A DNA stretch of 36,320 nucleotides from Negativicutes bacterium (lineage in GTDB: Bacteria > Bacillota > Negativicutes > JAGPMH01): positions 1 to 36,320 of the forward strand of contig JAGPMH010000017.1 of assembly GCA_018052945.1 (NCBI GenBank), written 5' to 3'. A program made the translations under genes and the position numbers. Each line of letters begins with the position of its first letter. Within the stretch, counting starts at the first letter, position 1. Shown here one piece after another: positions 1 through 36,320 of the stretch. A model generated the notes under the pieces. The model was given only the letters and a program-made list of their open reading frames with translations, was not told the origin of the DNA and searched no databases.

Positions 1-1170
1 GTTGGCGTAGGTACGGCTGTATTTAGACAATATGAAGACCCTCGTCAAGTATGGGAAGGATCAAAACTTTCCTTACCAGAAGTAACTGTATTTGGTACTT
101 CGGCTAATGACTTGATTCAAACTAAAAATAAAGCAACTCAAGTGCTAGCTGGTGATGGTGACGATTATGTTACTGTTGATAGCGTTGGAAGCTTAGTTTC
201 CGGTGGCAATGGCAATGACTATTTATTTGGTGGTGCCGGTGATGATTATTTAGCTGGTGATGCTGGCAATGATTATTTAAGTGGTGGTGCTGGTAATGAT
301 ATCTTATACGGCGGTGCTGGTAATGATGTCTTAGATGGCGGTGCTGGAGCTGATATTCTTTGTGGTGGTGCTGGCGATGATGTGTTAATTTGGTCAGCTG
401 GTAATGATATTTTATGTGGTAATGAAGGCAACGATACTTTAGTTGTTAGAAATGGCGTTTCCGGACAATCATCAATGAAATGGGAACGTAATTTCACTAA
501 CTTTGGTAACGATGTAGTTGAAATTGAAGGTGCAATGGCTGCTGGCAGTAGCTTATTATTTAACTTTGCTGATGAAATTCGTTTTGCTGATATGCAATGG
601 AAGCAAAATGGTAATGACATTGTTATGGTTGATAAATTGGGTACAGCTGAGGCGACAGTTACTTTTAAAGATGCATTTGCTAAATTTGGACAAAATCAAG
701 GTAAAATGGAATTCCAATTTACCAATGGTCGTTTATACCTAGATGATGAACTTTATAGTGTGGAAGCTGGTAGTGGTACAATTACTGCTAGCGCTGATGC
801 TAAACATAAAGGTAGCATCATGGTAGGTTCGGCTGGAGCTGATACATTAGTTTCTGGTAAAGGAAATGATGTAATGTTCGGCGGAGCAGGAGCTGATAAA
901 TTTGTCTTTGGGAATACTTTTGCTACAGACAAAATTATCGGTAGTGATAGAAGTGATGTAGTAGCATTTAGCAATGTTTTCAACAGTGCTGAATATACTG
1001 TGGCTAAATCTGGTAATGATTTAGTAATTTCTTATCAACAATCTGGCTTATCAACAGTAAGTTCTGTTACAGTTGCTGATTGGTATGCAACTGGTGAGCA
1101 TGTAAATACATTCTCATTTAACAATGTAAATTACACAGTTGATAGCAATAACAAATTTGTAAAAAAATAA
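1..1170 (+). CDS. RTX calcium-repeat protein, 5'-truncated by the window edge
   Basis: The frame is open from base 1, so this is the C-terminal part of a larger protein; the TTG at 112 is internal. Nine consecutive nonapeptides of the form GGxGxDxLx lie at 202-444, and three more (GSAGADTLV and the next two) at 826-906. Such repeats fold into a calcium-binding parallel beta roll in proteins usually exported by type I secretion. Between the blocks lies a beta-rich segment with no recognised motif. The C-terminus has no hydrophobic anchor or sortase motif. Two repeats end in Cys (DILC), which is unusual at that position. The catalytic or binding part, if any, lies upstream of the window. The RTX assignment is secure; function and export route are inferred. 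A strong terminator follows. Confidence 0.85.
202..444 (+). repeat. Nine tandem RTX nonapeptide repeats (27-bp units)
   Basis: Nine in-frame 27-base units without interruption encode [72 protein letters not shown] and GNEGNDTLV. The Gly and Asp/Asn positions fit calcium-binding RTX turns. The eighth unit is degenerate (WS instead of GG). Confidence 0.9.
826..906 (+). repeat. Second RTX block, three nonapeptides
   Basis: Three in-frame units, [18 protein letters not shown] and GGAGADKFV, form a second short RTX block separated by roughly 125 codons from the first. Confidence 0.8.
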
Positions 1171-1186
1171 TTAATCCCAAACAGTA

Positions 1187-1228
1187 AAAAGGGTGAGCAA
1201 AATTTAAATTTTGCTCACCCTTTTGCTA
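1187..1228 (+). terminator. Terminator of the RTX gene
   Basis: A perfect inverted repeat, AAAAGGGTGAGCAAAATTT (1187-1205) followed by its reverse complement (1206-1224), lies 17 bases after the stop codon. The flanking A and T runs make it potentially bidirectional. Confidence 0.85.
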
Positions 1229-1231
1229 TAT

Positions 1232-1264
1232 AAAAAAAGCTGTGACATGATATCACAGCTTTTT
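1232..1264 (-). terminator. Terminator of the permease gene
   Basis: A 12-bp stem (1234-1245 with 1253-1264, core AGCTGTGA/TCACAGCT) has a 7-base loop. Read on the minus strand it is followed by a run of T, just past the permease stop. It stands back to back with the RTX terminator and insulates the convergent genes. Confidence 0.85.
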
Positions 1265-1277
1265 GACTATTAATAAA

Positions 1278-2525
1278 TTATTTTGAATCTGCTCTTAATG
1301 ATTCAATACATTTAAAAGATAAGCTCAATATTATAGCAACAACAGTTGATAAGGCCATTCCTTTTAAAGTAACACTACCTAAAGTAACATGAGCATTACT
1401 AACACCTAAAATTAAAATTACAGAGGTTAAAATTAGGTTACTTGGTTTATTATAATCTACTTTTGACTCAACTAACATTCTAATCCCGGAAGCTGCAATA
1501 ACTCCAAACAGCAACAATGATACACCACCCATAACGGGAACTGGAATGCTTTGAATAGCAGCTGCTAATTTACCAACAAATGATAGAACAATAGCGATTA
1601 CTGCAGCACCGCCAATGACCCAAACACTATATACTTTGGTAATTGCCATTACCCCAATGTTTTCACCATAAGTTGTATTAGGTGTAGAACCAAAAAAACC
1701 GGAAAGCATTGTTGATAATCCATTACCAAGCAGTGAACGATGGAGTCCCGGATCTTGCGTAAGGTCTTTACCGACAATATTACCGGTAACAATTAAATGA
1801 CCAATATGTTCGACGATAACCACTAATGCTGCCGGTAGTATTATTAAAATTGCCCCTAAATTAAATTCAGGAGTATAAAGAGTCGGCATTTCAAGCCAAG
1901 GAGCTTTGGAGATTGCTGATAAATCAACTATGCCCATAAAGAAAGATAAAATATAACCGCTAATAACACCGATTAAAATTGGAATAATTGCTAAAAATCC
2001 GCGAAAAGCCACTGTTCCAAAAACTGTAACTAACAAAGTGAAGATTGAAACGGTTATTATTGTTGGGTCAATTACTTCTGCGGTCAATCCTGCCATTCCC
2101 GCTGCTGTTGGTGCTAATTCCAGTCCGATAACGGCAACGATTGCGCCAATGGCAGCCGGTGGAAAGACAATATCAAGCCATTTTGTACCAATTGCTTTAA
2201 TACTTAAAGCTACCAAAGAGAAAATTGCACCGACCACAATAAAGCCTCCCAGAGCAGCTTCATAGCCGTATTGTGGAAGTACTAAAAATACCGGTGATAA
2301 GAATGCAAAACTTGAACCTAAATAAGCTGGAATTTTACCTTTGCAAATAAACAGATAAATTAAAGTTCCAATGCCGTTAAATAATAAAATTGTTGCTGGA
2401 TTTACTTTAAACAAAATAGGAACTAAAACAGTAGCGCCAAACATGGCAAATAAGTGCTGAAAGCTTAGGGGCAGTGTTTGAAGAAAAGATAATTTTTCTT
2501 CTACTTGGATAACACGATTACTCAT
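1278..2525 (-). CDS. uraA: Uracil/xanthine permease, NCS2 (UraA) family
   Basis: A 415-residue, strongly hydrophobic protein with many predicted membrane segments, close to the usual UraA length. It has the NCS2 signatures: a VEHIGH segment carrying the Glu and His that contact the nucleobase in UraA, and GSTPNTTYGENIG, whose Glu is the second substrate contact. It should act as a proton-coupled nucleobase importer in the inner membrane. Uracil is more likely than xanthine by resemblance, but sequence alone does not fix the substrate. The start is ATG at 2525, preceded by AAGGAG at about ten bases; a longer frame begins at 2546 but lacks a binding site. The gene is monocistronic and divergent from nrdR. 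No PyrR-type loop or purine riboswitch was seen in the short leader. Confidence 0.9.
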   Translation of the reverse strand: MSNRVIQVEEKLSFLQTLPLSFQHLFAMFGATVLVPILFKVNPATILLFNGIGTLIYLFICKGKIPAYLGSSFAFLSPVFLVLPQYGYEAALGGFIVVGAIFSLVALSIKAIGTKWLDIVFPPAAIGAIVAVIGLELAPTAAGMAGLTAEVIDPTIITVSIFTLLVTVFGTVAFRGFLAIIPILIGVISGYILSFFMGIVDLSAISKAPWLEMPTLYTPEFNLGAILIILPAALVVIVEHIGHLIVTGNIVGKDLTQDPGLHRSLLGNGLSTMLSGFFGSTPNTTYGENIGVMAITKVYSVWVIGGAAVIAIVLSFVGKLAAAIQSIPVPVMGGVSLLLFGVIAASGIRMLVESKVDYNKPSNLILTSVILILGVSNAHVTLGSVTLKGMALSTVVAIILSLSFKCIESLRADSK

Positions 2526-2569
2526 TCCGATAGATCTCCTTCTCATAATCTTTAAAAATTACTCATTAC

Positions 2570-2598
2570 AATTTAACATAAAACGATAACAGTGTCTA
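2570..2598 (-). promoter_or_regulatory. Putative promoter of the permease gene
   Basis: On the minus strand, TAGACA (2598-2593) and TAAATT (2575-2570) are separated by 17 bases, matching the sigma-A consensus at 5/6 and 4/6 positions. It would give a leader of about 40 bases. Confidence 0.5.
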
Positions 2599-2613
2599 TA
2601 AAATAACATTATA

Positions 2614-2633
2614 TTAGGAAGAAAAATTCCTAA
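2614..2633. promoter_or_regulatory. Inverted repeat upstream of the permease promoter
   Basis: TTAGGAA, six bases, TTCCTAA lies just upstream of the putative -35 of the permease gene. The position suits an activator or repressor site, but no known regulator consensus was recognised. Confidence 0.3.
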
Positions 2634-2702
2634 ATATTTTTTTTGCTAAAAAATTTTAATGGCAGGAAAAATACAAGATATGGCGTAATATTAAAAAGTG
2701 TT

Positions 2703-2718
2703 GCACTATATATAGTGA
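2703..2718. promoter_or_regulatory. NrdR box
   Basis: GCACTATATATAGTGA contains a 14-bp perfect palindrome (2704-2717). It matches the published NrdR box consensus acaCwAtATaTwGtgt at all but the two end bases. It lies 69 bases upstream of nrdR, the gene for the repressor that binds such sites. NrdR boxes usually come in pairs. A weak partner at 2734-2749 (right half AAAAGTGA) sits at the usual 31-bp centre distance, and another weak candidate lies at 2673-2688. Autoregulation of the nrdR-nrdD-nrdG operon is inferred. Confidence 0.75.
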
Positions 2719-2746
2719 AAATAGGACTAGCTTTTTTTGCTAAAAG

Positions 2747-2755
2747 TGATATAGT
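2747..2755 (+). promoter_or_regulatory. Extended -10 promoter of nrdR-nrdD-nrdG
   Basis: TGATATAGT has the TGn extension and a -10 matching TATAAT at 5/6 positions, with no clear -35. It lies 33 bases before the nrdR start and directly downstream of the NrdR box. Confidence 0.5.
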
Positions 2756-2787
2756 AAATATTAGCTCAAATGATAGGAGAGAAAAAT

Positions 2788-3261
2788 ATGCGTTGTCCTT
2801 TTTGTAATATCGGCGATAGTAAAGTTATTGATTCACGTTCGGCTGAAGATGGCAATACTATTAGAAGAAGAAGAGAATGCTCTTCTTGTAATAAGCGATT
2901 TACAACTTATGAAGTTGTGGAACAATTACCATTAATGGTCATTAAAAAAGATGGACGAAGAGTTCCATTTGAACGTGAAAAACTCTTATCAGGCATTGTT
3001 AAGGCTTGTGAAAAAAGACCGGTTTCAATTGGTAGTATTAATATGTTGGCTACTAATATTGAAAAGGACTTAAAAAATACGATGGATCGAGAAATTCCTA
3101 GTCAAGATATTGGCGAAACTGTAATGAAGTATTTAAAAGATTTTGATCAGGTTGCATATGTCAGATTTGCTTCAGTCTATCGGCAGTTTACTGATGTTGG
3201 CAATTTTATGAAAGAGCTTGAAACTTTAATGAAGTCAAATAATTTAAAAGGAGATGGTTAG
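2788..3261 (+). CDS. nrdR: Transcriptional repressor NrdR
   Basis: A 157-residue protein of normal family length. The N-terminal zinc ribbon has Cys3, Cys6, Cys31 and Cys34 (CPFC...CSSC) followed by a basic segment for DNA binding. An ATP-cone follows from about residue 49 (VIKKDGRRVPFEREKL), through which NrdR senses ATP/dATP and represses ribonucleotide reductase genes. The start is ATG at 2788, seven bases after AGGAGA; an earlier in-frame ATG at 2770 precedes that site and is rejected because the family begins MRCPFC. The stop is directly followed by the nrdD start, so the two are co-transcribed and possibly translationally coupled. Confidence 0.96.
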   Translation: MRCPFCNIGDSKVIDSRSAEDGNTIRRRRECSSCNKRFTTYEVVEQLPLMVIKKDGRRVPFEREKLLSGIVKACEKRPVSIGSINMLATNIEKDLKNTMDREIPSQDIGETVMKYLKDFDQVAYVRFASVYRQFTDVGNFMKELETLMKSNNLKGDG

Positions 3262-5199
3262 ATGTTTACAAAAATAATTAAGAGAGATGGTCGGGAAGAG
3301 TCTTTTGATGAACGCAATATAACGGATGCTATTTTTAAAGCAGCACAAGCGGTGGGCGGTGCTGATCGAGAAATAGCGATGGAACTAACATTAGATGTAT
3401 TAAAGGAATTGAAAAAGAAATATGCCGGCGAAGTTTTTTCGGTAGAAGACGTGCAAGATGTTGTGGAAAAAGTTTTAATTGAAACCGGTCATGCTAAAAC
3501 GGCGAAAGCTTATATTTTATATCGTGCTCAAAGAACTAGAATGCGTGATGCGCAATCAGAATTAATGGATGCAGTAGCGGATATTTTAGTTGAAACTAGC
3601 AAAGAAAATGCTAATGTTTCTAATTCTCCTTCAGCTAAAATGTTACAAATAGCCAGTGCTGCCAGCAAAGCATATTATTTAAATAGATTAATTCCTGAAA
3701 AATTTTCTAACGCACATACCAGTGGAGACATTCATATTCACGACTTAGATTTTTATGGAAAAACATTAACTTGTGTTCATATCCCGCTGGGGAAATTACT
3801 GAACAGTGGTTTTGATAATGGACATGGTTATATTCGTATGCCTAAAAGACCGGCATCAGCTACAGCATTAGCCGCAATTATTTTACAAAGTTCGCAAAAT
3901 GATATGCACGGTGGTCAATCATTTGCGTTCTTTGATAAGGATATGGCACCGTTTATGGCCAATGCGACTGATGAAGAAATATATCAAGCAATGGAAGCTT
4001 TAATTTATAATTTAAATAGTATGCATAGTAGAGCTGGTGCACAGGTGCCTTTTTCTAGCTTAAATATTGGTACTGATACATCGGATTTAGGACGAAAAGT
4101 AATTAAAAATATTTTGTTAGCTTATGAAAAAGGTCTTGGTAATGGTGAAAATCCAATTTTCCCTAATATTATTTTTAGAGTTAAAGAGAATATTAATCTT
4201 AATCCGGGAGATCCGAATTATGACTTGTTTAAATTAGCAATCAGAGTTGCTGCGCAAAGATTAAATCCAACCTTTAGTTTTATGGATTCTTCGTTTAATA
4301 GACCATATGGTGATCAAGTTGGTTATATGGGATGTCGTACTAGAGTTATGGCTAATATTTGTGGTCCGGAAGTTAGTGATGGTAGAGGAAATCTCAGCTT
4401 TACTACTATTAACTTACCACGCTTAGCAATAAAAGCTGAACGTGACTTAATGAAATTTTACCAAAGCTTATCTGATTTAATGGACATGACTAGTGAACAG
4501 CTATATCATCGTTATCAGGTTCAGGCGAACTTAAAAGTTAGGGATATGCCGTTTTTAATGGGACAAGGGCTATATCTTGACTCTGATAAGTTAGAGCAAT
4601 ATGATTCCATTGAAAGTGTTATAAAACACGGAACATTATCAGTTGGTTTCATTGGGTTGGCGGAAACTTTAGTTGCTTTGACCGGTAATCATCATGGCAG
4701 TAGTGCTGATGCCCAAAGTTTAGGGGAAGAAATTGTTGCATTTATGCGTAATAAAATGGATAAAGCAATGGAAAAATATGGATTAAACTACTCCTTGTTG
4801 GCAACCCCAGCCGAAGGCTTATCAGGACGGTTTGTAAAAATGGATCGTCGTATTTTTGGGGAGATTGCAGGAGTTACTGATAAAGAGTATTATACTAACT
4901 CCTTCCATGTTCCAGTAAGTTTTAATATAAGTGCACAAGATAAAATTAAAATTGAAGGGGTTTATCACAAATATACTAATGCCGGACATATTAGTTATGT
5001 TGAGTTTGATGCTCCGCCAGTTAATAATTTAAGTGCGGTTGAAGATTTAATCAGATATATGAAGGAATGCGATTTTGGATATGCCGGTATAAATTTCCCA
5101 ATTGATTTTTGTGAAAGCTGTGGTTATATCGGAGTTATTGACACTGACTCTTGTCCAGGCTGTAAAAAAGCTCAAGTACGTAGAGTGAAAAAAGCTTAA
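3262..5199 (+). CDS. nrdD: Anaerobic ribonucleoside-triphosphate reductase, lacking the glycyl-radical C-terminus
   Basis: A class III reductase converting ribonucleotides to deoxyribonucleotides without oxygen. An N-terminal ATP-cone (about residues 3-92) sets overall activity. The catalytic barrel carries Cys171 (TCVHIP) and Cys358 on the finger loop (GYMGCRTR). The C-terminal zinc site is CESC (617, 620) and CPGC (631, 634). Family members continue after this site as RR[VI]xGYL, whose Gly bears the essential radical, then about 30 more residues. Here the protein reads VRRVKKA and stops at residue 645, so the radical Gly is absent. One-base shifts in the preceding A run do not restore it. 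Everything upstream is intact. The activase gene nrdG follows. It may work with a separate glycyl-radical subunit or be inactive. Confidence 0.93.
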   Translation: MFTKIIKRDGREESFDERNITDAIFKAAQAVGGADREIAMELTLDVLKELKKKYAGEVFSVEDVQDVVEKVLIETGHAKTAKAYILYRAQRTRMRDAQSELMDAVADILVETSKENANVSNSPSAKMLQIASAASKAYYLNRLIPEKFSNAHTSGDIHIHDLDFYGKTLTCVHIPLGKLLNSGFDNGHGYIRMPKRPASATALAAIILQSSQNDMHGGQSFAFFDKDMAPFMANATDEEIYQAMEALIYNLNSMHSRAGAQVPFSSLNIGTDTSDLGRKVIKNILLAYEKGLGNGENPIFPNIIFRVKENINLNPGDPNYDLFKLAIRVAAQRLNPTFSFMDSSFNRPYGDQVGYMGCRTRVMANICGPEVSDGRGNLSFTTINLPRLAIKAERDLMKFYQSLSDLMDMTSEQLYHRYQVQANLKVRDMPFLMGQGLYLDSDKLEQYDSIESVIKHGTLSVGFIGLAETLVALTGNHHGSSADAQSLGEEIVAFMRNKMDKAMEKYGLNYSLLATPAEGLSGRFVKMDRRIFGEIAGVTDKEYYTNSFHVPVSFNISAQDKIKIEGVYHKYTNAGHISYVEFDAPPVNNLSAVEDLIRYMKECDFGYAGINFPIDFCESCGYIGVIDTDSCPGCKKAQVRRVKKA

Positions 5200-5213
5200 G
5201 TAAGGTGGTTGCG

Positions 5214-5717
5214 TTGTTAAGAATATCAGGAATAATTAAAGATAGTATTGTTGATGGTCCGGGGTTACGGTTTGTTGTTTTTACGCAAGGTTGTAACCAT
5301 AACTGCTTAGGCTGTCACAATCCACAAACTCATGATTTAAAGGGTGGTTATGAAATTAGTGTAAGTGAATTGGCAGAAATTATGGCAGAACAAAGACTGA
5401 TAAGGGGTGTTACCTTATCTGGTGGTGAGCCATTTTTACAGGCCGAAGCGCTAATACCTTTTGCAACTATCGTTAAGAAAAATAGTTTAAATTTAATAGC
5501 TTATACGGGTTATTACTTTGAAGATTTGCTAAAGTTAAGTGCTGAAAACACTAACATTATGGAATTGTTAAAATATATTGATGTCTTAATTGATGGCCCG
5601 TTTGTTTTACAGCAGAAAGATTTAAGCATTCCTTTTAGAGGATCAAAAAATCAAAGACTTGTTGATGTTAAAAGGTCGCTAGAGACTGGTAATGTGGTGA
5701 CTTTAGCACAAATATAA
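5214..5717 (+). CDS. nrdG: Anaerobic ribonucleotide reductase activating protein
   Basis: A 167-residue radical SAM enzyme of normal NrdG length. Cys27, Cys31 and Cys34 (CNHNCLGC) bind the 4Fe-4S cluster, and the SGGEP motif contacts SAM. NrdG generates the glycyl radical on NrdD. The start is placed at TTG 5214 because AAGGTGG lies six bases upstream; the GTG at 5205 falls inside that binding site. It begins 14 bases after the nrdD stop, so the genes form one operon. Its presence implies that a glycyl-radical target exists, although the adjacent NrdD lacks the usual target Gly. Confidence 0.93.
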   Translation: MLRISGIIKDSIVDGPGLRFVVFTQGCNHNCLGCHNPQTHDLKGGYEISVSELAEIMAEQRLIRGVTLSGGEPFLQAEALIPFATIVKKNSLNLIAYTGYYFEDLLKLSAENTNIMELLKYIDVLIDGPFVLQQKDLSIPFRGSKNQRLVDVKRSLETGNVVTLAQI

Positions 5718-5729
5718 AAATAACTTGTG

Positions 5730-5774
5730 CAGTTAGTATATTTATAGTAGTTTATAAATAGGTTTAGCTAACTG
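5730..5774 (+). other. Two-part hairpin between nrdG and the radical SAM gene
   Basis: CAGTTAG (5730-5736) pairs with CTAACTG (5768-5774), and inside it ATTTATA (5740-5746) pairs with TATAAAT (5753-5759). No T run follows, so it is not an obvious terminator. No known riboswitch class was recognised. Confidence 0.4.
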
Positions 5775-5797
5775 ATAGTTATCATTAGTTCTATAAC

Positions 5798-5830
5798 AGT
5801 GGCTCACTCCGGTGAGCTACTTTCTATTTT
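5798..5830 (+). terminator. Terminator after nrdG
   Basis: GTGGCTCAC (5799-5807) pairs with GTGAGCTAC (5812-5820) around a TCCG loop, followed by TTTCTATTTT. It separates nrdG from the next gene, whose ribosome binding site begins soon after. Confidence 0.7.
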
Positions 5831-5849
5831 GTAAAGTGGAGTGATTATA

Positions 5850-7577
5850 TTGTCATGGTTCTTACAAACTAAGATGAAAGATTTATTAGCAGCAGAAGCT
5901 TGTAATGGTGTAATAAAAACCGGCGCAAAGGAAAGTTTTGCGCTAATGTACCCTAATAATTATAATGTTGGAATGTCTAACTTAGGCTTTCAAATAATAT
6001 ATAATGTAATTAATAATCGAAAAGATACTATTTGCGAAAGATTTTTCTTGCCGGAAAAAAAGGATATTGCCGAGCACAAAAAAACTAAAACCCCGCTCTT
6101 ATCATTAGAAAACCAAAGAGCGCTATATGATTTTGCAATGATCGGCATTGCCATAAGTTTCGAAATGGATTATTTTAATATATTAACGTGTTTAGAGCTA
6201 GGGAAAATACCGTTGCTAACTAAAGACCGAACTAAGTTTGATCCGATTGTTATTGCTGGGGGTCCTTGTGCTACGTTTAATCCCGAACCATTAGCTGATT
6301 TTATTGATGTTTTTATAATTGGTGAAGGTGAAGAAGTTGTAAATAATATTTTAGATAAATATTATGAAGGTAAAGCACAAAAGTTAACTAGAACTGAAAT
6401 ATTACATAATATCGCCTTTATTAAAGGTGCTTATGTTCCATGTTTTTATAAATTCACAATAAATGAAAGTAATATAATCGAGAAAATTGAGAATGATAAC
6501 GCGCCGGAAAAAATCGAAAAACAATGGGTTAAAAACTTGGATGATTATCTTGGCCATTCAGTGATAACAACTGCTAACACTGAATTTAAAGATATGTTTT
6601 TAGTTGAGGTTTCAAGAGGGTGTGGCCGTCATTGTCGGTTTTGTATGGCGGGGTATGCCTTTAGAAAACCTCGTCAACGAAGTCTCGAAAATTTATGTAA
6701 AATAATAAATGAAAATAATTTACAAGGGAAAAAAGTTGGACTAATGGGAGCGGCTGTTTCGGACTATGAACATATTAATGAATTATGTGAAAGTATTTTT
6801 CAAAAAGATTTAAAAATGTCAGTGGCGTCGCTTAGAGCGGATTCGTTAACTTGTGAAATGGTCATGGCGTTAGCCCAAAGTGGTTTAAAAACAATAACAC
6901 TAGCTCCAGAAGCTGGCAGTGAACGATTAAGGAAAGTTATCAATAAAGGTATAACATTAGAAGACTTACAACAAGGGGTAATCTTAGCAAAAAAAGCCGG
7001 TATTAATAATATTAGATTATATATTATGGTGGGGTTACCATTTGAAGAAATAAGTGATATCGAAGAAATTATCACAATGGCAAAAAATGTTAGAGGATAT
7101 ATGGATGCAGTTGGTAGTAGAGGTAAATTGACTTTAAGTGTTAATCCCTTTATTCCTAAACCGCAAACCCCTTTTCAGTGGTTGCCAATGGAAAATTTAA
7201 AAAGTATTACAAAAAAAATAGATTATTTACAAAAAGAAATAAAGAAAATTATTGGCGTGGAAATTATCGCCGAATCACCTAAAGAAGCTTATATTCAAGC
7301 TGTTTTGGCACGAGCTAATAGAAATATTGGGAAATGCATTTTAAAAACACATCAACTAGGTAGTGTGAAGAATTTTAAAAATGTGCTAAAAGATGCTGGT
7401 TTAACAGAAGAAAAAATTTTGTATCGTGAATTTACTGAAACTGAAATACTACCTTGGCATAATATTGATATTGGGGTTACTGTTGATTATTTTAAACAAG
7501 AGCTAACCAAAGCGAAAGAGGGACTTCAAACTATTGCTTGTTTTGACGGTTGTAAAAGATGTGGAGTCTGTAAATAA
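5850..7577 (+). CDS. B12-binding-domain radical SAM protein (TIGR03960-like)
   Basis: A 575-residue protein. The N-terminal part (about 1-215) resembles the cobalamin-binding-like fold found ahead of many radical SAM domains (YPNNYNVGMSNLGFQ, IAGGPCATFNPEPLADFIDVFIIGEGEE). A radical SAM core follows with Cys258, Cys262 and Cys265 (CGRHCRFC). The protein ends with a Cys-rich tail, CFDGCKRCGVCK, which may bind another cluster. The family occurs fused to or beside a DUF2344 protein in many Firmicutes; no DUF2344 gene is present here. Its reaction is not known to me. The start is TTG 5850, six bases after GGAGTG; GTG 5841 overlaps that site. The stop is 10 bases before pgeF, suggesting co-transcription. 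Confidence 0.85.
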   Translation: MSWFLQTKMKDLLAAEACNGVIKTGAKESFALMYPNNYNVGMSNLGFQIIYNVINNRKDTICERFFLPEKKDIAEHKKTKTPLLSLENQRALYDFAMIGIAISFEMDYFNILTCLELGKIPLLTKDRTKFDPIVIAGGPCATFNPEPLADFIDVFIIGEGEEVVNNILDKYYEGKAQKLTRTEILHNIAFIKGAYVPCFYKFTINESNIIEKIENDNAPEKIEKQWVKNLDDYLGHSVITTANTEFKDMFLVEVSRGCGRHCRFCMAGYAFRKPRQRSLENLCKIINENNLQGKKVGLMGAAVSDYEHINELCESIFQKDLKMSVASLRADSLTCEMVMALAQSGLKTITLAPEAGSERLRKVINKGITLEDLQQGVILAKKAGINNIRLYIMVGLPFEEISDIEEIITMAKNVRGYMDAVGSRGKLTLSVNPFIPKPQTPFQWLPMENLKSITKKIDYLQKEIKKIIGVEIIAESPKEAYIQAVLARANRNIGKCILKTHQLGSVKNFKNVLKDAGLTEEKILYREFTETEILPWHNIDIGVTVDYFKQELTKAKEGLQTIACFDGCKRCGVCK

Positions 7578-7587
7578 GAGGGATAAT

Positions 7588-8397
7588 ATGAAATTTTATT
7601 TAGAAAAAAATGAAAAATGTTGGAATGGCAAATTCTCGCATTTCCCTAAGAATGAGATAATTCATGCTATTTCTAGTAGATTTAATGGCTATAGTATTGG
7701 TGAGTTTAGTGGGTTGAATTTAGCAATGCATAATGGTGATAACAATAAAATTGTAGCGAAAAATAGAATGTTATTTACCCAAAGTTTAGGTCTTGAGGTA
7801 AAAGACATTGTTACGGCGCAACAAACACATAGTAATAATGTGGTAATCGTTACGGCAAAGATGAGCGGACTTGGTGCTGTTGATTATGCTTCGGCTCTTG
7901 CTGATACTGATGCTTTAATAACAAATGTTAAGAATCTACCATTAATGATGTTTTTTGCTGACTGCGTGCCGGTATTATTTTATGATCCTAAGAATAAGGT
8001 TGTTGCAATTAGTCATGCTGGTTGGAAGGGAACAGTTTCTAAAATAGCTCAGAAAACAGCAATGATGATGAGAGAAAATTTTGGTACAAATTTTAATGAA
8101 CTATTAGTTGGAATTGGCCCATCAATTGGTAGCTGTTGTTATCAAGTTGGAGTTGATGTAACAACTAAAGTTAGGGCAAACTTTAGTTTAGCATCAGAGC
8201 TTTTAACCGAAAAAAATGATGCTGTTTTTTTAGATTTATGGCAAGCTAATAAATTGCAACTATTAGAGATTGGTTTAAAGGAATCTAATATTGTAAGCAG
8301 TAGTGTTTGTACCAATTGTAATTCAGAGTTATTTTATTCATATCGTGCCGATAACGGAAAAACAGGACGAATTGCCGCCATAATTTCATTGAAATAG
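7588..8397 (+). CDS. pgeF: Peptidoglycan editing factor PgeF (YlmD/YfiH, laccase-domain family)
   Basis: A 269-residue member of the Cu/Zn polyphenol-oxidase-like family. The metal-binding triad is visible as His81 (QQTHSNN), Cys126 (ADCVP) and His143 (SHAGWKG), along with GPSIGSCCYQVG and the C-terminal YRADNGKTGR. In E. coli the homologue removes wrongly incorporated residues from peptidoglycan stems; purine nucleoside phosphorylase activity is reported for other homologues. It begins at ATG 7588 after AGAGGG; the open frame reaches back into the previous gene but has no binding site there. It heads the ylm-type cluster, though yggS has its own promoter downstream. Confidence 0.92.
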   Translation: MKFYLEKNEKCWNGKFSHFPKNEIIHAISSRFNGYSIGEFSGLNLAMHNGDNNKIVAKNRMLFTQSLGLEVKDIVTAQQTHSNNVVIVTAKMSGLGAVDYASALADTDALITNVKNLPLMMFFADCVPVLFYDPKNKVVAISHAGWKGTVSKIAQKTAMMMRENFGTNFNELLVGIGPSIGSCCYQVGVDVTTKVRANFSLASELLTEKNDAVFLDLWQANKLQLLEIGLKESNIVSSSVCTNCNSELFYSYRADNGKTGRIAAIISLK

Positions 8398-8439
8398 TGA
8401 AAAATATCCTACAATAGTCTCAAAAATAAGGTTTTTTTT

Positions 8440-8448
8440 TGATATAAT
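8440..8448 (+). promoter_or_regulatory. Extended -10 promoter of the yggS-divIVA cluster
   Basis: TGATATAAT is a perfect -10 with the TGn extension, preceded by a run of T and no clear -35. It lies 61 bases before the yggS start. The same TGATATAAT occurs before thrC. Confidence 0.6.
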
Positions 8449-8471
8449 GCTGGAGTGAAAGGAAATTAAGG

Positions 8472-8492
8472 CTTATGAGCGAATAATCATAA
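8472..8492 (+). promoter_or_regulatory. Hairpin overlapping the yggS leader
   Basis: CTTATGA (8472-8478) and TCATAAG (8486-8492) form a perfect 7-bp stem with a 7-base loop. It ends a few bases before the G-rich ribosome binding site of yggS. It lies in the predicted transcript and could affect initiation; no known riboswitch was recognised. Confidence 0.4.
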
Positions 8493-8508
8493 GATGGGGG
8501 CGTTTAAC

Positions 8509-9204
8509 GTGATAGTGGAAAATTTAGCAATTGTTCAAGAAAAAGTTCAACAAGCCTTAAATAATAGGTTAAATGAAAAGTTTGATCAAACGGTAAAGCT
8601 AATAGCAGTAACTAAAAATAATGATATTTATGCTATGAGAGAAGCGATTGATGCTGGGATTAAGGTTGTTGGTGAAAATAGAATACAAGAAGCTTTAGAT
8701 AAAAAAAAGGAACTTAATAGAACAGTGGAGTGGCACCTAATTGGTCATTTACAAACTAATAAGGTAAAGCAAGCTGTGTTAAATTTTGATTTAATTCACT
8801 CGGTAGACAGTGAGCGCCTTGCTGTTGAGATTAATAAAGTTGCAAATAGTCTTAATAAAGTTCAAGAAATCTTAGTGCAGGTTAATGTTGTTAATGAAAT
8901 AAGTAAGTTTGGGCTTAATATAGAACAGGTAAACTCTTTTATTAAGACCATTAGTCAGCATGAAAATTTAAAAGTTGTCGGTTTAATGTTGATTGCACCT
9001 TACTATGAAAATCCGGAAGAAGCCAGACCTATCTTTCGCAAACTATATGAACAATTTATGGAAATAAAAAATCAACAAATTCTAAATGTTGAGATGAAAT
9101 GGCTTTCCATGGGTATGACTAATGATTATCAAGTTGCAATTGAAGAAGGTGCTAATATTATAAGAGTTGGCACCGGAATTTTTGGCCAACGCAAAGATGT
9201 ATAG
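8509..9204 (+). CDS. yggS: YggS/YlmE-family PLP homeostasis protein
   Basis: A 231-residue pyridoxal-phosphate-binding protein of the fold III (alanine racemase-like) group. Lys36 in the KLIAVTKNN motif is the cofactor Schiff-base residue. GENRIQEA, WHLIGHLQTNK, HSVD and the C-terminal LSMGMTNDYQVAIEEGANIIRVGTGIFG are all present. The family has no clear catalytic activity and buffers free PLP, affecting amino acid metabolism. GTG 8509 is chosen because GGGGG lies eight bases upstream; ATG 8494 is possible and would add five residues. It is followed 12 bases later by sepF, as in the ylm cluster of many Firmicutes. Confidence 0.93.
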   Translation: MIVENLAIVQEKVQQALNNRLNEKFDQTVKLIAVTKNNDIYAMREAIDAGIKVVGENRIQEALDKKKELNRTVEWHLIGHLQTNKVKQAVLNFDLIHSVDSERLAVEINKVANSLNKVQEILVQVNVVNEISKFGLNIEQVNSFIKTISQHENLKVVGLMLIAPYYENPEEARPIFRKLYEQFMEIKNQQILNVEMKWLSMGMTNDYQVAIEEGANIIRVGTGIFGQRKDV

Positions 9205-9215
9205 GAGGAAAATAT

Positions 9216-9689
9216 ATGGGTTTTATGGATAAAATATGGGGAGCATTAGGCTTAATTGAGCATGATGTTAAAGAAGATATGCCGAAAACTAGTGATAGTG
9301 CTGATTTGAAAATGAAGAAGAATAATAATATCGTTAGTCTACCTAGTACTCAGCAAAATGCTAATAATCTTGGATCAGCAGTAGCACCAACTAATAATAA
9401 GCCGATAAAAGTAATGGTAGTAGAGCCGTTTACTTTTGATGATGCACAACATATTGCGGATCACTTAAAGAATCGTAAGCCAGTTGTTGTTAATTTAGAA
9501 AGTACAGAACCGGAAGTTGCAAAAAGAATGATTGATTTTATTAGTGGGACTACGTATGCTTTGGGTGGAACTATTCAAAAAGTAGGCAATAATATTTTTT
9601 TATGTGCACCGGTTAATGTTGATGTTGATTATGAACTTCCTCAAGATGAAGATATTGATAAAATAATTGCACCATGGAAGAATAAGTAG
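9216..9689 (+). CDS. sepF: Cell division protein SepF (first copy)
   Basis: A 157-residue protein with an N-terminal amphipathic segment (MGFMDKIWGALGL) that would bind the membrane. A low-complexity Asn-rich linker spans about residues 20-65, and a C-terminal DUF552 domain spans about 67-145 (KVMVVEPFTFDDAQHIADHL, VVNLESTEPEVAKRMIDFISG, GGTIQKVGNNIFLCAP). SepF tethers FtsZ to the membrane and polymerises into rings. The binding site AGGAGG precedes ATG 9216. The position between yggS and the ylmH-divIVA pair is the classical one. A second SepF-like gene lies at 16993. Confidence 0.95.
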   Translation: MGFMDKIWGALGLIEHDVKEDMPKTSDSADLKMKKNNNIVSLPSTQQNANNLGSAVAPTNNKPIKVMVVEPFTFDDAQHIADHLKNRKPVVVNLESTEPEVAKRMIDFISGTTYALGGTIQKVGNNIFLCAPVNVDVDYELPQDEDIDKIIAPWKNK

Positions 9690-9700
9690 GAGGATTTATT

Positions 9701-10510
9701 TTGGAAAATTATAATATTGGTTTTGTTGGAGGCGGAGCTATGGCAGAGGCTCTGCTTAGTGGTATTTTACAAAAAAAATTGGTGAAATGCAGTAGTATTT
9801 TTGTTAGTGAAATAGTAGCTGAGCGTCGACAATATTTAAGCGATAAATATAATATTAATGTTTATGAGACTGCACAAGACCTTGTTGCAAAAGTTAATAT
9901 ATTATTTTTAACGGTGAAACCTCAAGTCGTAGCTAATGTCTTGTCAGAGTTACAACCTATAGTTAAAAAAGATACTTTAATTGTTTCAGTGGTAGCTGGG
10001 TTGAAAATTGACAAAATAGAAGCAGCTTTTAAAGGAAATGCTGTTGTTAGGGTAATGCCCAATACTCCAGTTGCTGTAGGGGAGGGTATGACTGCGTTAG
10101 CCTTAGGAACTAATGCACAAGCTACAGATGGTGAAATTGCACAAAAAATATTTAATGCTGTTGGTAAAACGGTGCTATTAGGAGAAAGTTCAATGGATGC
10201 TGTTACAGGTCTTTCTGGCAGTGGACCGGGTTATGCTTTCGTTATTATTGATGCATTAGCCGATGCTGGAGTTAAAGTTGGTTTAACGAGGAAAGATGCA
10301 ATAACTTTAGCGGCGCAAACATTATTAGGATCGGCTAAAATGGTTTTAGAAACGGGTGAACATCCAGCTAAACTACGTGATATGGTCACATCGCCAGCCG
10401 GTACTACTATTGCGGGCATTCATGTATTAGAGCAAGCCGGTTTAAGAGCCGCTCTAATTGATGCGGTGGAAGTTGCGACACTTCGTTCAAAGAATATGGG
10501 AGAAAAATAA
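9701..10510 (+). CDS. proC: Pyrroline-5-carboxylate reductase
   Basis: A 269-residue enzyme that reduces 1-pyrroline-5-carboxylate to proline with NAD(P)H. The N-terminal Rossmann motif is GFVGGGAMAEALLSG (about 7-21). The signature near the C-terminus (GLSGSGPGYAFVIIDALADAG, TSPAGTTIAGIHVLE) covers the substrate-binding dimer domain. The start is TTG 9701 after TAGGAGGA. It sits between sepF and ylmH, where ylmG (a YggT membrane protein) is often found; no YggT gene occurs here. The stop overlaps the next start by one base (TAATG), indicating translational coupling with ylmH. Confidence 0.95.
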   Translation: MENYNIGFVGGGAMAEALLSGILQKKLVKCSSIFVSEIVAERRQYLSDKYNINVYETAQDLVAKVNILFLTVKPQVVANVLSELQPIVKKDTLIVSVVAGLKIDKIEAAFKGNAVVRVMPNTPVAVGEGMTALALGTNAQATDGEIAQKIFNAVGKTVLLGESSMDAVTGLSGSGPGYAFVIIDALADAGVKVGLTRKDAITLAAQTLLGSAKMVLETGEHPAKLRDMVTSPAGTTIAGIHVLEQAGLRAALIDAVEVATLRSKNMGEK

Positions 10511-11295
10511 TGTCTGTTCGTGAAAAAATTACAAGGTATTATTCAGGCACCGATGGTGCTGAAGTTGCTGCTAAATTAATGGATGCAGCTGAGTTGGTTA
10601 ATAAAAATAGAAAATACAAAGTTAGTGATTTTCTAGATCCGTATGGCCTTAGTGTTGCCGAAACAATAATTGCACATTTTCCTAATCTAAAGTTTACTGC
10701 AGAAGGTGGATATTTTGGTGCAGAAAGACAACGTGGGGCAATTGTTCATGAAGACTTTTTAGGTGAGATTGAATATGGTTTAACTGTGGTAGCTGTGACT
10801 TGGAATGACAAATATCATAATTTGGCGCATCGTGATGTTTTAGGATCAGTCTTGGGCTTGGGAATTAGCCGAGATGTTGTTGGTGATATTTTAATGCGCA
10901 ACGACCATTGCAAAATAATATTAACCAAAGAAATTTTCCCATTTGTATTACAAAATTTAACCCAAATCAGTAATGCTGGTGTAAGTGTAGCAGAAGCTGA
11001 GCTTTCGCAAATTGAACCAAAGGAAGAGCGGTGCAAAGAAATTAAAACAACAATTGCTTCTTTAAGACTGGATGCAGTTGCGGCGGCTGGCTTTGGAGTA
11101 TCACGCAGTAAAATAAGCAATGATATTGAGGCTGATAAAGTTAAAGTTAATTGGCAACCGGCCAAAAGTTCATCGCAAGTTATTAAAGAAAGTGACATTG
11201 TTTCAATGCGTGGTCGTGGACGCATTGAAATTGAAGAGATTAGAGGACAAACTAAAAAGGGTCGAATTAGCATAGTTTTAAAAAGATTTATTTAG
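10510..11295 (+). CDS. ylmH: S4-domain RNA-binding protein YlmH
   Basis: A 261-residue protein with the YlmH N-terminal domain (FLDPYGLSVAETIIAHFPNL, GGYFGAERQR) and a C-terminal S4 RNA-binding domain from about residue 182 (LRLDAVAAAGFGVSRSKISNDIEADKVKVN). In Bacillus subtilis YlmH binds the ribosome and has been linked to ribosome-associated quality control; the gene is genetically linked to division genes. It starts at the ATG overlapping the proC stop and is followed 10 bases later by divIVA. Confidence 0.92.
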   Translation: MSVREKITRYYSGTDGAEVAAKLMDAAELVNKNRKYKVSDFLDPYGLSVAETIIAHFPNLKFTAEGGYFGAERQRGAIVHEDFLGEIEYGLTVVAVTWNDKYHNLAHRDVLGSVLGLGISRDVVGDILMRNDHCKIILTKEIFPFVLQNLTQISNAGVSVAEAELSQIEPKEERCKEIKTTIASLRLDAVAAAGFGVSRSKISNDIEADKVKVNWQPAKSSSQVIKESDIVSMRGRGRIEIEEIRGQTKKGRISIVLKRFI

Positions 11296-11305
11296 GAGGT
11301 AAGTT

Positions 11306-11779
11306 ATGCTTACACCACTTGATATACATAATAAAGAATTTAAAAGAGGGTTTAGAGGTTATAACGAGGAAGAGGTTGATGAATTTTTAGACCGCGTTAT
11401 AAAAGATTACGAGCAATTGTATCGTGAAAATATTGATTTAAAGGAAAATATTGAGCGACTTAATACTAAGGTAGATCATTTTAAACATTTAGAAAATACA
11501 TTGCACAATACGCTAGTAGTTGCGCAAGAAACAGCAGAAGGAGTCAGGGCTGCTGCGAAAAAAGAAGCGGAGTTAATTGTGAAAGAAGCGCAAGCGACAG
11601 CGCAAAAAATGATTTATGATGCCGAAGAAAAAGTGAAAGAAACCGCTACTGATTGTGATAAAATTAAAAAGCAAGAGCAAGCTATTCGTGCACAAATAAA
11701 AAATTTATTATTGACACAATTAGAATTATTAAAAAGCTCAGAAGAACAACCAGCTTATCAAGATAAAATAATTGACTAA
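11306..11779 (+). CDS. divIVA: DivIVA-family polar/septal scaffold protein
   Basis: A 157-residue protein with the DivIVA N-terminal lipid-binding domain (LTPLDIHNKEFKRGFRGYNEEEVDEFLDRV, residues 2-31). Long coiled-coil segments rich in Glu, Lys and Ala follow to about residue 145. DivIVA marks curved membrane at poles and septa and recruits partner proteins. AGGAGGT precedes ATG 11306. The last codons contain the -35 element of the ileS promoter. Confidence 0.95.
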   Translation: MLTPLDIHNKEFKRGFRGYNEEEVDEFLDRVIKDYEQLYRENIDLKENIERLNTKVDHFKHLENTLHNTLVVAQETAEGVRAAAKKEAELIVKEAQATAQKMIYDAEEKVKETATDCDKIKKQEQAIRAQIKNLLLTQLELLKSSEEQPAYQDKIID

Positions 11780-11800
11780 AAGTTAATTAGCAAGTATAAT
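11772..11800 (+). promoter_or_regulatory. Promoter of the T-box/ileS transcript
   Basis: TTGACT (11772-11777) and TATAAT (11795-11800) stand exactly 17 bases apart, a near-perfect sigma-A promoter. The -35 overlaps the end of divIVA. Transcription should begin near 11807. Confidence 0.85.
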
Positions 11801-11806
11801 AACAAA

Positions 11807-12046
11807 AGTGTAATATTGATAGAAAAAGCTATGATGGAGATAGTAGTCAAAATTTTATTTCCCAGCGAATCGGGGATGGTGTGAGCCTGACGGAATATTT
11901 TTGATGAAAATCACTCCGGAGTTGTGGACTGAAATTAGTAGGTCTAACCGTCTAACGAGCGTTAAAGCGTCTTAAAGTGACTTTATAGTTATTAGGGTGG
12001 TACCGCGAGAACAGCCTCTCGTCCCTTTGGGATGGAGAGGTTTTTA
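11807..12046 (+). promoter_or_regulatory. T-box leader of ileS, specifier ATC (Ile)
   Basis: The T-box sequence AGGGTGGTACCGCG is at 11994-12007. Its TGGT (11998-12001) would pair with the ACCA end of uncharged tRNA-Ile. Stem I landmarks are CAGCGAA and GGTGTGAGCCTG (about 11863-11889). The specifier ATC is at 11910-11912, in the usual GAAa-ATC-A setting. The terminator pairs CCTCTC (12015-12020) with GAGAGG (12035-12040) followed by TTTTT; the antiterminator pairs AGGG (11994) with CCCT (12023) and CGAGA with TCTCG. Uncharged tRNA-Ile should stabilise the antiterminator and turn on ileS. Confidence 0.95.
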
Positions 12047-12066
12047 TTATTTTGGAGGTGTTTCAT

Positions 12067-14859
12067 TTGGATTATAGTAAAACGTTAAATTTACCAGAAA
12101 CTGAATTCCCAATGAGAGGTAATTTGCCGGAGCGTGAGCCGAAATTATTGGAATATTGGAATGAACATAATATTTATGCAAAAAGAGGAGAGAAAGCAAA
12201 AGGAAAAGAAAAATTCATTTTGCATGACGGTCCTCCGTATGCCAATGGTCGTATTCATATGGGTACTGCTTTAAATAAAGTGTTAAAAGATATTGTTATT
12301 AAATACAAGTCTTTAGCAGGGTTTGATACACCATATGTTCCGGGTTGGGATACTCATGGTTTACCAATAGAACATGCTGCTATTAAAATTTTAGGATTAA
12401 ATCGTCATGAACTTGATCCATTGCAATTACGTCAAGAGTGTAAAGATTATGCTTTGAAATGTCTTGATATGCAAAGAGAAGATTTTAAAAGATTAGGTGT
12501 TTGTGCTGATTGGGCGAACCCTTATATAACTTTATTGCCAGAATATGAAGCGAAACAAATTGAGGTTTTTGGCAATATGGCTAAGAATGGTCATATCTAT
12601 AAAGGTTTAAAAACAGTATATTGGTGTACTTCTTGTGAAACTGCTTTAGCAGAAGCTGAAGTTGAATATGCTGAGAAAAAATCACATGCAATTTATGTTA
12701 AATTTCCGTTAGTTGATGCAAAGAATAATTTACCGGCCGGTGTTGACCAGGATAAGGTTTTTGCTATAATTTGGACGACAACACCATGGACATTGCCAGC
12801 TAATGTGGCAATTGCTGTGGGTCCGGAATTGGAGTATTCTTGGGTTAAAATTGGTGAGGAAGTTTATTTCTTTGCAACAGGTTTATTAGAGCAAGTTGTT
12901 AAGGATGCTAAAATTGAAAGTTATGAAGTTATTGGCACGGCGATGGGGAGTGACTTAGTTGGAATGGTCTTTAGTCATCCTTTATTAGAGCGCCAATCGC
13001 CAATTGTAAAAGCGGATTATGTAACACTAGAACAAGGTACTGGTTGTGTTCATACTGCCCCGGGGCATGGTCAAGATGACTTTGAAACTGGACTGAAAAA
13101 TAAATTGCCAATTATTTGTCCGGTGGATGGTGCCGGTAAATTTACAGCGGAAGCTGGTAAATATGAAGGTTTAGCGGTTGAAGATGCTAATGTTCCGATT
13201 ATTAAAGATTTAGCAGCTAGTGGCAAATTATTTGCTAAAGGGTCTATTCGTCATCAATATGCCCATTGTTGGCGTTGTAAAAGTCCAATTATCTATCGAG
13301 CAACAGAACAATGGTTTGCTTCAGTAGATGGTTTTAGAAAAGAAGCGCTAGCAGCTATTGAAAATGTTAAATGGATTCCTAGTTGGGGTCGTGACCGAAT
13401 TCATAATATGGTTGTAGACCGACATGATTGGTGTATTTCGCGTCAGCGAGTATGGGGATTACCGATTCCGATTTTCTATTGCAAAAAATGTAATCAACAT
13501 ATTATTAATGATGATACAATAACTGCTGTAAAAGAATTATTTAGAAAAGAAGGTTCCAATTCATGGTGGTCGAAAACTGCTGAAGAAATATTGCCTAAGG
13601 GAACTTCTTGCCCGCATTGTAGTCACGAAGAATTCCGTAAAGAAACAGATATCATGGATGTTTGGTTTGATAGTGGCTCCAGCCATGCCTCGGTATTAGA
13701 GCAACGAGAAGAGTTACAATATCCAGCGGATTTATATTTAGAAGGTAGTGACCAACATCGTGGTTGGTTCCAATCATCACTATTAACTTCAGTTGCGACT
13801 AAAGGTGTCGCACCATATAAAGCTGTTTTAACACATGGTTTTGTGGTTGATGGTGAAGGTAAAAAAATGTCTAAGTCCGTAGGAAATGTTGTTTATCCAC
13901 AAGATGTTATTGATCAATATGGTGCTGATATTTTAAGATTATGGGTTGCTTCAGCTGATTATCAAGCTGATATTAGAATATCCAAAGACATTTTAAAACA
14001 AATGTCAGAAGTTTATCGTAAAATCAGAAATACTTTCCGCTATTTGCTTGGAAACTTAAATGATTTTAATCCAAATAATGATAAAGTTGCTTATGCTGAA
14101 TTAACTGATTTAGATAAGTGGGCATTATTAAGATTAGAACAAGTCAGAGCACATGTAACGAAAGCTTATGAAAATTATGAATTCCATGTGATTTATCATA
14201 CTATTCATAATTTCTGCACTATTGATTTAAGTTCAATTTATCTTGATATTTTAAAAGATAGATTATATGCTTCTTTACCTAATGATAAAAAGCGTAAAGC
14301 TGCACAAACTGCAATGTACGAAATTTTACATACCTTAGTTAAATTGGTAGCGCCGGTATTAACTTTTACGGCAGAAGAAGTTTGGCAAAACATGGCTAAA
14401 GAGGAAGTTGCTACAGATAGTGTGCAATTAGCTGAATGGCCAGTGGCAAAAACTGAATACTTACAACCTGAGGTTGAAGAAAAATGGGCTGGTATTTTAG
14501 AAATTAGAAGTGAGTTAACAAAAGCTTTAGAGATTGCTCGACGTAATAAGGTTATTGGCCATCCGTTAGATGCTTGCGTCGAAATTTATGCTAAAGACGA
14601 TTTGTTGAATAAACTTCAAGGGTTAGTAAATGAATTGCCGGAAATATTAATTGTGTCGCAAGTTAAAGTTATTGAAGGTAATGATGATAATTTTGCTCAA
14701 GCAAGTTATCAAAGTGCCGAAATGTCATTAGCGGTCAACGTAGTGCTAGCAACCGGACAAAAATGTGAGCGTTGCTGGATTTATAGTGATTCTGTTGGTG
14801 CTGAGGCTGAACATAGTACTTTGTGTAAGCGTTGTGCTGATGTTGTTAAGGAAATGTAA
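12067..14859 (+). CDS. ileS: Isoleucyl-tRNA synthetase
   Basis: A 930-residue class I synthetase that charges tRNA-Ile. The ATP-binding HIGH-type motif is GRIHMG (61-66), with HDGPPYAN before it. The editing domain (CP1) includes the TTTPWTLPANVA and GTGCVHTAPGHGQDD segments that hydrolyse Val-tRNA. KMSKS is at about 599-604 (GKKMSKSVGN). The C-terminal zinc site has Cys900, Cys903, Cys920 and Cys923, as in bacterial-type IleS. The start is TTG 12067, eight bases after GGAGG; the frame open from 12052 precedes that site. Expression is governed by the T-box leader. Confidence 0.97.
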   Translation: MDYSKTLNLPETEFPMRGNLPEREPKLLEYWNEHNIYAKRGEKAKGKEKFILHDGPPYANGRIHMGTALNKVLKDIVIKYKSLAGFDTPYVPGWDTHGLPIEHAAIKILGLNRHELDPLQLRQECKDYALKCLDMQREDFKRLGVCADWANPYITLLPEYEAKQIEVFGNMAKNGHIYKGLKTVYWCTSCETALAEAEVEYAEKKSHAIYVKFPLVDAKNNLPAGVDQDKVFAIIWTTTPWTLPANVAIAVGPELEYSWVKIGEEVYFFATGLLEQVVKDAKIESYEVIGTAMGSDLVGMVFSHPLLERQSPIVKADYVTLEQGTGCVHTAPGHGQDDFETGLKNKLPIICPVDGAGKFTAEAGKYEGLAVEDANVPIIKDLAASGKLFAKGSIRHQYAHCWRCKSPIIYRATEQWFASVDGFRKEALAAIENVKWIPSWGRDRIHNMVVDRHDWCISRQRVWGLPIPIFYCKKCNQHIINDDTITAVKELFRKEGSNSWWSKTAEEILPKGTSCPHCSHEEFRKETDIMDVWFDSGSSHASVLEQREELQYPADLYLEGSDQHRGWFQSSLLTSVATKGVAPYKAVLTHGFVVDGEGKKMSKSVGNVVYPQDVIDQYGADILRLWVASADYQADIRISKDILKQMSEVYRKIRNTFRYLLGNLNDFNPNNDKVAYAELTDLDKWALLRLEQVRAHVTKAYENYEFHVIYHTIHNFCTIDLSSIYLDILKDRLYASLPNDKKRKAAQTAMYEILHTLVKLVAPVLTFTAEEVWQNMAKEEVATDSVQLAEWPVAKTEYLQPEVEEKWAGILEIRSELTKALEIARRNKVIGHPLDACVEIYAKDDLLNKLQGLVNELPEILIVSQVKVIEGNDDNFAQASYQSAEMSLAVNVVLATGQKCERCWIYSDSVGAEAEHSTLCKRCADVVKEM

Positions 14860-14887
14860 AAAAACGGGGGATTAACCCCGTTTTTTT
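14858..14887 (+). terminator. Terminator of ileS
   Basis: A run of A and CGGGG pairs with CCCCG and seven T around a GATTAA loop, starting at the ileS stop codon. Confidence 0.9.
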
Positions 14888-14888
14888 A

Positions 14889-14918
14889 TTTACTAGTAAA
14901 TGTTTTTTTTGGTATTAT
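14889..14918 (+). promoter_or_regulatory. Putative promoter of lspA-rluD-pyrR
   Basis: TTTACT (14889-14894) and TATTAT (14913-14918) are 18 bases apart. The -35 forms half of a perfect 12-bp palindrome, TTTACTAGTAAA (14889-14900), which could be an operator. It lies directly after the ileS terminator. Confidence 0.45.
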
Positions 14919-14954
14919 ATTAATATGTAATTTATTAAAGAAATGGAGAGCAAA

Positions 14955-15425
14955 GTGCCGGTCTTAATTTTGATTATAATAAATATTTTCTTAGATCAAG
15001 CTGTTAAATATTATGTTCATGCCAATATGACGGTTGGTCAATCAATTCCGATAATAAAAGATATTTTTCATATAACTTATGTTTTAAATCCAGGGGCGGC
15101 CTTTGGAATTTTAGAACATAAGCGAAGTTTTTTTGTGATAATTGTTTTTCTGATGTTGGCGATAAGTTATTATGCTTATAGAAAAATTAACCATATGGAC
15201 AATTTTTTAAAATTAGGAATGGGCTTATTGATTGGTGGAGCAATCGGCAATTTAATTGATCGTCTAAAAACCGGATATGTGATAGATTTTATTGATTTTA
15301 GAGTATGGCCGGTATTTAATATCGCAGATATTTCAATTGTAGTTGGTGTTGGGATAATTATTTATTTCATGGTCTTTTTTCCGGAAAAACAAATTGATGA
15401 AAACAAGGATGAATGTAATGAGTGA
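14955..15425 (+). CDS. lspA: Lipoprotein signal peptidase
   Basis: A 156-residue membrane protease with four predicted membrane helices that cleaves prolipoprotein signal peptides after lipid modification. The catalytic aspartates are Asp102 (GNLIDRL) and Asp125 (FNIADIS), and the conserved NPGAAFG is present. The start is GTG 14955, six bases after GGAG; ATG 14943 is possible but its own binding site is weak. The C-terminus overlaps the rluD start by eight bases, so the two are translationally coupled. Confidence 0.95.
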   Translation: MPVLILIIINIFLDQAVKYYVHANMTVGQSIPIIKDIFHITYVLNPGAAFGILEHKRSFFVIIVFLMLAISYYAYRKINHMDNFLKLGMGLLIGGAIGNLIDRLKTGYVIDFIDFRVWPVFNIADISIVVGVGIIIYFMVFFPEKQIDENKDECNE

Positions 15426-16338
15426 AGTGATATATGTAGCTGAAGATAATGTTGGACAGAGAATAGATGTATTTTTAGTTAATAAATTAGTGGATGCTTC
15501 AAGAGCTAATATTCAAAAAAATATTGTAGAAGGCTTTATTTTAGTTAATAATAAAAACGTAAAAGCTAATTATAAGTTGCGCTTAGGTGATGTTGTTGAA
15601 ATAAGGACTCAAGAGGTAAAAGAAGCTAAAATTGAAGCCGAAGAGATTGCCCTTGATATATTATTTGAAGACAAAGATATTATTGTTATTAATAAAGCTC
15701 GGGGGATGGTTGTTCATCCGGCAGTGGGAAATTATAGTGGTACACTGGTGAATGCTTTATTAGCACATTGCAAGGATTTATCAGGGATTAATGGTGAAAT
15801 TAGACCGGGAATTGTTCATCGCTTAGATAAGGAAACTACCGGTGCGATGGTTGCCGCTAAAAATGATAAGGCTCATTTAAGTTTAGCCCAACAAATAAAG
15901 GACAAGACAGCACAACGCAAGTATGTAGCAATTGTCCATGGTAATATTAAAGAAGATTTTGGTATTATTAATGGGGCGATTGGACGGCATAAAACCGATC
16001 GTAAAAAAATGGCTGTTGTTAAGGAAAATGGAAAAGAAGCTACAACAAATTTTACTGTTTTAGAACGATTTGGCGAATATACCTTTGTGGAGTGTAAACT
16101 TTTAACAGGAAGGACACATCAAATTAGAGTTCATTTGACTCATATTGGACATCCGATTGTTGGTGACAATAAATACGGTGTAAGGAAATCACCGTTTAAA
16201 ATTGATGGTCAGGCTTTGCACTCAGCAAGTTTAGCGCTAACACATCCTACTACAGCAGAAAATATGTTTTTTGAAGCTCCAATGCCTGATGATATGTTAA
16301 AAATACTAGAAAAACTAAAAATATTGTATAAGCGATAA
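15418..16338 (+). CDS. rluD: RluD-type 23S rRNA pseudouridine synthase
   Basis: A 306-residue RluA-family enzyme. An N-terminal S4 domain (about 13-75) precedes the catalytic domain with Asp137 in the HRLDKETTG motif and the later GRTHQIRVHL segment. By neighbourhood (lspA-rluD-pyrR, common in Firmicutes) and the S4 domain it is the RluD/YlyB type, probably modifying helix 69 of 23S rRNA; the exact target cannot be read from sequence. The start is ATG 15418 overlapping lspA, with AAGGAT upstream; an earlier ATG at 15394 lacks a site. Confidence 0.92.
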   Translation: MSEVIYVAEDNVGQRIDVFLVNKLVDASRANIQKNIVEGFILVNNKNVKANYKLRLGDVVEIRTQEVKEAKIEAEEIALDILFEDKDIIVINKARGMVVHPAVGNYSGTLVNALLAHCKDLSGINGEIRPGIVHRLDKETTGAMVAAKNDKAHLSLAQQIKDKTAQRKYVAIVHGNIKEDFGIINGAIGRHKTDRKKMAVVKENGKEATTNFTVLERFGEYTFVECKLLTGRTHQIRVHLTHIGHPIVGDNKYGVRKSPFKIDGQALHSASLALTHPTTAENMFFEAPMPDDMLKILEKLKILYKR

Positions 16339-16911
<573 letters not shown>

Positions 16912-16992
16912 ATATTTAAAAAAGCAGGGATAATAAAATTAATGGAGAATAACTAAATAACAAAGGATTGCGTTTTATATGGAGGGAGCTAA

Positions 16993-17412
16993 ATGGCAGT
17001 GGGCTTAATTGATAAAATAACTAATGTTTTTATGACAGAAGATGATGAGTATAAAGAATATATTGAGGAAGTTAAACCAAAAGCACCAGAACGGGATTTG
17101 TATAAACCGGTATTAACATTGCACAAAAATAATTTTGATTTAAAAGTTGCAGTGTTTTATCCTAAAAATTTTGATCAGGCCAGTATTATTGCCAATAAGC
17201 TTAAAGCTAAGCAAGCTGTTATGATTAACTATGATCTTGTAGATGATAGAACACAACAACGAATTAATGATTTTATTAATGGTGTTTGTTATGTCTTAAA
17301 TGGGGCAGTTCAAGTTATTTCAGATAAAATAGTGCTATATGTTCCTGAACATACTGAAATTGGTAAAGAATTGTATGCTTATTCCATTCCGACATATGTA
17401 AAAAACGGATGA
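16993..17412 (+). CDS. SepF-like protein (second copy, DUF552)
   Basis: A 139-residue protein with the SepF plan. The N-terminus begins GLIDKITNVFM, a short amphipathic start. A charged linker follows to about residue 40, then a DUF552 domain (about 52-125: LKVAVFYPKNFDQASIIANKL, AVMINYDLVDDRTQQRINDFING, GAVQVISDKIVLYVPE). It is clearly related to the SepF at 9216 but quite diverged, with a shorter, less Asn-rich linker. GGAGGGAG precedes ATG 16993. It lies 81 bases after pyrR and is followed by a strong terminator, so it probably closes the lspA-rluD-pyrR unit. A membrane or division role is inferred from the family. Confidence 0.88.
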   Translation: MAVGLIDKITNVFMTEDDEYKEYIEEVKPKAPERDLYKPVLTLHKNNFDLKVAVFYPKNFDQASIIANKLKAKQAVMINYDLVDDRTQQRINDFINGVCYVLNGAVQVISDKIVLYVPEHTEIGKELYAYSIPTYVKNG

Positions 17413-17424
17413 TTTAATATTAAT

Positions 17425-17460
17425 AAAGCAAGCTGAATTTATCAGCTTGCTTTTTATTTT
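17425..17460 (+). terminator. Terminator after the second sepF
   Basis: AAAGCAAGCTGA (17425-17436) and its perfect complement (17442-17453) enclose ATTTA and are followed by TTATTTT. Confidence 0.9.
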
Positions 17461-17484
17461 ATGGCTAAAGCTATGGTAAAATGT

Positions 17485-17503
17485 TATAATAATTATGTAT
17501 AAT
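17485..17503 (+). promoter_or_regulatory. Two tandem -10 elements before the unknown gene
   Basis: Perfect TATAAT hexamers lie at 17485-17490 and 17498-17503, after a terminator and 37-50 bases before the next start. No convincing -35 accompanies either. Confidence 0.4.
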
Positions 17504-17539
17504 TTCAATTATTTCTGTTGTGGAAAGGTATATTTATTG

Positions 17540-19057
17540 ATGAACAACGTGTACGATGGGGTACGGTTATTTTTTAAAAATAATACATTTAAAAAAGATT
17601 TTTTAAATCAGCATTTAATAGATGATTTTTTGAGGAAAAAAGCTTGGGAAGGTAAAATTGAGCAAGAACTAGCAGCATATTGGTTTATTATTGAAATGTT
17701 TATGAAATATATCAAAGAAAATGATATTAAAAGCCTCAATGAATTAGTAAAAGATGATTATTTGAAGTTATTTCTGTGGATTCCTGTAGCCAATCCCAAA
17801 TTAGACTATGAAATTACCTTTACTACAGTCAATAAATTATTAAAAAACCTTATTGATTTCCATAAATTTTTAAAAAGTAAAAAAAGTATATTTTCGTTAG
17901 ATGAAATTTATTCGGCACAAGATGTATTGTTTCGTGACAAAGGTCTTAAAAGTATTAAAGATGAAATTTTATCAGAAGAAAATACTGATTCTTCTTATGA
18001 TGAGTTAGGGTTTCCAGATGAATTGGCATATAAAGTTAATGTTTTAATAGAAAGTTTAATAAATAATATAGGATCGTATTATCAAAGTAATAAATTTAAC
18101 CGTGACTTTAATAGAGCAATTAATATATATACTGGCCCAATAAATGATTTGGGCGATGAAGATGATGAAGAATTTTGGCTCGGATTTTGGGATTATTTTT
18201 TATTTGACTATCATTTAATAAGGACCAATGAAACTCCATTAATGCATTTTGCTGCAAAAAATTATTATGATATTGATAAGTTGCAACAAAAGATTATGAG
18301 AGATTTATTAAAAGCTAAATTTACTGTATTTTATATTACGAAAATTTTAAATGATAATTTAGTGGAGTGTATTGATTTATTTACTGATGAAACCTTTAAA
18401 ATGCCAATGCCGGAATTTGGTATTAATGAATATAAAAATTTATTATTTTATGGTCATATCAATTACAGCGGTTTTGTGATGCTAAATTATATTAGTAGTA
18501 TTAAAGTAAGTCCAATTTTACGCAAGCGGATAAAAGAAGAAGTGCTAAAAGTAGCAAATCTTTATTTTAAACAAGAACCTACGGCGACCTTGAGCCATTT
18601 TTTTGTAAAACACTCGGTAGTTGTTAGGCATATAGTATATATTTTATTAACATTAGCTAAAGTTAATGTTGTTTCACTAGTTGATAATAATACGATGGAA
18701 ACCATAGATAAAAAAATTCAACCAAATCTTAATGTCACTAAGTTAATTGAAAAAACAGCGACTAAGCTAGCAGTGTCGCAGAATGATCTTGAATTGATGA
18801 GAAAAATTTGGTATGACTTTTCACAACGTTATAATGGTAATATTAATGAACCTAACTTTTGGGCAGTGGCCGTAATCTATATTTTCTTTAAAATTAATGA
18901 TATTGTTGATATTGAATTTGAGAACATTTTCAACCAGTATAAATATGCTCAAATTTATGATAATATTGACGTTATAATGAAAGAACTAAATTTGCAAAAA
19001 TTTGACTTGCGCTATTTATCAGAAGAAGGCTATGTCTTATTTTTATATCTACTCTAG
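17540..19057 (+). CDS. Unrecognised 505-residue protein
   Basis: I do not recognise this protein with confidence. It is soluble-looking, without a signal peptide or clear membrane segments, mainly helical, and rich in Lys, Asn, Leu and aromatics. An acidic stretch (LGDEDDEEFW) is followed by a WDYFLFDYHLIRTNETPLMHF segment near residues 215-240. That segment resembles a WFxFDYxxxxGxTPLxHF motif seen, as I recall, in some uncharacterised Firmicute proteins that carry a SEC-C zinc motif; no SEC-C cysteines are present here. The start is ATG 17540 (or TTG 17537) with AAAGG upstream; the frame extends to 17495 without a binding site. The stop is 11 bases before a zinc-ribbon membrane protein, so the two form a small operon after a terminator. 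Confidence 0.75.
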   Translation: MNNVYDGVRLFFKNNTFKKDFLNQHLIDDFLRKKAWEGKIEQELAAYWFIIEMFMKYIKENDIKSLNELVKDDYLKLFLWIPVANPKLDYEITFTTVNKLLKNLIDFHKFLKSKKSIFSLDEIYSAQDVLFRDKGLKSIKDEILSEENTDSSYDELGFPDELAYKVNVLIESLINNIGSYYQSNKFNRDFNRAINIYTGPINDLGDEDDEEFWLGFWDYFLFDYHLIRTNETPLMHFAAKNYYDIDKLQQKIMRDLLKAKFTVFYITKILNDNLVECIDLFTDETFKMPMPEFGINEYKNLLFYGHINYSGFVMLNYISSIKVSPILRKRIKEEVLKVANLYFKQEPTATLSHFFVKHSVVVRHIVYILLTLAKVNVVSLVDNNTMETIDKKIQPNLNVTKLIEKTATKLAVSQNDLELMRKIWYDFSQRYNGNINEPNFWAVAVIYIFFKINDIVDIEFENIFNQYKYAQIYDNIDVIMKELNLQKFDLRYLSEEGYVLFLYLL

Positions 19058-19068
19058 GGGGGATTTTT

Positions 19069-19422
19069 ATGCGCTGTACTAACTGCAATAATGAAATTGA
19101 TATTGAAACTAATGAATGTAGATACTGTGGAGAAAATACAGTAAGAATATTGACGCCAGAAGAAAAAAATGGTTATGATGGACTAACGATTGATAGTAAT
19201 GCACAAGAAGATGGTTTTACTGAAAAACAAAGCAGTAATAGTTATAATAGAGTGTATGTACGATCAATTAATCCTGGTGGGAATTTTTTAACAAAGGCGG
19301 TATTTGTTTTATTGGGGATTATTATTAGTGGGTTTTTGTTTTTTGTAGCATTACCAATTACTTTAATAATAATAGCGATTGCGGTTTTTACTTGGATTGT
19401 TCTAGGATATTTAAGAAAATAA
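19069..19422 (+). CDS. Zinc-ribbon membrane protein
   Basis: A 117-residue protein with an N-terminal zinc ribbon (Cys3, Cys6, Cys17, Cys20: CTNCNNE...CRYCGE), a polar linker (about 25-72) and a hydrophobic C-terminus. The last part, about 73-115 (AVFVLLGIIISGFLFF, ITLIIIAIAVFTWIVLGYL), forms two predicted membrane helices. The ribbon would therefore lie on one side of the membrane, probably cytoplasmic. No specific family function is known to me. A strong G-rich site precedes ATG 19069, and the gene follows the unknown 505-residue protein by 11 bases. Confidence 0.8.
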   Translation: MRCTNCNNEIDIETNECRYCGENTVRILTPEEKNGYDGLTIDSNAQEDGFTEKQSSNSYNRVYVRSINPGGNFLTKAVFVLLGIIISGFLFFVALPITLIIIAIAVFTWIVLGYLRK

Positions 19423-19431
19423 TTAAATTTA

Positions 19432-19475
19432 AATCCCCTTCTTAAAGCAATAATGCTAAGAAGGGGATTATTTGT
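19432..19475. terminator. Bidirectional terminator between convergent genes
   Basis: AATCCCCTTCTTA (19432-19444) pairs with TAAGAAGGGGATT (19457-19469), and AGCA/TGCT extends the stem around ATAA. It lies between the zinc-ribbon gene and nadE. The T run is better on the plus strand (TTATTTGTT). Confidence 0.8.
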
Positions 19476-19492
19476 TGATAAAAATTAGTTTA

Positions 19493-21394
19493 TTATTTTT
19501 CTAACAGTTGCTGTTTTAACTTTAAATATCTGGTAGAATAATACACCGGTAATTGCGATTCGCGATGATCAAAACCATAAGAGCGTCGACTAACTGCTAA
19601 AATTGGTGGAGCTTGAATTCTTTTTGCTACTGCAATACCGGAAAATTGATTCCACCATTTTTCTAAGTCTTCAATAAATTCAAGAGTGGTTGGAAATAAT
19701 TTGGCTACCAAACCTTCAGCACAACCGATATTTTGTTCTAAAGTTCCTTCTACATACCAATTTAAAAGATCTTCTGGCGAAGCTTTGGTCCATGTTTCAA
19801 TAAAGGCTTTAAATAAATAATCGTGATAATGATATTTTATAGGATCACCTTTACCCTCGTCGATAGATTGGTTCTTAGACAACTCAGCACTTGGCACTAT
19901 CGTAAAGGTTGACAAGGGGATAACATTATGTTGGAAAACTTCATTATTAAGGTATTTGCCGAGGTCATAGACTTGGTGCTTCCATAAATCTCCCAAAACA
20001 GATATTACTCCAGCGTGATCACCATATAAAGTCGAATAGCCTACTGTTAATTCGCTTTTATTAGCATTGCAAGTGAAACCACCACCAAAACAAGCTGCTA
20101 ATCCTGCTAAAATTCTTGCGGACCGATCACGAGCTTGGATGTTTTCTTTAGCAAAAGAATTAACCGTAAAAGTACTATGTCTTTTAGAGGTAAAATTCAC
20201 AACGGAAGTGCTATTTATTTGATTAATGGTATAATCAACAACTTTTTGAATCGGCATAATGGTGTAGAGACATTTTAGATTTTGGGCTAAAGATAGTGCA
20301 ATGTTTTTAGTAGTATTGGAATTATAAATACTAGGCATATTTACTAATAGAACATTTTCAGGACCAAGAACTTTGGTATAAAGAGCACTGGCGACAGCAG
20401 AATCAATGCCACCGGAAACACCGATGACGATTTTTTTCATGTTGATAGAGTCAAGAAATTGCTTTAGACCATAACTTAGTGCGTGATAAATATCGGCAGT
20501 ATCATTAGGCTGCGAAATATAAACAGGATTACTATTTAAATGTTTATTACTTATGTTTAAGTCTACGAATTTAAGTTCAGCATTGTAACTAGGAGTATAG
20601 CCGATAATTTCTCCTTGAGAATTATAAACAGTACTAGAACCATCAAAAGTATAAATTGTTTTACCATTGTTTTGAATACCAACGTTGTTAACATAGATAA
20701 TAGGTGTTTCAAAAGTTTTTGCTTGTTTAGCAAAAACTTTATTGCGTTTAGTGTTTTTCCCTAGGGTGAAGGGTGAACTGGAGATGTTGATAAAAAAGTC
20801 TACTCCAAATCTTGAATGCATAATTTGTGCAGGATTAATACTATAATCATCAGCCCAGCCATCTTCACAAATAAGACAACCTAGTTTAAAGTTTCTTTTT
20901 GGTAATTTTAGAGTAACTGGCTGAATTAATTTATTAATATCAATATCTAAGTCGCAAGCTAAATTTTTAAAACTATAAAAGTATCTATCATCGTCAAATT
21001 CACGATAATTTGGTTGTAGTGTTTTAATTTTATAGGGGTATAGCGAATTAGGCGAATTAATTAATGCACCATTATGAGCAATAAAGCAAGCGTTATACTT
21101 TCTAACGCGCCCATCATTATTTTTTTTATGCCAGTCGATGGCGACATTACCAAAAATAATACAAATTTGTTCAGAAGCAGCAATAATTTTTTGCCCGAAA
21201 TATTCACAATCTTTTAGAAAAGATGTTTGTTCCCATAGATCGCCTAATAAATAACCTGGGATGGACATTTCAGGAAAAATTATTATGTCAGCACTCTTAG
21301 CTTTTGCAGTGGCAATTGCTTCTAGCATTGTTTTAGTGTTTATATCAGGTCGACCTGGTTTAACTTCAATTTGACCAATGGCGATTTTCAACAA
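19493..21394 (-). CDS. nadE: Glutamine-dependent NAD+ synthetase
   Basis: A 633-residue two-domain enzyme making NAD from nicotinate adenine dinucleotide. The N-terminal nitrilase-fold glutaminase has Glu42 (FPEM) and the nucleophile region CLICEDGW at about 170. The C-terminal synthetase has the ATP P-loop GVSGGIDSAVAS (about 325-336) and CNANKSELTVGYSTLYGDHAG. The length fits the glutamine-dependent type, not the short ammonia-dependent one. The start is TTG 21394, seven bases after GAGGTG; the frame open to 21448 has no binding site and is not conserved-looking. The gene is divergent from thrC. Confidence 0.94.
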   Translation of the reverse strand: MLKIAIGQIEVKPGRPDINTKTMLEAIATAKAKSADIIIFPEMSIPGYLLGDLWEQTSFLKDCEYFGQKIIAASEQICIIFGNVAIDWHKKNNDGRVRKYNACFIAHNGALINSPNSLYPYKIKTLQPNYREFDDDRYFYSFKNLACDLDIDINKLIQPVTLKLPKRNFKLGCLICEDGWADDYSINPAQIMHSRFGVDFFINISSSPFTLGKNTKRNKVFAKQAKTFETPIIYVNNVGIQNNGKTIYTFDGSSTVYNSQGEIIGYTPSYNAELKFVDLNISNKHLNSNPVYISQPNDTADIYHALSYGLKQFLDSINMKKIVIGVSGGIDSAVASALYTKVLGPENVLLVNMPSIYNSNTTKNIALSLAQNLKCLYTIMPIQKVVDYTINQINSTSVVNFTSKRHSTFTVNSFAKENIQARDRSARILAGLAACFGGGFTCNANKSELTVGYSTLYGDHAGVISVLGDLWKHQVYDLGKYLNNEVFQHNVIPLSTFTIVPSAELSKNQSIDEGKGDPIKYHYHDYLFKAFIETWTKASPEDLLNWYVEGTLEQNIGCAEGLVAKLFPTTLEFIEDLEKWWNQFSGIAVAKRIQAPPILAVSRRSYGFDHRESQLPVYYSTRYLKLKQQLLEK

Positions 21395-21520
21395 AGTAGG
21401 ACACCTCAGCAATCTATTAATATCAATTAATATTGTACAACAAAACAAATGATAAAACGATATAAAATGGTAATATATTTAAGTTTTCTTTATTAATAAC
21501 TATATCTTTTTTTATCGCTA

Positions 21521-21529
21521 TGATATAAT
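21521..21529 (+). promoter_or_regulatory. Extended -10 promoter of thrC
   Basis: TGATATAAT is a perfect extended -10, identical to that before yggS. No good -35 lies at 16-18 bases. The leader would be about 65 bases long. Confidence 0.6.
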
Positions 21530-21556
21530 GAATTTTATGTAATAATAGAATTATAT

Positions 21557-21570
21557 TAGCATTAATGCTA
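21557..21570. promoter_or_regulatory. 14-bp palindrome in the thrC leader
   Basis: TAGCATTAATGCTA is a perfect palindrome about 20 bases after the predicted transcript start. Its position suits an operator. No regulator was identified. Confidence 0.4.
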
Positions 21571-21600
21571 TTTAAATCTTTTAAGAAGGGAAATATTGCT

Positions 21601-23088
21601 ATGAAATATATTAGTACAAGAGGATTAAAACAATCTTTAACTTCAGCCGAGGCCATTATTGCTGGTATTGCGAATGATGGTGGACTATTTGTTCCGACTG
21701 AAATTCCCCAAATTGATGCTGATTTTATCGATAGCTTAATTAATTTATCTTATCAAGATAGAGCAAAAAAAATATTGGAAAAATTTTTGGTAGATTACAG
21801 CGAAATGGAGTTAACTAATTGTGTTAACAACGCTTATGGCTTTAATAAATTTGATGATTCAAAAGTTGCACCGGTAGTCAGTGCTGGTGATAATCATATT
21901 TTGGAATTATGGCATGGTCCAACTAGTGCCTTTAAAGATATGGCCTTACAATTATTGCCACAATTAATGGCAACGGCATTGAAAAAAACTGGAGAAAAAA
22001 GCCAGATCGTTATTTTAGTAGCGACCTCAGGTGATACCGGAAAAGCGGCCTTAGAAGGTTTTAAAGATGTAGAGCAAATTAAAATATTAGTTTTTTACCC
22101 TGATAATGGTGTTAGTCAAATCCAACGTTTACAAATGATAACGCAAGAAGGCTCTAATGTTAAAGTGATAGCGGTTGATGGTAATTTTGATGATGCTCAA
22201 ACCGGTGTTAAGAAAATTTTTAATAATGAAGATTTTAATGCAAATTTAAAAAATAATAATATTCAATTATCATCAGCAAATTCTATTAACTGGGGTAGAC
22301 TTGTTCCTCAAATAGTGTATTATTTTAGTGCTTATGCTGATTTATTACAAAGTGGCAAAATATCGGTTGGGACTAAAGTTAATTTTGTCGTTCCGACAGG
22401 AAACTTTGGTAATATTTTGGCTGGTTACTATGCTAAGTTAATGGGGCTACCAATTCATAAATTAATTTGTGCTTCGAATGCTAATAATGTGTTAACAGAT
22501 TTTTTGAATACCGGTATTTATGACCGCAATAGACCTTTTTATAAAACTTCATCACCATCAATGGATATCTTAATATCAAGTAATTTAGAAAGATTATTAT
22601 ATGCGTTGACCAACGCTGATGATAGTAAAATAAATAAATGGATGAAAGAGCTTAATGATGAAGGTCAGTACAAAGTTGATGCTGAAGTTTTAACTAGCAT
22701 TAAAGAAAATTTCTGGTCTGATTTTGCTGATGATGTCAATACTGCTGAAACAATAAAAACAGTATTTGAAGAAAAAGGCTATACCTTAGATCCTCACACA
22801 GCGGTAGCGTGGTATGTTGCTGATAAATATAAGAAAACCACAAAGGATGAGTTGCCACTAGTGATTGTTTCAACCGCTAGCCCTTATAAATTTAATGAAA
22901 ATGTTCTTGGGGCATTAGATAGTGACATTGCTGCTACCTTGACAGATGAGTTTGCGGTATTGGATAAATTGGCGGAAATTACCAAGGTTAAAGTTCCGGA
23001 GGGCTTAGCAAGTTTAAGAACAGCAAAAGTTATTCATACTGATAAATGCCAAAAAGAAGAAATGGCAAAATTTATTACTAAAATTTAA
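21601..23088 (+). CDS. thrC: Threonine synthase
   Basis: A 495-residue PLP enzyme converting O-phosphohomoserine to threonine. It has the long (fungal/E. coli-like) ThrC form, beginning MKYISTRG and GGLFVP. The cofactor Lys112 lies in HGPTSAFKDMALQLLP, followed by VATSGDTGKAALEGF and VPTGNFGNILAGYYA. ATG 21601 follows AAGAAGGG at about ten bases; the frame reaches back to 21565 without a site. It is transcribed alone, from its own promoter to its own terminator. Confidence 0.96.
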   Translation: MKYISTRGLKQSLTSAEAIIAGIANDGGLFVPTEIPQIDADFIDSLINLSYQDRAKKILEKFLVDYSEMELTNCVNNAYGFNKFDDSKVAPVVSAGDNHILELWHGPTSAFKDMALQLLPQLMATALKKTGEKSQIVILVATSGDTGKAALEGFKDVEQIKILVFYPDNGVSQIQRLQMITQEGSNVKVIAVDGNFDDAQTGVKKIFNNEDFNANLKNNNIQLSSANSINWGRLVPQIVYYFSAYADLLQSGKISVGTKVNFVVPTGNFGNILAGYYAKLMGLPIHKLICASNANNVLTDFLNTGIYDRNRPFYKTSSPSMDILISSNLERLLYALTNADDSKINKWMKELNDEGQYKVDAEVLTSIKENFWSDFADDVNTAETIKTVFEEKGYTLDPHTAVAWYVADKYKKTTKDELPLVIVSTASPYKFNENVLGALDSDIAATLTDEFAVLDKLAEITKVKVPEGLASLRTAKVIHTDKCQKEEMAKFITKI

Positions 23089-23150
23089 TAACGTCAGCAA
23101 AAAACTCTAACAGTAATCTTAACTGTTAGAGTTTTTTTATTGACGTTATT
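23087..23150. terminator. Nested bidirectional terminator between thrC and the pseudouridine synthase gene
   Basis: An inner stem, AAAAACTCTAACAGT (23100-23114) with its complement (23122-23136), is flanked by an outer AATAACGTCA/TGACGTTATT pair (23087-23096, 23141-23150). The right half lies within the last codons of the minus-strand gene, which ends at 23126, and the left end includes the thrC stop. Confidence 0.85.
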
Positions 23151-24040
23151 TTTTCAATTGCATTTTTAATATCAAGGGGTAGTTGTGTCGTTATTGTTTT
23201 TTTCTCACCGGTATCGATATCAAGGAAAGAGATTGAATAGGCATGCAGTGCTTGGCGATTAATTAGTGAAGATTTGGTGTGATACATACTATCGCCAATA
23301 ATCGGGCAATTTAAATGTTTCAAATGTACCCGTATTTGGTGGGTGCGACCGGTTTCTAAATCAAGCGCTACCAAGCTATACTTATTATCAAAGGTTTGTA
23401 AGACTTGATAATTAGTAATTGCTTGTTCCCCCTTAGCGCTGACTATTCGTCGATTTGGCGAAGTAGGATCTTTTGCAATGCTTTGATTAATTATACCAAA
23501 GTTTTGAGGGGGAACCCCTGAGGTTAAGGCCCAATATTTTCGCTGTAAGATTTTTTCTTGCAATTGTTTAGTATAAAGATTTTGGCTGTGGTCGTTTTTA
23601 GCAAAAATAATACAGCCAGAAGTATTGCGATCTAAGCGATGTAGTGGTCTTATTTTAATGGTCTCTTTTGACTCCTTAAAATAATTTGCTAAGAAGTTTG
23701 CTAAGGTATTTTCAGTGGTGTGTATGGTGGGGTGTACTAACTGAAAAGGTGGTTTATCTAATACGATGATATTATTATCTTCATACAAAATAGAAATGAT
23801 ACCAGGTTGAGGAAGGACGCCGTAATCTTGATCTTGAATTATTTTGATGTTGATATTATCATTTGTTTGCAATACTCTTTTTAAAAAAGCAGGCTTATTA
23901 TTAATGAAAATCCCTTTAGTTCTGGTTAATTTTTGTAACTTTCGCCCGGAAATTTTCAGAATAGTTTTAAGGTATTGCTCTAAGGTTAAACCTTGATGTT
24001 CAAAGGAAACTTTGTAATTAGTAAATTTTTTTATATTCAT
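23126..24040 (-). CDS. RluA-family pseudouridine synthase
   Basis: A 304-residue protein with an N-terminal S4-like region (about 17-75) and the RluA catalytic domain. Asp137 lies in RPLHRLDRNTSG, with GRTHQIRVHLKHL later. It modifies uridines in rRNA or tRNA; the target cannot be assigned and it is distinct from the RluD-type gene at 15418. AAGAAGGA precedes ATG 24040. A hairpin separates it from the aminotransferase upstream, so it may be read through or have its own promoter. Its 3' end overlaps the terminator shared with thrC. Confidence 0.9.
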   Translation of the reverse strand: MNIKKFTNYKVSFEHQGLTLEQYLKTILKISGRKLQKLTRTKGIFINNKPAFLKRVLQTNDNINIKIIQDQDYGVLPQPGIISILYEDNNIIVLDKPPFQLVHPTIHTTENTLANFLANYFKESKETIKIRPLHRLDRNTSGCIIFAKNDHSQNLYTKQLQEKILQRKYWALTSGVPPQNFGIINQSIAKDPTSPNRRIVSAKGEQAITNYQVLQTFDNKYSLVALDLETGRTHQIRVHLKHLNCPIIGDSMYHTKSSLINRQALHAYSISFLDIDTGEKKTITTQLPLDIKNAIEKITSIKKL

Positions 24041-24056
24041 ATAAATCCTTCTTAAA

Positions 24057-24101
24057 AATTATAAAGAAATAACCAGTATAACTGATTATTTCTTTATAAT
24101 T
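24057..24101 (-). terminator. AT-rich hairpin after the aminotransferase gene
   Basis: A 16-bp perfect stem (24057-24072 with 24086-24101, core TATAAAGAAATAA) is extended by CAGT/ACTG inside. It begins at the aminotransferase stop codon. It is GC-poor, with only a modest T run on the minus strand, so it may be a weak terminator or an mRNA 3'-end or processing structure. Confidence 0.6.
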
Positions 24102-25387
24102 TACTTTATTTTACCTAAAACTAAATCCAAAGCGTTTAACATTTCATTAATATTATCTTCGGTAATAATAAGTGGTGGTTGAAAAGCTAAGACATTTCGT
24201 TCAGTGCCATTTTTGCCAATTATAAAGCCTAAATTTTTCATCTCTTCTAGGATGAAATCGGTTTCAGCACTGGCAGGAGTTTTATCAGCATGGATTAATT
24301 CGGCGCCTCGCATTAAGCCTAAGCCTCTAATGTCACCGATGATTTGATGTTTATCTTGTAAGGTTTTTAATCCATTAAATAACTGTTGACCGCGTTCTGT
24401 CGCTTTACTTATTAAATTTTCACTATCAATATAATCTAAAGTTGCTAGAGCGGCAGTGGAAGAAACCGGGTTTCCGCCTAAGGTTGACGCTCCTGGTTTA
24501 ATATAAGAATCAGCTATTTGTGCCGTAGCAATGAAAGCAGATATTGGAGTACCATTACCTAAGGCCTTGGCTACGGTCATAATATCAGGAACTATATTAA
24601 AATTTTCAATGGCAAACATTTTGCCGGTACGACCAAAGCCGGTTTGTACTTCATCAACAACCAACAATATATTATATTTATCAAGAATTTCTTTTAAGCG
24701 TTGAAAATATCCTGGCGGTGGTGTTATGATGCCGGCGTTACCTTGAATTGGTTCAGCGAAAAACGCGGCAACTTTACCGGAAGTATTTGTTTTTATAATA
24801 TCTTCAACAGCATTAGCACAAGCTAAATCACATTCTGGATAGGTTTTGCCTAAAGGACAGCGATAACAATATGGGTTTGGTGCAAAGCTGATGCCACCGA
24901 CTGGGTTAGGGTCAGTACGCCACATCCCAATACCAGTCATACTCATTGTTAATTTTGTGCGACCGTGAAGACCGTTTCTTAAACAAATAAACTCGCTAGA
25001 ACCGGTGTAAATTGTTGCTAATAAAGCAGCTCCTTCGTTAGCTTCTGTACCGGTGGAACAGAAAAAAGCTTTTTGTAATTGTCCGGGCGCTATTTTAGAT
25101 AATCTTTCCGCTAGGTTAACAAAATTTTCGGTTAGATAAATATTACAGACATGTTGCAAAGTTTTAACTTGCTCACAAATTTTATCAGTAATTACGGGAT
25201 TACAATGACCACAATTAATAACTGATACTCCAGCGAAGCAATCAAGATATTTTTTATTATTACTATCATATAGATATTGCATTTCACCTTTTACTATTTG
25301 CATAGGATCTTGGTAGAAATGATTTAAACAAGGCATGATATATTGTGCCTTCTTATTGATGATTTCTGGGGCGCCAATATAATTCAT
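24101..25387 (-). CDS. Class III PLP-dependent aminotransferase
   Basis: A 428-residue fold I, class III enzyme. Visible motifs are YLDCFAGVSVINCGHCNP, FFCSTGTEANEGA (phosphate binding), FAEPIQGNAGI, VVDEVQTGFGRTGKMFA, and Lys274 in MTVAKALGNG, which forms the Schiff base. A Cys cluster (CYRCPLGKTYPECDLAC) occurs in a subset of the class. The best resemblance is to the alanine-glyoxylate/4-aminobutyrate/ornithine group; the substrate cannot be fixed. ATG 25387 is chosen over GTG 25399, which directly abuts the AAGGAA site. It lies 27 bases after the U32 gene on the same strand. Confidence 0.88.
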   Translation of the reverse strand: MNYIGAPEIINKKAQYIMPCLNHFYQDPMQIVKGEMQYLYDSNNKKYLDCFAGVSVINCGHCNPVITDKICEQVKTLQHVCNIYLTENFVNLAERLSKIAPGQLQKAFFCSTGTEANEGAALLATIYTGSSEFICLRNGLHGRTKLTMSMTGIGMWRTDPNPVGGISFAPNPYCYRCPLGKTYPECDLACANAVEDIIKTNTSGKVAAFFAEPIQGNAGIITPPPGYFQRLKEILDKYNILLVVDEVQTGFGRTGKMFAIENFNIVPDIMTVAKALGNGTPISAFIATAQIADSYIKPGASTLGGNPVSSTAALATLDYIDSENLISKATERGQQLFNGLKTLQDKHQIIGDIRGLGLMRGAELIHADKTPASAETDFILEEMKNLGFIIGKNGTERNVLAFQPPLIITEDNINEMLNALDLVLGKIK

Positions 25388-25414
25388 AACAACAAACACT
25401 TCCTTTTAGTTTTA

Positions 25415-27358
25415 TTAACGTGAAATGCGATAACGGAAAGAACCAATTCCTAATTTTCGCGGACTGGAATTCTCTAAAGTAGCGATAAGTTCATCGTTAC
25501 AAAGGTGCTCAGGATTTTGGATGCTTTGTTTAAGCTCTGAGACGTAAGTTTTAGTTAAAAGGGCAATTAGGGCAGGGGAGTAATGCTGACCTTCGATTCG
25601 ATATGTTTGAGCCCCTAATAACTTAGGCATAATTTTCAATAAACACAAATCTTTAGCAAAAAGAATATGATTTCTATTATATTGATCAATTTTAATAGGA
25701 TGTTTTTCGCTAGCACTGTCGAGCAAGGCGAAGTTATGTTTGCATTGCTGATTTTCTTCTAAATGATTTGAACCTAAAATTAAAGTTGGTAAAGAGTGGT
25801 CTAAAATCATTGCTTCTAATGAGCCGTGGATAATAAACTCTAAAGGGATAGTAGCATTTTTTAGCATTGCAATATATTGATTGTAAGTTGCTTCAATCGA
25901 AATTGTAGAACGGGTAGCGCCATTGGCTTTTAATAATCTAGCACTTAAGTGATTGAAAATATTAAAAGAATAATCAGTGATAATCGGCAAGTCGGTTAAT
26001 CTATGTGCAAGATTTAAAACTCCGATATTGCTCACTAATAAGCCATCGGGTTTTAATTTGTTAAGGCTATGAAATAGTTGTGTTAATTCGCCTAATTCGC
26101 GATAACCGGTAATGCGTGGGGTGTTCACTATTAATTTAGCATTATAGTGATGAGCTGTTGTGATTGCAGTTTTAATATCGTTTAACTTCCAAGGATTTTC
26201 TGGCAAAAAAGCTTCGCCACCAATATAAATTGTGCCGGCACCATTTTGACAAGCTGCCTCTAACGAAGGTAAGTCTCTTACTTTAACTGCGATTTCAGGA
26301 TTGTAAGCAGTAGTTATTGCGAAAGGATTTGCTTCCTTGGCAGGAAGGAGAGTGCTAACGCTAGCTTCTTTAACCGCTTGGCTAAAAAAACGAGGTTCTC
26401 TTTTGCCGGTAAAGCCGATAGCGTTAGCGTCAGGTTTACCTAAAGCAAAGCATGTTGAAAAATCGCGAGAACGATTTTCATATAATTCGTGCCAACCTTC
26501 TTCATCAGTCCTATAACCAGTAGGATCGTTGATATAAGCATCAATTGCCTGACGATAAATTCTAACGATTTTTTCAACAAACGCTGCTGTTCTCATACGA
26601 CCTTCAATTTTAAAAGAGTGTACACCAGCTTGGATTAACTCAGGGATGTTACGGTACATACACATATCTTTTAGCGCTAGCTTAAAGTCTCCAGGGCCAT
26701 TTTCATCTAGTACTTCGTTAGTATCTTCGTCAATTAATGTAAACGGCCACCGGCAAGGTTTTAAACAGCGCCCACGATTGGAACTTTGACCAAAAAGTAC
26801 TCCGGAATGAAAACATTGTCCGCTATGTGAAATACACATATCACCGTGCATGAAATACTCAATTTCAATACCGGTATGATCTTTTAGGGTCGACATTTGA
26901 TCTAAAGTCATTTCACGACCAACTACGACTCTGGTTATACCATACTCTTTTAATTTATTAATAGCTTCTTCATTATGAGTATTCATCATTACAGAAGAGT
27001 GTAATGGTACAGAAAAATTAATTTCTTTAGCCAGTTCTAAGATAGCTAGATCCTGAACAATTAAAGCATCGGGCTTGATTTGGTCAAGAAATTTCAAATA
27101 GTCGCGCATAGCATCAATTTCTTGTTCGCTAATTAAATTATTAACAGTGATATAGACTAAAACATTTCTTTCATGCGCATATTTTATGGCTTTTACTAAT
27201 AATTCATCATCAAAATTTGTATCTGTACGATGCATTCTCATATTAAAGCGTTTACCACCAAGATAAACCGCATCAGCACCGGCGGTAATAGCAGCCTCTA
27301 GTACTTCCCAAGTGCCAACAGGAGCTAATAATTCAACGGACTTTCTGGATAATAACAT
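25415..27358 (-). CDS. U32-family protein with two tandem domains (RlhA/TrhP-like)
   Basis: A 647-residue member of the peptidase U32 family. The N-terminal half has the U32 core (ELLAPVGTWEVLEAAITAGADAVYLGG) and the signature region with four Cys in HGDMCISHSGQC and GRCLKPC. These cysteines suggest an iron-sulphur site, as in the RNA-hydroxylation factors RlhA and TrhP. The second half (from about 350) repeats a similar barrel but lacks that Cys set. The length is close to that of E. coli RlhA. RNA hydroxylation is the likeliest role; protease activity is only the historical label. The start is ATG 27358, nine bases after AAGGAG; ATG 27367 abuts the site. It follows the binding-protein gene by 29 bases. 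Confidence 0.85.
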   Translation of the reverse strand: MLLSRKSVELLAPVGTWEVLEAAITAGADAVYLGGKRFNMRMHRTDTNFDDELLVKAIKYAHERNVLVYITVNNLISEQEIDAMRDYLKFLDQIKPDALIVQDLAILELAKEINFSVPLHSSVMMNTHNEEAINKLKEYGITRVVVGREMTLDQMSTLKDHTGIEIEYFMHGDMCISHSGQCFHSGVLFGQSSNRGRCLKPCRWPFTLIDEDTNEVLDENGPGDFKLALKDMCMYRNIPELIQAGVHSFKIEGRMRTAAFVEKIVRIYRQAIDAYINDPTGYRTDEEGWHELYENRSRDFSTCFALGKPDANAIGFTGKREPRFFSQAVKEASVSTLLPAKEANPFAITTAYNPEIAVKVRDLPSLEAACQNGAGTIYIGGEAFLPENPWKLNDIKTAITTAHHYNAKLIVNTPRITGYRELGELTQLFHSLNKLKPDGLLVSNIGVLNLAHRLTDLPIITDYSFNIFNHLSARLLKANGATRSTISIEATYNQYIAMLKNATIPLEFIIHGSLEAMILDHSLPTLILGSNHLEENQQCKHNFALLDSASEKHPIKIDQYNRNHILFAKDLCLLKIMPKLLGAQTYRIEGQHYSPALIALLTKTYVSELKQSIQNPEHLCNDELIATLENSSPRKLGIGSFRYRISR

Positions 27359-27387
27359 AAACTTCATCTCCTTGATTACAAAACAAC

Positions 27388-28257
27388 TTATTCGAAAATT
27401 TCTGTAGCAGACGTTAATACTGCTGAAGGAATTTCAATCTCTAAATTTTCAGCCACAAAGGCGTTTAATAAAATATCAGCTTCTGTTGTTATTCCAACCG
27501 GAATGTCAGAAGGATTTTTTTTGTCAATTAAAATTGACTTTGCTTGATCAGCACAAGCAAGACCTAGTTTAAAGTGATTTGATACTAACGCTCCTAGTGC
27601 ACCAGCAGAAACATTCGGCGCATGAGAAGCAATAATTGGAATGTTTTGAGCATCGGTATAATAGACAATACTAGCGAAATTTTCTTCCATTATTTTACCG
27701 ATTGTTAAAAATAGGGCATCAAAACTTGGTGAAAGTTTTTCTTCTAATAATGAAATATCCTCGGCGGAGGTTAAAGCAATTTCTTGAATTGCTAAAGTAG
27801 TATTGTTTTTCAGGATGTTGTTTTTTTCGATAACTGAATTATCATCAGCATTATGATATAATAATGCAATTTTTTTGGCGTTAGGTAAAATGTTTTTGAT
27901 AAACGCTAATTTGTCCGGGGCTGCGACCATTCCCGACATTCCTGTAGCTTTGCCATTTGGTTTATTCATAGACTCAACTAAATTAACACTAACCGGGTCA
28001 AAGACTGGGGTGAATAAAACCGGTATGTTTTCCGTTAATGCAACCGCTGCTTTAGCAGCAGGGGTTGAACAAGCAAAGATTAAATCGACTTTTTTAGTAG
28101 CCAAAATATCAGCAAGTTTTGGTAATTCAGCAATATTACCATCAGCATTTAAATAGTGATAAGTAACATCTACATTTAAGTTTCTAAGACCTTCTTTAAA
28201 ACCTTTTACAGCATCATCAAGATGTTGTGTTAATTGTAATATTCCAATATTAAACAA
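27388..28257 (-). CDS. ABC substrate-binding-type protein (TrpX/DUF534-like) without a signal peptide
   Basis: A 289-residue protein of the ABC substrate-binding family often linked to Trp or other amino acid transport. It shows IGILQLTQHLDDAVKGF, FACSTPAAKAAVALTENIPVLFTPVFDPV, ATGMSGMVA and ALVSNHFKLGLACADQAKSILI. Family members normally carry a lipoprotein signal ending in a Cys before the IGIxQ strand. Here the start is TTG 28257 (AGAGGTG six bases upstream) and a stop lies two codons upstream in frame, so no signal peptide can exist. No permease or ATPase gene is nearby. It may be a cytoplasmic ligand-binding protein. It heads the minus-strand group of four genes. Confidence 0.85.
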   Translation of the reverse strand: MFNIGILQLTQHLDDAVKGFKEGLRNLNVDVTYHYLNADGNIAELPKLADILATKKVDLIFACSTPAAKAAVALTENIPVLFTPVFDPVSVNLVESMNKPNGKATGMSGMVAAPDKLAFIKNILPNAKKIALLYHNADDNSVIEKNNILKNNTTLAIQEIALTSAEDISLLEEKLSPSFDALFLTIGKIMEENFASIVYYTDAQNIPIIASHAPNVSAGALGALVSNHFKLGLACADQAKSILIDKKNPSDIPVGITTEADILLNAFVAENLEIEIPSAVLTSATEIFE

Positions 28258-28334
28258 GATTTACACCTCTTTAAAATATTATTAAACTTATTAAATTCAA
28301 CCAATTTAAGATTATTTCCTGCTAAATGATAAAT

Positions 28335-28363
28335 TTGTTTTAATCATTATAATGAATTATAAT
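28335..28363 (+). promoter_or_regulatory. Promoter(s) of dnaE
   Basis: TTGTTT (28335-28340) and TATAAT (28358-28363) are 17 bases apart. A second perfect TATAAT lies 10 bases upstream (28348-28353), within the repeated sequence ATTATAATGA. Confidence 0.55.
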
Positions 28364-28401
28364 GAAAATATCTATTAAATTTTGAAAAAGGGTTAATTTT
28401 T

Positions 28402-31400
28402 ATGATAGAAAACAATAAAAATGAAGGAAATTTTGTCCATCTTCATGTACATACTGAATATAGTTTGTTAGATGGTGCCAGCAGAATTGATACTTTAGTA
28501 CAAAAAGCTAAGCAACTAAATATGCCGGCTATTGCTATCACGGATCATGGTTCGATGTATGGTGTGATTGATTTTTATAAAAGTGCTAAAAAACATGGTA
28601 TAAAGCCCATAATCGGCTGTGAAGTATATATTGCACCTAAATCAAGACATGAGAAAAGCGCGATTGAAGGTGAGTCCTCATATCATTTAGTTTTATTAGC
28701 GGAAAATCAAATTGGTTATCAGAACTTAATTGCATTAGTATCAAAGGCTTATAGCGAAGGTTTTTATTATAAGCCTAGAATTGATAAAGAATTATTAAAA
28801 GAATATAATGAGGGACTTATTTGTTTAAGTGCCTGCATTGCTGGGGAAATTCCTCAATTATTATTAAAAGGAAATAAAGAGAAAGCAGAAGTTGTTGTTC
28901 AAGAATATCTTGATATTTTTGGTAAAGATAACTTTTTTATTGAGATACAAGATCATGGGTTGCCTGAACAAAAATCAACTAATCCTATTTTAATTGAGCT
29001 TGCTAATAAATATCAAATTGGCTTAGTTGCCACTAATGATTTACATTATATTAATAAAGATGATAGTGAGTTTCATGATGTTTTACTATGTATTCAAACT
29101 GGTAAGACGGTTGAAGATGAATATCGCATGAGATTTCCTAACAATCAGTTTTACTTAAAATCAACCGAAGAAATGAAGCTATTATTCGGGAAATATCAAG
29201 AAGCTTTAAGTAATACCGTTAAAATTGCTCAGCGCTGTAATGTGGACTTTGTTTTTGGACATTTACATTTACCAGAGTTTCCAATGCCAGCTGACAAAAC
29301 TGACAATGAATATTTACGACAGTTATGTCAAGAACGTATTTTAAAAAGATTTAAAACTGATAATGATGAAATTAGAGACAGGTTAGATTTTGAGCTGCAG
29401 GTAATTGCTAAAATGGGTTATGCCAGTTATTTTTTAATTGTTTGGGATTTTATCAATTATGCAAAAGAAAATAATATTGCGGTAGGACCGGGGCGGGGTT
29501 CAGCAGCAGGTAGTATTGTTGCTTTTCTCTTAGGAATCACCAATATTGACCCTTTGAAATATGGGTTGCTGTTTGAACGTTTTTTAAATCCAGAGCGGGT
29601 GACGATGCCCGATATTGATATTGACTTTTGCTATGTTAAGCGAGCAAAAGTTATTGAATATGTTGCTAACCGTTATGGCGCAGATCATGTAGCTCAAATA
29701 ATAACCTTTGGTACGATGGCAGCAAAAGCAGCAATCAGAGATGTTGGTAGAGCGCTTAACCTACCTTACAGTGAAGTTGATAAAGTTGCTAAAATGATTT
29801 CTAACGAACTTGGAATAACCATTGATAAAGCTTTAAATAATAATCAAGAGCTGAAAGAACTTTATGACAGTGATGAAAATGTAAAGAAATTGGTTGATTT
29901 AGCTAAGCAGGTTGAAGGATTGCCACGGCATGCCTCAACTCATGCTGCCGGCGTTGTTATTGCCAAAAATCCATTAAATACTTATGTGCCATTACAAAAC
30001 AATGCTAATGATGGTTTTCCGATTACTCAATATGATAAAGATCGTGTTGAAGAATTGGGTTTATTAAAAATGGACTTATTAGGGTTAAGAACCTTAACGG
30101 TAATAAGTGATGCCTTAGAGCTGATAAAACAAAATAAAGGGATTAGTATTGATATTGATGAAATTGATTTAAATGATGCTAAAACCGGTGAAATGTTGGC
30201 TACAGGTGATACGGCCGGAGTTTTCCAAATGGAATCAACAGGCATGACTGCTTTAGTTAAAGAGTTAAAACCAGAATGTTTTGCTGATTTAATTCCGTTA
30301 GTAGCCTTATATCGACCGGGACCACTTGGCAGTGGAATGGTAGCTGATTTTATTGATGGTCGTCATCAACGGAAAGAGGTTTCATACTTACACCCGTTGC
30401 TGGAGGAGATTTTAAAAGATACTTTTGGGGTAATTTTATATCAAGAACAAGTAATGCAGATTGCCTCTGTTTTAGGTGGTTTTTCCTTAGGGCAAGCTGA
30501 TTTATTGCGTCGGGCAATGGGGAAAAAGAAACATGATGTGTTGGAAGCGCAAAAAGAAACATTCTTAGATGGGGCAAAACAAAATGGTCTAGATAAAAAA
30601 CTAGCCGAAGAAATTTTTGAATTGATGGCTCATTTTGCTGATTATGGTTTTAATAAATCACATAGTGCTGCTTATGCTTTAGTCGCTTATCAAACTGCAT
30701 ATTTAAAAGCTCATTACCCCCAAGAATTTATGGCGGCGATGTTATCGAGTGTTATGGGGACTAATGATAAAATTGGCTTTTATATTGAACGTTGTAAACA
30801 CATGGGAATTGCGGTATTACCACCGGATGTAAATGCTAGCCTAGCATCATTTAGTGTTGATAATTTATCGATTAGATTTGGATTGGCAGCAGTGAAAAAT
30901 GTTGGAGAAAATGCGATTGTCAATTTAATAAAAGCTCGAACAGATAAGGGACCATTTACTTCTCTGGTTGACTTTTGTACTAAAGTTGATATGAGATTGG
31001 TTAATAAAAGAGTTATTGAAAGTTTGATAAAATGTGGTGCCTTTGATTCATTTGGCAATAAGCGCTCGCAATTATTTATTATCTTGGAAAAAGCAGTAGA
31101 AGTTGCAGCGCAAAAGCAAAAGGATGAATTAACTGGACAACTAGGCTTATTTGGTGAAGTTGAAATGCAACAGGCCGATGATATTGCTTTACCTAATATT
31201 CCGGAATGGCCGAAAGATCAAATTTTGGCCTTAGAAAAAGAAATTACCGGATTTTATATTACCGGACATCCTTTAGATCAATATCGCGAAAAATTAAATA
31301 AATACAGTAATATAAACCAACTTAATAATGAGAACTATGATGGGAAAACTGTAAAAATTGCCGGTTTAATCACTAGTCTAAAAAGATTAACTACTAAAAA

Positions 31401-31821
31401 AGGCGATAATATGTGTTTTTTAGAGGTTGAAGATTTTACCGATAAAATTGAAGTTGTTGTATTCCCTAAAATATTTTATCAATCAACAAACTTATTGGCA
31501 GTGGATGTGCCGGTGATTATTAGTGGTAAAGTAAATTCCAATGATGAAACTGCCAAAATTTTAGCAGATAGAATTTTGGCGATTGATGATGAAGTGAAAG
31601 ATGTAAAAATCACTATTTTACCTGAGTTGGAAACCCCTGAATGCCTAGATGCCGTAAAAAATATTATGTTACAAAATAAAGGGGAAAACATTGTATATCT
31701 TTATTTTGTTAGCAGTAAAAAGATAATAAAAACGGAAAAAAGATTTTGGGTTGATTTATCAGAAAAATTTAAACGAGATATTACTAAAATACTAGGAGAA
31801 AACAGCATTCAAATAAAATAA
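28402..31821 (+). CDS. dnaE: DNA polymerase III alpha subunit
   Basis: A 1139-residue replicative polymerase of the DnaE1 type. The N-terminal PHP domain (about 10-280) keeps the metal-binding residues seen in active PHP enzymes (HLHVHTEYS, TDHGSMYG, EVYI, YHLVL, EIQDHG, NDLHYI), so it may retain exonuclease activity. The catalytic aspartates lie in PDIDIDF (Asp404 and Asp406), with GPGRGSAAGS before and GLPRHASTHAAGV after. A helix-hairpin-helix region follows and an OB domain at about 970-1070 (VKIAGLITSLKRLTTKKGDNMCFLEVED). AAAGGG precedes ATG 28402. The last codons are followed by a promoter for the next genes. Confidence 0.96.
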   Translation: MIENNKNEGNFVHLHVHTEYSLLDGASRIDTLVQKAKQLNMPAIAITDHGSMYGVIDFYKSAKKHGIKPIIGCEVYIAPKSRHEKSAIEGESSYHLVLLAENQIGYQNLIALVSKAYSEGFYYKPRIDKELLKEYNEGLICLSACIAGEIPQLLLKGNKEKAEVVVQEYLDIFGKDNFFIEIQDHGLPEQKSTNPILIELANKYQIGLVATNDLHYINKDDSEFHDVLLCIQTGKTVEDEYRMRFPNNQFYLKSTEEMKLLFGKYQEALSNTVKIAQRCNVDFVFGHLHLPEFPMPADKTDNEYLRQLCQERILKRFKTDNDEIRDRLDFELQVIAKMGYASYFLIVWDFINYAKENNIAVGPGRGSAAGSIVAFLLGITNIDPLKYGLLFERFLNPERVTMPDIDIDFCYVKRAKVIEYVANRYGADHVAQIITFGTMAAKAAIRDVGRALNLPYSEVDKVAKMISNELGITIDKALNNNQELKELYDSDENVKKLVDLAKQVEGLPRHASTHAAGVVIAKNPLNTYVPLQNNANDGFPITQYDKDRVEELGLLKMDLLGLRTLTVISDALELIKQNKGISIDIDEIDLNDAKTGEMLATGDTAGVFQMESTGMTALVKELKPECFADLIPLVALYRPGPLGSGMVADFIDGRHQRKEVSYLHPLLEEILKDTFGVILYQEQVMQIASVLGGFSLGQADLLRRAMGKKKHDVLEAQKETFLDGAKQNGLDKKLAEEIFELMAHFADYGFNKSHSAAYALVAYQTAYLKAHYPQEFMAAMLSSVMGTNDKIGFYIERCKHMGIAVLPPDVNASLASFSVDNLSIRFGLAAVKNVGENAIVNLIKARTDKGPFTSLVDFCTKVDMRLVNKRVIESLIKCGAFDSFGNKRSQLFIILEKAVEVAAQKQKDELTGQLGLFGEVEMQQADDIALPNIPEWPKDQILALEKEITGFYITGHPLDQYREKLNKYSNINQLNNENYDGKTVKIAGLITSLKRLTTKKGDNMCFLEVEDFTDKIEVVVFPKIFYQSTNLLAVDVPVIISGKVNSNDETAKILADRILAIDDEVKDVKITILPELETPECLDAVKNIMLQNKGENIVYLYFVSSKKIIKTEKRFWVDLSEKFKRDITKILGENSIQIK

Positions 31822-31825
31822 GAAT

Positions 31826-31834
31826 TGCTATAAT
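31826..31834 (+). promoter_or_regulatory. Extended -10 promoter for the DUF2007-pyk transcript
   Basis: TGCTATAAT, a perfect extended -10, lies just after the dnaE stop. It would give a leader of about 120 bases before the small gene at 31962. The leader contains a TGCTTATAAGCA palindrome at 31888-31899. Confidence 0.5.
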
Positions 31835-31914
31835 CGCATTAATTTGTAATAATATATATTGTATTTATGTTATTATTTATAAAATTTTGCTTATAAGCAG
31901 GAATACATGCTTAG

Positions 31915-31940
31915 TTAGAGAAAGCAATACTTAGAGAAAG
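31915..31940 (+). repeat. Direct repeat in the leader of the DUF2007-pyk genes
   Basis: TTAGAGAAAG occurs at 31915-31924 and again at 31931-31940, a 16-base period, ending about ten bases before the ribosome binding site. It may be a regulator site or chance. Confidence 0.4.
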
Positions 31941-31961
31941 ATTTATCAGGAGGAACCTGTT

Positions 31962-32159
31962 ATGTGGACAGTTATATATATAGCATCTAACAAAAAACAA
32001 GCTGAATTTTTAAAAAATTTATTATGCTCCGAAGGTGTACTGGCGAATACCAGAGCGGTAGGAAATGCAGCATCATCTGATGGGATGTTTGAAATTCTTG
32101 TCTTGGAGTCAGAAGTCGATGAGGCGCATGCTATAATTTGTCAACATGCGGTTAATTAA
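31962..32159 (+). CDS. Small DUF2007-like protein
   Basis: A 65-residue protein (MWTVIYIASNKKQAEFLKNLLCSEGVLANTRAV...LVLESEVDEAHAII). The plan is a ferredoxin-like beta-alpha-beta fold in which a residue-conserved loop follows helix one. It resembles short proteins found upstream of phosphofructokinase and pyruvate kinase genes in Clostridia and allied groups, sometimes mislabelled glutamate decarboxylase. DUF2007 proteins are called putative signal transducers, but the function is unknown. AGGAGGA precedes ATG 31962. It lies 26 bases before pyk and is probably co-transcribed with it. Confidence 0.8.
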   Translation: MWTVIYIASNKKQAEFLKNLLCSEGVLANTRAVGNAASSDGMFEILVLESEVDEAHAIICQHAVN

Positions 32160-32185
32160 ACAGTAATATAAAGGGGGATTTATTA

Positions 32186-33616
32186 ATGAAAAGAACTAAA
32201 ATAATTTGTACACTAGGGCCTGGTACCGATAAACCAGGAATACTTGAAAAAATGTTAGAAGCGGGCATGAATGTTGGTAGATGTAATTTTTCGCATGGTA
32301 CCCACGAAGCCCAATTGGAAAGAATGAATATGTTGTTAGATGCTGCTAAAAGAGTTAATAAAACAGTAGCATTGTTATTAGATACAAAAGGTCCGGAAAT
32401 GCGCCTTGGAAAATTTAAAGATGGAAAAGTTCGCTTAACTGAAGGCGAACAATTTATAATAACAACAAAAGAACTTGAAGGCACAAAAGAAATCGCAATG
32501 GTTAATCATAAACTGTTAGCGCAAGAAGTTGTACCGGGTAATAAAATTCTTTTATCTGACGGCTTAATAAGCTTAAATGTTGAAAGAGTTGAGGGCGATG
32601 ATATTATTACCACTGTTTTAAATAGTGGTGATATCAGCACCGGTAAACGGGTAGCGGTACCAGGAGTGGCAGTTAATTTACCGTTTCTATCGGAACAAGA
32701 TAAAAATGATATTGTTTTTGGAATTAAAAATAATATGGACTTCATTGCTGCGTCTTTTGTGCAAAGAGCGGCTGATATTTTAGCAATTAGAGAGTTGTTA
32801 AATCAACATAACTATAATATGGATATTATTGCTAAGATTGAAAATGAAGAAGGCGTTAAAAATATTGATGAAATTTTAGAAGTTGCTGATGGTATTATGG
32901 TTGCTCGTGGCGACTTAGGAGTTGAAATACCAACTCAAGAAGTGCCGGTTGTACAAAAAATGATCATTGAAAAGTGCAATAAAATTGGTAAACCTGTTAT
33001 TACTGCAACACAAATGTTAGAGTCAATGGTTACTAATCCGCGTCCAACTAGAGCGGAAGCTAGTGATGTTGCTAATGCCATTATGGATGGAACGGATGCT
33101 ATTATGCTAAGTGGTGAAACTGCATCTGGTGAATATCCGGTAGAATCAGTGCAAATGATGGCAACTATTGCTGAAAGAATGGAACAAGAATTAAAATATA
33201 CTGAAATATTAAAAGCAAAAGGCTTAGAAATTGGTAATAATGTTACTGATGCAATTAGCCATGCTACAGTTCAAGTTGCTCACGAGACTAAATCAAAAGC
33301 AATTTTAACTGCTAGTGAAACTGGTTTTGCTGCAAGAATGATTTCTAAATATCGTCCATCTAAACCGATTATTGCTGTTACACCAAGTGAAAAAGTGATG
33401 AGAAAAATGCAACTTTATTGGGGTGTTCAAGGAATTTTAGGCGAAAGCTTTGAAAATAGCGATAATATGGCTAAAAAAGTAGCAGAAACTGCACTAAAAT
33501 CAGGCCTTGTTCAAAAAGGTGATATGGTTATTATTACTGCCGGTGTTCCGGTAGGAAAAGCTGGATCCACTAATATGTTGAGAATTAACATATTAGGAGA
33601 AGATATTGCACAATAA
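32186..33616 (+). CDS. pyk: Pyruvate kinase
   Basis: A 476-residue enzyme making pyruvate and ATP from phosphoenolpyruvate and ADP, the last step of glycolysis. It shows TKIICTLGPGT, NFSHG (ADP and potassium site), LDTKGPEMRLG, the active-site segment IIAKIENEEGV with its Lys, VARGDLGVEIP, TQMLESM and AEASDVANAIMDGTDAIMLSGETA. The allosteric C-domain is complete and there is no extra C-terminal PEP-utilising domain. The usual MNVARLNFSHG reads MNVGRCNFSHG here, a mild change. AGGGGG precedes ATG 32186. No phosphofructokinase gene is adjacent. The unknown gene at 33635 follows 18 bases after the stop. Confidence 0.97.
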   Translation: MKRTKIICTLGPGTDKPGILEKMLEAGMNVGRCNFSHGTHEAQLERMNMLLDAAKRVNKTVALLLDTKGPEMRLGKFKDGKVRLTEGEQFIITTKELEGTKEIAMVNHKLLAQEVVPGNKILLSDGLISLNVERVEGDDIITTVLNSGDISTGKRVAVPGVAVNLPFLSEQDKNDIVFGIKNNMDFIAASFVQRAADILAIRELLNQHNYNMDIIAKIENEEGVKNIDEILEVADGIMVARGDLGVEIPTQEVPVVQKMIIEKCNKIGKPVITATQMLESMVTNPRPTRAEASDVANAIMDGTDAIMLSGETASGEYPVESVQMMATIAERMEQELKYTEILKAKGLEIGNNVTDAISHATVQVAHETKSKAILTASETGFAARMISKYRPSKPIIAVTPSEKVMRKMQLYWGVQGILGESFENSDNMAKKVAETALKSGLVQKGDMVIITAGVPVGKAGSTNMLRINILGEDIAQ

Positions 33617-33634
33617 TTTAGTGGAGGAAGTATT

Positions 33635-34816
33635 TTGTTATTTATAAAAAAATGTTTGCTTAAATTTTATAAAGTTACTTTTAATTTTATGCTATGGCAA
33701 ATGAAAAAAGAGATAACTGCTTCTAAAATTAATTATGCTAAGACAGATAGGGTAATGAGAAAGTTATATTTTCTCATTACCCTATCTGTACAAATTGCAG
33801 ATGAAAAAAAATCCTATTTAGTGATTGATTTATTAAAATTAGCTTTTGGCGAAAAATATATCCGTCCAGAAGAACCGCTACATTTGTTTTCGTTGTGCAA
33901 TGAGTTAATAAAAGCAAGGAAACCTGTTATATTAAGCTATTTATTAGATGCGTATAAGCCTTTGGTGCGAAATATTGAAACTAATCAAATTATTGAAATC
34001 ATCAATAATCTAAATACTCTTTCGAGCTTACTTAACAAAGATAAACAAAAAAATTATTTTGTCAGTAAAATAATAACTTTGTTAATAGGAAACATTGATT
34101 ATTTTTGCAAAATTGAGCCATTGCAAATTGCTGTGGCTAAATTAGTACAAAATATTGGGATTATTGCCATTAAAGAAAATGATTTTGCTTTATTTTGTGA
34201 AATTTCAGTTTGTTTAACTAAAATTCGCAGTTATTTATTTAAAGCTAACTTGAGTTTTGAATTATCAGAAATATTAAATATATGGTTTTATTATATTACG
34301 AAGAAAAATAATGTGGAATTTATCATTTCTTATAAAACTATGTTATTGGAAAATATTAAAGAAGATGATTTTTCAGCAGAATGTGCTTTAAGAATAATTA
34401 CTAAAATAAAAGACAGTATGTTGTTTATAGAACGTGATTTAGATAATAAATTTACTGTAATGTCATTTCTTATTTATGAATTTCTAGCAAAGAGAGCACT
34501 GACATTTAATGCAGCACAGACGGTCAATGAAACTATCAGATTAACAAAATTTATTATTGAAAAATATGGATTAGAACAAGCTTTTGAGATAGTAATATTA
34601 TTTAAATTATTGCAATTATTATTTAGTAAAAGTACCATAAATGAAAAAATAAGTTTAAAAGTAGTATTGTTACTGGAATTTATTAAAGTTAGTCAAAATT
34701 TAACAACTAAAGAAAATGTGATTGAACAGATTCATTTATTGCTAAATTGTGAAGAATTCACTGATTATAACAATATAATAACGTTGTTAAGAGAAAAGTG
34801 GTTAGAATTAAAATAA
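33635..34816 (+). CDS. Unrecognised 393-residue helical protein
   Basis: I do not recognise this protein. It is rich in Leu, Ile, Lys and Asn and is almost all predicted helix. It has no signal peptide, conserved Cys set or catalytic motif, and could be an armadillo- or HEAT-like helical repeat protein. The N-terminus (LFIKKCLLKFYKVTFNFMLW) is hydrophobic and basic and could touch the membrane. The start is TTG 33635, directly preceded by GGAGGAAG at about six bases; the next ATGs lie at 33689 and 33701. It begins 18 bases after pyk. A perfect 20-bp inverted repeat lies in its codons 37-52. It ends in a strong bidirectional terminator. Confidence 0.7.
   Translation: MLFIKKCLLKFYKVTFNFMLWQMKKEITASKINYAKTDRVMRKLYFLITLSVQIADEKKSYLVIDLLKLAFGEKYIRPEEPLHLFSLCNELIKARKPVILSYLLDAYKPLVRNIETNQIIEIINNLNTLSSLLNKDKQKNYFVSKIITLLIGNIDYFCKIEPLQIAVAKLVQNIGIIAIKENDFALFCEISVCLTKIRSYLFKANLSFELSEILNIWFYYITKKNNVEFIISYKTMLLENIKEDDFSAECALRIITKIKDSMLFIERDLDNKFTVMSFLIYEFLAKRALTFNAAQTVNETIRLTKFIIEKYGLEQAFEIVILFKLLQLLFSKSTINEKISLKVVLLLEFIKVSQNLTTKENVIEQIHLLLNCEEFTDYNNIITLLREKWLELK
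33743..33789. repeat. Perfect 20-bp inverted repeat inside a coding sequence
   Basis: The left arm at 33743-33762 (core GATAGGGTAATGAGAAA) is the exact reverse complement of the right arm at 33770-33789, around a 7-base loop (GTTATAT). It encodes TDRVMRKLYFLITLSVQ in the host frame. No T run follows on either strand, so it is not a standard intrinsic terminator. It lies about 125 bases after the pyk stop, within the first 160 bases of the unknown gene. Confidence 0.9.
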
Positions 34817-34847
34817 GGTAAAGAGCAACTGCTCTTTACCTTATTTT
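34812..34847. terminator. Bidirectional terminator between convergent genes
   Basis: AATAAGGTAAAGAGCA (34812-34827) is fully complementary to 34830-34845, and TTTTT follows closely on the plus strand. The stem overlaps the stop codons of both the unknown plus-strand gene and the acyltransferase gene. Confidence 0.85.
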
Positions 34848-35948
34848 TGTTGTACCGTTTAACAATAGCCCTAATATTGGTATTTTATAATATATTTTAC
34901 TGAATAATTCGGCAATTAATAAACTAAATAAAATTGTTCCGCTGAAAAATAAGATTGCATTTGTAAAAGTCATCATTTTATTAAAAACTGCCATTAAATC
35001 AAAAATAAAGTACATAACCAAAGGGTGAACTAAATAGGCAAAATAAGAATGTTTACCTAATGTAGCACAAGTGTTGGCAAGATATTTTGGTAATTGATAA
35101 TTATTGAAAAAAGCAAACAAAGCTAAGGTTGCTCCTAAAGTGTAGATTACTCCGGGAGGGCTTAATTGTTGAGCAATATTAATCGCTTCTCCAACAGTGT
35201 AGTGGTTGATTAAAACTAAATAATAATAATACGAGAGCATACCGCTTAAACTTAAAAAACCAAAGCTGATTAAATTTTTGGGTTGTTTCTTTAAAAAAAC
35301 AGAGAATTTTTGATAGTGCACCGCACAATAGGCACCAAATAAAAAAATAAAAATATAATATAATACCAGATAATTTAAGCGATAAGTAATAAGGTTGTTA
35401 AAAAATGCAGTATTGAAATGAAGATTAAGAAAATAGCTAGAATAATAATTAAATAGTATTTGGAAAATAAATAATAAGACTAAGCCCCAAGCTGTCAGAT
35501 GTTTTATAATTTTTATCCATAGTGGCATTAATAAATAAAACCATAATAAAAGAACTAAAAAGTATAGTTGATAAGAACATAATCCAAAGATTAAATAACG
35601 AAATAATGTATCAAAGTTTAGGATTGAGGAATCATTAAACCTTAAAACATAGTAAGTTATATAAATAGCAGACCAAGTTAGATAGGGCAGCAACACAGTT
35701 TTAAACCGTTTGACCATAAAGGTTTTATAGTCAAACGGTTCATTTATTTTCAAATTATAAAACAGACCAAAGGCTGAAATAAAGAAGAAAATCGGCACGC
35801 AAAAGCGTGTAATAATATCAAAAAAAGCAAAAAGATGAATGTTTACCACCGGATTAGATAAATAATAAGCGCCACTATGAATTCCGATAACACCAAGCAT
35901 CGAAAGTCCTCTCATATAATCAAGAGCAGGTATTTTTTCTTTACTCAT
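34836..35948 (-). CDS. Membrane acyltransferase, acyltransferase-3 (OafA/YrhL) family
   Basis: A 370-residue integral membrane protein with about ten predicted helices. It begins with the family signature LDYMRGLSMLGVIGIHSG, containing the catalytic-type His, and has RFCVPIFFFISAFGLFY and the late HSYFAYLVHPLVMYFIFD segment. Members transfer acetyl or other acyl groups to cell-surface sugars, teichoic acids or lipids. The acceptor here is unknown and no polysaccharide cluster is visible nearby. AAGGAGC precedes ATG 35948. It lies 10 bases after the SIMPL gene on the same strand. Confidence 0.88.
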   Translation of the reverse strand: MSKEKIPALDYMRGLSMLGVIGIHSGAYYLSNPVVNIHLFAFFDIITRFCVPIFFFISAFGLFYNLKINEPFDYKTFMVKRFKTVLLPYLTWSAIYITYYVLRFNDSSILNFDTLFRYLIFGLCSYQLYFLVLLLWFYLLMPLWIKIIKHLTAWGLVLLFIFQILFNYYSSYFLNLHFNTAFFNNLITYRLNYLVLYYIFIFLFGAYCAVHYQKFSVFLKKQPKNLISFGFLSLSGMLSYYYYLVLINHYTVGEAINIAQQLSPPGVIYTLGATLALFAFFNNYQLPKYLANTCATLGKHSYFAYLVHPLVMYFIFDLMAVFNKMMTFTNAILFFSGTILFSLLIAELFSKIYYKIPILGLLLNGTTKIR

Positions 35949-35958
35949 TATAAGCTCC

Positions 35959-36320
35959 TTAGTTTATTTCAAAAACAATATTTACTGAAGCGTTTACATC
36001 AACATTAGCAGCACTTATTGTTGTTCCAAGTTCAGCAGATTTTACCGCATAGGAGTTTAAACGATTGGAGTAAACAGAAACATTTTGTTCATTTACAGAA
36101 ATAACATTAACAATGGCTACATTTAATTCTTTAGCAATAGCAGTAGCTTTGTTTTTAGCATCAGCTACGGCTTGGCGCAATGCTTCTTGTTTTAATGAAG
36201 CTACATTTTTACGGCTAAAGGTAATAGCATTAACTTGGTTCGCTCCAGCTTTTAAGGAGGTATCAATTATTGTGCCAATTAGTGATAAATTGGTAGTAGT
36301 TATTGTAATGGTGTTGTTAA
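35959..36320 (-). CDS. SIMPL-domain protein (DUF541), 5'-truncated by the window edge
   Basis: The frame is open to the end of the window, so only the C-terminal 120 or so residues are present. The visible part (ITTTNLSLIGTIIDTSLKAGANQVNAITFS, then LRQAVADAKNKATAIAKELNV) is typical of the SIMPL/DUF541 family. These proteins are usually exported or periplasmic, form oligomeric rings and have been linked to oxidative stress; the function is uncertain. A signal peptide would lie outside the window. It is the upstream partner of the acyltransferase gene. Confidence 0.85.
   Translation of the reverse strand, partial: NNTITITTTNLSLIGTIIDTSLKAGANQVNAITFSRKNVASLKQEALRQAVADAKNKATAIAKELNVAIVNVISVNEQNVSVYSNRLNSYAVKSAELGTTISAANVDVNASVNIVFEIN

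Follow-up and report, generated by a model that had tools for sequence, protein, structure and literature searches.

The Negativicutes bacterium analysed here very probably possesses a two-piece class III RNR, in which the storage radical would sit on a separate, replaceable small subunit. The large piece, the NrdD encoded in the window (the whole stretch of 36,320 nucleotides that was analysed), would provide the zinc site, the ATP-cone, and the specificity and active sites. The radical glycine would come from the small piece, an 87-aa protein encoded on another contig and here called the "NrdD radical subunit". As judged from sequence, this split arrangement recurs among related bacteria from the gut and the environment, in dozens of genomes. 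With clearly less confidence, we also consider it probable that these bacteria represent a branch of anaerobic RNRs with the radical on an exchangeable subunit, which would have arisen on at least seven occasions through a ratchet (spare part first, then tail loss), would allow the oxygen-cut piece to be swapped and the 70-85 kDa enzyme to be kept, and would be the first spare-part family for a glycyl radical enzyme (GRE) other than pyruvate formate-lyase (PFL).

The RNR genes of the window stand in a row on the forward strand, and the following features were recognized:

2671..2718, + strand: NrdR-box pair (ATACAAGATATGGCGT, 16 nt, GCACTATATATAGTGA), predicted by consensus scoring upstream of nrdR-nrdD-nrdG
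2770..3261, + strand: nrdR, RNR-gene repressor, 163 aa as given in the ORF list; zinc ribbon and ATP-cone in the translation
3262..5199, + strand: nrdD without glycyl-radical tail, 645 aa; profile matches, alignment and AlphaFold model
5110..5163, + strand: zinc site of NrdD (Cys617, 620, 631, 634); translation and alignment of 20 NrdDs
5164..5199, + strand: C-terminus of NrdD, KKAQVRRVKKA and stop; gap-free alignment to GHTSIRRVRRI of intact relatives
5205..5717, + strand: nrdG, activase; TIGR02491 at 143.6 bits, above cut-off

A preliminary description of this DNA had claimed that NrdD stops before its glycyl-radical loop, with the zinc site, the catalytic cysteines, the ATP-cone and the activase intact, and our searches bear this out. 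The chain ends in CPGCKKAQVRRVKKA, then a stop, and Pfam NRDD matched it with 605.7 bits over profile positions 1-535 of 562. Its end aligned with zero gaps to intact relatives of the same subtype (KKAQVRRVKKA to GHTSIRRVRRITG), so that the last residue of the window NrdD lies two positions ahead of the radical Gly. The distance from the last zinc Cys to this Gly, previously put at 15-16 residues, is in fact 13 in 31/31 intact NrdDs of the window subtype, and the stop of the window NrdD stands at +11. With regard to the remainder of the enzyme, Cys171, Cys358, Asn116, Asn118, Cys620, Cys631 and Cys634 were invariant among 20 aligned NrdDs (Cys617 nearly so), and the NxN flap (N116, N118), the catalytic Cys and the ATP-cone are intact in the window copy. 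The NRDD profile score and the AlphaFold model (mean pLDDT 81; TM 0.83 to the P. copri NrdD, 8p2c) indicate the NRDD-type ten-stranded barrel fold. Apart from the radical Gly, which is absent from this chain, all tests of sequence and fold place the window NrdD among the class III RNRs.

An A-rich stretch precedes the stop, which would favor a sequencing or assembly error that removed a normal NrdD tail. However, a frame check after the zinc site found the GYL motif in no frame over positions 5101-5402, in agreement with the earlier statement that neither a deletion nor an insertion in the A run restores it, and nrdG starts within ~15 nt of the nrdD stop, which leaves no room for a tail. The same architecture also appeared in dozens of independent assemblies, some of them single-contig. 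Tail-less NrdDs were present in 14/61 of the class genomes searched and in 52/56 genomes of the family of G047 (single-contig assemblies included), frequencies that exclude chance or assembly error as the source of the design, and we regard the probability of such an error in the window as negligible.

In a profile search of the genome, which comprises 1.64 Mb and is 99.8% complete, a second NRDD match appeared on contig 33; it covers profile positions 531-562 and lies in the following ORF:

G000:C33:14032-14295, minus strand: small radical ORF, 87 aa, complete; NRDD profile match

The encoded protein (MIKIIADPAISQEEVEAIIAEEKVLYSNIGKKLAEVNLTLENDEIIIKSYAASPIKRIRRITGYLSEEHNFNDAKQDELRDRITHVN) terminates in RIRRITGYLSEEHNFNDAKQDELRDRITHVN, an NrdD-type RRITGYL tail, and its last 35 residues correspond to the NrdD glycyl-radical tail. 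It matched PF13597 (NRDD), without a match to PF01228 (Gly_radical). A good ribosome site (aacaggggtgatatcATG) is present at the start of the ORF, which has genes for a PHP-type phosphatase and a universal stress protein on one side and short ORFs on the other; the gene is unlinked to nrdD in this genome. The preliminary description had suggested a genome search for a small ORF with a GYL motif and had proposed that the radical segment may come from a separate small protein, in the way that GrcA/YfiD provides one for PFL. The 87-aa ORF is what that search retrieved, and its membership in a conserved family (see below) is consistent with the proposed function.

The N-terminal 55 residues of the small protein are predicted to form an ordered beta-alpha-beta-beta domain, for which no significant PDB match was obtained by sequence or by structure. 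The best match was the ribosome hibernation factor YfiA/HPF (E 0.24), which we do not claim as the fold of this domain. Considering that the N-terminal half of YfiD is required for binding PFL (PMC8683613), the domain is by analogy likely the docking part on NrdD; since it matches no known docking module, docking on NrdD is a guess.

The small ORF was detected in 14/14 class genomes with a tail-less NrdD compared with 25/47 of those lacking such a copy (Fisher p=0.001, relatedness of the genomes ignored). Similarly, 51/52 tail-less genomes in the family of G047 carried it (confirmed on closer look in G123), in 19 cases directly downstream of nrdD at 216-365 nt from the NRDD match, and the small ORF was absent from G134 and G135 of this family, which have fused NrdD only. 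Genome G121 holds a tail-less NrdD copy without the small gene, and its second NrdD copy is intact. In a Clostridia MAG (L167), nrdD, the small gene and nrdG overlap in this order. The two proteins also correspond in type: NrdDs of subtype A (DFCxxCGY) occurred with a GYLS-type small protein in 7/7 split class genomes, and those of subtype B (HPVDRDPVCGY) with a GYLVG-type small protein in 7/7. Genomes with an intact NrdD often carry the small gene as well (e.g., the nearest sister, G006), and the number of such genomes indicates that the small gene is not always obligatory.

All 40 distinct small ORFs from class genomes (Negativicutes) align over their full length, with E14, R57, RRITGYL, N72, A74, K75, E78 and R82 invariant. 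The same core and the invariant Gly are shared by 55 further small proteins from named records, which include Ruminococcus albus, R. flavefaciens, Sporomusa, Desulforamulus and Phascolarctobacterium; all 55 matched NRDD in Pfam. Overall, the search for relatives gave at least 463 matches, ordinary NrdD tails among them. Two or three small radical ORFs each were seen in genomes G030, G042, G045, G059, G009 and G027; in G045, one such ORF belongs to subtype A and another to subtype B, which fits its two NrdDs. Among viral contigs, none of 20 pattern matches was a relative of the small protein, and phage and plasmid records yielded only weak partial matches. Two unannotated human-gut phage records (MT838827.1, 585-767; MT837046.1, 7649-7819) contain a partial relative of ~42% identity, from which it follows that phages may carry the small protein or an NrdD tail.

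NrdR boxes usually occur in pairs, with a spacing of ~31-32 bp. Sites were scored against a consensus from the literature, and the pair before nrdR-nrdD-nrdG served as positive control; with a score of 40 of 48, it ranked first among the + strand pairs of the 36-kb window. At the locus of the small gene, the top-scoring sites cluster just upstream of the ORF, where a pair spaced by 31 bp ends 99 bp before the start and a pair spaced by 33 bp scores one point more. Strong pairs (score >=34, <=300 bp upstream) were found for 42/100 small genes vs. 0.27% of 1477 control stretches; these counts are not independent because the small genes are related, but the contrast with the controls is large. 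Of the split class genomes with an unlinked small gene, 9/12 have a strong pair, and the two in which the small gene lies right behind nrdD have none, as would be expected of an operon. Some small genes are without a detectable pair. Directly upstream of the small ORF (L092), three or more NrdR-box-like sites may stand in a row with spacings of 30-33 bp, which would exceed the usual pair. The small gene, with its predicted box pair upstream, is thus apparently under NrdR control.

The occurrence of small genes in genomes with intact NrdDs (25/47 class genomes without a tail-less copy, sister G006 among them) could also suggest that the small protein is a mere repair spare part and that the nrdD gene of the window has decayed or does not function. 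Nevertheless, the window reading frame has no internal stops and all catalytic residues are kept. In addition, a PF02867 search found no catalytic subunit of class I/II RNR in this 99.8% complete genome, so that the fallback offered by the preliminary description, another RNR doing the work, finds no candidate here. No other RNR was found either in 19/20 split genomes tested from the family of G047 (PF02867; four of them single-contig). Without a class I/II enzyme, the split NrdD must work and the DNA synthesis of this bacterium should depend on it. Because RNR function is essential, we consider decay to be very unlikely.

The genome encodes one PFL (contig 20). A PF01228 search of the genome yielded only this PFL and the window NrdD, and no PFL-type GrcA. 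The small protein might then serve another GRE of the cell, such as this PFL, were it not that the PFL already has a complete Gly_radical domain of its own. Moreover, the profile matched by the small tail is NRDD rather than Gly_radical, NrdR boxes are predicted at the small gene, and the type of small protein follows the NrdD subtype. A partnership with PFL is extremely unlikely in light of these results, and a partnership with NrdD is our preferred reading.

To place the split enzymes, we built a tree of 82 NrdDs with the tail columns left out (quick search, LG+G4). At least 7 switches between fused and split forms fall on well-supported branches, and parsimony counts 10. The sister of the window NrdD is that of G006 (97% SH-aLRT), which is fused, has the same nrdR-nrdD-nrdG order and is accompanied by a small ORF; comparison of the C-terminus with relatives, as the preliminary description had advised, thus gave a gap-free alignment, a recurring tail-less form and a fused sister. 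Most tail-less NrdDs stop between ~2 residues before and 4 after the Gly position (two run 8-12 beyond), and they keep the strand preceding the Gly, which the small protein duplicates. The simplest account of these sequence patterns would be that the small protein arose before any tail loss, as an NrdD spare part, and that the built-in tail was then lost several times; the small genes in genomes with intact NrdDs likewise suggest that a GrcA-like spare part turned into an obligate component. The NrdD of G021 (L215:35-3328) is unusual in its length of 1097 aa: NLNSMHS is followed in frame by a large insert that ends in ...FVHNS and looks like an intein.

Many tail-less NrdDs, the window copy not among them, have a terminal Cys pair (SCCE, NCFCC, ITCC, ITCSC) where the radical loop would otherwise start (Cys-ending examples are L086, L087, L042, L081, L189, L191, L193, L204 and L206). 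By analogy with the cysteines at the C-terminus of class I/II RNRs, this pair could have a redox role. One might argue that tail-less NrdDs are active without a glycyl radical, through another radical source or these C-terminal cysteines, given that several relatives end in CC or CSC. Such an explanation is exceedingly improbable for the window enzyme, which lacks the terminal Cys pair; the activase gene nrdG is kept, and a small Gly protein is present in nearly all cases.

In the two-piece enzyme that we favor, the N-terminal beta-alpha-beta-beta domain would dock the small protein on NrdD, its Gly loop would enter the NrdD barrel beside Cys358, and NrdG would install the glycyl radical on the small protein. 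Upon exposure to oxygen, cleavage at the radical would cost only the small piece, which could then be replaced. Originally, the small gene probably served intact NrdDs as a spare part, like YfiD/GrcA for PFL, and repeated loss of the built-in tail would have left an NrdD permanently shaped like an oxygen-cut enzyme.

Spare parts have been validated only for PFL (YfiD/Y06I) and are speculation for other GREs (PMC8683613); with the small-protein family, the idea becomes testable beyond PFL. The small subunit is also a possible handle on radical loading by NrdG and a possible drug target, as RNR is essential and the split enzyme appears to be the sole RNR in most of these anaerobes. Annotation would tend to label split NrdDs as truncated and their partner as a fragment. 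In the openly searchable literature on NrdD, on YfiD/GrcA and on class III RNRs in split form, we found no description of a two-piece NrdD.

The class III NrdDs of Prevotella copri (8P23), Streptococcus thermophilus (9D3X) and phage T4 (1H78) have the same fold, ATP-cone, catalytic Cys, zinc site and NrdG partner, but their radical Gly lies in the same chain, whereas the split system would place it on a separate small protein. Consistent with the known enzymes, an RNR review gives 'Glycine in enzyme' as the storage radical of class III (PMC4390871). A storage radical on a separate subunit is likewise a property of the class I RNR NrdAB, although its radical part is not homologous and holds an oxygen-dependent tyrosyl/metal radical. 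The closest resemblance in construction is to the PFL spare parts YfiD/GrcA (E. coli) and Y06I (phage T4), which are also small and free-standing and in which an additional N-terminal region precedes the C-terminal glycyl-radical segment. Cleavage of PFL by oxygen removes the chain from Gly734 onwards, and the last strand of the cleaved enzyme is duplicated in YfiD (PMC8683613); in the same manner, the small protein duplicates the strand before the Gly loop, and its partner resembles an oxygen-cut enzyme. The two differ in that the N-terminal half is predicted to be ordered in the small protein but is disordered in YfiD (PMC8683613), and in that YfiD/GrcA acts as a rescue whereas the small protein would be obligatory in split genomes. 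By analogy, the small piece may work like GrcA from outside the PFL-type Gly_radical family, with a radical domain of the NrdD type.
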